A stretch of DNA of 64,000 bases from assembly GCF_001553455.1 (NCBI RefSeq), contig NZ_BBOX01000081.1, forward strand, positions 1 to 64,000. Reading direction: 5' to 3'. Numbering within the stretch: position 1 is the stretch's first letter; the number at the start of each line of letters is the position of its first letter. The DNA comes from Streptomyces hygroscopicus subsp. hygroscopicus (GTDB lineage: Bacteria; Actinomycetota; Actinomycetes; Streptomycetales; Streptomycetaceae). Positions 1 to 64,000 of the stretch are shown piece by piece. The notes beneath the pieces are model-generated. The model ran no database searches, was not told the DNA's origin, and was given only the letters and a program-made list of their open reading frames with translations. The translations under genes were made by a program, and so were the position numbers.

Positions 1-437
1 GACGCGACGGGGTGCGAGAGCCGGGCCGCCTCCAGCGTGTAGGCGGGGGTGCGGGCCAGCACCCCGCCGTCACCGGAGACCGGCTCCTCGGCCAGCGCCA
101 CCGTCTCGCGGTAGGCGGTCGCGTACCGCAGCCGCTCGAAGAACCGCTGACCGTCCGCCGGGTAGTGGGCGGTCACCCGGTGCGGCACGCGGTCGAGGTT
201 GATCCGCTGGATCACCCCGGCCAGGCCCAGGGAGTGGTCCCCGTGGAAGTGCGTGACACAGATCCGGTCGATGTCATGCGCGGCGACCCCGGCCCTCAGC
301 ATCTGCCGCTGAGTGCCCTCGCCGGGGTCGAAGAGCAGGCCCTCGCCGTCCCAGCGCAGCAGATAGCCGTTGTGGTTGCGGTGCCGGGTCGGCACCTGGC
401 TGGCGGTGCCGAGGACGATCAGTTCCCGTGTGGACAA
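1..437 (-). CDS. rnz: Ribonuclease Z, N-terminal part (gene runs off the left edge)
   Basis: Metallo-beta-lactamase-fold endonuclease that trims 3' trailers from tRNA precursors. The visible 145 residues begin [17 protein letters not shown] and contain the [11 protein letters not shown] loop and the zinc-binding motif THFHGDH (His63, His65, Asp67, His68), followed by SLGLAG; this is the RNase Z/ELAC signature. The start is a TTG at 437, the only start codon placed just before the conserved STREL segment. It lies four bases after the stop of the HIT gene at 442, so the two are probably co-transcribed. The C-terminal half is outside the window. Family assignment is firm; activity is inferred. 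Confidence 0.9.
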
Positions 438-441
438 GGGC

Positions 442-801
442 TTATCCGGGAGGCCAGTTGAGCCCGCGGCCGCCCAGGACGTGGGCATGTGCGTGGAAGA
501 CGGTCTGGCCGGCGCCGGAGCCGGTGTTGAACACCACGCGGTAGCCGGTGCCGTCGATCTTCTCATCGGCGGCGACCGCGCCCGCTTCGCGCAGCACATC
601 GGCGGCGATCTGCGGTTCGGCGGCCGAGAGGGCGGCCGCGTCCGGGTGGTGCACCTTGGGGATCACCAGGACGTGGGTGGGCGCCTGGGGGTTTATGTCG
701 CGGAACGCCACGGTGGTGTCCGTCTCGCGGACCACGGTGGCCGGCACCTCCCCCGAGACAATCTTGCAGAACAGGCAGTCGGCCTGCGGTTCTCCCGCCA
801 C
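442..801 (-). CDS. HIT-family nucleotide-binding protein
   Basis: 119-residue histidine-triad protein, a family of nucleotide hydrolases acting on AMP-amine or AMP-linked substrates. An N-terminal CLFCKI pair of cysteines and the active-site triad [10 protein letters not shown] (His103, His105, His107) are visible, and the protein ends LNWPPG as in HinT-like members. GTG at 801 is preferred over longer starts because a good ribosome site (aaggag) lies seven bases upstream and the conserved AGEPQxDCLFC begins there. An upstream reading frame stays open but is Arg/Gly-rich and shadows the next gene. It directly precedes ribonuclease Z. The physiological substrate is unknown. Confidence 0.93.
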
Positions 802-878
802 CGGTGGCTCCTTACGGATCGTCGGCACGTACGGTCCGGATGGTACCGGGAGGCCCTGCCCGCGGGCGCGCCCGTGGC

Positions 879-1757
879 CTATCCGCCCTGACCGCCGCCG
901 TAGGTGACGTCCGGTCCGGCGCTGCGCTCGACGCCGCCGGGAACGGAACTGTGCCCGCCACGGCCCGGCCCGACGCCGCTCCCGGCACCACTGGGAGTCG
1001 CGCCGCTCCCGGCACCACCGGGAGCCGTGCCGCCCCCATCGCCACCGGGAGTCGCGCCGCTCCCGTCGCCGCCCGGACCGACGCCGCTGCCCACGCCGTC
1101 CGGAGGTGCGCCGCTTCCGTCGCCGCCCGGATGTGCGCCGCTGTCGGTGGTCCGGTGGTCCCACGGGTGGCTACGGGTCGGCCGAGGGCTCTCGGTCTCG
1201 GGCTCGCGCTCGGTGTCGAGGGCGCGGCCCTGGCACTCCCCGATCACCTTCGCCTCGAAGACCTTCCGGCCGTCCACCTGGCCGGTCAAGTCGCCCCGGA
1301 CGCAGTGGTTCTCCCGTACGTAGGTGACCCGTCCGCTGATCCTGATGTCCTTGTGGTTCTCGGTCCTGCCCCGGCAGTCCACCCGCGCGTCGGTCGCCTG
1401 TGCCCGCTCGCGCCGCTCGGTCGCACGCGCCCGAACGCTCTCCCGGACCCGAGCGCTCTCCCGGACCCGAACGTTCTCGCGCGCCCGCTCACCCGCCCGC
1501 GTCCACCCGCTCCCGCGCGAAGGCGAGGCGCCGACCGTACGGCCGTTCCTGAACTCGGCGTTGCAGCTCATCCAGAGGACGCCGACCCCGCCCCTCTCCA
1601 GCGCGCGGGTGGCGACCTGGTCCGTGGTGACCGCGACCGTCACGGAGCTGAGGCCGTCGTCCGCCGGCTCACATCCCGTCATCGCGACCGCCGCCGCGCC
1701 GACCACCGCGACGGCCAAGACCGCCCGTCCCCGCCTTACCCGGCTCAATGCCCCCAT
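879..1757 (-). CDS. Putative secreted lipoprotein with Gly-rich C-terminal repeats
   Basis: 292 residues from ATG 1757 (a longer start at 1802 is possible). The N-terminus is a signal peptide, with Arg residues, a hydrophobic stretch AVLAVAVVGAAAVA and then the lipobox MTGC, predicting lipidation and anchoring outside the membrane. The middle contains a short Arg-Glu repeat (RVRESARVRESVRA) and a soluble region with three cysteines. The last about 90 residues are imperfect GG(D/A)GSG(A/V)xP repeats encoded by a degenerate DNA repeat near 958-1140. I recognise no enzymatic domain. The Gly-rich tail may be a cell-wall spacer; that is a guess. Confidence 0.75.
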   Translation of the reverse strand: MGALSRVRRGRAVLAVAVVGAAAVAMTGCEPADDGLSSVTVAVTTDQVATRALERGGVGVLWMSCNAEFRNGRTVGASPSRGSGWTRAGERARENVRVRESARVRESVRARATERRERAQATDARVDCRGRTENHKDIRISGRVTYVRENHCVRGDLTGQVDGRKVFEAKVIGECQGRALDTEREPETESPRPTRSHPWDHRTTDSGAHPGGDGSGAPPDGVGSGVGPGGDGSGATPGGDGGGTAPGGAGSGATPSGAGSGVGPGRGGHSSVPGGVERSAGPDVTYGGGQGG

Positions 1758-1823
1758 AGGGGACAGGTTCCCATCGGGCGACGTGAACCGGAAGACCGTC
1801 ATCGGCCAGCTGCACGGCCCGCG

Positions 1824-2699
1824 CTATGGCTTTCCGTGCGGCTCGTCGGCGCGTCCACCGGCGCCCAGCAGCCCGGTGGGGCGCAGCGGTCGCTCGGCCT
1901 CCAGCCGTGGCAGTGTACGACGGGACACGCGCATCACGACCGGCGGCAGTGCGGCGCGCGCCACCTGGAGGAGGCGGAGCCACGCGGGCACGTAGAGCGC
2001 GGTGCGGCGCCGCTCCACGGCCTGCGCCAGCCGGCGGGCGACCACGTCCGCCTCGGAGACACGACGGATCGGTGGCGGCACATGGGAGCGCAGCGCACGC
2101 AGGGCGGCGGATGCGTCATCGCCGCGGATCATGTCGGTGTCGACCCAGTTGAGGTAGGCGATGCCGACCGCGACGCCGTGGTGCGCCACTTCGGCCCGCA
2201 GCGCGTGGACGAACGCCTCCACGCCCGCCTTGGACGCGCAGTAGGCGCTCATCATGGGAACGGCGCCGATCGACGCCAGCGACCCGATCTGGAGGAAGTA
2301 GCCGCGCGAGGCCATGAGGTCCGGGAGGAAGGTGTGCGCCGTAAGGGCGCTCGCACTGAGGTTGACGTCGATCACGCGGCGCCATACGGCCGGATCGGAC
2401 GCGGCGAACAGCCCGGCTTCCGCGACCCCCGCGTTCGCGACGACGGCCGAGGGGCGGCCCAGGCACCGACGCACCTCCTGGGCCGCGCTCTTCAGCGCGG
2501 TGTCGTCAGTGACATCGACCTCCAGGGCCAGCGCGGCGGTCGGCAGCGAGGCGGCCACCTCGTCCAGGCCCGGTTTCTCATGGCCGAGAAGTGCCGTCCT
2601 GGCGCCACGTCGGGCGAGGTCGCGCACCAGGGCCGCGCCCAGCCCGCGGGCGGCTCCGGTCACCACCACGGTCCGGTCCTCGAGCGGACTGCCTCCCAT
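1824..2699 (-). CDS. SDR-family NAD(P)-dependent oxidoreductase
   Basis: 291-residue classical short-chain dehydrogenase/reductase. Rossmann cofactor motif TGAARGLG at residues 14-21, NAG motif in VVANAGVAEAG, and catalytic Ser-Tyr-Lys in GSLASIG followed by YCASK. After the core, a basic C-terminal extension holds the hydrophobic AWLRLLQVARAALPPVVMRV, possibly membrane-associated. ATG 2699 is chosen because aaagggg lies about six bases upstream and the cofactor motif follows at the usual distance; an earlier GTG or ATG (to 2750) is open but has no clear ribosome site. Substrate unknown. Confidence 0.9.
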   Translation of the reverse strand: MGGSPLEDRTVVVTGAARGLGAALVRDLARRGARTALLGHEKPGLDEVAASLPTAALALEVDVTDDTALKSAAQEVRRCLGRPSAVVANAGVAEAGLFAASDPAVWRRVIDVNLSASALTAHTFLPDLMASRGYFLQIGSLASIGAVPMMSAYCASKAGVEAFVHALRAEVAHHGVAVGIAYLNWVDTDMIRGDDASAALRALRSHVPPPIRRVSEADVVARRLAQAVERRRTALYVPAWLRLLQVARAALPPVVMRVSRRTLPRLEAERPLRPTGLLGAGGRADEPHGKP

Positions 2700-2780
2700 G
2701 GCCGCCCCTTTCGTCACCGGGTTCCCACCGCAGTCGATGTGAGGGGTCACCGGGACTGATTCATCGCTTCGGTGATGTGT

Positions 2781-2919
2781 CGATCACGGCGGTTCGTCGA
2801 TCACGGCGATTCGTCGCTTCGATGGTTCGTCGCTCACAACGATTCGCCGCCTCCATGGTTCGTCGCTTACGACGATTCGCCGCCTCGATGATTCGCGATC
2901 ACGACGATTCGTCGGGGAT
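2781..2919. repeat. About 33-bp tandem repeat downstream of the FAD oxidoreductase gene
   Basis: Between the start of the SDR gene and the stop of the FAD oxidoreductase gene, a unit of about 33 bp recurs at 2807-2839, 2840-2872 and 2873-2904. Partial copies lie at 2781-2806 and from 2905. Each unit opens with cgattcg(t/c)cg and contains cttcgatgg or cctccatgg. The last bases run into the stop region of the neighbouring gene (gattcatcgccgg). The array can be read in several frames, but only as low-complexity Arg/Ser peptide. I regard it as noncoding. Confidence 0.85.
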
Positions 2920-4560
2920 TCATCGCCGGTCAGCGGGCGGGGGCGGCCGTCTGCCGAGCCGGTCGCGCCGGGCGAGCAGGCGCTGCGCCCCCGCCAGGCC
3001 CGGAGGCAGGTTCCGGCGCAGTGCGGCACGGGCGGCGTTGGCCCCCGGGGCGCCGTGGACCCCGCCGCCGGGGTGGGCACCGGCGGAGGCGAGGTACAGG
3101 CCACCCACCGGCGTCTCCGGCCGCCCGGTCCCGGGCAGCGGGCGGAAGACGACCTGCTGGTGGATATGGGCGGTGCCGCCGTTGATGGCGCCCCCGTACA
3201 GGTTGCCGTCGAGCGACTGGAGCGTGGGCGGGGCCAGGATGCGCCGGGAGCGGATCAGGGCCCGGAAGCCCGGCGCGAACCGTTCGACCTGACGTTCGAC
3301 ACGGTCGGCCATGACCTCCTGCTCCCTGGGGTCCCAGGTGCCCGTCAGGCCCTCCTCCGCGGCGTCGGCCGCTATCCGGTGGGGCACGTGGGTGTAGGCC
3401 CAGGCCGACTCGGTGCCCCGGGGCGACCGAGCGGGGTCCGCGGTCGTCATCTGGCCGAACAGCGCGAAAGGGCGGTCGGGGACGTGGCGCATGGCGATCT
3501 GCGCCGCGAACCGGGTGAGCTCGTCCAGCCCGTCGGCCAGGTGGACGGTACCGGCCCGCGCCGCCTCCTCGGCCTGCCACGGCACCGGTCCGCCCAGCGC
3601 CCAGTCCACCTTGAAGGTGGCGAAGTCCCACTGGAAGCGGCGCAGGTCGGACAGGAGGGACGGCGGCAGGTGCTCGGCCCCGACGAGCCGGCCGTACAGG
3701 GCGGGCACGGACACATCGGCGAGCACGGCACGCCGTGCGGCGACCGTCCCGCCCCCGGCGGTGCGCACCCCTCTGGCCCGTCCGGCGTGGACGATCACCC
3801 GATCGACGCGCTGTCCGCAGCGCAGCACCCCGCCGCGTGCCCGCAGCCGCCGGACCAGGGCCCCGACCAGGGCGCCCGAGCCGCCGACCGGGGCCGGGAA
3901 GCCGTAGGTCTGGCCGAGCATGGACATCAGCCAGCCGAATCCGCCGCTGCCCGCGGCCTCCGGAGCCAGGTCGGCGTGCAGGGCGTTTCCGGCCAGCAGC
4001 AGCCTGCCGCCCTCCCCCCGGAATTCCTCCTCCCCCAGCCGCCTCACCGGCAGCAGCATGGTGCGGGCCATGCGCAGCCCGCCCGCGCCCCGGAGCCGGA
4101 CGAAGAGCCGGGCCGCCGCCTTGACCGGGGGAAACGGCGTGAACAGGGCGTCCAGCACAGCCGGCCGGAGACGTTCCCACATCTCGTGCAACCGGCGCCA
4201 GGCGTCCCCGTCCCCCGCCGCGAAGCCGTCGAGGGAGCCCGCCGTGGCGTCGAGCGCGCGGTCGAGCAGTGCGCACCTGCCGTCGCTCAAGGGGTGGGCC
4301 AGCACGTGCGGCGCATGGCTCCACCGCAACCCGTGATCCTCCAGGTGGAGCCCGGCCACGACGGGGGAGGCGGCGGCAAGGGGGTAGAAGGAACTGAAGA
4401 CATCGTGGACGAAGTCGGGATGGACGCCCCTGTCGTGGCGCACGGCTCCGCCGGGTTCCGGCTGCTCCTCCAGGACCTCCACGCTCCAGCCCGCGTCGGC
4501 CAGCACATTGGCCGCCACCAGTCCGTTCGGCCCGGCCCCGATCACCACCGCGTCAGCCAC
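2920..4560 (-). CDS. FAD-dependent oxidoreductase, phytoene desaturase/amine oxidase type
   Basis: 546 residues from GTG 4560. The N-terminus carries the dinucleotide-binding fold VVIGAGPNGLVAANVLADAGW followed by LEEQPEPGGAVR, the hallmark of the phytoene-desaturase-like NAD(P)/FAD oxidoreductases. A second FAD-contact segment near the C-terminus reads GGLYLASAGAHPGGGVHGAPG. Length is usual for the family. The start overlaps the stop of the upstream SRPBCC gene by eight bases, so translation is probably coupled. Streptomyces genomes hold several such enzymes outside carotenoid clusters. No phytoene synthase is present here, so the substrate cannot be inferred. Confidence 0.88.
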   Translation of the reverse strand: MADAVVIGAGPNGLVAANVLADAGWSVEVLEEQPEPGGAVRHDRGVHPDFVHDVFSSFYPLAAASPVVAGLHLEDHGLRWSHAPHVLAHPLSDGRCALLDRALDATAGSLDGFAAGDGDAWRRLHEMWERLRPAVLDALFTPFPPVKAAARLFVRLRGAGGLRMARTMLLPVRRLGEEEFRGEGGRLLLAGNALHADLAPEAAGSGGFGWLMSMLGQTYGFPAPVGGSGALVGALVRRLRARGGVLRCGQRVDRVIVHAGRARGVRTAGGGTVAARRAVLADVSVPALYGRLVGAEHLPPSLLSDLRRFQWDFATFKVDWALGGPVPWQAEEAARAGTVHLADGLDELTRFAAQIAMRHVPDRPFALFGQMTTADPARSPRGTESAWAYTHVPHRIAADAAEEGLTGTWDPREQEVMADRVERQVERFAPGFRALIRSRRILAPPTLQSLDGNLYGGAINGGTAHIHQQVVFRPLPGTGRPETPVGGLYLASAGAHPGGGVHGAPGANAARAALRRNLPPGLAGAQRLLARRDRLGRRPPPPADRR

Positions 4561-5065
4561 GGCCGCCTCCTGCCCCGGGGGGCCGCCCGGCCGTGTGCGG
4601 GACGGGCCGGTCCAGCCCCTGGGCGGCGTCCCCCTCGCACACCTTGGCCAGCCGGGCGAGCATCGCCCGGTGCCGCACCTGGATCAGTGCCTCCACGCCC
4701 ATGTTGTGCAGCGCACCGCCCGCGCCCCGCAGCGGATGCTCGTCCACGATCACCAGGCAGTGGTCGCCCCACGGGCGCAGCTCGATGGCGATCCGCGCCG
4801 AGCCCAGGAAGCCCGCCTGGGCCTCGAGCTCCACCGCGAATGCCCCGTCTCCCTCGTCGCAGCTCCGTACGACCGTCTCGTTGGCGAGCCGCAGCGGCCC
4901 CAGCCGTACCTCGTAGCCGATGACCGCGTCCTTCCGCGGCCAGTCGCCCCGCACCGGATGGGACGTGGACGTCCCCACCACCCACTCCCCGTACCGGCTG
5001 CCGTCCGCGAGGACACCCCAGACGGTCTGCGGACTGGTCTTGATCAGACGATGACGTATTGCCAT
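4553..5065 (-). CDS. SRPBCC-family (START-like) protein
   Basis: 170 residues from ATG 5065, preceded by the ribosome site ggaggcggg. The protein starts AIRHRLIKTSPQTVWGVLADGSRYGEWVVG, a pattern of polyketide-cyclase/START-like helix-grip proteins that bind hydrophobic ligands, and ends in a long helix (NMGVEALIQVRHRAMLARLAKVCEG). Its 3' end overlaps the start of the FAD oxidoreductase, so the pair forms a small operon; a ligand-binding partner for a lipid- or terpenoid-oxidising enzyme is a reasonable inference. A longer upstream frame (from 5131) lacks a ribosome site. Confidence 0.85.
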   Translation of the reverse strand: MAIRHRLIKTSPQTVWGVLADGSRYGEWVVGTSTSHPVRGDWPRKDAVIGYEVRLGPLRLANETVVRSCDEGDGAFAVELEAQAGFLGSARIAIELRPWGDHCLVIVDEHPLRGAGGALHNMGVEALIQVRHRAMLARLAKVCEGDAAQGLDRPVPHTAGRPPGAGGGRG

Positions 5066-5207
5066 ACCCGCCTCCGCGGCCGAAACCGGCACCGCCGGAC
5101 GCCACCGGGTCCCCCCTCCGCCGCCCGCCAATCAGGAGGAGACAGACGCGGCACGCCGGGCGGTGAGCGCGCGGCCGCGCGGACGGGAGCGGCGGCGCCG
5201 ACCCGGC

Positions 5208-5320
5208 GACTGGATCGACGGGATCGGATCGACCAGATCAGAGCAACCGGATCGGATCGACTGGATCGGAGCGACTGGATCGGAGCGACCGGATCGGATC
5301 GACCGGATCGGATCGGCCGG
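5208..5320. repeat. Short degenerate repeat rich in ggatcggatcga
   Basis: The gap of about 410 bases between rsmE and the SRPBCC gene (5066-5479) holds no supported gene. Its centre is a degenerate array of a roughly 10-bp word, g(g/a)ATCGgAtcga, also seen as ggagcgactggatcgg. GATCGG-like words recur until about 5400 (gacgatcgg, gcgatcgg). I see no terminator hairpin with a clear stem. It could be a slippage product; protein binding cannot be judged. Confidence 0.75.
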
Positions 5321-5479
5321 GCAGTCGGAAGCCAGGGACGATCGGAGGGCCGGGCGATCGCGGGACCAGGGCGAGGGCGATCGGAAGCCCGGCCCGTTCG
5401 GACCACCGAGCCGACCGGCCCGAACGGACGCCCGGGGCGGCCCGGCCGGCCGGGCGGTTACGGCACCGCCCGGGGCGGC

Positions 5480-6223
5480 TCAGCTCCAGCGGCCGGTGCG
5501 GCCCAGCAGCAGCGCGGCGGCCGCCGTTCCGGCCGTGGAGGTGCGCAGCACGCTCGGGCCCAGCCGGTACGGCCGTGCGCCCGCCTCGGCGAAGGCCGCC
5601 AACTCCTCGGGGGACACGCCCCCTTCGGGGCCGACGACCAGCACGATCCGGCCACTCGCGGGCAGGTGCGCCGTGGCGAGCGGTTCGCCGCCCTCCTCGT
5701 GGAGCACGGCCGCGAAATCGGCGTCGGCGAGCAGCCGGGCGACCTGCTTGGTCGTCATCGCGTCCATGACCTCGGGGAAGGTCAGCCGACGGGACTGCTT
5801 GCCCGCCTCGCGGGCGGTCGACCGCCACTTGCCGAGCGCCTTGAGGCCGCGCTCGCCCTTCCACTGCGTGATGCAGCGGGCGGCCGACCACGGAACGACG
5901 GCGTCCACGCCCGTCTCCGTCATGGTCTCCACCGCCAGCTCGCCCCGGTCGCCCTTGGGCAGCGCCTGGACGACGGTGATCCGCGGGTCCGGGGCCGTCT
6001 CCCGGCGCACCTCGTCCACCGCGACCTGGAGCCGGTCCTTGCCCTCGACGGCCGCCACGGTGCCCTGGACGCCCGTTCCGTGGCCGTCGGTCAGCACCAC
6101 CGGCTCCCCGACGCGCAGCCGCCTCACGGACACCGCGTGGCGCCCCTCGGGGCCCTCCAGCCAGACCCGGGCTCCCTCGGCCGCCCCCGCCAGGGAGTCG
6201 GCCACGAACACGGGGGCGGTCAC
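5480..6223 (-). CDS. rsmE: 16S rRNA (uracil-1498-N3)-methyltransferase RsmE
   Basis: 247-residue SPOUT-class methyltransferase modifying U1498 of 16S rRNA with S-adenosylmethionine. An N-terminal PUA-like domain (HAVSVRRLRVGEPVVLTDG) is followed by the knotted catalytic domain. Diagnostic C-terminal motifs are VVGPEGGVSPEELAAF and LGPSVLRTSTAGTAAAALLL, the latter corresponding to the usual LGxRILRxETA. Start GTG 6223 overlaps the stop of the upstream nitronate monooxygenase-like gene (6220) by four bases (GTGA type), implying translational coupling. Length matches the family. Confidence 0.95.
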   Translation of the reverse strand: MTAPVFVADSLAGAAEGARVWLEGPEGRHAVSVRRLRVGEPVVLTDGHGTGVQGTVAAVEGKDRLQVAVDEVRRETAPDPRITVVQALPKGDRGELAVETMTETGVDAVVPWSAARCITQWKGERGLKALGKWRSTAREAGKQSRRLTFPEVMDAMTTKQVARLLADADFAAVLHEEGGEPLATAHLPASGRIVLVVGPEGGVSPEELAAFAEAGARPYRLGPSVLRTSTAGTAAAALLLGRTGRWS

Positions 6224-7317
6224 GACACCGCACCCCGCTGGGGCTGAAGCCCCAACGCGCTCCGTGCCGCGTCGAGTTCCACCGCGAGCGTCTCCACCAG
6301 CCGCGCGGCGGGCAGCTCACGCGCCAGCCGGTGCCCCTGCCCGGCCCACAGCGCCATGCCCTGCGGATCGCCCGCCTTGGCGGCCGCCTTACGGAGGCCG
6401 GAGGTCATGTGGTGCAGCTGGGGGTAGGCGGCGGGCGCGTACGGGCCGTGCTCGCGCATGAAGCGGTTGACCAGGCCCCGGGCCGGGCGGCCGGAGAAGG
6501 CGCGGGTCAGCTCGGTGCGGCCGAACACCGGGTCCGTCATCGCCTGCTTGTGCAGGGCGTTCGCCCCGGACTCGGGGCACACCAGGAACGCGGTGCCCAG
6601 CTGGCCCGCGACCGCGCCCGCGGCGAGCGCCGCGGCGATCTGCGAACCGCGCATCATCCCGCCCGCCGCGATGATCGGGATCTGGACGTACTCCCGGACC
6701 AGCGTGATCAGGGACAGCAGGCCGATCCCGGCGCCCATCCCGTCGGCGGCCGGATCGTTGCCGTACGTGCCCTGGTGGCCGCCCGCCTCCACGCCCTGCA
6801 CACAGACGGCGTCGGCGCCCGCCCACTGGGCGGTCTGCGCCTCGACGGGCGAGGTCACGGTCACGACGGTGCGGGTGCCGACCGCGGCGAGGGCGTCGAG
6901 GACCGCGCGGGTCGGGCAGCCGAAGGTGAAGGAGACCACCGGAACCGGGTTGTCGAGGAGGACGGCCAGCTTGGCGTCGTAGGCGTCGTCCGAGCCCGCG
7001 TCCGGGTCGCCCAGCGAGGTTTCGTACCGTGCCGCCTCGCCCGTGAGCCGACCGCCGTAGGCCGCGACGGCGGCCGGGTCGGCGTTGGGCGGCTGCGGCA
7101 TGAAGAGGTTGACGCCGAAGGGCCGGTCGGTCAGCCCCCGCACCTGTTTGATCTCCTCGTACATCGCCTCCGGCGTCTTGTAGCCGGCGGCGAGGAAGCC
7201 GAGACCACCGGCCCCGGAGACGGTGGCGGCGAGCCGCGGGCAGGAGGCTCCACCTGCCATCGGCGCCTGCACGATCGGGTACCGGAAAAGGCCGGTCAGC
7301 GCGGAGGACATGGGCAC
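6220..7317 (-). CDS. Nitronate monooxygenase-family protein
   Basis: 365 residues. A TIM-barrel flavoprotein of the 2-nitropropane dioxygenase family: YPIVQAPMAGG at the N-terminus, PFGVNLFMPQ, VQGVEAGGHQGT (the conserved His/Gly phosphate-binding segment) and IIAAGGMMRGSQIAAALAAGA. Members oxidise alkyl nitronates with FMN, though some act on other substrates. Start GTG 7317 sits 11 bases after ggaggg; an in-frame ATG at 7311 is an alternative. Its last bases overlap rsmE. Streptomyces commonly carry this pairing; a functional link with rRNA methylation is not evident. Confidence 0.9.
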   Translation of the reverse strand: MPMSSALTGLFRYPIVQAPMAGGASCPRLAATVSGAGGLGFLAAGYKTPEAMYEEIKQVRGLTDRPFGVNLFMPQPPNADPAAVAAYGGRLTGEAARYETSLGDPDAGSDDAYDAKLAVLLDNPVPVVSFTFGCPTRAVLDALAAVGTRTVVTVTSPVEAQTAQWAGADAVCVQGVEAGGHQGTYGNDPAADGMGAGIGLLSLITLVREYVQIPIIAAGGMMRGSQIAAALAAGAVAGQLGTAFLVCPESGANALHKQAMTDPVFGRTELTRAFSGRPARGLVNRFMREHGPYAPAAYPQLHHMTSGLRKAAAKAGDPQGMALWAGQGHRLARELPAARLVETLAVELDAARSALGLQPQRGAVS

Positions 7318-7430
7318 ATCGTGTCACGCCCTCCGCATCGGCTCACCCTTGGACCACCGTCCGCCGAACGGCATCCTCCGGGCCTTGGCCGGAAGCGCCC
7401 ACCGCTCCCGGAGGCGTCCTCCGAGCGCCC

Positions 7431-7722
7431 ACCGCCCGGTGAACGCGCCCCCAAGGGCTCACCGCCGCTCGAAGGCGCCCGCACGAAGGCGCCGAGGCGC
7501 TCATCCCGACCGAACGCGTCCCCGAAGCGCCCACGCGCCCGGTGAACGCGTCCCGCAAAGGCTCACCGCCACTCGAAGGCGCCGAGGCGCTCATCCCGAC
7601 CGAAAGAAGCGTCCACCACCCGGTGACCGGCGTCCCCGAAGCGCCCACCGCACGGTGACCGGCGCGTGAACGGCGTCCCAAGGGCTCACCGTCCCCCGAG
7701 GCGCCTTCCCGCCTTACCACCG
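7431..7722. repeat. Tandem repeat array derived from the dnaJ 3' end
   Basis: The gap of about 400 bp between the nitronate monooxygenase-like start and the dnaJ stop holds no gene but a complex direct-repeat array. A 30-bp segment is exactly repeated at 7485-7514 and 7575-7604. A second element, caccgcccggtgaacgcg, recurs near 7431, 7531 and, altered, near 7611 and 7650. The same word, as taccgcccgttgaacgcg, forms the last coding bases and stop of dnaJ (7722-7740). The array therefore looks like repeated copies of the gene's own 3' end. Confidence 0.85.
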
Positions 7723-8856
7723 CTACCGCCCGTTGAACGCGTCCTTCAGGCGCGAGAACAGCCCCTGCTGCCCCGGTTTGAACTCGCCGGTCGGGCGCTC
7801 CTCACCGCGCAGCTTGGCCAGCCGCCGCAGCAGCTCCTCCTGCTCCGGGTCGAGCTTGCTCGGGGTGGTCACCTCGACGTGCACGATCAGATCGCCCCGG
7901 CCGCCGCCCCGCAGATGGGTGACGCCGCGCTGGTGCAGCGGGATCGACTGGCCGGACTGGGTGCCGGGCCGGATGTCGACCTCCTCCAGGCCGTCCAGCG
8001 TCTCCAACGGCACCTTGGTGCCCAGTGCCGCCGCCGTCATCGGGATGGTCACCGTGCAGTGCATGTCGTCGCCGCGCCGCTGGAAGACCGGGTGCGGGAC
8101 CTCGTGGATCTCCACATAGAGGTCGCCCGCCGGGCCGCCGCCCGGGCCGACCTCGCCCTCACCGGCCAGCTGGATCCTGGTGCCGTTGTCCACACCGGCG
8201 GGGATCTTCACGGTCAGGGTGCGCCGCGAGCGGATCCGGCCGTCGCCCGCGCACTCCGGGCACGGGGTCGGCACCACGGTGCCGAAGCCCTGGCACTGCG
8301 GGCACGGCCGCGAGGTCATGACCTGGCCCAGGAAGGACCGCGTCACCTGGGAGACCTCACCGCGGCCCCGGCACATGTCACAGGTCTGCGCCGAGGTGCC
8401 CGGCGCCGCGCCCTCGCCGCTGCACGTCGTACACACGACCGCGGTGTCGACCTGGATGTCCTTGGTGGTCCCGAACGCGGCCTCGCTGAGCTCCACATCG
8501 AGACGGATCATCGCGTCCTGACCGCGCCGGGTCCGGGACCGCGGACCGCGCTGCGAGGCGGTGCCGAAGAAGGCGTCCATGATGTCGGAGAAGTTGCCGA
8601 AGCCCGCGCCGAAGCCGCCGGCGCCACCGCCGCCCGCCCCGGACATCGGGTCCCCGCCCAGGTCGTAGACCTGCTTCTTCTGCGGGTCCGACAAGACCTC
8701 GTAAGCGGCGTTGATCTCCTTGAACCGCTCCTGGGTCTTCGGATCCGGATTCACGTCCGGATGCAGCTCGCGGGCGAGCCGGCGGAATGCCTTCTTGATC
8801 TGGTCCTGCGAGGCATCACGCGGCACGCCCAGGACTGCGTAGTAGTCCGTCGCCAC
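7723..8856 (-). CDS. dnaJ: Molecular chaperone DnaJ (DnaJ2 type)
   Basis: 377-residue Hsp40 co-chaperone that stimulates the DnaK ATPase. J domain (residues 1-70) with the HPD motif in ELHPDVNPD, Gly/Phe linker (GAGGGGAGGFGAGFGNF), four zinc-finger repeats CTTCSGEG, CDMCRGRG, CPQCQGFG and CPECAGDG, then the two substrate-binding beta domains. GTG start 8856 immediately follows the TAA stop of hrcA (8857-8859), with a ribosome site inside the hrcA end (ggcggag). It is thus the second gene of an hrcA-dnaJ operon under the CIRCE operator upstream. Its terminal bases resemble the repeat array beyond the stop. Confidence 0.97.
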   Translation of the reverse strand: MATDYYAVLGVPRDASQDQIKKAFRRLARELHPDVNPDPKTQERFKEINAAYEVLSDPQKKQVYDLGGDPMSGAGGGGAGGFGAGFGNFSDIMDAFFGTASQRGPRSRTRRGQDAMIRLDVELSEAAFGTTKDIQVDTAVVCTTCSGEGAAPGTSAQTCDMCRGRGEVSQVTRSFLGQVMTSRPCPQCQGFGTVVPTPCPECAGDGRIRSRRTLTVKIPAGVDNGTRIQLAGEGEVGPGGGPAGDLYVEIHEVPHPVFQRRGDDMHCTVTIPMTAAALGTKVPLETLDGLEEVDIRPGTQSGQSIPLHQRGVTHLRGGGRGDLIVHVEVTTPSKLDPEQEELLRRLAKLRGEERPTGEFKPGQQGLFSRLKDAFNGR

Positions 8857-9873
8857 TTACGACTCCGCCAGGATCTGTCCGACGTAACGTGCCACTGCGC
8901 GTACCGCTCCCATCGTTCCGGGGTAGTCCATGCGGGTCGGTCCGACCACGCCGAGTTTGGCGACCGCCTCGTCGCCGGAACCGTAGCCGACCGCGACGAC
9001 CGAGGTGGCGTTGAGCCCCTCGTGAGCATTCTCATGCCCGATGCGCACGGTCATCCCCGAGTCCTTGGCCTCGCCCAGCAGCTTGAGGAGGACGACCTGC
9101 TCCTCGAGCGCCTCCAGAACGGGCCGGATCGTCAGGGGGAAATCATGCACGAAACGCGTGAGGTTCGCGGTGCCGCCGATCATCAGCCGCTCCTCGGTCT
9201 CCTCCACCAGCGTCTCGAGCAAGGTCGACAACACGATCGAGACGGTCCCCCGGTCCTCCTGTTCGAAGGACTCCGGAAGATCCTGCACCAATTGCGGCAC
9301 ATCCGCGAAACGCCGCCCCACGACCCGGCTGTTGAGCCGGGCGCGCAGATCGGCCAGCGAGTCCTCGGTGACCGGCGCCGGGCAGTCGATCATGCGCTGC
9401 TCCACCCGCCCGGTGTCCGTGATCAACACCAGCATCACCCGCGCGGTGGCCAGCGGCAGCAGCTCCACATGGCGCACCGTGGATCGGGTCAGCGACGGGT
9501 ACTGCACGACCGCCACCTGCCGGGTCAGCTGCGCCAGCAGCCGGACCGTGCGGCCCACCACGTCGTCGAGGTCGACCGCACCGTCCAGGAAGTTCTGGAT
9601 GGCCCGCCGCTCCGGGCTGGACAGCGGCTTGACCCCGGCCAGCTTGTCCACGAAGAGGCGATAGCCCTTGTCCGTGGGGATCCGCCCGGCGCTCGTATGC
9701 GGCTGGGCGATGAAGCCCTCGTCCTCCAGAGCGGCCATGTCGTTGCGCACCGTGGCCGGGGAGACCCCCAGCCGGTGCCGCTCGGTGAGCGCCTTGGAGC
9801 CGACCGGCTCCTCCGTCCCCACATAGTCCTGGACGATGGCACGCAGCACCTCGAGTCTGCGTTCGCTGAGCAC
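8857..9873 (-). CDS. hrcA: Heat-inducible transcriptional repressor HrcA
   Basis: 338 residues, the usual Streptomyces length. It represses heat-shock genes by binding CIRCE inverted repeats. The N-terminal winged helix is visible in [21 protein letters not shown] and [33 protein letters not shown]; a GAF-like core follows. GTG 9873 is chosen because ggaggt lies seven bases upstream and the conserved [10 protein letters not shown] follows directly; the longer frame to 9921 would cross the operator. A CIRCE element 42 bases upstream indicates autoregulation. Last gene boundary: TAA then GTG of dnaJ with no gap. Confidence 0.96.
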
Positions 9874-9914
9874 CCCGCGCACCTCCAGTCCAGCGGTCTC
9901 ATCAGGTCGTCCGC

Positions 9915-9941
9915 CTGGCACTCACACGGCACGAGTGCCAG
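9915..9941 (-). promoter_or_regulatory. CIRCE operator (HrcA-binding inverted repeat)
   Basis: Perfect 9-bp inverted repeat ctggcactc, nine-base spacer, gagtgccag. The CIRCE consensus is ttagcactc-N9-gagtgctaa, so arm sequence and spacer length match except for the outer two or three bases, where G/C replaces A/T as is usual in this GC-rich genus. It lies 42 bases before the hrcA start, between a possible promoter and the gene, where repressor binding would block transcription. Confidence 0.93.
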
Positions 9942-9953
9942 AACCCCTCCGCC

Positions 9954-9984
9954 AGTGTACGGCGGGGTGCGGTGGCATGGGCAA
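9954..9984 (-). promoter_or_regulatory. Possible promoter of hrcA-dnaJ
   Basis: On the minus strand TTGCCC (9979-9984) and TACACT (9954-9959) are separated by 19 bases. Each matches four of six bases of the vegetative consensus. The transcript would start about where the CIRCE element begins. The spacer is longer than ideal, so this is a tentative call supported mainly by its position relative to CIRCE. Confidence 0.4.
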
Positions 9985-10037
9985 GAGCTGCCGTCGGCAG
10001 CAACTCTCCACCACCCCCGCTGAGCTAGCGTCGCGGT

Positions 10038-10760
10038 ATGGAGACGTGTTGGGAAGAGGCAGGCTGGGAACGGCTAGCACCGGGTGTGGCCCGCCGCCGG
10101 ATGCCGGAGTGGGACGAGACGGTCGGCGTGGTCGTCGGCCGGACCGGCATCCTCGTCGTGGACACCGGCGCGACCCTGCGCGCCGGGGCCGAGCTGCGCA
10201 CCGCGATCACCCGGCTGACCGGCCGCCGTCCCACCCGGATCGCGTTCACCCATCCGCACTTCGACCACGTGCTGGGCTCTGCCGCCTTCGCGGGCTGCGA
10301 GGTGTACGGGGCCACGGGCGTGGACGAGCTGCTGCGCCGTGAGCGGGAGGCGCTGCGCGAGGACGCGATCCGCCACGGGGTGGACCGGGGAGCCGCCACC
10401 GAGGCGGTGGACCATCTCGTCGGCCCGCACCACCTGGTCTCCGGGGAGCTGACCCTCGACCTGGGCGACCGGCCGGTGCTGCTGGCCAATGTGGGGCCCG
10501 GCCACACCGCCCATGACCTGGCCGTTCTGGTGCCAGGCCGGCCCGAGGTGGTCTTCTGCGGCGATCTGGTGGAGGAGTCCGGCACCCCCCAGGCCGGACC
10601 CGACGCGATCCCCGGCCACTGGCCCGCCGCCCTCGGCCGGCTGCTCGCGCTCGGCGGCGAGGACGCGCTGTACGTCCCGGGGCACGGCTCCGTCGTGGAC
10701 GCCGCCTTCGTCCGCGCCCAACGCGACGAACTGGCCGCCCGCTTCGGCGTGTCCACCTGA
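10038..10760 (+). CDS. MBL-fold metallo-hydrolase
   Basis: 240 residues. Metallo-beta-lactamase fold: ILVVDTGATLRAG strand, zinc motif THPHFDHVLG, later histidine in GPGHTAHDLAVLV, VVFCGDLVEESG (bridging Asp) and YVPGHGSVV. The pattern resembles small hydrolases related to glyoxalase II and QuiP-like proteins; substrate unknown. It starts at ATG 10038, is divergent from hrcA and is followed after 36 bases by the DUF3097 gene in the same direction. Nothing links it to the heat-shock operon beyond adjacency. Confidence 0.88.
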   Translation: METCWEEAGWERLAPGVARRRMPEWDETVGVVVGRTGILVVDTGATLRAGAELRTAITRLTGRRPTRIAFTHPHFDHVLGSAAFAGCEVYGATGVDELLRREREALREDAIRHGVDRGAATEAVDHLVGPHHLVSGELTLDLGDRPVLLANVGPGHTAHDLAVLVPGRPEVVFCGDLVEESGTPQAGPDAIPGHWPAALGRLLALGGEDALYVPGHGSVVDAAFVRAQRDELAARFGVST

Positions 10761-10796
10761 GCGGGCGGGCGCCCGGCGCGCGCTATCGTCATCCGG

Positions 10797-11615
10797 ATGC
10801 GACAGTACGACCCGGACCTGACCCCGCCCTGGAAGCGGCAGCGGCCCGCCCCCGAGGTCCCCGCCGAACCGGACCTCGTCGTGGAGGAGGTCACCACAGG
10901 GTTCTGCGGTGCGGTGATCCGCTGCGAGAAGACCGCCCAGGGCCCCACGGTCACTCTTGAGGACCGCTTCGGCAAACATCGCGTCTTCCCCATGGAGCCG
11001 CGCGGTTTTCTCCTCGAGGGGCGTGTCGTCACCCTGGTACGCCCGCGTGCGGCGGCCCCCTCCGCGCCCCAGCGCACGGCCTCGGGATCGATCGCCGTTC
11101 CGGGAGCCCGCGCGAGGGTCGCCCGCGCGGGGCGCATCTACGTCGAGGGGCGCCATGACGCGGAGCTGGTCGAGCGGGTCTGGGGCGACGACCTGCGCGT
11201 CGAGGGCGTCGTCGTGGAGTACCTGGAGGGCGTCGACGACCTGCCCGCCATCGTCGACGGCTTCTCCCCCGGTCCGGACGCCCGGCTCGGCGTCCTCGTC
11301 GACCACCTGGTGGCGGGCTCCAAGGAGTCCCGTATCGCCGCGCAGGTCACCGGCGAGCACGTGCTGGTCCTCGGCCACCCCTACATCGACATCTGGGAGG
11401 CCGTGAAGCCGTCCTCCGTCGGCATCCCGGCCTGGCCGACCGTGCCGCACGGCCAGGACTGGAAGAAGGGCGTCTGCCGGGCCCTGGGCTGGCCGGAGAA
11501 CACCGGGGCCGCCTGGCAGCGGATCCTGTCCTCGGTCCACTCCTACAAGGACCTCCAGCCGGAGCTGCTGGGGCGGGTCGAAGAGCTGATCGATCACGTC
11601 ACCGCGGGGCGGTAG
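10797..11615 (+). CDS. DUF3097 family protein
   Basis: 272 residues from ATG 10797. The sequence matches the actinobacterial DUF3097 family: N-terminal YDPDLTPPWKRQR, central RIYVEGRHDAELVERVWGDDLR, which resembles a Toprim-like acidic segment, then LGVLVDHLVAGSKE and HPYIDIWEAVKPSSVGI, ending in a charged helical tail. The EGRHD and DHLV segments suggest a Toprim-type metal site, but I know of no assigned function. Same strand as and close behind the metallo-hydrolase; convergent with hemW. Confidence 0.85.
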   Translation: MRQYDPDLTPPWKRQRPAPEVPAEPDLVVEEVTTGFCGAVIRCEKTAQGPTVTLEDRFGKHRVFPMEPRGFLLEGRVVTLVRPRAAAPSAPQRTASGSIAVPGARARVARAGRIYVEGRHDAELVERVWGDDLRVEGVVVEYLEGVDDLPAIVDGFSPGPDARLGVLVDHLVAGSKESRIAAQVTGEHVLVLGHPYIDIWEAVKPSSVGIPAWPTVPHGQDWKKGVCRALGWPENTGAAWQRILSSVHSYKDLQPELLGRVEELIDHVTAGR

Positions 11616-11741
11616 CCCCGGCCCACGGCCGCCCGTCGGCACGGTGGCGGGCCGGCCGCACCGCTCCGCGACGGCCGGGACGCTCCCCCGGCCAAGGCGC
11701 CGGCACGCCCGGCGGGTAGCGCTCCCCGCGCCGGGGCGCGG

Positions 11742-12974
11742 TCAGTCCACCAGGTCGCGCACCACCGCGTCCGCCAGCAGCCGCCCGCGCAGCGTGAGCA
11801 CGGCCCGCCCCCGCCCGTACGGCTCCGGCTCGAGCAGACCGTCCTCCAGCGCCCGCGCCGCGGCCGCCGCCCCGGCCGGGCGCAGCAGCTCCCGTGGGCA
11901 CCCCTCGGCCAGCCGCAGCTCCAGCAGGATCCGCTCCACCCGGCGCTCCTCGTCGGAGAGCAGCTCCCGGCCCGCGCCGGGGGACCTGCCCTCGCCCAGG
12001 GCCTGCGCGTAGGCCCCGGGGTGCTTCACGTTCCACCACCGCACGCCGCCCACATGGCTGTGTGCGCCGGGTCCGGCGCCCCACCAGTCGGCGCCGCGCC
12101 AGTACAGCTCGTTGTGCCGGCAGCGCCCGCCGGGCGAGGTCGCCCAGTTCGAGACCTCGTACCAGGCGAATCCGGCGGCCGACAGGGTCTCCTCGGCGAT
12201 CAGATAGCGGTCCGCGTGCACATCGTCGTCGGTCATCGGGACCTCGCCGCGCCGGATCCGCCGCGCCAGCTGGGTGCCCTCCTCGACGATCAGCGCATAC
12301 GCCGAGATGTGGTCCGGCCCCGCCCCGAGGGCCGCCTCCAGGGACGCCCGCCAGTCCGCGTCGCTCTCCCCCGGCGTCCCGTAGATCAGGTCCAGGTTCA
12401 CATGGTCGAACCCGGCCGCCCGCGCCTCGGCCACACACGCCTCCGGCCGCCCCGGGGTGTGCGTACGGTCCAGCACCTTCAGGACGTGCCGGCGGGCGCT
12501 CTGCATGCCGAAGGAGATCCGGTTGAACCCCGCCTCGCGCAGCTCCGCCAGATACCGCGGACCGACCGACTCCGGATTCGCCTCGGTGGTGACCTCGACC
12601 CCGTCGGCGAGCCCGAACTCGTCCCGGATCGCCCCGAGCATCCGCCCGAGGTCCGCCGCGGCGAGCAGGGTCGGGGTCCCGCCGCCGACGAACACGGTCT
12701 CCACCGGCCTCGGGTCGTCCCCCAGCACCTTCCGCGCCAGCCGCACCTCCTCGGCGACCAGCTCGGCGTAGTTGTCCCGGGAGGCGAGCACACCGCCGGA
12801 ACCGCGCAGCTCACTGGCGGTGTAGGTGTTGAAGTCGCAGTAGCCGCAGCGGGTGGCGCAGTACGGCACATGCAGATAGAACCCCAGCGGCCGCCGCTCC
12901 GCCCCCGCCAAAGCGGTCGCGGGCAGTGCGCCGTCCTCGGGCACGGGCTCACCATCAGGCAATACGGAAGGCAT
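11742..12974 (-). CDS. hemW: Radical SAM heme chaperone HemW
   Basis: 410 residues. The radical SAM cluster motif CATRCGYC follows GFYLHVPY, then ETVFVGGGTPTLL, GMQSARRHVLKVLDRTHTPG and NLDLIYGTPGESDADWRASLEAA, all diagnostic of the HemN/HemW group. The CxxxCxxC plus extra Cys and shorter C-terminus favour HemW (heme delivery) over coproporphyrinogen dehydrogenase HemN. ATG 12974 is chosen as the start of the conserved reading; longer in-frame extensions run through intergenic repeats. Convergent with the DUF3097 gene. Confidence 0.92.
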   Translation of the reverse strand: MPSVLPDGEPVPEDGALPATALAGAERRPLGFYLHVPYCATRCGYCDFNTYTASELRGSGGVLASRDNYAELVAEEVRLARKVLGDDPRPVETVFVGGGTPTLLAAADLGRMLGAIRDEFGLADGVEVTTEANPESVGPRYLAELREAGFNRISFGMQSARRHVLKVLDRTHTPGRPEACVAEARAAGFDHVNLDLIYGTPGESDADWRASLEAALGAGPDHISAYALIVEEGTQLARRIRRGEVPMTDDDVHADRYLIAEETLSAAGFAWYEVSNWATSPGGRCRHNELYWRGADWWGAGPGAHSHVGGVRWWNVKHPGAYAQALGEGRSPGAGRELLSDEERRVERILLELRLAEGCPRELLRPAGAAAAARALEDGLLEPEPYGRGRAVLTLRGRLLADAVVRDLVD

Positions 12975-13040
12975 GCCCCCATTGTCCGGCACGGCCGGGG
13001 CCCCTGAAGACGACGAGCCCCGGGCCCCGGGAACGCGGCG

Positions 13041-13124
13041 CGCGGCCCCCCGGTGACGGCGAGCCCCGGACTCCGGGAAGCGCGAAGCGCGGCCCCCCGG
13101 TGACGGCGAGCCCCGGACTCCGGG
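13041..13124. repeat. Exact 37-bp direct repeat upstream of hemW
   Basis: A 37-bp sequence beginning cgcggccccccggtgacgg occurs identically at 13041-13077 and 13088-13124 (period 47). A diverged copy of its second half lies further left (13015-13030). The repeat lies in the 188-bp gap between the hemW start and the SpoIIE-phosphatase stop. It contains cccggactccggg, a short internal palindrome, so each copy could fold. Confidence 0.85.
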
Positions 13125-13162
13125 GAGCACGGGGTCACGGACCCCGGCTCGGCCCGGCTCGG

Positions 13163-15235
13163 CTAGACCTCGGCCTGACCCGGCTGGACCGCCTTCAGGA
13201 CCAGCATCGCCAGGTCGTCGTCCGGCGGCTCCGCCGCGAACTCGTCCACCGCCCGCCGCACCCGTTCGGCGACCTCCCGCGCGCTCAGCCCCGCGCACAG
13301 CGCGAACGTCGCCGCCAGGCCGTCCTCGTCGTCGAACTGCCGGTCACCGGATCTGTGCTCCGTCACCCCGTCCGTCACGCACAGCAGTGTTTCCCCGGGC
13401 GCCAGCTCGAACGATTCACTCTCGTACCCCACCTCGTCCACGACGCCCAGCAGTATCTGCGGCGCCGCGACGGTCCGCACCTCGCCCCCGGGCCGCAGTA
13501 CCAGCGGCAGCGGATGGCCCGCGCTGGCCAGGGTGCAGCGCACCCCCTCGCCCTCGCCCAGCGGCTCCAGCTCCCCGTACAGCATCGACAGGAACCGCGG
13601 GACCCCGCCGCCGCCCGCCGGGAGCCCCGGGCCGGCGGTGCCGACGAGGTCCCCGTCCACCAGTTCCACTGCCCCGGCGGAGCCTTCCGCCGCCTCCACA
13701 CCGGCCGCCACGGCCCCCGCGGCGCCCTCGACCGCCTGTTCCACCGCCTCCTCGCCCAGCAGCTGGTTGAGCCGGTCCAGGACCTCCCCCACGCCGTATC
13801 CCTCGCGGGCGAGCAGCCGCAGCCAGGGCCGGACCAGACCGGTCACCACGGCCGCCTCCGGGCCGTTGCCGCAGACGTCGCCCAGGACGAAGCACCAGCG
13901 GCCGTCGCCGGCCTGGAAGATGTCATAGAAGTCGCCGCCGGCCGAGATGTCGCCGGTCGGCTCGTACACCACCGCCGACTCGACCCCGGGGATCCGCGGG
14001 ATGACGGCCGGCAGCAGCCCGCGCTGCAGCACCCGGCTGATGGTCGCCTGCCGGGTGTAGCGGCGGGCGGAGGCGAGGGCCAGGGCGACGCGGCGGGCGA
14101 AGTCCTCGATCAGGCCGACGTCTTCGGCCGGCATCCGCACCAGCCCGGCCCGCCCCAGCAGCAGCGTGCCGAGCGCACGGCCGCCCGCCACCAGCCGGCA
14201 GGCGAGGGCCGCGCCGCCGGGTCCGTAGGCGGCGGGGTCGGCCGGCCAGGGCCATGCCACGGCCCTGCCGCGGGCGGCGGCGGGCAGCTGGGGCGGCTCC
14301 TTCTCCAGCACCTGCCGCAACTCCTCGATGCGCCCCTCGCTGGCGTGCCAGACCCGGGCGAGCAGCGGCGGGCCGCTCGCGGAGTCGAGCCAGATCGCGC
14401 ACCAGTCGGCGAGCCGGGGCACCAGCAGCTGCCCGGCGAGTGAGGTCACCTTGTCCTCTTCGAACTGTCCGGCCAGCAGATCGGACGCCTCGGCGAGGAA
14501 GGTGAGCGCGCCGCGCTCGATCCACTCGGGGTCGCGGCGGGCCGGGACGCGGCTCGGCGCGGGCGCGACGATCTCGATGGCCTCCTTACGGCTTTCACGG
14601 ACGGCTCCGGCCTCCAACTGCTCCGGCTCCGTCTCGGCCCCGGTCGCGGGGTCCATGGCGGTCGCCGCGTCCCTGAAGGCCGCGCCCGCGGCGGGCCCGC
14701 CCGTGGGCGCCACGGCCATCTGGAACCACACCGACTTGGTGGCCCGCCGGTACGTCGTCCCCCAGGAGTCGGCGATCTCGGCCACCAGCCGCAGCCCGTG
14801 CCCGCCCGCGTATTCGGGCCGTTCGTAGGGATCCGGCGGGTCGCCGCGCAGCACCCGGGTGGGGTGGCGGTCGGTGACCTCGACGACCAGGGACGGCGGT
14901 TCGTCCTCGTGGTCCGACACGTCCAGCGCACAGCTCACCTCGACGTCGGTGCCGGCGTGCACCACCGCGTTGGTGACCAGTTCGCTCACCAGCAGTACGG
15001 CCTCGTCGGCGACCCGGTCGGTGATCCGGTCGGCGGCCGGGACGTCGAGTGCGGCCCATTCGGCGAGGGCGGCACGGACGAACCGGCGCGCGGCCGAGGC
15101 CGCTCGCGGTGTGCCGGGCAGGCTGGCGCGTGCCGAGGCGCTGGTACGGACGGGACCGACCCCACCCCCGACCGGTAGAACCACCCCACCGCCCTCAACC
15201 GACCCACCAGAAGTGGCAGAAGATGACGTCCCCAC
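13163..15235 (-). CDS. SpoIIE-family serine phosphatase with N-terminal HATPase and central GAF-like region
   Basis: 690 residues from GTG 15235 (ribosome site aggag, seven bases away). Three parts are visible. Residues about 45-170 form a GHKL/anti-sigma kinase-like ATPase (N box ELVTNAVVHAG; G box GGHGLRLVAEIADSWG). A middle segment, about 240-400, resembles a GAF sensor (ERGALTFLAEASDLLAG). The C-terminus is a PP2C-type SpoIIE phosphatase (SAGGDFYDIF, VLGDVCGNGPEAA, VTDGVTEHRSG, PDDDLAMLVL). An Ala/Gly/Glu-rich insertion interrupts the phosphatase after LNQLLGEEAVEQ. Such proteins can both bind a sigma factor or kinase partner and dephosphorylate an anti-sigma antagonist. Partners are not encoded nearby. 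Confidence 0.9.
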   Translation of the reverse strand: MGTSSSATSGGSVEGGGVVLPVGGGVGPVRTSASARASLPGTPRAASAARRFVRAALAEWAALDVPAADRITDRVADEAVLLVSELVTNAVVHAGTDVEVSCALDVSDHEDEPPSLVVEVTDRHPTRVLRGDPPDPYERPEYAGGHGLRLVAEIADSWGTTYRRATKSVWFQMAVAPTGGPAAGAAFRDAATAMDPATGAETEPEQLEAGAVRESRKEAIEIVAPAPSRVPARRDPEWIERGALTFLAEASDLLAGQFEEDKVTSLAGQLLVPRLADWCAIWLDSASGPPLLARVWHASEGRIEELRQVLEKEPPQLPAAARGRAVAWPWPADPAAYGPGGAALACRLVAGGRALGTLLLGRAGLVRMPAEDVGLIEDFARRVALALASARRYTRQATISRVLQRGLLPAVIPRIPGVESAVVYEPTGDISAGGDFYDIFQAGDGRWCFVLGDVCGNGPEAAVVTGLVRPWLRLLAREGYGVGEVLDRLNQLLGEEAVEQAVEGAAGAVAAGVEAAEGSAGAVELVDGDLVGTAGPGLPAGGGGVPRFLSMLYGELEPLGEGEGVRCTLASAGHPLPLVLRPGGEVRTVAAPQILLGVVDEVGYESESFELAPGETLLCVTDGVTEHRSGDRQFDDEDGLAATFALCAGLSAREVAERVRRAVDEFAAEPPDDDLAMLVLKAVQPGQAEV

Positions 15236-15420
15236 TGTGCGGCTCCTGAAGAAGCTCCGTCATAACGCCGTGTCCGTAACCGTATCCGGCACCGACAGGG
15301 TGGCAGACGGACCGCCTTGATATGCACCGAGTCACGCAAGTGAACCGCGATAAGGGGAAAATTCATGTGTCCGGCGGGCCGGTCGACCGGAAATCCGGCG
15401 CCGGACCGTATCCTTGCCCG

Positions 15421-17310
<1,890 letters not shown>

Positions 17311-17340
17311 GGCATCCTCCGGGGCCCGCGTCATTGCTTG

Positions 17341-17356
17341 GTGACTCGTGAGTAAC
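17341..17356. promoter_or_regulatory. Inverted repeat, possible repressor operator of the acyl-CoA ligase gene
   Basis: The 16-bp sequence gtgactcgtgagtaac is an imperfect palindrome with arms GT-x-ACTC and GAGT-x-AC. It lies 31 bases before the acyl-CoA ligase start. Palindromes with ACTC/GAGT half sites are often TetR-family operators, and such regulators commonly control fatty-acid genes in actinobacteria. No regulator gene is adjacent, so the binding protein is unknown. Confidence 0.4.
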
Positions 17357-17455
17357 CTTCAAGTGGTGATCAGAGTAGGGGCCGAATCCTTACCGCGTAA
17401 GGGGGTCCGCGTCACGTTGTCCTCATGAGGTGCCCAAGAGGAGCCCACGCACGCG

Positions 17456-17488
17456 GCGGGCCCGGCGCATCCCTCACGCCGGGCCCGC
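17456..17488 (-). terminator. Hairpin terminator after lepA
   Basis: Perfect 12-bp stem gcgggcccggcg / cgccgggcccgc with a nine-base loop, 81 bases past the lepA stop. There is no T tract, which is common for Streptomyces terminators. Confidence 0.7.
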
Positions 17489-17569
17489 TGACCACGCTCT
17501 TCTCCCGGCGCCGGATGCCGGCCCGGGGCGTCTTCCGGTCCTTGGCGTTCCGTCCTCGCCTCGGAGCCG

Positions 17570-19447
17570 CTACTTCTTCGCCTTGGAGTCCTTGCCGTCG
17601 GAGTCGGACGACAGCACCGCGATGAACGCCTCCTGGGGGACCTCCACGCTGCCGACCATCTTCATCCGCTTCTTGCCTTCCTTCTGCTTCTCCAGCAGCT
17701 TCCGCTTACGGGAGATGTCACCGCCGTAGCACTTGGCGAGGACGTCCTTACGGATGGCACGGACCGTCTCACGGGCGATGACCCGGGAGCCGATGGCCGC
17801 CTGGATGGGCACCTCGAAGTTCTGCCGCGGGATGAGCTCGCGCAGCTTGGCGACCAGCCGGACACCGTACGCGTACGCCTTGTCCTTGTGGGTGATCGCC
17901 GAGAACGCGTCCACCTTGTCGCCGTGCAGCAGGATGTCCACCTTGACCAGGTCGGAGGTCTGCTCACCGGTGGGCTCGTAGTCGAGCGAGGCATAGCCGC
18001 GGGTCTTGGACTTCAGCTGGTCGAAGAAGTCGAAGACGACCTCGGCGAGCGGCAGGGTGTAACGGATCTCCACCCGGTCCTCGGAGAGGTAGTCCATGCC
18101 GAGCAGCACACCGCGGCGGTTCTGGCACAGCTCCATGATCGCGCCGATGAACTCGCTCGGGGCGAGGATGGTGGCCCGGACGACCGGCTCGTGCACCGTG
18201 TCGATCTTGCCCACCGGGAACTCGCTGGGGTTGGTCACCGTGTGCTCGCTGCCGTCCTCCATCTCCACCCGGTAGACCACATTGGGCGCGGTGGCGATCA
18301 GGTCGAGATTGAACTCGCGCTCCAGGCGCTCACGGATGACCTCCAGGTGCAGCAGCCCGAGGAAGCCGACGCGGAAGCCGAAGCCGAGAGCGGCCGAGGT
18401 CTCCGGTTCGTAGACCAGCGCGGCATCGTTGAGCTGCAGCTTGTCCAGGGCCTCGCGCAGCTCGGGATAGTCCGAGCCGTCCAGCGGATACAGCCCCGAG
18501 AACACCATCGGCTTCGGGTCCTTGTAGCCGCCCAGCGGCTCCTGCGCGCCGTTGGAGACCTGGGTGATCGTGTCACCGACCTTGGACTGGCGGACGTCCT
18601 TCACACCGGTGATCAGATAGCCCACCTCGCCCACGGACAGCCCGTCGGCGGAGGTCATCTCCGGGGAGTTGGTGCCGATCTCCAGCAGCTCATGGGCGGC
18701 GCCGGTGGACATCATCCTGATCCGCTCACGCTTGCTGAGCGTGCCGTCGACGACCTTCACGTAGGTCACGACGCCCCGGTAGGCGTCATAGACGGAGTCG
18801 AAGATCATCGCACGGGCGGGGGCGTCCTTGACGCCGACCGGGGCCGGAACCAGCTCGACGACCCGGTCCAGCAGCTCGGCCACGCCCTCGCCGGTCTTGG
18901 CGGAGACCTTGAGCACGTCGGAGGGGTCGCAGCCGATGAGATGGGCCAGCTCGGCGGCGTACTTCTCGGGCTGGGCGGCGGGCAGGTCGATCTTGTTGAG
19001 GACCGGGATGATCGTGAGGTCGTGCTCCATCGCCAGGTAGAGGTTGGCGAGGGTCTGGGCCTCGATGCCCTGGGCCGCGTCCACCAGCAGGATGCACCCC
19101 TCACAGGCGGCGAGGGAACGCGAGACCTCATAGGTGAAGTCCACGTGGCCGGGGGTGTCGATCATGTTGAGGATGTGGGTGGCCGGCTCGCCGCCCTCGT
19201 CCTTCGTCGGCGCCCAGGGCAGCCGGACCGCCTGGGACTTGATCGTGATGCCGCGCTCGCGCTCGATGTCCATGCGGTCGAGGTACTGCGCGCGCATCTG
19301 CCGCTGCTCGACCACACCGGTCAGCTGGAGCATGCGGTCGGCGAGCGTCGACTTGCCGTGGTCGATGTGCGCGATGATGCAGAAGTTACGGATCAGAGCC
19401 GGGTCGGTACGGCTCGGCTCCGGCACATTGGTAGGGGTCGCGGGCAC
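17570..19447 (-). CDS. lepA: Elongation factor 4 (LepA), ribosome back-translocase
   Basis: 625-residue translational GTPase. G1 [15 protein letters not shown], switch [11 protein letters not shown]4 NKIDLP, then EF-G-like domains and the LepA-specific C-terminus with [28 protein letters not shown] 19447 begins [13 protein letters not shown], the usual Streptomyces N-terminus, with agga nine bases upstream; a longer open frame to 20095 overlaps the divergent rpsT and is rejected. lepA and rpsT are divergently arranged. A strong hairpin follows the gene. Confidence 0.97.
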
Positions 19448-19534
19448 GCAGGGTCCTGTGTCTAGGCGGGACTCGGTGTTATCGGTATGGGTCAGTCCCG
19501 TCCATGGTCCCATGAATGGCGACCTCCTCCGGGT

Positions 19535-19564
19535 TTGGGACGCCATCGACCCTGCTGGTAACCT
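19535..19564 (+). promoter_or_regulatory. Possible rpsT promoter
   Basis: TTGGGA (19535-19540) and TAACCT (19559-19564) with an 18-base spacer upstream of rpsT. Each hexamer is a moderate match to vegetative consensus. About 80 bases of leader would precede the GTG start. Confidence 0.45.
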
Positions 19565-19651
19565 GGCCGACCGTGTCTTGTGCCCCTCTCGCACGGACAC
19601 GGACGCACAACGAAGCAAGCGATACCCAACGAACCTGCGAAGGCTTTTTAC

Positions 19652-19918
19652 GTGGCGAACATCAAGTCCCAGATCAAGCGGAACAAGACGAACGAGAAGG
19701 CGCGCCAGCGCAACAAGGCGGTCAAGTCCGAGCTGAAGACCGCCATCCGCCGCACCCGCGAGGCCGTGGCCGCCGGTGACGCCGAGAAGGCCACCGAAGC
19801 CGCCCGCGTCGCCGCGCGCAAGCTCGACAAGGCCGTCAGCAAGGGCGTTCTGCACAAGAACAACGCCGCCAACAAGAAGTCGGCGCTCGCCCAGCAGATC
19901 GCCGGTCTCAAGGGCTGA
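19652..19918 (+). CDS. rpsT: 30S ribosomal protein S20
   Basis: 88-residue, strongly basic, helical primary rRNA-binding protein of the small subunit ([26 protein letters not shown]... ending QQIAGLKG). GTG 19652 is preceded by gaagg at nine bases and starts exactly at the family N-terminus. A longer frame to 19580 is open but falls in the leader. Divergent from lepA. Confidence 0.97.
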
Positions 19919-19952
19919 CCCAAGAGCCGAGCTCCAGGGCTGATTCCTCCCC

Positions 19953-19968
19953 GGGGCGTCACCGCCCC
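19953..19968 (+). terminator. Short GC hairpin after rpsT
   Basis: ggggcg-tcac-cgcccc, a perfect 6-bp stem with a four-base loop, 35 bases after the rpsT stop. No T tract; weak evidence. Confidence 0.4.
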
Positions 19969-20165
19969 ACCCCGCCGGTTTGGGCACAGCGGTCCCTCTC
20001 ACCCGCTCCGACCGGCAGCCGACGGATTCGTCAGCGGCACCGCGCCGCACGCGGCCTGCGTTCGCCACGCGCACTGCGGCGCACTTGATCGACACGAAGG
20101 CCCGGCCACGTCCTTTCCCCAGGACAAGGCGGGGCTTTCGCGCTTTATTCGGGTATGTTCACGTC

Positions 20166-21155
20166 ATGTCGATACCGGGGGAGACACCCAACCCACACGG
20201 ACAGCCGCAGCCGCCCCAGCCGTCGCAGCCGCCTCAGCCGCCTCAGCAGAACCCGCCACAGGGGCAGCCCCAGGGACCGCCCCAGGGGTCTCCGCAGGGA
20301 CTCCCGCCGGGGCCTCCCCAGCAGCCGTCTCAGGGGTCTCCGCAGGGCCCGCCGCCGCCCGGCCCGTACGGGCAGGTACCGCCGCAGGGCCAACCGCCCC
20401 AGCACAATCCGTACGCCCAGCCGACGATGCCTTCCATACCGCTGGGCGGATACGGCCCGGTGGGCACGCCTCCCGGGGCGCCGCCCACGGGCTCCGGGGG
20501 CGGCGGCAAGGGCTGGCTGTGGGGGCTCGGCGGGGCGGTCGTCACCTCGGCGGTCTGGGCCGGGGCGCTGTTCGCCACAGGAGGCTTCGACGGGGAGGCG
20601 AAGGCCGATCTCGCGGGCTACCGCTACATGACCAATCTGTGCAACCCGACGGATGCCCAGCCCTTCGAGGACTCCGGGTACCGGCAGAAGGACGACAGCG
20701 GATCGACGTCCGACCAGCACAGCAGTTCCGAGAGCCCCACGCTGGACACGATGACCTGCAACATCGACTTCGAGCCGAGCGACGCGGTCAGCAACGACTA
20801 CTCCTCGGTGTGGCTCTACACCTCCGCGTCGCTGCACAAGAAGACCAACCCCGAGCCCGAGTTCGAGGCCCAGTACCGGGCGTACGAGAACCAGGAGACG
20901 TCCAGCTACAGCTACAAGGTGAGCCCGGTCGGCGGGCTGGGCGACGAGGCGTATGTGGTGCGGCAGCAGACCAAGAGCGGCTCCACCACCGGTGCCTATG
21001 TGATCCTCGCCGTGCGGGACGGCTGGATGACCTACCAGTCGACCTGGTCGGAGTATGTGTCGTCCTCCTCCAGCACCAAGGCCAAGACGCCCGATGAGGC
21101 CACCGAGATGCTCAAGAAGAGCGCCAAGGCGACGCTGGAGAAGATGAAGGAGTGA
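20166..21155 (+). CDS. Membrane-anchored protein with Pro/Gln-rich cytoplasmic N-terminus
   Basis: 329 residues from ATG 20166. Residues 1-115 are Pro/Gln/Gly-rich, built from PQG and PPQ repeats. One transmembrane segment follows (about 116-140, GWLWGLGGAVVTSAVWAGALFATGG). The extracytoplasmic domain (about 190 residues) has two cysteines (LCNPTDAQPF and TCNIDFEP), likely a disulfide, and ends in a Lys-rich helix. This architecture is common among uncharacterised Streptomyces proteins. No enzymatic motif is seen. Confidence 0.82.
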   Translation: MSIPGETPNPHGQPQPPQPSQPPQPPQQNPPQGQPQGPPQGSPQGLPPGPPQQPSQGSPQGPPPPGPYGQVPPQGQPPQHNPYAQPTMPSIPLGGYGPVGTPPGAPPTGSGGGGKGWLWGLGGAVVTSAVWAGALFATGGFDGEAKADLAGYRYMTNLCNPTDAQPFEDSGYRQKDDSGSTSDQHSSSESPTLDTMTCNIDFEPSDAVSNDYSSVWLYTSASLHKKTNPEPEFEAQYRAYENQETSSYSYKVSPVGGLGDEAYVVRQQTKSGSTTGAYVILAVRDGWMTYQSTWSEYVSSSSSTKAKTPDEATEMLKKSAKATLEKMKE

Positions 21156-21189
21156 CCACGGGCCCGGCCTGGACAGGGCGCCCAGCCGG

Positions 21190-21420
21190 GTCCTGCCCAG
21201 GCCGGGCCGGGCGCTGATCAGGTCCTGGGCCCTCGGCCATGGGGACGGGCGCTCAGCCGAGGCCGGGCCCTCAGCCGAGGGACGGACCCCCAGCCGGGGG
21301 CGGGTGCTCAGCCGGGGGACAAACCCTCGGCCGTGAACGGCCCCCCAGCCGGGGGACAAGCCCTCGGCCGTGAGCGGGCCCTCAGCCGGGGGGCGGGGCC
21401 TTCGCTCGGCTAGCCGACGG
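21190..21420. repeat. GC-rich degenerate repeats before holA
   Basis: The gap between the membrane-protein stop and the holA stop holds variants of (g/c)ctcagccg(a/g)gg and cggacccccagccggggg. The clearest pair begins cagccgggggacaa at 21309-21340 and 21346-21377 (period 37). No gene supported. Multiple complementary cccggc/gccggg words mean the region could form hairpins and act as a terminator for the convergent genes on either side. Confidence 0.7.
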
Positions 21421-22410
21421 CTAGCCCCGGCCCGCTCGGGCGGCGCGGGCGATCGTGACGACCGCCTTCTCCAGGGCGTACTCCGGATCGTCTCCGCCGC
21501 CCTTGACCCCCGCGTCGGCCTCGGCGACGGCGCGCAGCGCGACCGCCACCCCGTCCGCCGACCAGCCGCGCATCTGCTGCCGCACCCGGTCGATCTTCCA
21601 CGGCGGCATGCCCAGCTCACGGGCCAGGTCACCGGGGCGGGCGCCACGCGGCGCCGAGGCCAGCTTGCCAATGGCGCGGACGCCCTGGGCCAGGGCGCTG
21701 GTGATCAGCACCGGCGCCACCCCGGTGGAGACGGCCCAGCGCAGCGCCTCCAGCGCCTCGGCCGCGCGGCCCTCGACGGCGCGGTCGGCGACGGTGAAGC
21801 TGGACGCCTCGGCGCGGCCGGTGTAGTACCGGCCCACGACGGCCTCGTCGATCGTGCCCTCGACATCGGCCACCAGCTGGGAGACCGCGCTGGCCAGCTC
21901 GCGCAGATCGCTCCCGATGGCGTCGACCAGCGCCTGGCACGCCTCGGGCGTGGCGGACCGGCCGGTGGTGCGGAACTCCGACCGCACGAACGCCAGCCGG
22001 TCAGCGGGCTTGGTCATCTTCGGGCAGGCGACCTCGCGCGCCCCGGCCTTGCGGGCGGCGTCGAGCAGCCCCTTGCCCTTGGCCCCGCCCGCGTGCAGCA
22101 GCACCAGGGTGATCTCCTCGGCGGGGGTGCCGAGGTAGTTCTTCAGGTCCTTGATCGTGTCCGCCGTCAGATCCTGTGCGTTCCGTACCACCACGACCTT
22201 GCGCTCGGCGAAGAGCGAGGGGCTGGTCAGCTCGGCGAGAGTGCCGGGCCGCAGCGCGTCGGGCATGAGATCGCGCACGTCGGTATCGGGGTCGGCCGCG
22301 TGCGCGGCCGCCACCACCTGCTGCACGGCGCGGTCGAGCAGCAGCTCCTCCTGCCCCACGGCGAGGGTCACGGGGGCGAGCGGATCGTCGGTCGTCGTCT
22401 TCCTGGCCAT
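21421..22410 (-). CDS. holA: DNA polymerase III subunit delta
   Basis: 329 residues. The clamp-loader delta subunit opens the beta sliding clamp. The protein matches the family through LAVGQEELLLDRAVQQVV, SLFAERKVVVVRNAQDL, VLLHAGGAKGKGLLDAARKAGA and the C-terminal GVAPVLITSALAQGVRAIGKL. ATG 22410 (ARKTTTDDPLAPVTL) is preferred; an ATG at 22428 extends it by six residues with no benefit. Downstream are GC-rich repeats, upstream a small divergent gene. Confidence 0.95.
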   Translation of the reverse strand: MARKTTTDDPLAPVTLAVGQEELLLDRAVQQVVAAAHAADPDTDVRDLMPDALRPGTLAELTSPSLFAERKVVVVRNAQDLTADTIKDLKNYLGTPAEEITLVLLHAGGAKGKGLLDAARKAGAREVACPKMTKPADRLAFVRSEFRTTGRSATPEACQALVDAIGSDLRELASAVSQLVADVEGTIDEAVVGRYYTGRAEASSFTVADRAVEGRAAEALEALRWAVSTGVAPVLITSALAQGVRAIGKLASAPRGARPGDLARELGMPPWKIDRVRQQMRGWSADGVAVALRAVAEADAGVKGGGDDPEYALEKAVVTIARAARAGRG

Positions 22411-25400
22411 CGCGGTCCAGCATCCCACGGACCACCGACAGCGCGGCCGTCCGGATGTCCGACAATGTTCCGGTGATCGATGAGGGACTGACTGGCGCCC
22501 GGCACCTGCTGGTGCTGCCCGACCGCGACGCGGCGGAGGAGGTGGCCGAGGCGCTGCCCGAGCGCTTCGGCGTCACCCAGGAGCCCCAGCTGGTGCGGGA
22601 CGCGCTGGCGGGCGAGGACGACGCCGAGGACGCCCAGTGGCTGGTGGTGGTCGAGGACCCGGCCGGGGAGCTGGACCCGGCGGCGCTGGACGCGTTCGCG
22701 GACGAGTACGACGGCTGGCTGGAGGCCGAATGGCCGGAATAGCCGGGTGCGTGGCCGACACCCGGCCACTGCCCGTCGCAGGCCGTCTGCCTCTTTCCCC
22801 CGGTGACCAGTTCCGTCGCGAACCCGTCGTACCCGCCCCCATTGACCAGCACCCTGACGAACCCGTCGTACCTGCCCCCGGTGACCAGCGCCCTGACGAA
22901 ACCGCCGTACCTGCCCCCGGTGACCAGCGCCCTGACGAAACCGCCGCACCCCGCCCCCAGTGGCCAGCGCCCTGACGAACCCGTCGCATCCCGCCCCCGG
23001 CGACCAGCGCCCTGACGAGACCGTCGCATCCCGCCCCCGGCGACCAGCGCCCTGACGAGACCGTCGCATCCCGCGCCCCGTGACCGGCGTCGGCACGGGC
23101 CCTTCCCGGCGCCGGCGCGGGTCATACGCGCCTAGCCCGTGACCAGTGCCAGCGCGAAGCCGTCGTACCCCTTTTCGCCGACGGTCTGTATCGCGGTGGC
23201 GGTCAGCCGCGGCTCCTCGGCGATCAGTTCGGTGAACCGCCGTACTCCCCGCACCTTCGGGTCGGTGCTCTCCGAGTCCGCCACGGCGCCGTCCCGCACC
23301 ACGTTGTCGCCGATGATCAGGCTGCCCGGCCGGGTGAGCCGCAGCGCCCACTCCAGGTAACCGGGGTTGTTGGGCTTGTCCGCGTCGATGAAGACCACGT
23401 CGAACGGGCCGACTCCCTCCTCGGCCAGCCGAGGCAGCGAGTCCAGCGCCGGGCCGGTGCGGATCTCGACCACGTTGCCCAGCCCGGCCCGTGCCACGTT
23501 GGCGCGCGCCACCTCCGCGCACTCCGGATCGGCCTCCAGCGAGATCAGCCGACCGTCCTCGGGCAGCGCCCTGGCCAGCCAGATGGTGCTGTAGCCGCCC
23601 AAGGTGCCGATCTCCAGGACGGTCCGCGCGCCCTGGATCCGGGCCAGCAACTGCAGCAGCTTGCCCTGGTTGGGGGCCACCTGATGCGGCGGCAGTCCCG
23701 AGGCCGCGCTGTGCTCCAAGGCCGCGTCCAGATCCGGGTCCGAGGGAGCCAGCAGGCCGTTGAAGTACGCGTCCACCTTGGTCCATTGCGCAAGCGACAT
23801 GAGTGCGCTTCCTTTCGGAATTGACAGAGTCTCCGAGGGGGAACCTACGCCGTCTGCGGCGTCGGCCGGCGGAATGTTCCGCGGCCCTGCCGCGGCCCCC
23901 GAGCACCGCGCGCAGCTCCGGGCCGCCCGTCACCGCGATCGGCCCATCGGTGTCGGTCCGCAGCACGGCGGCCCCTTGGGCCCGCAGGGAGGCGATCGTG
24001 CGGGGCGACGGATGGCCATAGGGGTTGTCGGCACCGCAGGAGATCAGGGCGAGGCGGGGCCGGATGCGCTGGAGCAGCCGTGGCTCCTGGTAGGCCGAGC
24101 CGTGGTGGGCCACCTTGAGCACATCGACCGCGGGGAGGGCGGGGTGTGCCGTCAGCAGGGACTGCTGGGCCGGGGGTTCGAGGTCGCCGAGGAGGAGCAG
24201 GGTCAGCCCGGCCGTACGGACCAGCAGGGTGACGCTCGCGTCGTTCGGCCCCTCGGCCACGGTCGGAGTGGACACGGGCGCGGGCCACAGGACCTCCCAG
24301 GACAGCGGGCCGAACCGGCGCCGCTCGCCCGGCACCGCCGGGACCACCGGGATCCGCGCCGACCGGGCCTGGCGCCGCACGAACTCGGCCTGACCGGGCG
24401 GCTCTTCCAGACCGGTCGTCTCAATGGCACCGACCGCGCGCCCGCGCAGCGCCCCGGTCAGCCCGGCCACATGGTCGGCGTGGAAGTGGGTGAGCACCAG
24501 AAGCGGGATCCGCACGACGCCCAGGGAACGCAGACAGCGGTCGACGGCCCGCGGCTCGGGTCCGGTGTCCACGACGACGGCCGTGCCGGGTCCCGCGGCC
24601 AGGACCAGGGCGTCGCCCTGCCCCACATCGCACGCCACCATCCGCCAACCGGGCGGTGGCCAGCCGGTGATGACCCGGGCCAGGGGTGCCGGACGCACGA
24701 CGGCCAGCAGCAACAGCAGCGCGCACACGGCGCACAGCAGTCGGTGGCGCAGCAACCGGCGGCCCGCGAGGACCACGGCCAGGGTGACGGCGGCCAGCAG
24801 CAGCCCGCCGGTCCAGCCGCCCGGCCAGTCCACCTCGGCGCCGGGCAGCGCCGCGCCGGTACGGGCCACCTGGGCGATCCATCCGGCGGGCCAACCCGCC
24901 GGCCAGGCGATCCACTCGGCGACGGGCGGCGCGACGGCGGCCACCGCGAGCGCGGCGAACCCGAGGACGGTGGCGGGGGCAACCGCCACCTCGGCGATGA
25001 GATTGCACGGGACGGCCACCAGACTGGCCCTCGCGGCCATCGCCACCACGACCGGTGCGCAGACCGCCTGGGCCGCGGCGGCGGCCGCCAGCGCCTCGGC
25101 CACCCGGGGCGGTACACCACGGCGCCGCAGGGCCGCGCTCCATCCCGGCGCGAAGGTGAGCAGCGCACCGGTGGCCAGCACGGAGAGCAGAAACCCGTAG
25201 CTCCGGGCCAGCCAGGGGTCGTAGAGCACCAGCGCGAGGACGGCGGCGGCCAGGGCCGGGAGCAGGGAGCGGCGGCGGCCGGTGCCGAGGGCGAGCAGCG
25301 TGATCAGCCCGCAGGCCGCGGCGCGCAGCACGCTGGGCTCGGGTCTGCAGACGATGACGAAGGCGAGCGTGAGCCCGCCGCCGAGCAGGGCGGTGGTCCG

Positions 25401-27140
25401 CAGCCGGATACCGAGCGCGCCCGCGAGTCCACGCCGCTCGGCCCGCCCGGCCAACCGTGGCGGACCCGTGAGCAGCGCGAGCACCAGCGTCAGGTTGCTC
25501 CCCGAGACGGCCATCAGATGAAGCATGTCCGTGGCCCGGAACGCCTCGTCCAGCTCGGGCGGCACGCGTGAGGTGTCCCCCACGACCAGCGCCGGGAGCA
25601 GGGCCCGCGCGTCCGGCGAGAGCCCGTCGGCCGCGGTGCGCAGCCCCGCGCGCAGCCGCCCGGCCAGCCGCTGTACCGCGCTGGGCGCACCCGTGACCCG
25701 TGGGGCCCCGCCGCTCACGCGCACGACGGCCGCGATACGGTCCCCGTCGCGCAGCGGCGGCGCCAGGCGGCCGTGGACGCGCAGACGGGTGGACGGCAGC
25801 AGCCCGAGCCAGGCCGCCCGCTGCTCGCGTGCCCCGGGGTGGACCGTCAGCAGGACGGGGGCCCGGGTGGCGGTCGTGGTGCCGCCCGGCCCGGTGACGC
25901 GGGTGACCTCGGCTTCGAGAACCACGGAGGTGGGCGCGAGCGCGGCGCCACGCACCCGTGGCCGGGTGAGCCGTGGATCCCCCGTGACGGTCACCTCGGC
26001 CGTGGCCTCGGCGTATTCCCGGGCCAGCGCGGGCACCGGGCCGGTCCGCACGTCCGCCCCGTGCAGCCCGGCGACCGCCCCCGCGGCGGCCCCGCACAGC
26101 AGCATCGCCGCCACCGCCCCCGCCGCACGCCGTCCACGCCACGCGACGGCTCGCAGCGGCGATGCCGCCTGCTCCCCCAGCGCGTCGCGGCTCGCGCCAC
26201 TGCCCATCCGCCCACCCATCCGCCCACGGGCCCCAGGTCCGAGACCGGACGCGGCGCCACGCACCCCGGGCCCAGCGCCGGATGCGGCACCAGGCGACCG
26301 GGAGGAGGCGCCGAACGCGGCACCGGACGGCCCGGGTACGACACCAGGCGGCCCAGGCGCGGCCCGGGGCGCCCCGGGCAGGACGCCGGACGTCTCTGGC
26401 CGAACGCCAAGCACGGCACCAGACGCCCCGGGCGCAGCACCGGACCCGGCATCAGGCGCCCTGGGCACAGCACCGGGCCCGGCACCAGGCGAACCAGATG
26501 CAGCGCAGGACGGCCCTGACGCGACACCAGACGACCCTGGCGCGGCGCCAGGCACGGCACCAAGCGCCCCGGCCCCAGCACCAGACGCCCCGGGCAGGAC
26601 GCCAGGCGCGGCACCAGACTCCCCGGACCCAGAACCAGACGACCCGGACGCAGCACCGGACCCGGCACCAGGCGAACCGGATGCGGCACCAGACGCCCCG
26701 GACCCAGCACCGGAGGACCGTCCGGCCGTCAACCGTGGTCCCTTCCGCCCCTGCCCCCGTGGCCGGGGCGCGGTGCCGCCCGGCTGCGGCGCGGCGGGCT
26801 CGAGCGCGGCCCAGGCATCCGAACGGAGCACGGGTGAGGAGGCGTCCGGACCACGCCGCGAGCGGGGTTCACCACGCCGTCGTCCACCCGGTGCCGGGGT
26901 GGCTCGTCGGCGAGCCCTGATGAGCAGGACGGCCGCCACGAGGGAGGCCAGGGTGCAGGCCAGGGTCACCGTATGGACGGGCGCGTCCAGGGCGAGGGCC
27001 GCGGCCGCCCAGGCGGCCAGGGCCGGGGGTACCAGGCGGAGGTCGGGCGGGCCTTCCTGGCGTGGCTGTGAGGCACCGCGCGGGGACGCGGCCGTGGCGT
27101 GGACCGGGGCGCGGGCCCGTGTCGGATTCGCGACCGTCAC
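22368..27140 (-). CDS. comEC: ComEC/Rec2-family DNA uptake protein; frame continues beyond the expected end
   Basis: Multi-pass channel for single-stranded DNA import in competence; role in Streptomyces uncertain. GTG 27140 overlaps the comEA stop (GTGA). Two N-terminal membrane segments (36-75), a Gly/Ala/Ser/Pro-rich insert (about 140-315), the Competence domain (VVGDTSRVPPELDEAFRATD, then MLHLMAVSGSNL) with many helices, and a C-terminal metallo-beta-lactamase domain with THFHADH near residue 885 and HHGSAYQE. Homology should end near residue 1090 (about 23,860). No stop codon occurs in frame until 22368, so the frame runs on over the O-methyltransferase gene and the repeat array. The extension is probably not biologically meaningful; a lost stop or an indel near 23,850 is likely. 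Confidence 0.8.
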   Translation of the reverse strand: MTVANPTRARAPVHATAASPRGASQPRQEGPPDLRLVPPALAAWAAAALALDAPVHTVTLACTLASLVAAVLLIRARRRATPAPGGRRRGEPRSRRGPDASSPVLRSDAWAALEPAAPQPGGTAPRPRGQGRKGPRLTAGRSSGAGSGASGAASGSPGAGSGAASGSSGSGSGESGAAPGVLPGASGAGAGALGAVPGAAPGSSGVASGPSCAASGSPGAGPGAVPRAPDAGSGAAPGASGAVLGVRPETSGVLPGAPRAAPGPPGVVPGPSGAAFGASSRSPGAASGAGPGVRGAASGLGPGARGRMGGRMGSGASRDALGEQAASPLRAVAWRGRRAAGAVAAMLLCGAAAGAVAGLHGADVRTGPVPALAREYAEATAEVTVTGDPRLTRPRVRGAALAPTSVVLEAEVTRVTGPGGTTTATRAPVLLTVHPGAREQRAAWLGLLPSTRLRVHGRLAPPLRDGDRIAAVVRVSGGAPRVTGAPSAVQRLAGRLRAGLRTAADGLSPDARALLPALVVGDTSRVPPELDEAFRATDMLHLMAVSGSNLTLVLALLTGPPRLAGRAERRGLAGALGIRLRTTALLGGGLTLAFVIVCRPEPSVLRAAACGLITLLALGTGRRRSLLPALAAAVLALVLYDPWLARSYGFLLSVLATGALLTFAPGWSAALRRRGVPPRVAEALAAAAAAQAVCAPVVVAMAARASLVAVPCNLIAEVAVAPATVLGFAALAVAAVAPPVAEWIAWPAGWPAGWIAQVARTGAALPGAEVDWPGGWTGGLLLAAVTLAVVLAGRRLLRHRLLCAVCALLLLLAVVRPAPLARVITGWPPPGWRMVACDVGQGDALVLAAGPGTAVVVDTGPEPRAVDRCLRSLGVVRIPLLVLTHFHADHVAGLTGALRGRAVGAIETTGLEEPPGQAEFVRRQARSARIPVVPAVPGERRRFGPLSWEVLWPAPVSTPTVAEGPNDASVTLLVRTAGLTLLLLGDLEPPAQQSLLTAHPALPAVDVLKVAHHGSAYQEPRLLQRIRPRLALISCGADNPYGHPSPRTIASLRAQGAAVLRTDTDGPIAVTGGPELRAVLGGRGRAAEHSAGRRRRRRRFPLGDSVNSERKRTHVACAMDQGGRVLQRPAGSLGPGSGRGLGAQRGLGTAAASGGPQPGQAAAVAGPDPGRADRPGDRHLGRLQHHLAGQGAARGRSADLAGGRSGVRGGGARQRGTGRAGQRGRDPHRPGAGLAASAGRGGSRPVRRGLHRRGQAQQPRLPGVGAAAHPAGQPDHRRQRGAGRRRGGLGEHRPEGAGSTAVHRTDRRGAAADRHRDTDRRRKGVRRLRAGTGHGLGAYDPRRRREGPVPTPVTGRGMRRSRQGAGRRGRDATVSSGRWSPGAGCDGFVRALATGGGVRRFRQGAGHRGQVRRFRQGAGHRGQVRRVRQGAGQWGRVRRVRDGTGHRGKEADGLRRAVAGCRPRTRLFRPFGLQPAVVLVRERVQRRRVQLPGRVLDHHQPLGVLGVVLARQRVPHQLGLLGDAEALGQRLGHLLRRVAVGQHQQVPGASQSLIDHRNIVGHPDGRAVGGPWDAGPRWPGRRRPTIRSPP
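22455..22742 (+). CDS. Small acidic protein, possibly RraB-like
   Basis: 95 residues, strongly acidic, from ATG 22455 (a GTG a few codons later is also possible). It reads RHLLVLPDRDAAEEVAEALPERF, WLVVVEDPAGELDPAALDAFADEYDGWLEAEWPE. The layout (paired helix-strand units and a terminal EYDGW) recalls the RraB regulators of RNase E, but the likeness is by eye and weak. It is divergent from holA and followed by a tandem repeat array. An RNase E/G gene lies 29 kb away in this window. Confidence 0.7.
   Translation: MSDNVPVIDEGLTGARHLLVLPDRDAAEEVAEALPERFGVTQEPQLVRDALAGEDDAEDAQWLVVVEDPAGELDPAALDAFADEYDGWLEAEWPE
22805..23131. repeat. 39/40-bp tandem repeat array copied from the O-methyltransferase 3' end
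   Basis: Eight copies start at 22805, 22844, 22883, 22922, 22962, 23002, 23042 and 23082 (period 39, then 40). The core is gaccagcgccctgacga followed by (a/g)accgtcg(t/c)a. The copies at 23002 and 23042 are identical. Read on the minus strand the unit is close to the last 36 coding bases of the neighbouring O-methyltransferase gene, encoding YDGF-(V/A)-xALVTG. No unique spacers are present, so it is not a CRISPR array. No gene is supported in this gap. Confidence 0.92.
23132..23800 (-). CDS. SAM-dependent O-methyltransferase (caffeoyl-CoA/catechol type)
   Basis: 222 residues from ATG 23800. Class I methyltransferase fold: VLEIGTLGGYSTIWLARALP (SAM motif I), LISLEADPECAEVARAN, VVFIDADKPNNPGYLEWAL (metal-binding Asp) and LIIGDNVVRDG, typical of the Mg-dependent family-3 O-methyltransferases. 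ATG with ggaaagg-like site upstream (aggaagcgc). The final codons GYDGFALALVTG are the apparent source of the repeat array beyond the stop. The long comEC frame crosses this gene in another phase; this frame is the better supported one. Confidence 0.93.
   Translation of the reverse strand: MSLAQWTKVDAYFNGLLAPSDPDLDAALEHSAASGLPPHQVAPNQGKLLQLLARIQGARTVLEIGTLGGYSTIWLARALPEDGRLISLEADPECAEVARANVARAGLGNVVEIRTGPALDSLPRLAEEGVGPFDVVFIDADKPNNPGYLEWALRLTRPGSLIIGDNVVRDGAVADSESTDPKVRGVRRFTELIAEEPRLTATAIQTVGEKGYDGFALALVTG
26200..26740. repeat. Degenerate coding repeat within comEC
   Basis: About 540 bases encode the low-complexity ComEC insert, with words such as ggcaccagacg, ccccgggc and gcaccggac recurring every 24-30 bases. 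The peptide is PGxxxGAxSGAxGxxPGA-like. It is expected between the second and third membrane segments, which makes it a cytoplasmic or periplasmic loop; other ComEC proteins are compact here. Confidence 0.75.
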
Positions 27141-28510
27141 GGCCGGACCAGCGGACGCAGATCGGCGAACCGGCGCTCACCGATGCCGTTCACCTCGCGG
27201 AGTTCATCAATGGATCGGAAACCTCCGTGCTGGGTGCGGTAGTCGATGATGTGCCGGGCCAGTACGGGGCCGACTCCTGGGAGGGTGTCAAGCTGTTCGG
27301 CCGTCGCGGAGTTGAGGCTGACCAGACCGCCGGGTGCCCCCACGCCGACCGGTCCGGCCGGGGCACTCGCCGCGTCCGGCCCGCTCGGCGCGCTCGGCCC
27401 GTTCACCGTGTTCGACCCGCTCGGCCCGTTCGGCACACCGGCGGCCGGGGCGGCGGCCCCGCCCGGTGCGGCCGGGCCGCCCGCGGGGGCGCCGACCACA
27501 ATCTGCTCTCCGTCCACCAGCGGGCGGGCCCGGTTCAGCCCGCTCAGGTCGGCGCCCGGCCGTACCCCGCCCGCCGCTTCCAGGGCATCGGCGACCCTCG
27601 CCCCGGGCGGCAGTTTCCGCAGCCCCGGGCGCCGGACCTTGCCCGTCACATCCACCACGACCGTCCGACCACCGCCGCCGGAGGGGGTGGGCCGCCCGGC
27701 GGTCATCGGGCCGGGTCCGGAGGGCGCGGCGCGTGCGGGCTCCGGGTCCGGTGCCCGCACGGTCTGTGGGCGGCCGGTCCAGAAGTGGTAGGCCGCGAAG
27801 GCCACCGCGGCGAGCAGGACGATGGCCAGGGCGGCGACCGTTCTGAGCTCCATACCGCAGCGCACCTGAAGCCACACCGGCAGCCGCTCACGCAGAGCCA
27901 GCCCCACCCGGTCACGGCGGCGCAGCGGACCGTCCTCAGGCGGCCCGGGCTCCTCCTTCCGCCTCTCCTCCGCGCCCTCGCCCCGCGCGTCCTTGTCCGG
28001 CAAGCCCCCGGCCAGACGGCCCCCGGCCAGACGGCTCTCGGCCAGACGGCTCTCGGCCGGAAAGCCCCCCACCAGACGGCTCTCGGCCTGGAACCCCCCG
28101 GCCATCCGGCTCTCGGCCAGGTCGCCCTCCGCCGAGAAGCCATCGGCCGGGAGACTCTCCGCTGGGCTCTCCGCCGGGAGGCTCCCCGCCGGGAGACTCT
28201 CCGCCGGAAAGTCCTTGCCCGGGAGCCCCTCGCCCCCGACCCCCGTCACACCTTTCGGCCCGTCCCGGCTGCCCAGAGCGCGCGATCCGGCCGCGGCCGG
28301 GGGCGCCGGCGACCTGGCGAAGAGCGCCGCCGCGCGAGTGGCACGTGCGGGTGCGGTCGGGTGGGTACGGCGGGGTGCGCCGCCGTGGCGGCTTCCGGCC
28401 CGGGACGGTCCGGTGCCGGATGGCGGGCGCGGCCGGCGTCCCGCCCCGACGTCGCGATGGCGGCCGCGCCCCGGCCCCGCGCTGATTACCGTGCGTGATC
28501 GTGACCTCAT
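27137..28510 (-). CDS. comEA: ComEA-family helix-hairpin-helix DNA-binding protein
   Basis: 457 residues from ATG 28510. Long basic Arg/Pro N-terminus, then an imperfect repeat of AESRLAGG/AESLPAGS, one transmembrane segment (about 232-252, LAIVLLAAVAFAAYHF), an SLBB domain (VVVDVTGKVRRPGLRKLPPG and ADLSGLNRARPLVDGEQI) and two C-terminal HhH motifs (LNSATAEQLDTLPGVGPVLARHI and FRSIDELREVNGIGERR). This is the Streptomyces form of the competence DNA receptor. The stop overlaps the comEC start. The N-terminal repeat region is encoded by a 24- to 30-bp DNA repeat at 28010-28220. Confidence 0.9.
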   Translation of the reverse strand: MRSRSRTVISAGPGRGRHRDVGAGRRPRPPSGTGPSRAGSRHGGAPRRTHPTAPARATRAAALFARSPAPPAAAGSRALGSRDGPKGVTGVGGEGLPGKDFPAESLPAGSLPAESPAESLPADGFSAEGDLAESRMAGGFQAESRLVGGFPAESRLAESRLAGGRLAGGLPDKDARGEGAEERRKEEPGPPEDGPLRRRDRVGLALRERLPVWLQVRCGMELRTVAALAIVLLAAVAFAAYHFWTGRPQTVRAPDPEPARAAPSGPGPMTAGRPTPSGGGGRTVVVDVTGKVRRPGLRKLPPGARVADALEAAGGVRPGADLSGLNRARPLVDGEQIVVGAPAGGPAAPGGAAAPAAGVPNGPSGSNTVNGPSAPSGPDAASAPAGPVGVGAPGGLVSLNSATAEQLDTLPGVGPVLARHIIDYRTQHGGFRSIDELREVNGIGERRFADLRPLVRP

Positions 28511-28654
28511 GCCACCTGACGGTAGACACCCGCGGCCGATCGCACCGACCGACCGCGTTTTCCGGGGATAACCCCCAGGTTGTGGACAACTCAGTCACCC
28601 CACCGGGTGAGTCCCCCGACCACTCGCCGCCCACCCCACCACCGCCACCCTCCG

Positions 28655-29500
28655 CTACCGCGGAGAGACCACCGCTCCCAGCAGCCCCGGTCCGGTGTGC
28701 GCCCCGATCACCGCGCCGACCTCGCTCACGTAGAGCTCCTCCAGCCCTGGCACCCGCTCCCGCAACCGCTCCGCGAGCGCCGCCGCCCGTTCGCCCGCCG
28801 CCAGATGCTGCACCGCGATGTCCACCGGGCTTCGCCCCGCCCGCTCCACCACGATCTCCTCGAGCCGGGCGATGGCCTTCGAGGCGGTGCGGACCTTCTC
28901 CCGCAGCTCGATCCGGCCCTCATCCAATTGGAGCAGCGGTTTGACCGCGAGCGCCGAGCCGAGCAGGGCCTGGGCCGCGCCGATGCGGCCGCCGCGCCGC
29001 AGATAGTCGAGGGTGTCGACGTAGAAGTAGGCGGCGGTGCCGTCGGCACGTTTCTCCGCCGCCGCCACGGCCTCGTCCAGCGTCCCGCCGCCCTCCGCCG
29101 TCTCGGCCGCCGCCAGCGCGCAGAAGCCGAGTGCCATCGCGACCATTCCGCTGTCCACCACCCGCACCGGAACGGGTGCGTCCTGCGCCGCGAGCACCGC
29201 CGCGTCATAGGTGCCGGAGAACTCGGCCGACAGATGCAGGGAGACGATGCCCGTCGCGCCCTCCTCGGCGGCGGCCCGGTAGGCGGCCGCGAACATCTCC
29301 GGACTGGGCCGGGACGTCGTCACCGACTTGCGCTTCTGCAACGCCTGCGCGAGGGACCGGGCCGAGATCTCGGTGCCTTCCTCCAGCGCCCGGTCTCCGA
29401 GCACCACCGTCAGCGGTACGGAGGTGATGCGATGCCGCTCCATCGCATCCGGCGGCAAGTAAGCCGTGGAATCGGTCACGATCGCGACATGGCGGGACAT
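28655..29500 (-). CDS. DegV family protein (fatty-acid-binding)
   Basis: 281 residues. DegV/FakB fold: begins SRHVAIVTDSTAYLP, with TSRPSPEMFAAAYRAAAEEGATGIVSLHLSAEFSGTYDAA (the conserved TSQPSP-like and SSxLSGTY-like motifs), VVDSGMVAMALGF and DTLDYLRRGGRIGAAQALLG. FakB proteins present fatty acids to a FakA-type kinase; no FakA is seen here. ATG 29500 is chosen at the family start; a longer frame to 29575 would enter the repeat region. Confidence 0.93.
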   Translation of the reverse strand: MSRHVAIVTDSTAYLPPDAMERHRITSVPLTVVLGDRALEEGTEISARSLAQALQKRKSVTTSRPSPEMFAAAYRAAAEEGATGIVSLHLSAEFSGTYDAAVLAAQDAPVPVRVVDSGMVAMALGFCALAAAETAEGGGTLDEAVAAAEKRADGTAAYFYVDTLDYLRRGGRIGAAQALLGSALAVKPLLQLDEGRIELREKVRTASKAIARLEEIVVERAGRSPVDIAVQHLAAGERAAALAERLRERVPGLEELYVSEVGAVIGAHTGPGLLGAVVSPR

Positions 29501-29606
29501 GACTGGGAGGTTATCGGTGGAGGGAGTCCGCTCACAGCGCGACCCCAGCGGATGATCAATTGCCTTTCCGATCATGCCCTGTTCAGACGTGGCTCAGCTT
29601 CCTGTT

Positions 29607-29750
29607 CTCAGATCGGGTTCTCGGCGTGCTCAGACCCGGCTCTCAGCTTTCTCAGGCCGGGTCCTCGGCGTGCTGACCGGGCTCTCGCCGTTCTCAGGCC
29701 GGGCTCTCGGCGTGCTGACCGGGCTCTCGCCGTTCTCAGGCCGGGTTCTC
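29607..29750. repeat. 42-bp tandem repeat that includes the stop of the adjacent gene
   Basis: Copies begin at ctcagg 29651, 29693 and 29735 (period 42), with a diverged copy at 29607. The copy at 29735 contains the TGA stop and last codons of the membrane-protein gene that ends at 29736. The others repeat the same end (ccgagagcccggcctgag on the minus strand) with one or two changes. The gap to the degV start (29501-29606) contains no gene. Confidence 0.9.
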
Positions 29751-30533
29751 GGGGCGGGTGGGCTCCTGCCAGGGCTTCTGCCAGGAGTTCTGCCACGTAC
29801 GGGGCTCCGTCGGCGTCGCTCCGAGCGCGGGCGGGGACGGGGGCGACTCCGGCTCCCTCCCCGCCTCGGGCCCCGTCCGCGGCCCCGGTTCAGGGGTCAG
29901 CCGGGCCTCCGCCTCGGGCGTCGGCCGGGCCCCCGCCCCAGGCCCCGGCGCCTCCGTCCCCGGCGTCTCCGTCCGCGGACCCTCCGGCTCCGCCGCCGTC
30001 CAGTGCCGCAGCGCCCCGGTCTCCAGCTCGATCTCGCGGCCCAGCGAGTCCAGATCGTCGTGTGCCAACCGCTGTGTCCGCTCCTGCACCGCCCAGCGCA
30101 GCGAGTCGGCGGAGTGGGTGATCCGCTGCGTACGCTGCCGCAGCTCGGGCAGCAGGGCCGCGATACGGGCCTTGTCGGGCTCCTGCTCCAGCCGCTTCAG
30201 ATCCGCGTCCAGATCCTGCGCATGCGCGCTCAGCCGCTGGAACAGGCCCAACGACTCCGAGAGGGAGCGGTCTTGCGGGGCGGCTGCCTGGAGCGCCTGC
30301 TCGGTGGCGCGCATCGAGCCGCGCAGGGAGAGCCGTAGCTGGGCGAGGTCACCGGCCGCGCCCGGCTGGGCGAGCTGCCGGGCCCGGAGTCTGGTCTCCT
30401 CCACCGTGCGGCGGGCCTGGTGCACGGTGCGGTCGATACCGCGCTTGGCCGCCCTGACCGTTCGCACGGCCGCGTAGACACCCAGCAGCATGATCAACAC
30501 GAAAAGCAGCAACAGGATCCAGATGGCTTCCAT
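29736..30533 (-). CDS. Membrane-anchored coiled-coil protein of unknown function
   Basis: 265 residues from ATG 30533. A membrane segment at the extreme N-terminus (EAIWILLLLFVLIMLLGVYAAV) is followed by a long heptad-like, Arg/Glu/Gln-rich helical region (residues 30-180) and a Pro/Glu/Thr-rich tail. It resembles small Streptomyces proteins with a TM anchor and cytoplasmic coiled coil; no catalytic motif. Its terminal bases are reiterated downstream. Located between degV and leuS. Confidence 0.8.
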   Translation of the reverse strand: MEAIWILLLLFVLIMLLGVYAAVRTVRAAKRGIDRTVHQARRTVEETRLRARQLAQPGAAGDLAQLRLSLRGSMRATEQALQAAAPQDRSLSESLGLFQRLSAHAQDLDADLKRLEQEPDKARIAALLPELRQRTQRITHSADSLRWAVQERTQRLAHDDLDSLGREIELETGALRHWTAAEPEGPRTETPGTEAPGPGAGARPTPEAEARLTPEPGPRTGPEAGREPESPPSPPALGATPTEPRTWQNSWQKPWQEPTRPENPA

Positions 30534-30657
30534 GTGCGCTCCTTGGGGCGGCGGTCACGGCGCGGTGGCGGTCGTCCTCCCAGCGTAAACGCGCCGGGCG
30601 GGCCGGAGGTTCCTGACGAACCTCCGACCCGCCCATGCGTGGGACCCCGGCCCGCCG

Positions 30658-33534
<2,877 letters not shown>

Positions 33535-33600
33535 GGTCCTCAAAGCTCCATCGATCGTCTCTGCCTGCGGCAACGCAGCGGATGCCCCTCGCTTCCGAAA

Positions 33601-33680
33601 CAAAAAGACCCCTCGCACAGGAGGGGACGCCGCGCTGATACCGACCGGAGCTGTTCTCGGTCGGTGCTGATCAGCGCGGC
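33601..33680 (-). promoter_or_regulatory. Transcription attenuator of leuS
   Basis: In the leuS leader transcript two hairpins follow the leader peptide. The first pairs 33671-33680 with 33629-33638 (tcagcgcggc / gccgcgctga, ten bp) and ggtcgg (33659-33664) with ccgacc (33641-33646). The second is an intrinsic terminator, cccctc-loop-gagggg at 33609-33626 followed by tcttttt. The first hairpin's upstream arm lies over the leader stop codon, the position expected if a ribosome stalled at Leu codons changes folding. It has no T-box consensus; classical attenuation is the better fit. Confidence 0.8.
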
Positions 33681-33709
33681 CCGCTAAGCAGAAGGCGTAC
33701 GGCACGCAT
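33671..33709 (-). CDS. leuS leader peptide (12 residues, three consecutive leucines)
   Basis: ATG 33709 to TGA 33671 encodes [12 protein letters not shown]. Three Leu codons in a row (CTT CTG CTT, 33686-33694) precede the stop, and the stop overlaps the first arm of the attenuator hairpin. A TAACCT hexamer ends six bases before the ATG, so the transcript may be leaderless; no Shine-Dalgarno site is visible. Classical attenuators before leuS have been described in some Streptomyces, from memory of a comparative study of actinobacterial attenuation. Confidence 0.8.
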
Positions 33710-33770
33710 GGGGCCAGGTTACCGCAGGGCGCCGACGACCCGCACGGAGGTGGCCTCCGCCACACAATGC

Positions 33771-33807
33771 CGGAGGCGGGCCGCCCTTTCCGGACGACCC
33801 GCCTCCG
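33771..33807 (-). terminator. Terminator of the first tRNA-Ala
   Basis: cggaggcggg (33771-33780) pairs perfectly with cccgcctccg (33798-33807), loop of 17 bases, six bases after the tRNA 3' end in the direction of transcription. No T tract. Confidence 0.7.
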
Positions 33808-33812
33808 CGATG

Positions 33813-33885
33813 TGGAGCTAAGGAGAATTGAACTCCTGACCTCCTGCATGCCATGCAGGCGCTCTACCAACTGAGCTATAGCCCC
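33813..33885 (-). tRNA. tRNA-Ala, anticodon GGC
   Basis: 73-base cloverleaf. Acceptor ggggcta/tagctcc, D stem gctc/gagc, anticodon stem cctgc/gcagg with loop atggcat (anticodon ggc, reading GCC/GCT), T arm aggag-ttcaatt-ctcct, discriminator A. CCA is not encoded. Identical in sequence to the gene at 35000-35072. Confidence 0.97.
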
Positions 33886-33987
33886 AGGTCCTGCTCCGCC
33901 CGGTTTCCCCGGCGGCGACGCCTACATTACACGGATGCCCCGGCCTTCCGCCAAATCGATTCCCCGGGGGCCGGGAGCAGGGCCCCG

Positions 33988-34221
33988 TTACGCCGTGGCG
34001 AACGAATAGAAACGCTTCAGCGTGCAGTGCTCGTCGAGAAGCCGGCCGTAGATCGGTTCCCCCTCGAGCTCGCGGTACGTCTCGATGGGGTCGCCCCTGA
34101 TGATCAGCGCCCGCGCGCACTCCGCGCACCAGTACTGGTAGTCGGAGTTGAGCGGCTCCATGTCGCGGACGATCGGTGTGCCGGTGCCGCACCAGTCGCA
34201 CTTCCGGCTGTGGGCTCCCAT
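33988..34221 (-). CDS. Small zinc-ribbon-like protein
   Basis: 77 residues from ATG 34221. Two CxxC pairs (Cys8/Cys11 in CDWC; Cys32/Cys35 in CAEC) spaced for a zinc ribbon, then a helical RALIIRGDPIETYREL segment. The size and cysteine pattern suggest a nucleic-acid- or protein-binding zinc domain; no known family recognised. Lies five bases after the next gene in the same direction and between two tRNA-Ala genes. Confidence 0.8.
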   Translation of the reverse strand: MGAHSRKCDWCGTGTPIVRDMEPLNSDYQYWCAECARALIIRGDPIETYRELEGEPIYGRLLDEHCTLKRFYSFATA

Positions 34222-34226
34222 CTCAC

Positions 34227-34418
34227 TCAGCTCCCGCTATGTCCGCAGGCCGTACACACGTAGGAAACACCGCCGTTGTCACCGGGGACCTGGGCCACCT
34301 TCGCGGAGCCACGGGACGGGCACGCCATGTCCGCTCTCGCCCTGTGCGACGGGCACACCATGGCCAATCGCACCCTGCGGGACGGGTCCTCGATCGCATC
34401 GAGGATGCTCGTCGGCAT
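34227..34418 (-). CDS. Small Cys-containing protein upstream of the zinc ribbon
   Basis: 63 residues from ATG 34418, preferred over ATG 34436 because ggagggcagg sits at ribosome-site distance. The N-terminal PTSILDAIEDPSRRVRLAMVCPSHRARADMACPS has two single cysteines; the end is YVCTACGHSGS, one CxxCGH knuckle. Probably binds one zinc ion, and may act with the adjacent gene. Function unknown. Confidence 0.75.
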   Translation of the reverse strand: MPTSILDAIEDPSRRVRLAMVCPSHRARADMACPSRGSAKVAQVPGDNGGVSYVCTACGHSGS

Positions 34419-34436
34419 CCCACCTGCCCTCCCCAT

Positions 34437-34957
34437 CGGACGTCGGCCCCATCCCCCTCCGGCCGTCCGATTCTGCCACGGGACGACGCGCAGGTCAGCG
34501 GAGATTCCCCACTCGTCTCACCAGACTCATCAGTACTCCGCAGTACTCCGCGCGGCGCGGCCCGGCCAAGGCGGCGCAGGTCACCCGCGGGGCGTGTGCG
34601 GAGGAATCCTTACGGGGCACCGTACCGTCCGACGCGTTCGGAGAACACGCCGCCAGGAGCACCGGCCCTGGCCGGCGGGCCGAGTTGAGCCCACATCGCC
34701 GGAACTCGCCGCTGTCCACCGCCCCATGCCCCCTTACGGTCGTCAACGCCCGTGCGAGCGGGGGCCGCAGGACGCACGGCCCCGCACCGGAAGCCAGGGG
34801 AACGGCGCATGGGGACAGCACGTGGGGATGGCACATGGGAACAGCGCGTGGGGACGGCGCTACGGTGACGGGCCGTCGGCGCGCGGGAGCCGGTCCCGGG
34901 CGGAACCAGGTCCCGGGCCCGCCGAGCAGGGGTCGCGGACAGGGCCGCCGAAAGCGG
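34437..34957. other. Gap of about 520 bp without a supported gene
   Basis: No frame here has a good start, ribosome site and recognisable sequence. A short degenerate repeat at 34806-34860 uses the words gcRcatggggacagc and acgtggggatg. A small hairpin (gccgc-cgaaa-gcggc, 34945-34957) lies just before the strong tRNA terminator. The rest is ordinary GC-rich sequence. Confidence 0.6.
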
Positions 34958-34991
34958 CGATCCCGCCTCCCTGACAAGGGAGGCGGGATCG
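34958..34991 (-). terminator. Strong terminator of the second tRNA-Ala
   Basis: Perfect 15-bp stem cgatcccgcctccct / agggaggcgggatcg with loop gaca, nine bases after the tRNA 3' end. The stem core (cccgcctcc/ggaggcggg) matches the stem after the other tRNA copy, so the terminator may be part of the duplicated unit. Confidence 0.85.
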
Positions 34992-34999
34992 TGGTCGTG

Positions 35000-35072
35000 T
35001 GGAGCTAAGGAGAATTGAACTCCTGACCTCCTGCATGCCATGCAGGCGCTCTACCAACTGAGCTATAGCCCC
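35000..35072 (-). tRNA. tRNA-Ala, anticodon GGC (second copy)
   Basis: Identical to the tRNA at 33813-33885: same 73 bases, anticodon loop atggcat. CCA not encoded. Upstream on the minus strand TATGCT about 30 bases before the mature 5' end could be a -10 element. Confidence 0.97.
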
Positions 35073-35144
35073 GCTCTTCGCTGCGCCGGAGCGCTTCGAA
35101 CGAGAAGGAGCATAGCTGGTGAGCTGCCGGAAAAGGAAATCCGC

Positions 35145-35798
35145 TCAGTCGTCGTCGCCGAGCACCGGCTCGGGCAGCGAACCGGCGTTGTGCTCCAGCA
35201 GCCGCCAGCCCCGCACGCCCTCGCCCAGAACCGACCAGCAGCAGTTGGACAGCCCGCCCAGCGCCTCCCAGGTCGAGGGCTCCAGGCCGAGCAGCCGGCC
35301 GATGGTGGTGCGGATGGTGCCGCCGTGGCTGACCACCACGAGCGTGCCGTCGTCCGGCAGCTTGTCGGCGCTCTCCAGCACCACCGGCGCCGCCCGGTCG
35401 GCGACCTCGGCCTCCAGCTCACCGCCGCCGCGCCGGACCGGCTCGCCGCGCTTCCACGCCGCGTACTGCTCGCCGAAGCGCTCGACGATCTCCTCGTGGG
35501 TCAGCCCCTGCCACGCGCCCGCGTAGGTCTCCCGCAGCCCCGCGTCATGCGTGACCGACAGACCCGTGACGGCGGACAGCTCGGCGGCCGTGGCCGCCGC
35601 CCGCTTCAGATCGGAGGCGATGATCGCGTCCGGCTTCAGGGCGGCCAGCAGCCGGGCCGCCCGGTGCGCCTGCGCGACACCGGTGTCGGTCAGCTCGATG
35701 TCCAAGGAGCCCTGGAAACGGCGCTCTATGTTCCAGGCCGTCTGACCGTGGCGCCACAGGACGATGCGGCGGCCACGGCCGCCTTGGATGCCGTTCAG
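35145..35798 (-). CDS. Histidine phosphatase family protein (CTG start inferred)
   Basis: 217 residues. Phosphoglycerate-mutase-like fold: the catalytic RHG motif in IVLWRHGQTAWNIERRFQGS, then LTDTGVAQAHRAARLL, IIASDLKRAAATA and the second histidine in LVVVSHGGTIRTT. The first canonical start codon (TTG 35705) lies after the RHG motif, so a functional enzyme must begin earlier. The only position after the previous in-frame stop is CTG 35798, which overlaps the rsfS stop as CTGA, the same geometry as ATGA/GTGA coupling. The next in-frame codons are NGIQGGRGRR. Substrate unknown; 3-phosphoglycerate mutation or sugar-phosphate hydrolysis possible. Confidence 0.85.
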   Translation of the reverse strand: MNGIQGGRGRRIVLWRHGQTAWNIERRFQGSLDIELTDTGVAQAHRAARLLAALKPDAIIASDLKRAAATAAELSAVTGLSVTHDAGLRETYAGAWQGLTHEEIVERFGEQYAAWKRGEPVRRGGGELEAEVADRAAPVVLESADKLPDDGTLVVVSHGGTIRTTIGRLLGLEPSTWEALGGLSNCCWSVLGEGVRGWRLLEHNAGSLPEPVLGDDD

Positions 35799-36235
35799 CT
35801 CAGCTCACCGCCCGCGCCACCGTCCGGGCCTTGCGCCTGCGCGTACTCCTCCGCCTTGCCCCGGGTGGCCTCGGCGTCGGCCGGCAGCTCCAGCTGCGGG
35901 CAGTCCTTCCAGAGCCGCTCCAGGGCGTAGAACACCCGCTCCTCGCTGTGCTGGACGTGCACCACGATGTCCACGTAGTCCAGCAGCACCCAGCGGGCCT
36001 CGCGGTCGCCCTCGCGGCGCACCGGCTTCGCGCCCAGGTCCTTGTTCAGCCGCTCCTCGATCTCGTCGACGATCGACTTGACCTGGCGGTCGTTGGGCGC
36101 CGAGGCCAGCAGGAAGGCATCGGTGATGGAGAGCACGTCACTGACGTCGTACGCGATGATGTCGTGCGCGAGCTTGTCGGCGGCCGCCTGGGCGGCGGCA
36201 TTGATGAGCTCGACGGAGCGGTCCGTGGCGGTCAC
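35795..36235 (-). CDS. rsfS: Ribosome silencing factor RsfS
   Basis: 146 residues. Binds ribosomal protein L14 and blocks subunit joining in starvation. Conserved AYDVSDVLSITDAFLLASAPNDRQVKSIVDEIEERL and EARWVLLDYVDIVVHVQHSEERVFYALERLW. GTG 36235 matches the family N-terminus (TATDRSVELINAAAQAA); longer frame to 36304 lacks support. The C-terminal tail (about 30 residues, Gly/Glu-rich) extends beyond the domain. Stop overlaps the next gene. Genes nadD, LCP, rsfS, phosphatase run in one direction. Confidence 0.96.
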   Translation of the reverse strand: MTATDRSVELINAAAQAAADKLAHDIIAYDVSDVLSITDAFLLASAPNDRQVKSIVDEIEERLNKDLGAKPVRREGDREARWVLLDYVDIVVHVQHSEERVFYALERLWKDCPQLELPADAEATRGKAEEYAQAQGPDGGAGGELS

Positions 36236-36360
36236 AGGCAAGGCTTTCGGTCGGTGGTACCTCGAAGGTCTGGCTCCCCCCAGGGTCTCACGCCCCACCG
36301 TCACCCCGGGCGGCCGAGAATCGGCCGCCCGGGATGCCCGGGGTGCCCGGGATGTCCGGC

Positions 36361-38169
<1,809 letters not shown>

Positions 38170-38179
38170 CGGTACCCCT

Positions 38180-38791
38180 TCAGCAGTCGTGCCGGTACAG
38201 CTCGCGCTTGTCGATGTAGCGCACCACGCCGTCCGGCACCAGGTACCAGACGGGGTCGCCGTGAGCGACCCGCGCCCGGCAGTCCGATGACGAGATCGCC
38301 AGTGCCGGGACCTCGACCAGCGACACCCCGCCCTCCGGCAGCCCCGGGTCGGCCAGTATGTGCCCGGGTCTGGTCACCCCGATGAAGTGGGCCAGCGAGA
38401 AGAGCTCTTCGGCGTCGCGCCAGGTGAGGATCTGGGCGAGTGCGTCGGCTCCGGTGATGAAGAACAGATCGGCGTCACCGTTGAGCGCACGCAGTTCCCG
38501 GAGCGTGTCGGTGGTGTAGGTCGGGCCGCCGCGGTCGATGTCGATGCGGCTGACCGAGAACTGCGGGTTCGAGGCGGTCGCGATGACCGTCATCAGATAG
38601 CGGTCCTCGGCCGGGGAGACCTTCTTGTGGCTCTTCTGCCAGGGCTGACCGGTCGGCACGAACACCACCTCGTCGAGGTGGAACTGCGAGGCCACCTCGC
38701 TCGCCGCGACCAGGTGACCGTGGTGGATCGGGTCGAACGTCCCGCCCATCACACCGAGTCGCCGCTTACCGGACCCTTTCTGCTCTTCCAT
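38180..38791 (-). CDS. nadD: Nicotinate-nucleotide adenylyltransferase
   Basis: 203 residues. Converts nicotinate mononucleotide plus ATP to deamido-NAD. [21 protein letters not shown] holds the nucleotidyltransferase signature (GTFDPIHxGH), followed by [24 protein letters not shown] and the ISSSDCR motif near the end (usually ISSTxIR). ATG 38791 gives the family N-terminus; the longer start at 38884 is a shadow. Followed by the LCP and rsfS genes, the usual Streptomyces order. Confidence 0.96.
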
Positions 38792-38850
38792 GCGTGCAGA
38801 CCCTACTGGGCCCGGCCCGGAGCCGGGGCCCATGGGGGCTAGTGCCCAGG

Positions 38851-39018
38851 TCAGCGGTCCCGGTTGAAACGCGTGGTGATCCACAGCAGCAGGAACAGGA
38901 TCACCAGGGCCGCACCGCCGGTCATGAACGGGCTGATGCTCGGGTGGGTGTCGGTGTGCTCACCGCCCTCGGACGCGAGCGTGGTCAGGGCAGCGTGTGC
39001 GGTGCTGATAGCGGTCAT
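38851..39018 (-). CDS. Small single-pass membrane protein (55 aa)
   Basis: Translates to [20 protein letters not shown], then a His/Asp stretch, a hydrophobic segment [18 protein letters not shown] and a basic end TTRFNRDR. Ends just upstream of nadD in the same direction. A conserved small Streptomyces membrane protein of this shape is known to me in this position. The hydrophobic helix plus basic tail suggests a membrane peptide; function unknown. Confidence 0.8.
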
Positions 39019-39156
39019 CGCAGGCAATACCTATCCGGGTCTGGGCGTCACAACACGTCGGCCACATCGTATGCGAGGCGGTTTTCGATCCTGATGTCCG
39101 TCCTGCTTCGGGCCCCGCCCCGCCGGCGGGGCGGTGGCCGGCCCCCGGCCCCGCGG

Positions 39157-39300
39157 TCAGTCCTGCTTGTACCCGCGCAGCAGGAGCCAGGCGAGCAGCG
39201 CGGCGCCCACGACACCGACCACGATGACGATGCGCAGCAGCGCCCCCGGACCGTCGTTGCTGTGGGAGGTGGCGGCGAGGACTTCGGTGAGGCCAGTCAT
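39157..39300 (-). CDS. Small single-pass membrane protein (47 aa)
   Basis: ATG 39300 (or ATG 39309 adding MPD) reads TGLTEVLAATSHSNDGPGALL, then a hydrophobic helix RIVIVVGVVGAALLAWLLL and tail RGYKQD. ggag precedes the start at 11 bases. Similar in size and layout to the protein at 38851-39018, the second of two small membrane proteins before nadD. Function unknown. Confidence 0.72.
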   Translation of the reverse strand: MTGLTEVLAATSHSNDGPGALLRIVIVVGVVGAALLAWLLLRGYKQD

Positions 39301-39414
39301 GTCGGGCATGTCTCCACGCTAACCCCCGGCCGCCCAGGGCCTAGGCTGGGGGCCGCCGGACGAGGTGGCCGGACCGGGCGGCCCCGTCGAGGGGCAATCG
39401 AACGAGGGGGCCAG

Positions 39415-40656
39415 ATGAGCGACATTCACCAGACCGGTGGCGGAAACGGGGCGGGAGGCGCCCGGGAGCATGTGCCCGGCCGGGAGCGGCGGCGGTTCCC
39501 CGGCATCTCCTCACGGGCGTACGAGCATCCGGCGGACCGCTCCGCGCTGGTCGCGCTGCGCAAGCTGACCGGTTTCGACACGGTCTTCAAGGCGATGAGC
39601 GGTCTGCTGCCGGAGCGGAGCCTGCGGCTGCTCTACCTGTCCGATTCGGTGCGGGTGAGCGAGCGGCAGTTCGCCCATCTCCACGACATGCTGCGGGACG
39701 CCTGCTACATCCTGGACCTGGAGCGGGTTCCGGCCATGTACGTCACCCAGAACCCGCAGCCGACCGCGATGTGCATCGGCATGGACGCGCCGATCATCGT
39801 GATCTCCACCGGACTGGTCGAACTGCTCGACGAGGAGGAGATGCGGGCGGTCATCGGCCATGAGGTGGGCCACGCCCTGTCGGGGCACTCCGTCTACCGG
39901 ACGATACTGCTGTTCCTCACCAACCTCGCGCTGAAGGTCGCCTGGATCCCGCTCGGCAATGTGGCGGTGCTGGCGCTGGTGACGGCGCTGCGGGAGTGGT
40001 TCCGCAAGTCGGAGCTGTCGGCCGACCGGGCGGGGCTGCTGGTCGGGCAGGATCTGCGGGCCTCGATGCGCGGGCTGATGAAGCTCGCGGGCGGCCACCA
40101 CCTCCATGAGATGAACGTGGACGCGTTCCTGGAGCAGGCGGAGGAGTACGAGTCGAGCGGCGATCTGCGGGACTCCGTCCTCAAGATCATGAACATGCTG
40201 CCGCGCAGCCACCCGTTCACCACCGTGCGCGCCGCCGAACTCAAGAAGTGGGCCGCGACCCGCGACTACCAGCGGCTCATGGACGGTCACTACCCGCGGC
40301 GCGACGAGGACAAGGACACCTCGGTCAGCGACTCGCTCCGGGAGTCGGCGAACCACTACCGCGAGTCGGTCCGCAGCAGCAAGGACCCGCTGTTCGCCTT
40401 CGTCAGGGACGTGGCGGGCGGCGCCGGGGACCTGGGCAGCAAGCTGCGCGACCGGTTCACCGGCGGCGGGGGCAAGCCGGGCGGGCAGACCCCGGAGGAC
40501 CACACGCCGCCCCGGGAGGAGCCCGGGGACGCGTCCGAGGACCGGCGATCCGAGGACCGGCGGCCCGGTGACGCGTCCGAGGACCAGCGGCCGGGGGACG
40601 GGCCGGAGCAGCGGCCGGGGGGCGACGAGCCCGGAGACACCCCGCCGAAGCGCTGA
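39415..40656 (+). CDS. M48 family membrane metalloprotease
   Basis: 413 residues from ATG 39415. Zinc protease of the HtpX/Ste24 class: HEVGHALSGH with HExxH, and the downstream ligand in SELSADRAGLL. Hydrophobic stretches (RTILLFLTNLALKVAW and GNVAVLALVTAL) lie between them. The C-terminal about 80 residues are Pro/Asp/Glu/Arg-rich with a repeated SEDRRPGD-type unit. It probably degrades misfolded membrane proteins. The C-terminal repeat is a coding expansion. Confidence 0.92.
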   Translation: MSDIHQTGGGNGAGGAREHVPGRERRRFPGISSRAYEHPADRSALVALRKLTGFDTVFKAMSGLLPERSLRLLYLSDSVRVSERQFAHLHDMLRDACYILDLERVPAMYVTQNPQPTAMCIGMDAPIIVISTGLVELLDEEEMRAVIGHEVGHALSGHSVYRTILLFLTNLALKVAWIPLGNVAVLALVTALREWFRKSELSADRAGLLVGQDLRASMRGLMKLAGGHHLHEMNVDAFLEQAEEYESSGDLRDSVLKIMNMLPRSHPFTTVRAAELKKWAATRDYQRLMDGHYPRRDEDKDTSVSDSLRESANHYRESVRSSKDPLFAFVRDVAGGAGDLGSKLRDRFTGGGGKPGGQTPEDHTPPREEPGDASEDRRSEDRRPGDASEDQRPGDGPEQRPGGDEPGDTPPKR

Positions 40657-40690
40657 GACGCCCCGGAGAGGGCCCCCGCGCCCACGGACG

Positions 40691-40749
40691 GGCCCTGGGG
40701 CCCCTGTGTCCGAGAGACCGGCCCAGGGGCCCCAGGGCCGCAGACAGGA
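40691..40749. terminator. Bidirectional terminator hairpin
   Basis: ggccctggggcccctg (40691-40706) pairs perfectly with caggggccccagggcc (40734-40749), 16 bp, loop of 27 bases. It sits between the convergent M48 and membrane-protein genes. Further right, cgggcggggcagaccgcccg is repeated (about 40753 and 40791), each copy itself a short hairpin. Confidence 0.7.
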
Positions 40750-40941
40750 CGGGCGGGGCAGACCGCCCGAAACGGCCCCCGGGCGGGCCGGGCGGGGCAG
40801 ACCGCCCGAGACGGGCCCCAGACGGACCGGGCGGGCCCGGGACAACGGCCGGGCCCGAGACGCGCACCCCAGTGGGGCGGACGGGCCCGCGGCGCCCCCT
40901 GAAGGCCCTCGGGCAGGACCTCCCGTTCCCCTCGGCCAGGA

Positions 40942-42018
40942 CTACCCGTTCAGGGTGGGCTGGGTCCCCGGGGCCAGGACGCCGCACAGCGAGACCGGGG
41001 TGCGGCCCCTGGTGTACGGGTTGGTGCCGGTGGGGGCGTCGCCCTTGGCGCTCTGGCCGGCGAGCAGGGGCCGCAGATAGCCGGCGGCGTTCGCGGCGCA
41101 TGCCTGCGGGCCCGCCATGACGGCGCTCTGCACCAGCTCCACATGGTGGTCGCGCAGATCGTCACGGTCGAAGCGGAACCGTGTCTCACGGCGCACGGTG
41201 TACAGGGAGGCGTGGTCCGGTCCGCGCTCGTGGGCCCGCTGGACCGCGTAGACGAAGACGTGGTCGGCGGCGATCTCCAGGGTCGCGGGGCTGCGCTCGA
41301 GAACGGTAAGGGTGCCGCGGACCCGTACCGGGGTGTCGGCCAGGGTCACCTCGGCCGGGTTGAAGCGGGTCAGCCAGCCGATGGCCGCATGCCGTCCGTC
41401 GTCGACCGGGTGTGCGAAACTCTGGTCGAACTGGGTCTGCTGGGCCGGGTCCAGCAGCAGCCTTACGGCCTGCACCGGGCCGCCGGTGAGCACGCTCGGG
41501 TCGATGGCGGACTTGACCACGTACTCCTTGGCCGTGGTGAGCGCCGCCATCACCTGGCTCTCGGAGAAGCTCCGGGTCCGGCGGGCGCCGGGCACGGTGA
41601 CGCCTTCCGCGCCGGTGCGGAACTCGGCGGCCGGGCTGGTGCGGAACAGCCGGTCCGGCGGCCCCCCGGGCACCTCACCGCGCGGTGCGAGCGGCACCAC
41701 ACTGCTGCGCAGCGGTTCGACGGCCTGCGGCTGCGGCGCCCGGTACGGGTGGCGCACCCCCATATAGACGGCCGTGGCGAAGGCGACGGCGATCAGCAGG
41801 ATGAGCGCGATGGCCTGGCGCGACGCCCCGGCCCTGGCCCAGGCGTGCCGGCTGCGCACCGCCTGCGCGTGCTCGCCCATGCGCTCCTGGGCGGAGAGTT
41901 CCTGGAGCCGGGCAGCACGGACGAACGACTCGTCGAAAACGACGGAGCGGTACTCGTCCTCACCACCTCCCGGGACGCCATCGGGTGTCCCCTCGGGAGG
42001 GTCTCCACGCCCGGTCAT
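40942..42018 (-). CDS. Single-pass membrane protein, paralogue of the next gene
   Basis: 358 residues from ATG 42018. Acidic cytoplasmic N-terminus with YRSVVFDESFVRAARLQELSAQERM, a membrane segment (SRQAIALILLIAVAFATAVYMGV) and a large extracytoplasmic region with two widely spaced cysteines (QACAANAAG; LCGVLAPG). The N-terminal motif is shared with the protein at 42135-42758. I recognise no catalytic domain. The pair lies between the M48 protease and proA. Confidence 0.82.
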   Translation of the reverse strand: MTGRGDPPEGTPDGVPGGGEDEYRSVVFDESFVRAARLQELSAQERMGEHAQAVRSRHAWARAGASRQAIALILLIAVAFATAVYMGVRHPYRAPQPQAVEPLRSSVVPLAPRGEVPGGPPDRLFRTSPAAEFRTGAEGVTVPGARRTRSFSESQVMAALTTAKEYVVKSAIDPSVLTGGPVQAVRLLLDPAQQTQFDQSFAHPVDDGRHAAIGWLTRFNPAEVTLADTPVRVRGTLTVLERSPATLEIAADHVFVYAVQRAHERGPDHASLYTVRRETRFRFDRDDLRDHHVELVQSAVMAGPQACAANAAGYLRPLLAGQSAKGDAPTGTNPYTRGRTPVSLCGVLAPGTQPTLNG

Positions 42019-42134
42019 GTCTCAAGAGTAGGTCGCCGGGGGCGACGGTAAACGCCGTGGTACTCCACAAGTTGGGAGACAGCCGGGGAGGAACCCCCTC
42101 ATATCCCGCGACACGTCGGCGACCTGCGAGGACG

Positions 42135-42758
42135 TCACTGTGACGGCGGTACGGCGGAGGCGGGCGGGCTCGTGGACCCGGCCGGCTCCGGGGCCGACTC
42201 CGAACCCGACGGCTCCAGGCGCGGCTGCCCCGGGGGCGAGCCGTCGACACCGGTGGTGGCGGGCGGCGGAGCGGGGTCCTGGCGGTTGCCCGAGGCGCCC
42301 CGGTAGACGGCTGTGAAGGCCAGGGCGACCACGCCGATGCCCATGAGGACGGCCAGCAGCCAGGCCACCGGGCGGTGCCAGCGCGCATGGCCGCGGTAAG
42401 GACGCCCCGCGCTGCCGTACCGCCCGTAGGGGCCATAGGCGTCGTCCGCGTCCCCGGCGGGGCCGAAGCGGCCGGGGTCGTCCGGGCCGTAGAACTCGGT
42501 CTCCGGGCCGTAGCCGTCCTCGAAGAGCTCGTCCTCGGGAGGTACGCCGAGCCTGCGGCGCCGGGACGCCTCGGCCTCGGCACGGGCCTCCGCGGCGGCC
42601 AGCATCCGCTCGATGGCAGTGGGCTCATGGACCGGGGCCGCCCGTACGAAGTCCTCGTCGAAGACCACGGCGGCGAACTCGTCGTTCGACTCGCCGTGGC
42701 TGCGGTCGTCGGGCTCGTCGCCGTTCGGGAACGGCTTGCCCCCCACGTCGTCCGGCAC
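42135..42758 (-). CDS. Single-pass membrane protein (paralogue; SCO2584-type)
   Basis: 207 residues from GTG 42758, with the conserved start PDDVGGKPFP; the frame upstream is open but shadows proA. Cytoplasmic region includes FAAVVFDEDFVRAAPVHEPTAIERM, then Tyr/Gly/Asp-rich repeats (YGPETEFYGPDDPG), a membrane segment (AWLLAVLMGIGVVALAFTAVY) and a short Pro/Ser-rich outside tail. No ribosome site is clear. From memory, a related S. coelicolor protein (SCO2584) has been tied to spore wall synthesis; I could not verify the homology. Confidence 0.75.
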   Translation of the reverse strand: MPDDVGGKPFPNGDEPDDRSHGESNDEFAAVVFDEDFVRAAPVHEPTAIERMLAAAEARAEAEASRRRRLGVPPEDELFEDGYGPETEFYGPDDPGRFGPAGDADDAYGPYGRYGSAGRPYRGHARWHRPVAWLLAVLMGIGVVALAFTAVYRGASGNRQDPAPPPATTGVDGSPPGQPRLEPSGSESAPEPAGSTSPPASAVPPSQ

Positions 42759-42814
42759 CCATTCAGAGTAGACCGGATGGGTCAATTTGGGCAGGGTGAA
42801 ATGGTATTCGGGGG

Positions 42815-42900
42815 AAGATCCGCCCCCCGGTCCGGGAAAGATCCGCCCCCTGGTTCGGAGAAGATCCGCCCCCGGTCCGGGGAAGGTCCGCCCCGGCGCC
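42815..42900. repeat. 23-bp tandem repeat before proA 3' end
   Basis: aagatccgcccc(c/t) occurs at 42815, 42838 and 42861, with a variant aaggtccgccccgg at 42883 (period 23, 23, 22). It lies in the gap between the start of the membrane-protein gene and the proA stop. Not a palindrome. Confidence 0.85.
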
Positions 42901-42931
42901 GCCGGGAAGCGGTATCCCCCGAACGGGTGAG

Positions 42932-44230
42932 TCAGCGGGTGTGGCCGTCGCCGGTGACGATGTACTTGGTCGAGGTCAGCTCGGGCAGCGCCATGGGCCC
43001 CCGGGCGTGCAGCTTCTGGGTGGAGATGCCGATCTCGGCGCCGAAGCCGAACTGCCCGCCGTCGGTGAACCGCGTGGAGGCGTTCACGGCGACCGTGGTG
43101 GAGTCCACCAGCTGGGTGAAGCGGCGGGCGGCCTTCTGGGAGGACGTGACGATGGCCTCGGTGTGCCCGGAGGACCACAGGCGGATGTGGCCCACCGCGG
43201 CCTCCAGGGAGTCCACGACGGCCGCCGCGATGTCGTACGAGAGGTACTCGGTCTCCCAGTCCTCGACCACCGCCGGGACCACCGTGGCCTTGGAGCTCTC
43301 CGCGAGGGCGATGACCCGCTCGTCGGCGTGGACCGTGACCCCGGCCTCGGCCAGCGCGTCCAGCGCGCGGGGCAGGAACCGGGGGGCGATGTCCTGGTGC
43401 ACCAGCAGCGTCTCGGCCGCGTTGCACACGCTCGGCCGCTGGGCCTTGGAGTTCACCAGGATCTCGACCGCCATGTCGAGGTCGGCGTCGGCGTCCACGT
43501 ACACATGGCAGTTGCCGGTGCCGGTCTCGATGACCGGGACCGTGGACTCCTCGACGACCGTACGGATGAGGGAGGCACCGCCGCGCGGGATCAGCACGTC
43601 CACCAGGCCGCGGGCGCGCATCAGCTCGCGCACCGACTCCCGGCTCTCCCCCGGCACCAGCTGCACGGCGTCCGCGGGCAGCCCGGCCCCGCCGACGGCG
43701 TCCCGCAGGACCTTCACCAGCGCGGCGTTGGAGTGGGACGCCGACGAGGAGCCGCGCAGCAGCACCGCGTTGCCGGACTTCAGGCAGAGCGCGGCGGCGT
43801 CCACCGTCACGTTCGGCCGGGCCTCGTAGATGATCCCGACGACGCCGAGCGGCACCCGCACCTGGCGCAGGTCGATCCCGTTGGGCAGCGTGGAGCCGCG
43901 CACCACCTCGCCGACCGGGTCGGGCAGCGCGACCACGTCGCGGACATCGGAGGCGATGGCCCGCACCCGCTCCGGGGTGAGCGTCAGCCGGTCGACGATG
44001 GCCTCGCTGGTGCCGGCCTCCCGGGCCCGCGCCACATCGGCCGCGTTGGCCTCGACGATCTCCTTGGTGCGCACCTCGAGCGCGTCGGCCATCGCGAGCA
44101 GCGCGTCGTCCTTGACGGCACGGGGCAGCGGGGCGAGATCGGCGGCCGCGGCACGGGCCCGGTAGGCGGCCTGGAGGACCGGGGACTTCGGCCAGGGGTC
44201 GGTGAGCGGCGACGTGGGTGCGCTGGTCAT
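42932..44230 (-). CDS. proA: Glutamate-5-semialdehyde dehydrogenase (gamma-glutamyl phosphate reductase)
   Basis: 432 residues. Second step of proline synthesis: NADPH-dependent reduction of gamma-glutamyl phosphate. The aldehyde-dehydrogenase fold shows [29 protein letters not shown], and the catalytic cysteine in [14 protein letters not shown], with [24 protein letters not shown] at the end. ATG 44230. proB lies further right on the same strand, separated by one unrelated gene. Confidence 0.97.
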
Positions 44231-44321
44231 GCAGGAAGCCTACTGAGCCGACGGCCGGGAACCGCGTGCTATTCCGTAGTTCGAGATGGCATTCTCACAT
44301 CTCGGTGCCGTACCTCCGTCC

Positions 44322-44792
44322 TCAGAACGGGTGTACGCCCACCGGGGAGGCCGGCGGCGGTCCGTACCCCTCGGCGACCCGCTGGTGATACGTATCGCGG
44401 TCGATGACCTCGAGCCCCACGATCTCCCAGGGCGGCAGCCTGGCCGAGGAGCGGTGCTCGCCCCACAGCCGCAGCGCGACCGCCGCGGCGTCGTGCAGAT
44501 CACGGGCCTCCTCCCAGTAGCGGATCTCGGCGTGATCGTTGGCGTAGCGGCTGGTCAGCAGGAAGGGATGGTCGTGGGCCAGCTGTTCCAGGGCCCTGCG
44601 GACCTCCCTCAGCGGCGCCTCGTTCCCCGAGACGCTGAGCGTGATGTGCCACAGCCGGGACGCCTCGCCGCGCCCGGCACCGCGCGCCACGGCGCCGCCG
44701 TCCGCCGCGGCGTCGCCGTCGCCCGCTCCGACACTGGTCAGGGTGCGCTCCGCCGCCCCTCCGGGCGACGCCCCCGGGCGCCCTCGTCTCAC
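44322..44792 (-). CDS. Conserved protein of unknown function between proA and proB
   Basis: 156 residues from GTG 44792, which has aggagg six bases upstream (longer frame to 44930 has none). The Ala/Gly/Arg-rich N-terminus leads into a compact domain: RLWHITLSVSGNEAPLREVRRALEQLAHDHPFLLTSRYANDHAEIRYWEEARDLHDAAAVALRLWGEH, then WEIVGLEVIDRDTYHQR. It looks like a ferredoxin-like alpha-beta domain conserved in actinobacteria. Conserved placement suggests a role near proline metabolism, unproven. Its stop region shares a 17-base string with the repeats after obg. Confidence 0.85.
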   Translation of the reverse strand: MRRGRPGASPGGAAERTLTSVGAGDGDAAADGGAVARGAGRGEASRLWHITLSVSGNEAPLREVRRALEQLAHDHPFLLTSRYANDHAEIRYWEEARDLHDAAAVALRLWGEHRSSARLPPWEIVGLEVIDRDTYHQRVAEGYGPPPASPVGVHPF

Positions 44793-45003
44793 CGGCGGCC
44801 TCCTGTAACTCGCTGCTCCGCTCACGCGCGGGCGGAGCACTCGTGACGGTGCCGTAGGCGCGGCATACCGCTCGGTCGCCGCCGCGTCTCCCACAGCGGG
44901 TGCGCTGCCCCGCGCGACCCCGTTGAACAAAGTTGACCAGCCCCCGCCCGCCCGCGGGGCGCTTTTGAGGTTTTTCGGAAGCTCGGTTCGGCCGCGGAGC
45001 GGC

Positions 45004-46173
45004 TCAGTCCAGGACGACGAGGTCGTCGCGGTGGACCACTTCGCGCTCGTAGGCCGGGCCGAGCTCCCGGGCCAGGTCCCGGGTGGACCGGCCGATCAGC
45101 TGGGGGATCTCCTTGGCATCGAAGTTGACCAGGCCACGGGCCACCGGACGGCCCCCGGTGTCCCTCAGCTCGACCGGGTCACCGGCGGTGAATTCCCCCT
45201 CCACGCCCGCGATCCCGGCCGGCAGCAGCGAGGTGCGGCGCTCCACGACGGCCCGTACCGCCCCGTCGTCCAGGGTGAGGGCGCCGCGCGGCGCGGAGGC
45301 GTGGGCCAGCCACAGCAGCCGGTTCGCGGAGCGGCGGCCGGTGCGGTGGAAGAACGTGCCCGTACGGCGGCCGAACAGGGCGTCACCGGCCCGGCTGGCG
45401 GAGGTGAGCACCACCGGGACCCCGGCCGCGGCGGCGATCCGCGCCGCCTCCACCTTGGTGACCATGCCACCGGTGCCCACCCCGGAGCGGCCCGCGCTGC
45501 CGATGGAGACGCCGTCCAGGTCCGCGGGGCCCCGGACCTCCTCGATCCGGGAGGCGCCGGGGGTCCTGGGGTCCCCGTCGTACAGGCCGTCCACATCGGA
45601 GAGCAGCACCAGCAGATCCGCCCGTACGAGATGGGCGACCAGGGCCGCGAGCCGGTCGTTGTCGCCGAACCGGATCTCGTCCGTGGCCACCGTGTCGTTC
45701 TCGTTGACGATCGGCAGCGCGCCCATGGCCAGCAGCTGGTCCAGGGTGCGGGTGGCGTTGCGGTAGTGGGCGCGGCGGCTGGTGTCGTCCGTGGTGAGCA
45801 GCACCTGTCCGACCCGCCGCCCGTAGCGGGCGAAGGAAGCGGTGTAGCGGGCCACCAGGAGCCCCTGTCCGACGCTCGCGGCGGCCTGCTGGCGGGCGAG
45901 GTCGCGGGGGCGGCGGTCCAGGCCCAGGGGCGCCAGCCCGGCGGCGATGGCGCCGGAGGAGACCAGGACTATCTCCTTGCCGTTGCCGCCGTTCTTGCCG
46001 CTGCCCTTACCGCCGCCGTCGAGCACCTTGGTGACCACGTCGACCAGCGCGTCCACGCGGTCGGCGTCCAGACCCCCCGCCGCGGTGGTGAGGGAGGACG
46101 AGCCGATCTTGACCACGATCCTGCGGGCGGCGGCCACCTCGTCCCGTAGCGCCGACCCGTCCTGCTCCGCCAC
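45004..46173 (-). CDS. proB: Glutamate 5-kinase
   Basis: 389 residues from GTG 46173. First step of proline synthesis. Amino-acid kinase domain: RRIVVKIGSSSLT, LVSSGAIAAGLAPLGL, VNENDTVATDEIRFGDNDRLAALVA and GVGTGGMVTKVEAA, then a C-terminal PUA domain (GPAYEREVVHRDDLVVLD). A Gly/Lys-rich insert (GGGKGSGKNGGNGK) lies near residue 55, a small repeat. Starts divergently from the glycerophosphotransferase-like gene. Confidence 0.97.
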   Translation of the reverse strand: MAEQDGSALRDEVAAARRIVVKIGSSSLTTAAGGLDADRVDALVDVVTKVLDGGGKGSGKNGGNGKEIVLVSSGAIAAGLAPLGLDRRPRDLARQQAAASVGQGLLVARYTASFARYGRRVGQVLLTTDDTSRRAHYRNATRTLDQLLAMGALPIVNENDTVATDEIRFGDNDRLAALVAHLVRADLLVLLSDVDGLYDGDPRTPGASRIEEVRGPADLDGVSIGSAGRSGVGTGGMVTKVEAARIAAAAGVPVVLTSASRAGDALFGRRTGTFFHRTGRRSANRLLWLAHASAPRGALTLDDGAVRAVVERRTSLLPAGIAGVEGEFTAGDPVELRDTGGRPVARGLVNFDAKEIPQLIGRSTRDLARELGPAYEREVVHRDDLVVLD

Positions 46174-46319
46174 GCCGCTCCCTCGCTCGTCCCCGGCTCA
46201 CCACACGTCCCGAAGAAACGCATGCCCTACACACTCATCATGACAAGTGGGCAATCTACGACAGTCGGGGCCTGGCCCGCCTTGGCATTTCAGCCCCCGG
46301 ACACCGCCCTACGGGCCGC

Positions 46320-46600
46320 TCCGAGCGGTCGGCGGACACCACATGGACACCACATGGACACCACACGGACACCCAACGGGGCCCCGCGGACACGCCTCAC
46401 AGGGGACGCCACGGACACACCACGGACACCGCACGGACACTTCACCGGGACACCATGGACGGCACACCACGGACACCGCACGGACACCTCGCCGGGCCCG
46501 GCGGACACCTCCCGGGGCCCGCGGACACCTCGCCGGCACGCCACGGACGCCTCGGCGGCGCACAGCGGACACCTCGCGGGGACACCTTTGACACCGATTG
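46320..46600. repeat. ggacac-type short tandem repeat in the divergent promoter region of proB
   Basis: The gap (46174-46701) holds repeated ggacaccaca(t/c)ggacac words at 46330-46395, then cacggacac and cggacacct units to 46590. Unit length varies between about 9 and 15 bases. The sequence is frame-open in several frames but encodes only low-complexity peptide. The proB promoter should lie at 46180-46260 and that of the neighbour near 46640-46690; no clear hexamers are seen. Confidence 0.8.
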
Positions 46601-46701
46601 CGACCGGTTGGCACCAGCGCGGATTGTCACCGGGCGGGGCGTCGGCATACGGTCAGGGGTCCCCCATTCAGTCCGTCGCTCTCCTGCCAGGAGCCCACCC
46701 C

Positions 46702-48813
46702 GTGCCCTCTGCCGGAATCGCCCCACGTCGGGTCGTACAGCTGACGGCGTTGCTCGCGATGCTCGTGTTCTTCGCCACACAGCTCGTCGGCGCCGTGCTT
46801 CCGAACGTACCGCTTTTCATCGTCGCCTCGGCGTGTGGTCTCGCGCTCGATCTCTTCCTGCAGCACAAGCAGCCCGGACTGCTGTCGCTGCTGGGCAAGA
46901 TCCGCCTCGACGTCACGGTGCGCCAGCTGTTCCGCGACATGCTCATCGTGGTCGGGCTGCTGCGGATCGAGGGCATCAACCCCCTGCACGAGCAGGCGCC
47001 GCTCACCGTGGGGCTGCTGCTGTTCTACCTGGTGCACTTCGCCTGCCAGGCGGCGGCCATCCTGGTCCGCCGGAGCCGCCAGCTGCCGTTCGTCACGCGC
47101 AACATCGACGCCTCCGCGCTGCGGCTGAGCGAGGCCCCGCCGCGGCTGTTCGCCCGCCAGCACGGGCGCCGGCTGCTGCGTCTGGCGGTCCCGTCCACCG
47201 CCGGTCTGCTGGCCACCGCCGCCACCAAGAACGCCGTCTGGGGCGGCGCCGGCCTGGCGATCGCGCTGCTGATCGGCATCGGCGGCACGGCCCACCTCGC
47301 CACCTGGATGCTGCCGCGCAAGCGCGTGGTGAACGAGGCCGCGGCCCTGCAGTGGCTGGACAAGTGGCTGGCCGACTACAAGCCGACCGTGGGGATGTAC
47401 TTCTCCGGCGGCACCACCTCGGCATACCAGGCGAACATGTGGCTCTCCACGCTCTCCGCGCTCGACGGCAAGCCGCTCATCGTGCTCCGTGAGCGGTTCA
47501 TGGTGCAGAAGATCGAGGCGACGGACGTGCCGATCATCTGCATCCCCAAGGTCGCGCACCTGATGCGCCTGGAGCACTCGACGCTCAAGGTGCTGCTGCA
47601 CCCGGCGAACTCCGGCAAGACCTCCCAGGTGCTGCGCATCCCGTCGATCAAGCACGCGTTCATCAACCACGGCGAGAGCGACAAGCTCTCCAGCTGCAAC
47701 CCGTACGCCAAGGCGTACGACGAGGTGTGGGTCGCGGGTCCGGCGGCGCGCGAGCGCTACCAGCTCGCCGACATCGGCGTCGAGGACAAGGACGTCGTGG
47801 AGGTCGGCCGGCCGCAGCTGGCCCCCATCCGCCCCTACGCGGGCGTGCCCACGGGAGCCCTCGGCGGCGCCGGTGGCGAACACTTCACGACCGTGCTGTA
47901 CGCGCCGACCTGGGAGGGCTGGGACGGGAACCCCGGCAACACCTCGGTGATCCTGGCCGGTGAGAACATCGTCCGCCAGCTGCTCGCCGACCCCAAGGTG
48001 CGCCTGCTCTACAAGCCGCACCCGATGACCGGCTCCGTCGACCCGCGTGCGGGCCGCGCCAACGAGCGCATCATGGCGATGATCACCGAGGCGAACGGCA
48101 AGCGCTCCGGCGCCCGCCCCGGCCCGGAGGCCGCCGCCGAGCTGGCCCGGCGCGCCGCTGAGCTCAACCGCCTCACCAGCGCCTCCTTCCGCCCCAGCGC
48201 GGACGAGATCGAGCGCATGAAGCTCCAGGGGGCCCCGGACGGCGACCGCGCGGCGGCCGTCACCGCGGCCACGGCCGCCTGGGAGAGCGCGTACTGGGCC
48301 TCGCTGCCGGTCTGGGAGCACCAGATCATCACCGGTCCGCAGCCGGGCATCTTCGCCTGCTTCAACCAGGCCGACGTGCTGATCAGCGATGTCTCCAGCG
48401 TGGTTTCTGACTACCTGACGAGCGAGAAGCCGTACGCGGTGGCGAACACCAGCGGGATGTCGGAGGAGGAGTTCCGGGCGGGCTTCCCGACCGTGCGCGC
48501 CGCCACGATCCTCACGCCGGACGCCAAGGGCGTGGCCGGGCTGCTGGAGGCGGTCCGCGACCCCGGGAAGGACACCCTCGCGACCGCCCGCGCCGAGCTG
48601 AAGGTCCATCTGCTCGGCCCGTCCGACCCGCCGTCGCTGGTGCGCTTCAACCGGGCCACGCAGGACCTGTGCGACAAGGCCGACCAGCGCCGGGCGCGGA
48701 TGGCCACCCGGCTGTCCGACGAGATCCCCTCGCAGCGCGAGGCCCGGGACGCGGCGGAGGAGATGGAGCTGGAGTCCAGCGCTCCGGAGACGGAGGAGAG
48801 CGCGACGGTCTGA
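46702..48813 (+). CDS. CDP-glycerol glycerophosphotransferase-like membrane protein
   Basis: 703 residues from GTG 46702 (aggag, eight bases upstream). Two or more hydrophobic helices at the N-terminus (QLTALLAMLVFFATQLVGAVL and LLLFYLVHFACQAAAIL), then a glycosyltransferase-like half: FSGGTTSAYQANMWL, HAFINHGESDKLSSCNPYAKAYDEVWVAGPAARERY, LYAPTWEGWDGNPGNTSV, LLYKPHP and the ligand motif QADVLISDVSSVVSDYLTSEKPY. The C-terminal part is of the TagB/TagF teichoic acid synthase family. Likely makes a wall glycopolymer. No usual partner genes are adjacent. Confidence 0.87.
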   Translation: MPSAGIAPRRVVQLTALLAMLVFFATQLVGAVLPNVPLFIVASACGLALDLFLQHKQPGLLSLLGKIRLDVTVRQLFRDMLIVVGLLRIEGINPLHEQAPLTVGLLLFYLVHFACQAAAILVRRSRQLPFVTRNIDASALRLSEAPPRLFARQHGRRLLRLAVPSTAGLLATAATKNAVWGGAGLAIALLIGIGGTAHLATWMLPRKRVVNEAAALQWLDKWLADYKPTVGMYFSGGTTSAYQANMWLSTLSALDGKPLIVLRERFMVQKIEATDVPIICIPKVAHLMRLEHSTLKVLLHPANSGKTSQVLRIPSIKHAFINHGESDKLSSCNPYAKAYDEVWVAGPAARERYQLADIGVEDKDVVEVGRPQLAPIRPYAGVPTGALGGAGGEHFTTVLYAPTWEGWDGNPGNTSVILAGENIVRQLLADPKVRLLYKPHPMTGSVDPRAGRANERIMAMITEANGKRSGARPGPEAAAELARRAAELNRLTSASFRPSADEIERMKLQGAPDGDRAAAVTAATAAWESAYWASLPVWEHQIITGPQPGIFACFNQADVLISDVSSVVSDYLTSEKPYAVANTSGMSEEEFRAGFPTVRAATILTPDAKGVAGLLEAVRDPGKDTLATARAELKVHLLGPSDPPSLVRFNRATQDLCDKADQRRARMATRLSDEIPSQREARDAAEEMELESSAPETEESATV

Positions 48814-48865
48814 GGCTCCGGACCGGCCGCACACACGCCGGTGAGCGCGACCGCCGAGACGGCAT

Positions 48866-48903
48866 GGGGAAGGGCCCGGGAGATTACTCCCGGGCCCTTC
48901 CCC
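48866..48903 (+). terminator. Strong terminator after the glycerophosphotransferase gene
   Basis: Perfect 17-bp stem ggggaagggcccgggag / ctcccgggcccttcccc with loop atta, 53 bases after the stop. No T tract. Confidence 0.85.
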
Positions 48904-49008
48904 GTGCCATCCGCCGAAAGGCCCCGAGAAGCCCGCCCAGGGCCCGTGTCGGGGCTCTGGGCGTCGGGGGCGCCCCGCTGGGCCGGGCGGGGGCCGCGAA
49001 ACGCCTCC

Positions 49009-49089
49009 TCAGAACGGCTCCGTCCTCAGAACGGATCGGTCCTCGGAACGGCTCCGGGACCGAGACCGGTTCAGCCACTCAGAACGGCT
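49009..49089. repeat. Repeats of the obg 3' end
   Basis: tcagaacgg recurs at 49010-49018, 49027-49035 and 49079-49087, with a tcggaacgg variant near 49044. The first three lie outside the gene; the last contains the TGA stop and final Phe codon of obg. The intervening sequence (ctccgtcctcagaacgg, 49018-49034) also occurs after the gene at 44322. Confidence 0.88.
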
Positions 49090-50512
49090 TGAAGGCGTCG
49101 TACTCCTGCTGCGCCTCGTCCCGCTCGGCGTCCCGGTCGCGTCGCCGCTGGGCGGCCGGGCGCGGGGCGTCGAAGCGGTGGTCCTCGCCACGGCGGCCCA
49201 GCATCTCCGCCCCGGTCGCGATGCTCGGCTCCCAGTCGAAGACGACCGCGTCGTCCTCGGGGCCGATGACGACCTCGTCGCCCGAGCGGGCCCCCGCCTT
49301 CACCAGCTCCTCCTCGACGCCGAGGCGGGCCAGGCGGTCGGCGAGGTAGCCGACGGCCTCGTCGTTGGCGAAGTCGGTCTGGCGGACCCAGCGTTCGGGC
49401 TTCTCGCCCAGCACGCGGTAGAAGCCCTCCTCGGCGACGACCGTGAAGCCCGCGTCGTCCACGGCCTTCGGCCGGATGACGATCCGGGTCGCCTCCTCCT
49501 TCGGCTTGGCCGCCCGCGCCTGCGCGACGATCTTCGCCAGGGCGAAGGACAGCTCCTTGAGGCCGAGATGGGCCACCGCCGAGACCTCGAAGACCTGGTA
49601 GCCGCGGGCCTCCAGATCGGGCCGGATGATGTCGGCGAGGTCCTGGCCGTCGGGGATGTCGACCTTGTTGAGCACGACGACGCGCGGCCGGTCGTCCAGA
49701 CCGCCGTACTGGGCCAGTTCGGCCTCGATGACATCGAGGTCGGTCAGCGGGTCGCGCTCGGACTCCAGGGCCGCCGTGTCCAGCACGTGCACCAGCACCG
49801 AGCAGCGCTCGACATGGCGCAGGAACTCCAGGCCCAGGCCCTTGCCCTGGCTGGCGCCGGGGATCAGACCGGGGACGTCGGCGATGGTGTAGACGGTGGA
49901 ACCGGCCGTGACCACACCGAGGTTGGGCACCAGCGTGGTGAACGGATAGTCGGCGATCTTCGGCTTGGCCGCCGAGAGCACCGAGATCAGCGACGACTTG
50001 CCGGCGCTCGGGTAGCCCACGAGGGCCACGTCCGCGACGGTCTTCAGCTCGAGGACGACGTCGCCGGAGTGGCCCGGCTCGCCCAGCAGCGCGAACCCGG
50101 GGGCCTTGCGGCGGGGCGAGGCGAGCGCCGCGTTGCCGAGGCCGCCGCGACCGCCCTGGGCGGCGATGTAGGTGGTGCCCTGCCCGATCAGGTCGGCCAG
50201 GACGTTGCCCCGTTTGTCGAGGACGACGGTGCCGTCCGGGACCGGCAGGATCAGATCGGTGCCGTCCTTGCCGGAGCGGTTGCCGCCCTCGCCGGGCTTG
50301 CCGTTGGTGGCCTTGCGGTGGGGGCTGTGGTGGTAGTCGAGCAAGGTGGTGACGGACTGGTCCACGACCAGGATCACATCGCCGCCACGGCCGCCGTTGC
50401 CGCCGTCCGGCCCCCCGAGCGGCTTGAACTTCTCGCGGTGCACGGAGGCGCAGCCGTGGCCTCCGTTACCCGCGGCGACGTGCAGTTCGACGCGGTCCAC
50501 GAAGGTGGTCAT
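49079..50512 (-). CDS. obg: Obg GTPase (CgtA)
   Basis: 477 residues from ATG 50512. Essential ribosome-associated GTPase linked in Streptomyces to development. Gly-rich Obg fold at the N-terminus ([15 protein letters not shown]), then G1 GYPSAGKSS, switch [11 protein letters not shown]4 NKVDIP, and the OCT domain; the last about 60 residues are acidic/basic low complexity ending [10 protein letters not shown]. Third gene after rplU and rpmA. Its 3' bases are reiterated downstream. Confidence 0.98.
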
Positions 50513-50576
50513 GACGGGTGCCTCCAGTTACGTACGGATTGGGTGTGTGGTTACGTGCCTCACGCTCATAACGCGC

Positions 50577-50622
50577 CGAGGGCGGACCCGCTTCCCCTCA
50601 CGGGAAGAGCGGTCCGCCCTCG
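50577..50622 (-). terminator. Terminator between rpmA and obg
   Basis: cgagggcggacc (50577-50588) pairs with ggtccgccctcg (50611-50622); inside, cttccc pairs with gggaag. About 30 bases after the rpmA stop. It may partially terminate the rplU-rpmA transcript before obg. Confidence 0.8.
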
Positions 50623-50652
50623 GAAAGGCTGTGCGATGTCGCTCCGGGCTGA

Positions 50653-50910
50653 TTACTCAGCGACCGGGACGATGTTCACGACCTTGCGGCCACGGCGGGT
50701 GCCGAACTGCACCGCACCGGCGGCCAGCGCGAACAGCGTGTCATCGCCGCCACGGCCGACGCCCGCGCCCGGGTGGAAGTGCGTGCCGCGCTGACGGACC
50801 AGAATCTCGCCCGCGTTGACGGTCTGGCCGCCGAAGCGCTTGACGCCGAGCCGCTGGGCGTTGGAGTCGCGACCGTTCCGAGTGGACGATGCGCCCTTCT
50901 TGTGTGCCAT
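50653..50910 (-). CDS. rpmA: 50S ribosomal protein L27
   Basis: 85 residues, full family length: [28 protein letters not shown] and [25 protein letters not shown]-terminal tail reaches the peptidyl-transferase centre. Fourteen bases separate it from rplU. Followed by a strong hairpin before obg. Confidence 0.98.
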
Positions 50911-50924
50911 GTCTCCTCAGTCCC

Positions 50925-51245
50925 TTACTTCGCAGCCGAGTCGATGCCGGTGATCTTCAGCGCGGTGTGCAGCTGACGGTGGCCGAGCCGCTTGCGGTAA
51001 CCGGTCTTGTTCTTGTACTTCAGGATGTCGATCTTGGCACCCTTGTGGTGGTCAACGACCTCGGCGTGAACCTTCACACCGGCCAGCACCCACGGGTCGC
51101 TGGTGACGGCGTCGCCGTCGACAACGAGCAGAGTCGAGAGCTCGACGGTGTCGCCGACCTTGCTGGTGGCCAGACGGTCGACCTCGATGACATCGCCCAC
51201 GGCCACCTTCTGCTGGCGGCCGCCGGTGCGCACGATTGCGTACAC
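50925..51245 (-). CDS. rplU: 50S ribosomal protein L21
   Basis: 106 residues from GTG 51245: [24 protein letters not shown] ... [25 protein letters not shown], the standard L21 sequence. First gene of the rplU-rpmA unit, with about 190 bases of leader up to the rne terminator. Confidence 0.98.
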
Positions 51246-51431
51246 GCGGTTCTCACTCTCTCGCTAGAAATCGGGGACCTCTGATGCCAGCCGCCCGACA
51301 CGGCCCACAGGGGTCGTGACAACCGAGTGATCATGCGATTCACCGTCGGCCGAACGGCCTCTTCCGGCGGAGCGGAAGGGATGTGCTCAGGGGTTTGGCG
51401 TACAGACGCCGAGGGTCAAGGCTACCAGAGC

Positions 51432-51471
51432 CCCGAGGGGCGCCCGCGCGGGTACGCGGGCGCCCCTCGGG
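51432..51471 (-). terminator. Terminator after rne
   Basis: Perfect 17-bp stem cccgaggggcgcccgcg / cgcgggcgcccctcggg, loop cgggta, 13 bases after the rne stop. No T tract. Confidence 0.88.
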
Positions 51472-51483
51472 CACCGGATGCCG

Positions 51484-54400
51484 TCAGTCGTCGGCGGCGG
51501 CCGACACCGACTGCGGAGACTGCTGCTCCGCCGCCGCGGTCTTCTTGGCCGCCGCCTTCTTGGCGGTCGTCTTCTTCGCCGCGGTCTTCTTCGCGGCCGT
51601 CTTCTTCGCCGCCGTCTTCTTCGCGGCCGTCTTCTTCGCCGCCGTCTTCTTCGCGGAGGCCTTGGCGGGGGCCTTCTTGGCGGCCTTACGGGCGGTCTTC
51701 TTCGCCGGTGCCTCGGCCTCGCCCTCGGCGGGTGCCGCCTCGGCAGCGGGCACGTCCTCGGCGGACGCGCCCTCGGGCGCCGCCTCGGGCTCGGGCGCCG
51801 CCTCCGGCTTCGACTCCGACACCGGTTCCGGCTTCGGCTCCGACACCGCCTCCGGTTCCGGCTTCGGCTCCGCCGCGGGCGCGCTCACGACCACCACGGC
51901 CGCCTCCTCCGAGCCCGTGGGCGAGCCCGCGGGGGCGGTCACCTTACGGGTCGCACGGCGGCGCGTACGCGGCGCGGGAACGGCCTCTAGCGGGGCCGCG
52001 GCCTGCGGCTCCTCGACGGGCGCGGGGGCGGGGGCCTCGGCAGCCGCCTCCGGCTCGGGCTCCGCCTTGGGCGCCTCCTTCGGTTCGTCGGCCACCACGA
52101 CCACCACGCCCTCCGGCTGCCTGGCGGCCTTCGGGGCGCCCGCCGGGGCGGTCACCTTACGGGTGGCACGGCGGCGCGTACGCCCACGCGTCGCGGCGGC
52201 CTCGGCCTCCGCGGCGCTGCTGTACAGCTCCTCGTCGGCCGCGAAGACCGGCTCGGGCAGCGGCTTGGGCTGCGTGGCCTCCGCCGCGATCTCGGCCGCC
52301 GCCTCGGTGACGTCCTCCGGCTCGGCCACGGCGGCCTGCTCCTGCTCGGCCGGCTGCTGACCGGCCACGGCCGCGGACTTCTTCTTCCTGCGCTTGCCGC
52401 CACCGCCGCCGGCGGCCGACGGCTGGTCCATGTGGACGATCACACCACGGCCGTTGCAGTGCACACAGGACTCGGAGAAGGACTCCAGCAGCCCCTGGCC
52501 GACCCGCTTACGGGTCATCTGGACCAGGCCGAGCGAGGTGACCTCCGCCACCTGGTGCTTGGTACGGTCCCGGCCCAGGCACTCCAGCAGCCGGCGCAGC
52601 ACCAGATCGCGGTTCGACTCCAGGACCATGTCGATGAAGTCGATCACGATGATGCCGCCGAGGTCGCGCAGCCGCAGCTGGCGCACGATCTCCTCGGCCG
52701 CCTCCAGGTTGTTCCTGGTGACCGTCTCCTCCAGGTTGCCGCCCTGGCCGGTGAACTTGCCGGTGTTGACGTCGATGACGACCATCGCCTCGGTCCGGTC
52801 GATCACCAGCGAGCCGCCGCTGGGCAGCCAGACCTTGCGGTCCAGTGCCTTCATCAGCTGCTCGTCGATCCGGTAGGTGGCGAAGACGTCGACGTCCGAG
52901 GTCCACTTCTGGAGCCGGTCCACGAGGTCGGGCGCCACGTGCGAGACATAGCCGTGGATGGTGTCCCAGGCGTCGTCACCGCTGACGATGACCTTGGAGA
53001 AGTCCTCGTTGAAGATGTCGCGGACGACCCGGACGGTCATGTCGGGCTCGCCGTAGAGCAGGGACGGGGCGCCGCCGCTCTTCGCCTTCTTCTGGATCTC
53101 CTCCCACTGCTCCTGCAGCCGGGCGACGTCGCGGGACAGCTCCTCCTCGCTCGCACCCTCGGCGGCGGTGCGGACGATCACGCCCGCGTCCTCGGGGACG
53201 ATCTTCTTGAGGATCTGCTTCAGCCGCGCCCGTTCGGTGTCGGGCAGCTTGCGGCTGATACCGGTCATCGAGCCCTCGGGCACATAGACCAGATAGCGGC
53301 CCGGCAGGGAGACCTGGCTGGTCAGCCGGGCGCCCTTGTGGCCGATCGGGTCCTTGGTGACCTGCACCAGGACGGACTGGCCGGACTTCAGGGCGGTCTC
53401 GATGCGGCGCGGGCCGCCCGCGAGCCCCAGCGCCTCGAAGTTCACCTCGCCCGCGTACAGCACGGCGTTGCGGCCCTTGCCGATGTCGACGAAGGCGGCC
53501 TCCATCGACGGCAGCACGTTCTGGACCTTGCCCAGGTAGACGTTGCCGACGTAGCTGGTGGCCTGCTCCTTGTTGACGAAGTGCTCGACGAGGACGTTGT
53601 CCTCCAGCACTCCGATCTGGGTGCGGTCGCCGTTCTGCCGGACGACCATGACCCGCTCGACCGCCTCGCGGCGGGCCAGGAACTCGGCCTCGGTGATGAT
53701 CGGAACGCGGCGGCGGCCCTGCTCACGGCCCTCGCGGCGGCGCTGCTTCTTGGCCTCCAGACGCGTCGAGCCCTTGATCGACTGCACCTCGTCGGCGCTG
53801 GACTCGGTCTCCTTGCCGCGCCGCTCCCGCGGCTCGCGGACCTTGACGACCGTGCGCTCCGGGTCGTCGCCGCCCGCCTCCGTGTCGACGGCCTCGCCGG
53901 TGCGACGGCGGCGGCGACGACGGCGACGGCTGCTGGTGCTGGAGGAGCCGCCGGGCTCACCGGCCTCGGCGCCCGCCTCTTCCCGGCCCTCGTCCTGCTC
54001 CTCGGGGCTCTCGCCCTCGGCGGCCGGCTCGTCCTCGTACCGCTCGTCGCCCTCGCCCTCGGGGCGCCCCTCGGCACCCTCGGTCTCGGCGGTCTCGCCC
54101 CGGCGGCGGCGCCGTCCGCCACGGCGACGGCGGCGGGCCGGACGGTCGCCCGACTCCTCCTCGCCGTGCTCGCCCTCGGGCTGGCCGGACTCGGGCTGGC
54201 CGGACTCGGCCTCGGCCGCGGTCTCCTCGGCCTCCGGGTGCTCCTCGACGGGCTCACCGCCACGGCGGCGGCGCCGACGGCGGCCGGTGGGCGCCTCCGG
54301 CTCGACGGCCTCGGCCGTCGGCTGGTTCGGCTGGTCCTGGTCTTCCTCCTCCTCGGCCTCCTCCAGCGCGGCGGCGGCCTCGGCGGCGGCGCTCTCCGGC

Positions 54401-55386
54401 GTCTGGAAGACCGGCTCGGTGAAGACCGGCGCCTGGAACACGGCCGTCGGCGGGCGGACCGCCCGACGCCGCGAACGGGGCGCGGGCTCGGTCTCAGGCT
54501 CGGTGGCCGGGGCCTCGGCGGCCCGCGGCTGCGGAGCGGCGGCGGGCTCCTCGGCGGCGGGCGTGGCCGGGACGGTGGCACGGGTGGCACGGCGGCGGGT
54601 GCGGGCGCGTGGCGCCTCCTCGGCCTCCGTACCGGCGGGCTCCTCGGCGCTCTCGCTCCGCTGCTCGGCGGCCCTGCCCTCGGCGGCCTCGGCCTCCGCG
54701 GGCGCTCCGGCGGGGGCGGTGGCCTTACGGGTGGCACGGCGGCGGGTACGAGCGGGCGCGGCGGGCGCGGTCTCCGCCTCCGCCTCGGCCTCCGCGGCAG
54801 CCACGGACTCCTCCGCCTCCACCGGCTCCTCCGCCTCCACGGACGGAGAAGCCGGAGCGGTCGCCTTACGGGTCGCACGACGACGCGTACGAGCGGGCGG
54901 AGCGGCCTCGGGGGTCACCTCCGCCACGGGGGGCTCGGCGGCGGCCTCGGTCTCCTCGGCGCCACGGCCGGCATCGGCCGGCACCACGGTCTCCGCCGCC
55001 TCCGGTGAACCCGCCGGAGCCGCCGCCTTGCGCGTCGCGCGGCGCCGCGGACGGGCGGGCGGAGCGGCCGGTTCGGTGTCGGCGCCGGACGCGGATCCAC
55101 TCGCGCCGGCCACGGCGGCACCGGTGGCGACAGGCTCGGAAGCGGCCTCCGGGGCACCGGCGGAACCGATCTGATCAGCCGGTATGGCCGGTACGGAGGG
55201 CGTGGTGACCTCGGCGTCGCTCACCGCGCCGGCCGGCGGGCCGGCCGGGCGGGAGGCCGCACGGCGGCGGCGCGGCGGCAGGGTGTCGCTGGGCGTGCTC
55301 TCGATGGGATCCCCTGGCGCCGTGGCACGCGGCACGGACGGCCCGAGGGGCTGGACAGGTTCGGTCGGCTCAATTGGTTCGAGCAT
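51484..55386 (-). CDS. rne: Ribonuclease E/G family endoribonuclease with repetitive N- and C-terminal arms
   Basis: 1300 residues from ATG 55386 (start LEPIEPTEPVQP; a frame to 55488 is open but is not the family start). Endonuclease for mRNA decay and rRNA processing. The catalytic core (about 590-1040) has the S1 segment SYVGNVYLGKVQNVLPSMEAAFVDIGKG, 5'-sensor region, DNase-like IIVIDFIDM and CVHCNGRG zinc-link. Both arms are low complexity: acidic stretches plus the motif (R/T)RRRATRK(A/V)TAPAG four times before and twice after the core, and a Lys-rich end with AAKKTAAKK repeats. The arms likely bind RNA or protein partners. Ends just before rplU. Confidence 0.95.
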   Translation of the reverse strand: MLEPIEPTEPVQPLGPSVPRATAPGDPIESTPSDTLPPRRRRAASRPAGPPAGAVSDAEVTTPSVPAIPADQIGSAGAPEAASEPVATGAAVAGASGSASGADTEPAAPPARPRRRATRKAAAPAGSPEAAETVVPADAGRGAEETEAAAEPPVAEVTPEAAPPARTRRRATRKATAPASPSVEAEEPVEAEESVAAAEAEAEAETAPAAPARTRRRATRKATAPAGAPAEAEAAEGRAAEQRSESAEEPAGTEAEEAPRARTRRRATRATVPATPAAEEPAAAPQPRAAEAPATEPETEPAPRSRRRAVRPPTAVFQAPVFTEPVFQTPESAAAEAAAALEEAEEEEDQDQPNQPTAEAVEPEAPTGRRRRRRRGGEPVEEHPEAEETAAEAESGQPESGQPEGEHGEEESGDRPARRRRRGGRRRRRGETAETEGAEGRPEGEGDERYEDEPAAEGESPEEQDEGREEAGAEAGEPGGSSSTSSRRRRRRRRRTGEAVDTEAGGDDPERTVVKVREPRERRGKETESSADEVQSIKGSTRLEAKKQRRREGREQGRRRVPIITEAEFLARREAVERVMVVRQNGDRTQIGVLEDNVLVEHFVNKEQATSYVGNVYLGKVQNVLPSMEAAFVDIGKGRNAVLYAGEVNFEALGLAGGPRRIETALKSGQSVLVQVTKDPIGHKGARLTSQVSLPGRYLVYVPEGSMTGISRKLPDTERARLKQILKKIVPEDAGVIVRTAAEGASEEELSRDVARLQEQWEEIQKKAKSGGAPSLLYGEPDMTVRVVRDIFNEDFSKVIVSGDDAWDTIHGYVSHVAPDLVDRLQKWTSDVDVFATYRIDEQLMKALDRKVWLPSGGSLVIDRTEAMVVIDVNTGKFTGQGGNLEETVTRNNLEAAEEIVRQLRLRDLGGIIVIDFIDMVLESNRDLVLRRLLECLGRDRTKHQVAEVTSLGLVQMTRKRVGQGLLESFSESCVHCNGRGVIVHMDQPSAAGGGGGKRRKKKSAAVAGQQPAEQEQAAVAEPEDVTEAAAEIAAEATQPKPLPEPVFAADEELYSSAAEAEAAATRGRTRRRATRKVTAPAGAPKAARQPEGVVVVVADEPKEAPKAEPEPEAAAEAPAPAPVEEPQAAAPLEAVPAPRTRRRATRKVTAPAGSPTGSEEAAVVVVSAPAAEPKPEPEAVSEPKPEPVSESKPEAAPEPEAAPEGASAEDVPAAEAAPAEGEAEAPAKKTARKAAKKAPAKASAKKTAAKKTAAKKTAAKKTAAKKTAAKKTTAKKAAAKKTAAAEQQSPQSVSAAADD

Positions 55387-55608
55387 GCGGGCGTTTCTCC
55401 CGTCACGCTCCCGGGCGCCGCGCCTGCTTCCGGCCGGCCACTCGCGCACTGTGCGCGTGTGCCGCCGTCCGGGGCGCGGTCGCCGCACGGGAGCTGTCGT
55501 CTCGCTCGCCGGGACCGAGTGTGTCGGGACCGGCGAAAGTCTCCTGGTCAGTGCGCCAGCCGGACCCGGGTGGCTCCCAAGTGCATCGGCGGCGCATCGA
55601 CGGCGGCC

Positions 55609-56463
55609 CTACGCGGAACCTTCCGGCGCCATCGCGGCGGTCAGCTCGGCGGCCGTGGATGGGGCGGCCTGAACTGCCTCGCGATCGGGCGCGAGCGGGT
55701 CGGTCACCGTGCCGGACTCCTCATCGAGCAGCCCCTGCGCCAGCCTGGTCACCGCTGCGGGGACCGGCGGCGCCAGGTCGGCCGTAGCGCGGAGACCGGA
55801 CAGGACGTCGTCGGGTCGCACGGCAGGTGTCAGATGCCGTACCACCAGCCGCAGTATCGCACAGCCAGTGTCTCCGGGCCTATCGGCCCGAAGCGGAAAA
55901 GCCTCCAGCCGGGCCACCGCGGCACGGGCGTCGAAGGTTCGCAACCCGTTTTTCGTCCGCCGCTCCACCTCGACCGTGTCGGCTTCGAGGAAGGCGGCGA
56001 CGGCTCGCCCGGCCTCCTCGGGGGATACCTGGTCGAGCCGGATCTCCCAGACGGACGCCTGGAGCCGGTCGGCGAGCCCCGGGGTGCGGGCCTCGACGGC
56101 GTCGGTGATGTCGAGCCCCGCGGGGAGCGACGCGTCGAGGAGCACACGCAGCGTCTCGGGGTCACGCGCCTCGGTCAGCTGGATCTCCAGGTACTCCGCC
56201 TCGCTGCCGGTGCCGGTGGGTGCGGCATTGGCGTACGACACCTTGGGGTGCGGGGTGAAGCCCGCCGAGTAGGCCACCGGCACCTCGGCGCGGCGCAGCG
56301 CCCGCTCGAAGGCGCGCTGGAAGTCGCGGTGGCTGGTGAACCGGAGGCGGCCGCGCTTGGTGTAACGCAAACGGATGCGCTGCACCGCGGGAGCGGGCGG
56401 CGGGCCTTCGGGCTGTCGCTTGCCCAGGGGACTGTCTCCTTGTACTTCCTTGCGGTCGAACAC
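55609..56463 (-). CDS. TIGR03936/DUF2344 radical-SAM-associated protein
   Basis: 284 residues from GTG 56463. Characteristic start RIRLRYTKRGRLRFTSHRDFQRAFERALRRAEVPVAYSAGFTPHPKVSYANAAPTGT, followed by AEYLEIQLTEARDPETLRVLL. The family is usually fused to or adjacent to a B12-type radical SAM protein, as here (56637). Role unknown; a RNA or ribosome context is suggested by the neighbours rne, rplU. The extra N-terminal FDRKEVQGDSPLGKR is not conserved and the true start could be a later codon. Confidence 0.85.
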   Translation of the reverse strand: MFDRKEVQGDSPLGKRQPEGPPPAPAVQRIRLRYTKRGRLRFTSHRDFQRAFERALRRAEVPVAYSAGFTPHPKVSYANAAPTGTGSEAEYLEIQLTEARDPETLRVLLDASLPAGLDITDAVEARTPGLADRLQASVWEIRLDQVSPEEAGRAVAAFLEADTVEVERRTKNGLRTFDARAAVARLEAFPLRADRPGDTGCAILRLVVRHLTPAVRPDDVLSGLRATADLAPPVPAAVTRLAQGLLDEESGTVTDPLAPDREAVQAAPSTAAELTAAMAPEGSA

Positions 56464-56530
56464 CAGGGCCGCTGGGACCCCGGTTCCTCCCAGCCTACTT
56501 TGTGGGCGGCCCGGTGAGCGGAGAGCCGGT

Positions 56531-56626
56531 GGACAACCGCCTCACCGGCCCGCTGGACAGCTGCCTCACCGACCCGGCGGGCGGGCGGCCACCGCACCGG
56601 CAGGGCGGGCGGCCACCGCACCGGCG
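56531..56626. repeat. 24-bp tandem repeat between two radical-SAM genes
   Basis: Units ggacaaccgcctcaccggcc (56531) and ggacagctgcctcaccgacc (56555) are followed by two copies of gcgggcggccaccgcaccgg (56581, 56605), period 24. Part of the sequence resembles the last bases of the adjacent B12-radical-SAM gene (tcggtga(a/g)g(t/c)agc on the minus strand). Confidence 0.75.
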
Positions 56627-56636
56627 CGGTGACCCG

Positions 56637-58559
56637 CTACTTCACCGACAGCGGAAGCAGCTTCCGGCCGGTGGGGCCGATCTGGATCTCGGTCTGCATC
56701 TGCGGGCAGACGCCGCAGTCGAAGCAGGGGGTCCAGCGGCAGTCCTCGACCTCGGTCTCGTCCAGGGAGTCCTGCCAGTCCTCCCACAGCCAGTCCTTGT
56801 CGAGGCCCGAGTCGAGGTGGTCCCAGGGCAGAACCTCCTCGTAGGTGCGCTCGCGGGTGGTGTACCAGTCCACGTCGAGGCCGAACGCGGGCAGGGTCCG
56901 CTCGGCGCACTCCATCCACCGGTCGTACGAGAAGTGCTCCCGCCAGCCGTCGAAGCGGCCGCCGTCCTCGTAGACGGCGCGGATGACCGCGCCCACCCGG
57001 CGGTCACCGCGCGAGAGCAGCCCCTCGACGATGCCGGGCTTGCCGTCGTGGTAGCGGAAGCCGATGGAGCGGCCGTACTTCTTGTCGCCGCGGATCTTGT
57101 CGCGCAGTTTCTCCAGCCGGGCGTCGGTCTCCTCGGCGCTCAGCTGCGGCGCCCACTGGAAGGGGGTGTGCGGCTTGGGGACGAAACCGCCGATCGAGAC
57201 GGTGCAGCGGATGTCGTTCTTGCCGGACACCTCGCGGCCCTTGGCGATGACCTTGGTCGCCATGTCGGCGATCTGGAGCACATCGTCGTCGGTCTCGGTG
57301 GGCAGACCGCACATGAAGTACAGCTTCACCTGCCGCCAGCCGTTGCCGTAGGCGGTGGCCACCGTACGGATGAGGTCCTCTTCCGAGACCATCTTGTTGA
57401 TGACCTTACGGATGCGCTCACTGCCGCCCTCGGGGGCGAAGGTGAGGCCGGAGCGGCGCCCGTTGCGGGTCAGCTCATTGGCGAGGTCGATGTTGAAGGC
57501 GTCCACCCGGGTGGAGGGGAGGGACAGGCCGATCTTGTCCTCCTCGTACCGGTCGGCGAGGCCCTTGGCGATGTCGCCGATCTCGGTGTGGTCGGCGGAG
57601 GACAGCGACAGCAGCCCGACCTCCTCGAAGCCGGTGGCCTTCAGCCCCTTGTCGACCATCTCGCCGATACCGGTGATCGACCGCTCGCGCACGGGGCGAG
57701 TGATCATGCCCGCCTGGCAGAAGCGGCAGCCGCGGGTGCAGCCGCGGAAGATCTCCACCGACATCCGCTCATGGACGGTCTCGGCCAGCGGCACCAGCGG
57801 CTGCTTCGGGTACGGCCACTCGTCGAGGTCCATGACGGTGTGCTTGGACACCCGCCACGGCACACCCGAGCGGTTCGGCACGACACGTGAGATCCGCCCG
57901 TCGGCCAGGTACTCCACGTCGTAGAACTTCGGGACGTAGACGCCGCCGGTGCGGGCGAGACGGAAGAGCAGTTCGTCGCGGCCGCCCGGACGGCCCTCGG
58001 CCTTCCAGGCGCGGACGATCTCGGTCATGTCGAGCACGGCCTGCTCGCCGTCGCCGATCACCGCGCAGTCGATGAAGTCCGCGATCGGCTCCGGGTTGAA
58101 CGCGGCATGGCCGCCCGCGACCACGACGGGGTGGTCCTCGGTGCGGTCCACGGCGTCCAGGGGAATGCCGGCGAGGTCGAGCGCGGTGAGGAGGTTGGTG
58201 TACCCCAGCTCGGTCGAGAAGGAGACGCCGAAGACGTCGAACGCCGACACCGGGCGGTGCGAATCCACGGTGAACTGCGGCACCTTGTGCTCGCGCATCA
58301 GCTCCTCGAGGTCCGGCCACACGCTGTAGGTGCGCTCGGCGAGCACGCCCTCGCGCTCGTTGAGGACCTCGTAAAGAATCATGACGCCCTGGTTGGGCAG
58401 GCCCACCTCATAGGCGTCCGGGTACATCAGCGCCCAGCGGACGTCGCAGGAGTCCCACTCCTTGACGGTGGAATTGAGCTCACCGCCTACGTACTGGATG
58501 GGCTTCTGCACATGCGGCAGCAGGGCCTCGAGCTGTGGGAAGACCGACTCGACAGACAT
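56637..58559 (-). CDS. TIGR03960 family B12-binding domain radical SAM protein
   Basis: 640 residues from ATG 58559. B12-binding-like Rossmann N-domain (VRWALMYPDAYEVGLPNQGVMILYEVLNEREGV), then radical SAM cluster motif CTRGCRFCQAGM, LTFAPEGGSERIRKVINKMVSEEDL and FMCGLPTETDDDVLQIADM; the C-terminus has a further Cys pair CFDCGVCPQ. In other bacteria this polypeptide is often joined to the DUF2344 protein encoded by the next gene. Function unknown; the gene pair is widely conserved in actinobacteria near rne. Confidence 0.92.
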   Translation of the reverse strand: MSVESVFPQLEALLPHVQKPIQYVGGELNSTVKEWDSCDVRWALMYPDAYEVGLPNQGVMILYEVLNEREGVLAERTYSVWPDLEELMREHKVPQFTVDSHRPVSAFDVFGVSFSTELGYTNLLTALDLAGIPLDAVDRTEDHPVVVAGGHAAFNPEPIADFIDCAVIGDGEQAVLDMTEIVRAWKAEGRPGGRDELLFRLARTGGVYVPKFYDVEYLADGRISRVVPNRSGVPWRVSKHTVMDLDEWPYPKQPLVPLAETVHERMSVEIFRGCTRGCRFCQAGMITRPVRERSITGIGEMVDKGLKATGFEEVGLLSLSSADHTEIGDIAKGLADRYEEDKIGLSLPSTRVDAFNIDLANELTRNGRRSGLTFAPEGGSERIRKVINKMVSEEDLIRTVATAYGNGWRQVKLYFMCGLPTETDDDVLQIADMATKVIAKGREVSGKNDIRCTVSIGGFVPKPHTPFQWAPQLSAEETDARLEKLRDKIRGDKKYGRSIGFRYHDGKPGIVEGLLSRGDRRVGAVIRAVYEDGGRFDGWREHFSYDRWMECAERTLPAFGLDVDWYTTRERTYEEVLPWDHLDSGLDKDWLWEDWQDSLDETEVEDCRWTPCFDCGVCPQMQTEIQIGPTGRKLLPLSVK

Positions 58560-58630
58560 CGCGGACTTTCGTGAGCTGACAGGGGTGACCCTCAAGCGTA
58601 CCCGCCCCGCCGGAGCTCCTTCGCCACGCT

Positions 58631-60346
58631 TCAGGCCCCCAGGGCCGCCCGGTGCTCCTCGCGGGAGACCTCGGCCCACAGACCGGGCAGCTCACGCTCG
58701 CGGGCGGCGGCCCGCGCCTCCTCGCGCCCGAGGAGCAGCCCGAAGGTGAAGGCGCTCTCGCCCGCCCCGTGCGCCTGGACGGCCAGCTCGCGCAGCGCCT
58801 TCCGGGCGACCACGCTGTCCTGGTGGTCGCCGAGCAGATCCTGCACCCGGGCCATCAGCCCGGCGAACGCCTTGGCGGGCTCGCCGACCGCCGGGCGGGC
58901 GACCTCGGCCGCGTAACGGGCGCGCTTGGCGTCCTTACGGGCCTCATGGAGAAGGGCGTCGCGGTCGGGCCCGGCGGGTGTGGCCAGGGCGGCCTCGACG
59001 CGCCCGGAGAGCCGGTCGTGGTCGCGCAGGACGGCCCTGGGGATCACCTCGGCCCACGGCCGGGCGGCGGCGGGGCGCAGCGGCGGACCGGCCACCAGCG
59101 CGTCGAGGGCGTTCAGGAGCGCGAGATAGCGCTCACCGTCCAGCACGCCGAGGACCCGGTCGCGCGAACCGCCCCGGCGCGCCTGCGACCAGATCCGCAG
59201 CCGGGCGGCGACGGGGCCGAGCCGCAGCTCGACGGGCACCTCGCCGAGCCGCTCGCCCAGGCGCGCGGTGAGCACTTCGTGGTCCCGGTCGACGCCGAGC
59301 TCGGCGGCCAGCCATTTCAGCTCGTCGCCGACGGGGTCGGTGACGGCCCGGTCCAGGACCTCGCGGTACGAGCGGAAGGCGCTGCGCAGCCGGCGGGTGG
59401 CGACGCGCATCCGGTGGACCGAGTCGGGGGTCTCCAGGCGTACGGCGGGGTCGAGCGCGACGATCTCGGCGACCTGACGGCGCGCGTAGTCCAGGACGAT
59501 GTCGCCGGCCGTGGCCTTCTTGGGCTTGTCCCGCTTGTCCCGCTTGCCCTGCTTGTCCCGCCCCGCCTTCGCCGCCTTCCCCGTCTTCCCTGCCTTCCCC
59601 GCCTTCGCGGGCTTCCCGTTCTTCGCGGCCTTCCCCGTCTTCGCCGCCTTCCCTGCCTTCCCCGCCTTCGCGGGCTTCTCCGGCTCCGTGGGCTTCCCCG
59701 CCCCCGTCGCCTGCTCCGCCCCGGTGGCCCCCTCGCCCCGCCGGTCCGGATCGGTCTCCGCCAGCGCCCTGGCCAGCTTGGAGGGTGTGGCCGACCGCCG
59801 CAGCCCCGCGTCCGTCAGACGCGGCTCCAGCGCGTCCAGCAGCGCCGGGTCGCCGCCCGGCGCCAGCTCCACCTCGACCTCGGTCCAGCGCACCGGCTCC
59901 CCGGGCTCCGGCGCGAGCCGTCGCGCCGTGACCCGGTCGGCGGACAGCACGGCGAGCAGCGCCCCGTCGGCGTCCACGAGGCGCCGCACGGTCCGCTCGG
60001 ACAGCAGGCGGACGAGCGGCGAGAGTTCGGCGCCGCGCGTACGGGAGCGGACGAGCCCGGCGAGCCCGGCGGGCAGCGCGTCCGAGAGCGGGGCCCGGAT
60101 CTCGTCCCGCGCGTCCGGGCCCACCGGCAGCTTGAGGTGCCATCCCTCGTCGCCGCCGGTGCGCCGGCGCAGCGTGATGCCATCGGCCGCGAGCCGCCGG
60201 CCGGGGGTGTCGTAGTAGGTGGCGTCGAGCGTGACGACGCCCTGGTCCGTCACGCCCGCGACCCCGGCGACCCCGGCCAGGTCCGGCAGGCCGCCGCCGT
60301 CGGTGGCTTCGTACTTGCGCTCGATCTCCCGCGTCACGTCCACCAT
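58631..60346 (-). CDS. CYTH and CHAD domain-containing protein
   Basis: 571 residues. N-terminal CYTH domain (EIERKY motif at residues 7-12; TYYDTPGRRLAADGITLRRR) of the triphosphate tunnel metalloenzymes. Then a Lys/Ala/Gly-rich linker (about 215-290: KAGKAGKAAKTGKAAKNGKP-like) made of short repeats, and a CHAD domain (VHRMRVATRRLRSAFRSYREVL and DALLHEARKDAKRARYAAEV) that binds polyphosphate. Probably acts on polyphosphate or triphosphate. Linker length is unusual; it lies at about 59,500-59,710. Confidence 0.92.
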   Translation of the reverse strand: MVDVTREIERKYEATDGGGLPDLAGVAGVAGVTDQGVVTLDATYYDTPGRRLAADGITLRRRTGGDEGWHLKLPVGPDARDEIRAPLSDALPAGLAGLVRSRTRGAELSPLVRLLSERTVRRLVDADGALLAVLSADRVTARRLAPEPGEPVRWTEVEVELAPGGDPALLDALEPRLTDAGLRRSATPSKLARALAETDPDRRGEGATGAEQATGAGKPTEPEKPAKAGKAGKAAKTGKAAKNGKPAKAGKAGKTGKAAKAGRDKQGKRDKRDKPKKATAGDIVLDYARRQVAEIVALDPAVRLETPDSVHRMRVATRRLRSAFRSYREVLDRAVTDPVGDELKWLAAELGVDRDHEVLTARLGERLGEVPVELRLGPVAARLRIWSQARRGGSRDRVLGVLDGERYLALLNALDALVAGPPLRPAAARPWAEVIPRAVLRDHDRLSGRVEAALATPAGPDRDALLHEARKDAKRARYAAEVARPAVGEPAKAFAGLMARVQDLLGDHQDSVVARKALRELAVQAHGAGESAFTFGLLLGREEARAAARERELPGLWAEVSREEHRAALGA

Positions 60347-60406
60347 GACGCGAATGTAATCCCCCGGGCCCTGCGAGCGGGAGTACGAGCGGGAGTCCCG
60401 GACGGA

Positions 60407-61609
60407 TCAGGCCGACACGGGCCTCTGTACCCGGATGGACTGGAGCAGCCCGATCGCGATCCATACGGCGAACATCGAAGATCCGCCGTAGGAGACGAAC
60501 GGCAGCGGCAGACCGGCCACCGGCATGATGCCCAGCGTCATCCCGATGTTCTCGAACGCCTGGAAGGCGAACCAGGCGATGATCCCGGCCGCCACGACGG
60601 TCCCGTACAGCTCCGTGGTGTCACGGGCGATCCGGCAGGCGCGCCACAGCACGACCCCCAGCAGCACGATGATCAGCCCGGCGCCGAGGAAGCCGAGCTC
60701 CTCCCCCGCGACGGTGAAGACGAAGTCGGTCTGCTGCTCGGGGACGAACTGACCGGTGGTCTGGGTGCCGTGGAAGAGCCCCTTGCCGGTGAGGCCGCCC
60801 GAGCCGATCGCGATCCGCGCCTGGTTGGTGTTGTAGCCGACCCCGGCCGGGTCGAGCGCGGGGTTGGCGAAGGCGGCGAAGCGGTCGATCTGGTACTGGT
60901 CGAGGATGTGCAGCTGCCAGATGAGCACCGCGCCGACCACGGCCGTGAGGATCAGCCCCGCGATCCAGCGGTTGGAGGCGCCGGAGGCGAGCAGTACCGC
61001 GAGCACGATCACCGCCATGACCATCACCGAGCCGAGGTCCGGCATCAGCAGCACGATCGCGATGGGCAGTGCGGCCAGGCCGAGCGCCTGGACGACGGTG
61101 CGGTGGTCGGGATGGAGCCGGTCACCGGCGTCCACGCGTGCCGCCAGCAGCATCGCCATGCCCAGAATGATGGTGATCTTGGCGAACTCACCGGGTTGCA
61201 GGGAGAAGCCGCCGCCGATCACGATCCATGCGTGCGCGCCGTTGATCGTCGAGCCCAGCGGGGTGAGCACGGCGAGGACGAGGACGATGGACAGTCCGTA
61301 GAGCACCGGGACCGCGCCGCGCAGGGTGCGATGGCCCAGCCAGATGGTGCCGATGGCGAGCATCAGCCCGATCCCGGTGTTCAGGGCGTGCCGGACCAGG
61401 AAGTAGTACGGATCGCCCTGGTTGAGCTCGGTGCGGTTGCGGGTGGCGGAGTAGACGAGCACCGCGCCGATCGCGGACAGGACCAGCGCGGTGAGCAGCA
61501 GCACCCAGTCGAGGCGGCGGACGATCGAGTCGCGCGCCATCAGCTTGCTCCAGGTGCCGCGCTCCGGGGAGAAGCGGCGGACGGGGTAGCGTTGCGTGGA
61601 CGCGCTCAT
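60407..61609 (-). CDS. rodA: Rod-shape-determining protein RodA (SEDS glycosyltransferase)
   Basis: 400 residues from ATG 61609, which overlaps the mrdA stop as ATGA. SEDS-family polytopic peptidoglycan polymerase: DWVLLLTALVLSAIGAVLVYS, PGEFAKITIILGMAM, MPDLGSVMVMAVI, GGLTGKGLFHGTQTTGQFVPEQQTDFVFTVAGEELGF and PFVSYGGSSMF. In Streptomyces RodA functions mainly in spore wall synthesis together with the mre proteins. Shares translational coupling with the penicillin-binding protein. Confidence 0.96.
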   Translation of the reverse strand: MSASTQRYPVRRFSPERGTWSKLMARDSIVRRLDWVLLLTALVLSAIGAVLVYSATRNRTELNQGDPYYFLVRHALNTGIGLMLAIGTIWLGHRTLRGAVPVLYGLSIVLVLAVLTPLGSTINGAHAWIVIGGGFSLQPGEFAKITIILGMAMLLAARVDAGDRLHPDHRTVVQALGLAALPIAIVLLMPDLGSVMVMAVIVLAVLLASGASNRWIAGLILTAVVGAVLIWQLHILDQYQIDRFAAFANPALDPAGVGYNTNQARIAIGSGGLTGKGLFHGTQTTGQFVPEQQTDFVFTVAGEELGFLGAGLIIVLLGVVLWRACRIARDTTELYGTVVAAGIIAWFAFQAFENIGMTLGIMPVAGLPLPFVSYGGSSMFAVWIAIGLLQSIRVQRPVSA

Positions 61610-63750
61610 GAATGGGTCCCCCGCCGCCGTTCCCGCGCGGTCGTCTCGAACTGCTTGCCCAGGGGCTGGGCCTCGATGGAGCCGTCCGACGAGATCTTCG
61701 GCAGACCGGCCTGCGGCTTGGGCAGCAGCGCCTTCTTCTGGTCGATGTTGCCCTTGGCGTCGACCCCGTACAGCGCGTTGTAGATCTTGCGCACGGCGGG
61801 ACCGGAGGCACCGGAGCCGGTGCCGCCCTGGGAGATCGTCATGACGATCGAGTAGTCCTTGGTGTACGTCGCGAACCACGAGGTGGTCTGCTTGCCGTAG
61901 ACCTCCGCGGTACCGGTCTTGGCATGCATCGGGATCTTGTCCTGCGGCCAGCCCTGGAACCGCCAGGCGGCGGTGCCCCGGGTGGCGACGCCTGCGAGCG
62001 CGCTGTCGACCTGCGCGCGCAGCGCCCTGCTCATCGGCAGCTTGCCGTGCGAGGTCGGCTTGATCTCCTGGACGTCCTTGCCGTCGGGGCTGACGATCGC
62101 CTTGCCGAGGGTCGGGTCGTAGAGCGTTCCGCCGTTGCTGATCGCCGCGTAGATGGTGGCCATCTGGATCGGGGTGACGAGGGTGTCGCCCTGGCCGATG
62201 GAGTAGTTCACGGAGTCACCGGCGCGCATCTTCATGCCCTCGAGGCAGTTCTCGTAGGCGATCCGCTGACCGTAGTTCCCGTCCTTCTTGCCGCTCTTGC
62301 ACCAGGCGTCCTTGTTGGCCTTCCAGTAGTCCTTCTTCCACTGGCGGTCCGGCACCCGGCCGGTGACCTCGTTGGGGAGGTCGATCCCGGTCTCCTTGCC
62401 GAGGCCGAACTGGTGGGCGGTCTTGTAGAACCAGTCGTCCGGGTGCTTCTTGGGCTTGTTGCCGCCGTCCTTCTTCCACTCGTCGTAGGCGATGCGGTAG
62501 AAGACGGTGTCGCAGGAGACCTCCAGCGCGCGGCCGAGGCTGATCCCGCCGTAGTTCTCGGACTCGAAGTTCTTGAAGACCTGGCTGCCGATGTTGAACG
62601 AGCTGGTGCAGGCGTAGGGGCCGTTGAAGGAGTAGCCGGCGTTGACCGCGGCGGTGGTCGGCACCACCTTGAAGATCGAGCCGGGGGCCGCCTGGCCCTG
62701 GATCGCCCGGTTCAGCAGCGGGTAGTTGGAGTTCTTGCCGGTGAGCTTCTTGTAGTCCTTGCCGGAGATGCCGCCGACCCAGGCGTTGGGGTCGTACGTC
62801 GGGTTGGACGCCATGGCCACCACCCGGCCGGTCTTGGCCTCCATGACCACGACCGCGCCGGAGTCCGCCTTGTAGTTGGTGCCGGTGTTCTTGTCGAACT
62901 GCGTCCGGGCCTCCTTCATCGCCTGGTCCAGCTCCTTCTCCGCGACCGCCTGGACGCGCGAGTCGATGCTGGTGACGACGTTGTCGCCGGGACGGGCCCG
63001 CTGGCTCTCCCGCTGGCCGATGACCCGGCCGAGGTTGTCCACCTCGTAGCGGGTCACCCCCGCCTTGCCGCGCAGCCGGCTGTCGTACTGGCGCTCGAGG
63101 CCGTTGCTGCCGACCTGGTCGGAGCGGAGCAGGGGCGACTTGGTGTGCTCGGCCTCCTTTATCTGCTCATCGGTGACCGGGGAGAGATAGCCGAGCACCT
63201 GGGCGGCGTTGGAGCCGGCGGGCGCGGCGTAGCGGCGCACGGCGGTGGGCTCGGCGCTGATGCCCGGGAAGTCCTCTTCGCGTTCGCGGATCTGGAGCGC
63301 CTGCTTGGCGCTGGCCTCGTCGGTGATCGGGATGGGCTGGTACGGGGAACCGTTCCAGCAGGGCTGCGGGGTCTTGGCGTCGCACAGCCGGACCTTGTCC
63401 ATCACGTCCTTGGGCTTCATGCCCAGGACACCGGCGAGACGGGTGAGGACCGCCTTCCCGTCGTCCGGCAGCTTCATCAGCTCGGTGCGGCTGGCGGAGA
63501 CCACGAGCCGGGTCTCGTTGTCGGCGAGCGGCACACCGCGGGCGTCCAGTATCGAGCCGCGCACCGCGGGGTGGACGACCTGCTGGACGTGGTTGTTGGC
63601 GGCCTCGGCCGTGTACTCGTCACCGTTGCGGATCTGGAGGTACCACAGGCGCCCGCCGAGGGTCAGCAGCAGCGAGAAGACCAGGATCTGGAGGGCGACG
63701 AGCCGGACGGTGACCCGGGTGGTCCGACCCGTCTCGGGAATGTTGCTCAT
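61606..63750 (-). CDS. mrdA: Penicillin-binding protein 2 (class B transpeptidase)
   Basis: 714 residues from ATG 63750 (ggggag before the start). One N-terminal membrane segment (VRLVALQILVFSLLLTLGGRLWYL), dimerisation domain, then the transpeptidase with active site SIFK in QGQAAPGSIFKVVPTTAAV, SCD in EVSCDTVFYRIAYDEW and KTGTAEV. It cross-links elongation or spore-wall peptidoglycan with RodA. The C-terminal tail QPLGKQFETTARERRRGTHS is basic. Preceded by mreD. Confidence 0.96.
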   Translation of the reverse strand: MSNIPETGRTTRVTVRLVALQILVFSLLLTLGGRLWYLQIRNGDEYTAEAANNHVQQVVHPAVRGSILDARGVPLADNETRLVVSASRTELMKLPDDGKAVLTRLAGVLGMKPKDVMDKVRLCDAKTPQPCWNGSPYQPIPITDEASAKQALQIREREEDFPGISAEPTAVRRYAAPAGSNAAQVLGYLSPVTDEQIKEAEHTKSPLLRSDQVGSNGLERQYDSRLRGKAGVTRYEVDNLGRVIGQRESQRARPGDNVVTSIDSRVQAVAEKELDQAMKEARTQFDKNTGTNYKADSGAVVVMEAKTGRVVAMASNPTYDPNAWVGGISGKDYKKLTGKNSNYPLLNRAIQGQAAPGSIFKVVPTTAAVNAGYSFNGPYACTSSFNIGSQVFKNFESENYGGISLGRALEVSCDTVFYRIAYDEWKKDGGNKPKKHPDDWFYKTAHQFGLGKETGIDLPNEVTGRVPDRQWKKDYWKANKDAWCKSGKKDGNYGQRIAYENCLEGMKMRAGDSVNYSIGQGDTLVTPIQMATIYAAISNGGTLYDPTLGKAIVSPDGKDVQEIKPTSHGKLPMSRALRAQVDSALAGVATRGTAAWRFQGWPQDKIPMHAKTGTAEVYGKQTTSWFATYTKDYSIVMTISQGGTGSGASGPAVRKIYNALYGVDAKGNIDQKKALLPKPQAGLPKISSDGSIEAQPLGKQFETTARERRRGTHS

Positions 63751-63841
63751 GGCGCTCCCCTGAAGGCGGTGGGCGACGGGAGGACGGTGGACGACGGGGC
63801 GGCGGGCGGCGGGGCGGCGGCGGGCGGCGGCAGGGCGCTGC

Positions 63842-64000
63842 TCACAGGCGCTTGACCCCCTTGATGCGTGCCGTCCGGTTCTTCCCCGCACGGGCCAGCA
63901 GCCCGCCGCGCTGGCTGCCGATCCGGGCCGCCCGGCCCGGCCGCCTGAGCCGGCTCATCCGGCCGGTCCGGCCGGTGCCGACACCGCCCGCGGAGCTGAT
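63842..64000 (-). CDS. mreD: Probable MreD, C-terminal end (gene runs off the right edge)
   Basis: Only the last 52 codons are visible: [26 protein letters not shown]..., ending KNRTARIKGVKRL. The strongly basic cytoplasmic tail fits the end of the integral-membrane MreD of actinobacteria, and position before mrdA-rodA supports this (mreB-mreC-mreD-mrdA-rodA order). The membrane domains lie outside the window, so the assignment rests on context. The 90-base gap to mrdA contains a short Gly-codon-like repeat. Confidence 0.7.
   Translation of the reverse strand: MSSAGGVGTGRTGRMSRLRRPGRAARIGSQRGGLLARAGKNRTARIKGVKRL

Follow-up and report, generated by a model that had tools for sequence, protein, structure and literature searches.

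Bacterial minisatellites, or VNTR arrays, consist of degenerate head-to-tail units that lie in intergenic gaps and differ between relatives. The MIRU of mycobacteria are short repeats at gene junctions, which may overlap a stop codon and have one sequence common to their loci. In a third kind of system, that of the integrative elements found at the 3' ends of tRNA or other genes, the end of the gene is repeated beyond the insert and the gene itself stays whole. The array that lies behind dnaJ in the Streptomyces DNA studied here resembles a minisatellite, with degenerate head-to-tail units of a period of about 30 in a gap, varying between relatives, but it differs in that its unit can be traced to a stop-codon junction and to the flank that sister species have kept there. 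Like the MIRU, it is made of short repeats at a gene junction, possibly overlapping the stop codon; however, MIRU are one sequence across loci, whereas the Streptomyces arrays each carry the end of their own gene. The dnaJ array is an object of an ordinary kind, whose origin is unusually clear.

The window, by which we mean the whole stretch of DNA analysed, covers the initial 64 kb of a contig of 68 kb. Its minus strand carries, in this order, hrcA (8857-9921), the heat-shock gene dnaJ (7723-8856; 377 amino acids, stop codon TAG at 7723-7725; Pfam DnaJ, DnaJ_C and DnaJ_CXXCXGXG, NCBIfam PRK14278), a gap of 405 bp, a nitronate monooxygenase-like gene (6220-7317; Pfam NMO, E 1.3e-108) and an rsmE-like gene (5480-6223). 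Most of the gap is a degenerate tandem array on the minus strand with a unit of about 30 nt, present in about 12 to 15 copies (12 by eye, 14.8 in a wrapped alignment); these are head-to-tail copies of one unit above chance, as in a minisatellite. Tandem Repeats Finder reported only a 14-nt row of 2.1 copies at the gap, presumably because the copies of the array are too worn, and a repeat finder gave families with spacings such as 30, 90, 102-104, 114 and 227. The original prediction had pointed to an exact 30-bp repeat, which is indeed present at 7485-7514 and 7575-7604 on the plus strand, by both repeat finder and word count, with none expected (100 shuffles). It had also counted three to four copies, within the gap, of the word that ends dnaJ (7724-7741). 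One exact match exists, at 7430-7447, but the full number does not: with up to three mismatches allowed, the gap holds two sites, 7430-7447 (no mismatch) and 7533-7550 (three mismatches), and the whole window four matches, including the gene's own copy and one chance site, against 0.8 expected. The span of 7431-7742 first given to the repeats covers part of the array and is too short at its low end, the array extending from about 7349 to 7722, next to the dnaJ stop codon at 7723-7725.

Read on the coding strand, the gap is composed of units of about 30 nt like GACGCGTTCACCGGGCGGTGG GCGCTTCGG. The first 21 nt of the unit are the end of dnaJ (7723-7743, minus strand), with TGG in place of the stop codon TAG. 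The remaining nine do not occur beside dnaJ in the window; in the dnaJ 3' regions of other Streptomyces, the sister species L033 and L004 have exactly TAG followed by GCGCTTCGG. Two clear copies of the unit, at 7635-7664 and 7419-7448 on the minus strand, are each identical to the stop-codon junction of L033 at 22 of 30 positions. We scored against the array all 30-mers of each sister dnaJ and its 60-nt flank (1164 per sister, 1167 in L003), leaving aside the window's own flank. The best 30-mers started 21 to 22 nt before the end of the gene in L033 (122), L004 (120) and L005 (116), with gene-body 30-mers at means of about 90 (standard deviation about 6); the best start was -18 in L032 (117) and -29 in L003 (115), the flank of which differs. 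The unit thus resembles the neighbouring gene end more closely than it does the remainder of dnaJ.

The second half of the unit was assessed by fixing the dnaJ tail of the window and taking the 9-nt flank from each of 110 dnaJ loci, our own included, which are the best 30 of a 150-genome search and the best 80 of 593 candidates and are therefore chosen by similarity, not at random. The top two flanks were those of the sisters L033 and L004 (126), a narrow lead over L010 (125) and L053 (123), neither of them a close relative of the window strain; the flank of L005 came fifth (122). A score of 126 was reached by 2 of 500 shuffled flanks and by none of 1074 other dnaJ 21-mers joined to that flank. 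These comparisons show what the unit is and that it contains the flank beyond the stop codon as the sisters have kept it. Since its second part is this flank, the original claim that the array repeats the 3' end of dnaJ is borne out on stronger support than could first be given. The flank now directly after dnaJ in the window, CGGTGGTAAGG, has no match to the unit, so that the first copy and the array must have diverged or been rearranged.

The likeness between gene end and array is well beyond chance, the outcome on which the original prediction had staked itself. The six best ungapped placements of the tail-plus-flank unit sum to 126, against a mean of 93.4 (standard deviation 3.1, maximum 105) for 300 dinucleotide shuffles of the array. 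In a wrapped alignment the 30-mer extends over gap positions 9 to 397 of 405 as 14.8 units, with many gaps and 310 of 363 aligned bases identical, and scores 279; the null maxima were 165 for 154 other dnaJ 30-mers, 170 for 150 shuffled units and 123 for 100 simple shuffles of the gap. Against 100 dinucleotide shuffles of the gap the score was 277, with a maximum of 139. The last stretch of this alignment, 7318-7348, is by eye a leader of the next gene similar in the sister species L032 and L033, and we therefore place the array at 7349-7722. The plain dnaJ tail, lacking the flank, scores 218 against the gap; the best of 91 inner segments, compared at the same periods, scores 190, and none reaches the tail.

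We consider it very probable that the array arose by neutral tandem duplication of a segment of about 30 bp spanning the dnaJ stop codon, extended by slippage or unequal exchange. As to the replication or recombination steps and their order, we infer that in an ancestor of the strain a segment across the stop (21 nt of coding end and 9 nt of 3' flank) would have been tandemly duplicated, that repeated slippage or unequal exchange combined with point mutation would have led to the present array of about 370 bp, and that a later step of 90 bp would have left the exact 30-bp pair, whose copies lie 90 bp apart and are likely a younger duplication. The extra copies would be free, because the first copy retains the reading frame and the stop. 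When a duplication runs across the stop codon, the gene in front stays whole and the copy behind it is useless, so that such an event would pass selection where most duplications within a gene would not. The array is probably without selected function, and the dnaJ gap shows cleanly, by comparison with relatives, how an intergenic array may start at a stop-codon junction, where duplication would cost nothing. No homologous array was recognised in the other 391 of 392 Streptomyces genomes, a search of limited sensitivity in which two candidates were scored per genome, and it is absent from the sister loci inspected (one genome per species). Short, weak hits to the DNA of the gap, of about 24 to 92 bases, occur in 88 of the 391, and are not near dnaJ in those genomes in which the place of dnaJ was located.

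The same 110 loci were scanned for copies of the dnaJ tail in the gap, taken as the first 400 nt after the gene, which may include the start of the next gene. The scores were two-humped: 21 loci reached at least 91 of 120, one more scored 46, and several had short copies, among them the window (31). Scores of 30 or more were obtained at none of the 110 loci with the reverse complement, at 8 with the best of eight upstream 60-mers and at 2 with the best of 40 shuffles; no control reached 40. Once one duplicate locus was removed, the remaining 109 comprised 21 with a long copy, 8 with a short one and 80 with no dnaJ tail copy. At the long-form loci, a hairpin follows the gene, and downstream of it stands a copy of the last 54 to 60 nt of dnaJ. 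The hairpin pattern was detected in 19 of these 21 against 3 of the 88 others, and the remaining two (L037 and L052) have a variant of it by eye. Fifteen of the 21 copies are closer to the dnaJ end of their own species than to the copy of any other (3 ties, 3 opposite), and the long form changes at least 17 times on the dnaJ tree. At 14 of the 21 loci, the sequence behind the last copy found is a better fit to the flank of the nearest copy-free species than is the flank directly after the gene (11 against 1 at a score of 40 or more), so that the hairpin with one tail copy looks like a module gained or lost. Tandem rounds of gene tail and hairpin are seen at L003, L018, L078, L102, L125, L221 and L278; at the first five of these, the series ends, by eye, with a tail copy that no full hairpin follows.

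In the clade of six to which the window belongs (support 100), L003, L004, L005 and L032 have the hairpin form, L033 has no tail copy and the window has the array. The array may accordingly be asked to derive from an older duplication of hairpin plus tail, the hairpin being lost by recombination among tail copies and the short tail units then multiplied, a variant that is partly compatible with duplication of the stop-codon junction. That four of the five nearest sampled relatives have the hairpin form at dnaJ, and that L032 has an additional short tail copy, are in keeping with it. However, the gap of the window has no match to the hairpin at up to three mismatches, and its profile score of -33 falls inside the shuffle range (mean -40, maximum -14), so that a hairpin remnant there was rejected; moreover, the part of dnaJ from -60 to -24, present in the long copies, did not turn up in the gap (score 18). 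We therefore view this variant as possible but rather doubtful, and retain direct duplication of the junction as the preferred reading.

The hairpin recurs in the genus beyond dnaJ. Of 61 Streptomyces genomes, 17 contained its exact core, and the reversed control gave no match. A model of 42 positions built from 38 sequences was found, at E 0.01 or better, in 39 of 41 Streptomyces genomes, each with 1 to 18 matches (0 to 18 over all 41). A single weak match (E 0.006) was obtained in the genome of the window itself. At the level of the class, there were matches at 1e-4 in 13 of 118 genomes, of which seven lie outside the genus of the window; the sequence after the hairpin differs at the nine loci inspected outside the genus, three of which show a duplication (score of 30 or more). 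In other genera of the class, L292, L295 and L296 have hairpins like it, whose flanks are duplicated and whose 3' edge differs. That hairpins stand at orthologous sites in several species suggests, from the sequences compared, old insertions that were kept alike. Rfam gave no family match for the hairpin in ten loci, and one hairpin element used as query had no match in plasmid and phage records.

A neighbouring stretch is duplicated across the element in 41 of 80 distinct Streptomyces elements at a score of 30 or more, against 17 of 80 for the best of ten swaps, some of which were between orthologous sites; at 40 or more, the counts are 38 and 8. The downstream copy starts at element position 38-41, the 3' edge, in 29 of the 41. 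At a cut of 34, 40 elements are duplicated, 33 of the 37 with a same-strand gene ending nearby upstream and 7 of the 43 others (p 4e-11, although the elements are not independent: their loci are partly orthologous, with about 19 distinct sites among the 40). In 26 of these 40, the copied stretch contains a stop codon. At L267, L279 and L233 the hairpin is flanked on both sides by a copy of the tRNA-Lys (ctt) 3' end. The end of the upstream gene is copied on the far side of the hairpin at L116, L119, L121-L123, L125, L127, L133 and others, as well as at the dnaJ loci L003-L005, L032, L043 and L102; in the coupled gene pairs L116, L119, L121 and L123 the copy runs into the start of the next gene. 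At L129 (about 1440-1575) the gene end and its counterpart after the hairpin differ in most codons but specify almost the same residues, a pattern not shared by the other sites inspected. A search over at most 1.5 kb upstream (less in some loci) for a longer hairpin element able to move by itself, whose tail copy would lie further upstream, found none. Among 39 elements with no detected duplication, only L227 exceeded its own shuffles (29 against 24), and its match lies only 53 nt upstream, so that it is not such a long version.

The hairpin resembles REP and BIME palindromes and small stem-loop families in being a short palindrome at several gene ends, but differs from REP and BIME in its 0 to 18 model matches per genome and in the duplicated gene end alongside. 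It is nearer to MIRU than the arrays are, in that one sequence recurs across loci. With integrative elements it shares the repetition of the gene end on the far side of the insert and the intact gene; unlike them, the insert measures tens of bases, and the one element compared with phage and plasmid records had no match. A tentative possibility, which we put forward with less than even confidence, is that these elements form an undescribed Streptomyces family of tiny hairpins, mobile now or in the past (CGGCCGGGGGTCCGGGGGTTGTCCCCCGGGnnGnCACAG followed by C). Where such a hairpin lies in sense behind a gene, a copy of the end of that gene, mostly of 20-100 nt, would typically adjoin its 3' edge, for protein genes and tRNA-Lys alike; the upstream stop and the start of a coupled next gene would stay intact, the copies would tend to stay alike within species, and the dnaJ array of the window would have arisen late at an unstable site of this kind. 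Term searches of two surveys (PMC2267715 and PMC12306157) returned no mention of Streptomyces, and no description of this hairpin or of an array of the dnaJ end was found in the literature covered, which excludes most subscription journals and preprints. If it is true that the hairpin moves or once moved, it would represent a class of small elements with long and variable duplications. Its sites offer a natural system in which to study exchange between a live gene end and its relic. The hairpin with its gene-end copies, recurrent across the genus, is the part that merits separate study.

A role of the array for the dnaJ mRNA was also considered, since the original prediction had proposed that the repeats could alter the mRNA end. 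The array would then be a selected 3' element of the dnaJ message, that is, a stabiliser, a processing site or an attenuator before the monooxygenase gene. Its position behind hrcA-dnaJ would suit such a role, and it folds somewhat better than its shuffles (z -2.39, 2 of 100 as good); however, repeated sequence may inflate folding scores, and the RNA evidence for a function is weak. The terminator scan of the array gave one weak site against 0.6 expected, which is chance level, and at the gathering score Rfam recognised only two tRNAs in the whole window, neither near the array. We therefore rejected the array as a terminator or RNA element. The array was, moreover, not found in the other 391 genomes searched, and 80 of 109 dnaJ loci have no tail copy. 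We judge a selected mRNA element to be quite unlikely, and an altered mRNA end or other role for the dnaJ message is unsupported by anything found.

Tandem arrays are common in Streptomyces gaps, with a density per 10 kb of noncoding DNA of 5.5 in this genome, 4.9 in its relative G069 and 7.6 in G031. The density of this genome is ordinary, and an array-rich genome was rejected as a cause. Such abundance could be taken to mean that the dnaJ array is low-complexity, high-GC sequence with a chance likeness to the gene end, but the shuffle, inner-segment, flank, word-count and wrapped-alignment nulls speak against it, and the flank match in sister species does so strongly, which makes this reading highly improbable. 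Equally improbable is a protein-coding role, as an extension or as a small gene. A frame of 125 codons is indeed open through the array (7343-7720, minus strand), but it differs from the frame of dnaJ, the array was not found in other genomes searched, long open frames would be expected at this GC, and Pfam and NCBIfam gave no match, on which ground the small-gene reading was rejected.

Two further gaps of the window, both on the minus strand, look as if their arrays were born in the same way as the preferred reading has it for dnaJ. In the gap at 22743-23131, behind an O-methyltransferase gene (23132-23776), the array matches the end of that gene, as a unit of 39 nt, better than any of 46 inner segments tested at the same periods (247 against 159), in agreement with the parallel originally drawn between this case and dnaJ. 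The weaker case is the gap at 29444-29735, where the array matches the end of the gene at 29736-30533 better than 60 inner segments (134 against 97). The last 40 nt of each gene were compared with its own downstream gap at a score of 28 or more, over 618 kb of this genome; genes outside the window were called by a simple codon-bias caller, which misses genes. Own tails were copied in 7 of 320 gaps, against 2 of 1600 for swapped tails (p 9e-5) and 1 of 320 for reverse complements; the differences from inner segments (7 of 960, p 0.055) and from gene starts (2 of 320, p 0.18) are not significant. The corresponding counts for own and swapped tails were 2 of 214 (one of them dnaJ) and 1 of 1070 in G069, and 5 of 224 and 12 of 1120 in G031. 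When the three genomes are pooled, tails exceed swapped tails (p 7e-5) and, modestly, inner segments (14 of 758 against 18 of 2274, p 0.02) and gene starts (14 of 758 against 4 of 775, p 0.02).

In a second genome-wide test, by wrapped alignment, the mean scores of tails and inner segments did not differ and there were few outliers only. In this genome they were 3 of 232 tails and 4 of 696 inner segments; the corresponding counts were 4 of 163 and 3 of 489 for G069, and 2 of 181 and 3 of 543 for G031. The dnaJ gap of the window, compared there with the plain tail, scored 0.522, just below the threshold of 0.578, so that the dnaJ case rests on its own tests and not on a genome-wide rate. The birth of arrays at gene ends is real, yet uncommon. 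Two other gaps of this genome, in L363 (gene 2498-3319) and L154 (gene 1657-2925), open with near copies of the end of the upstream gene, as does a gap in the G031 stretch L332-L335 (gene 56556-57098 of the joined stretch).
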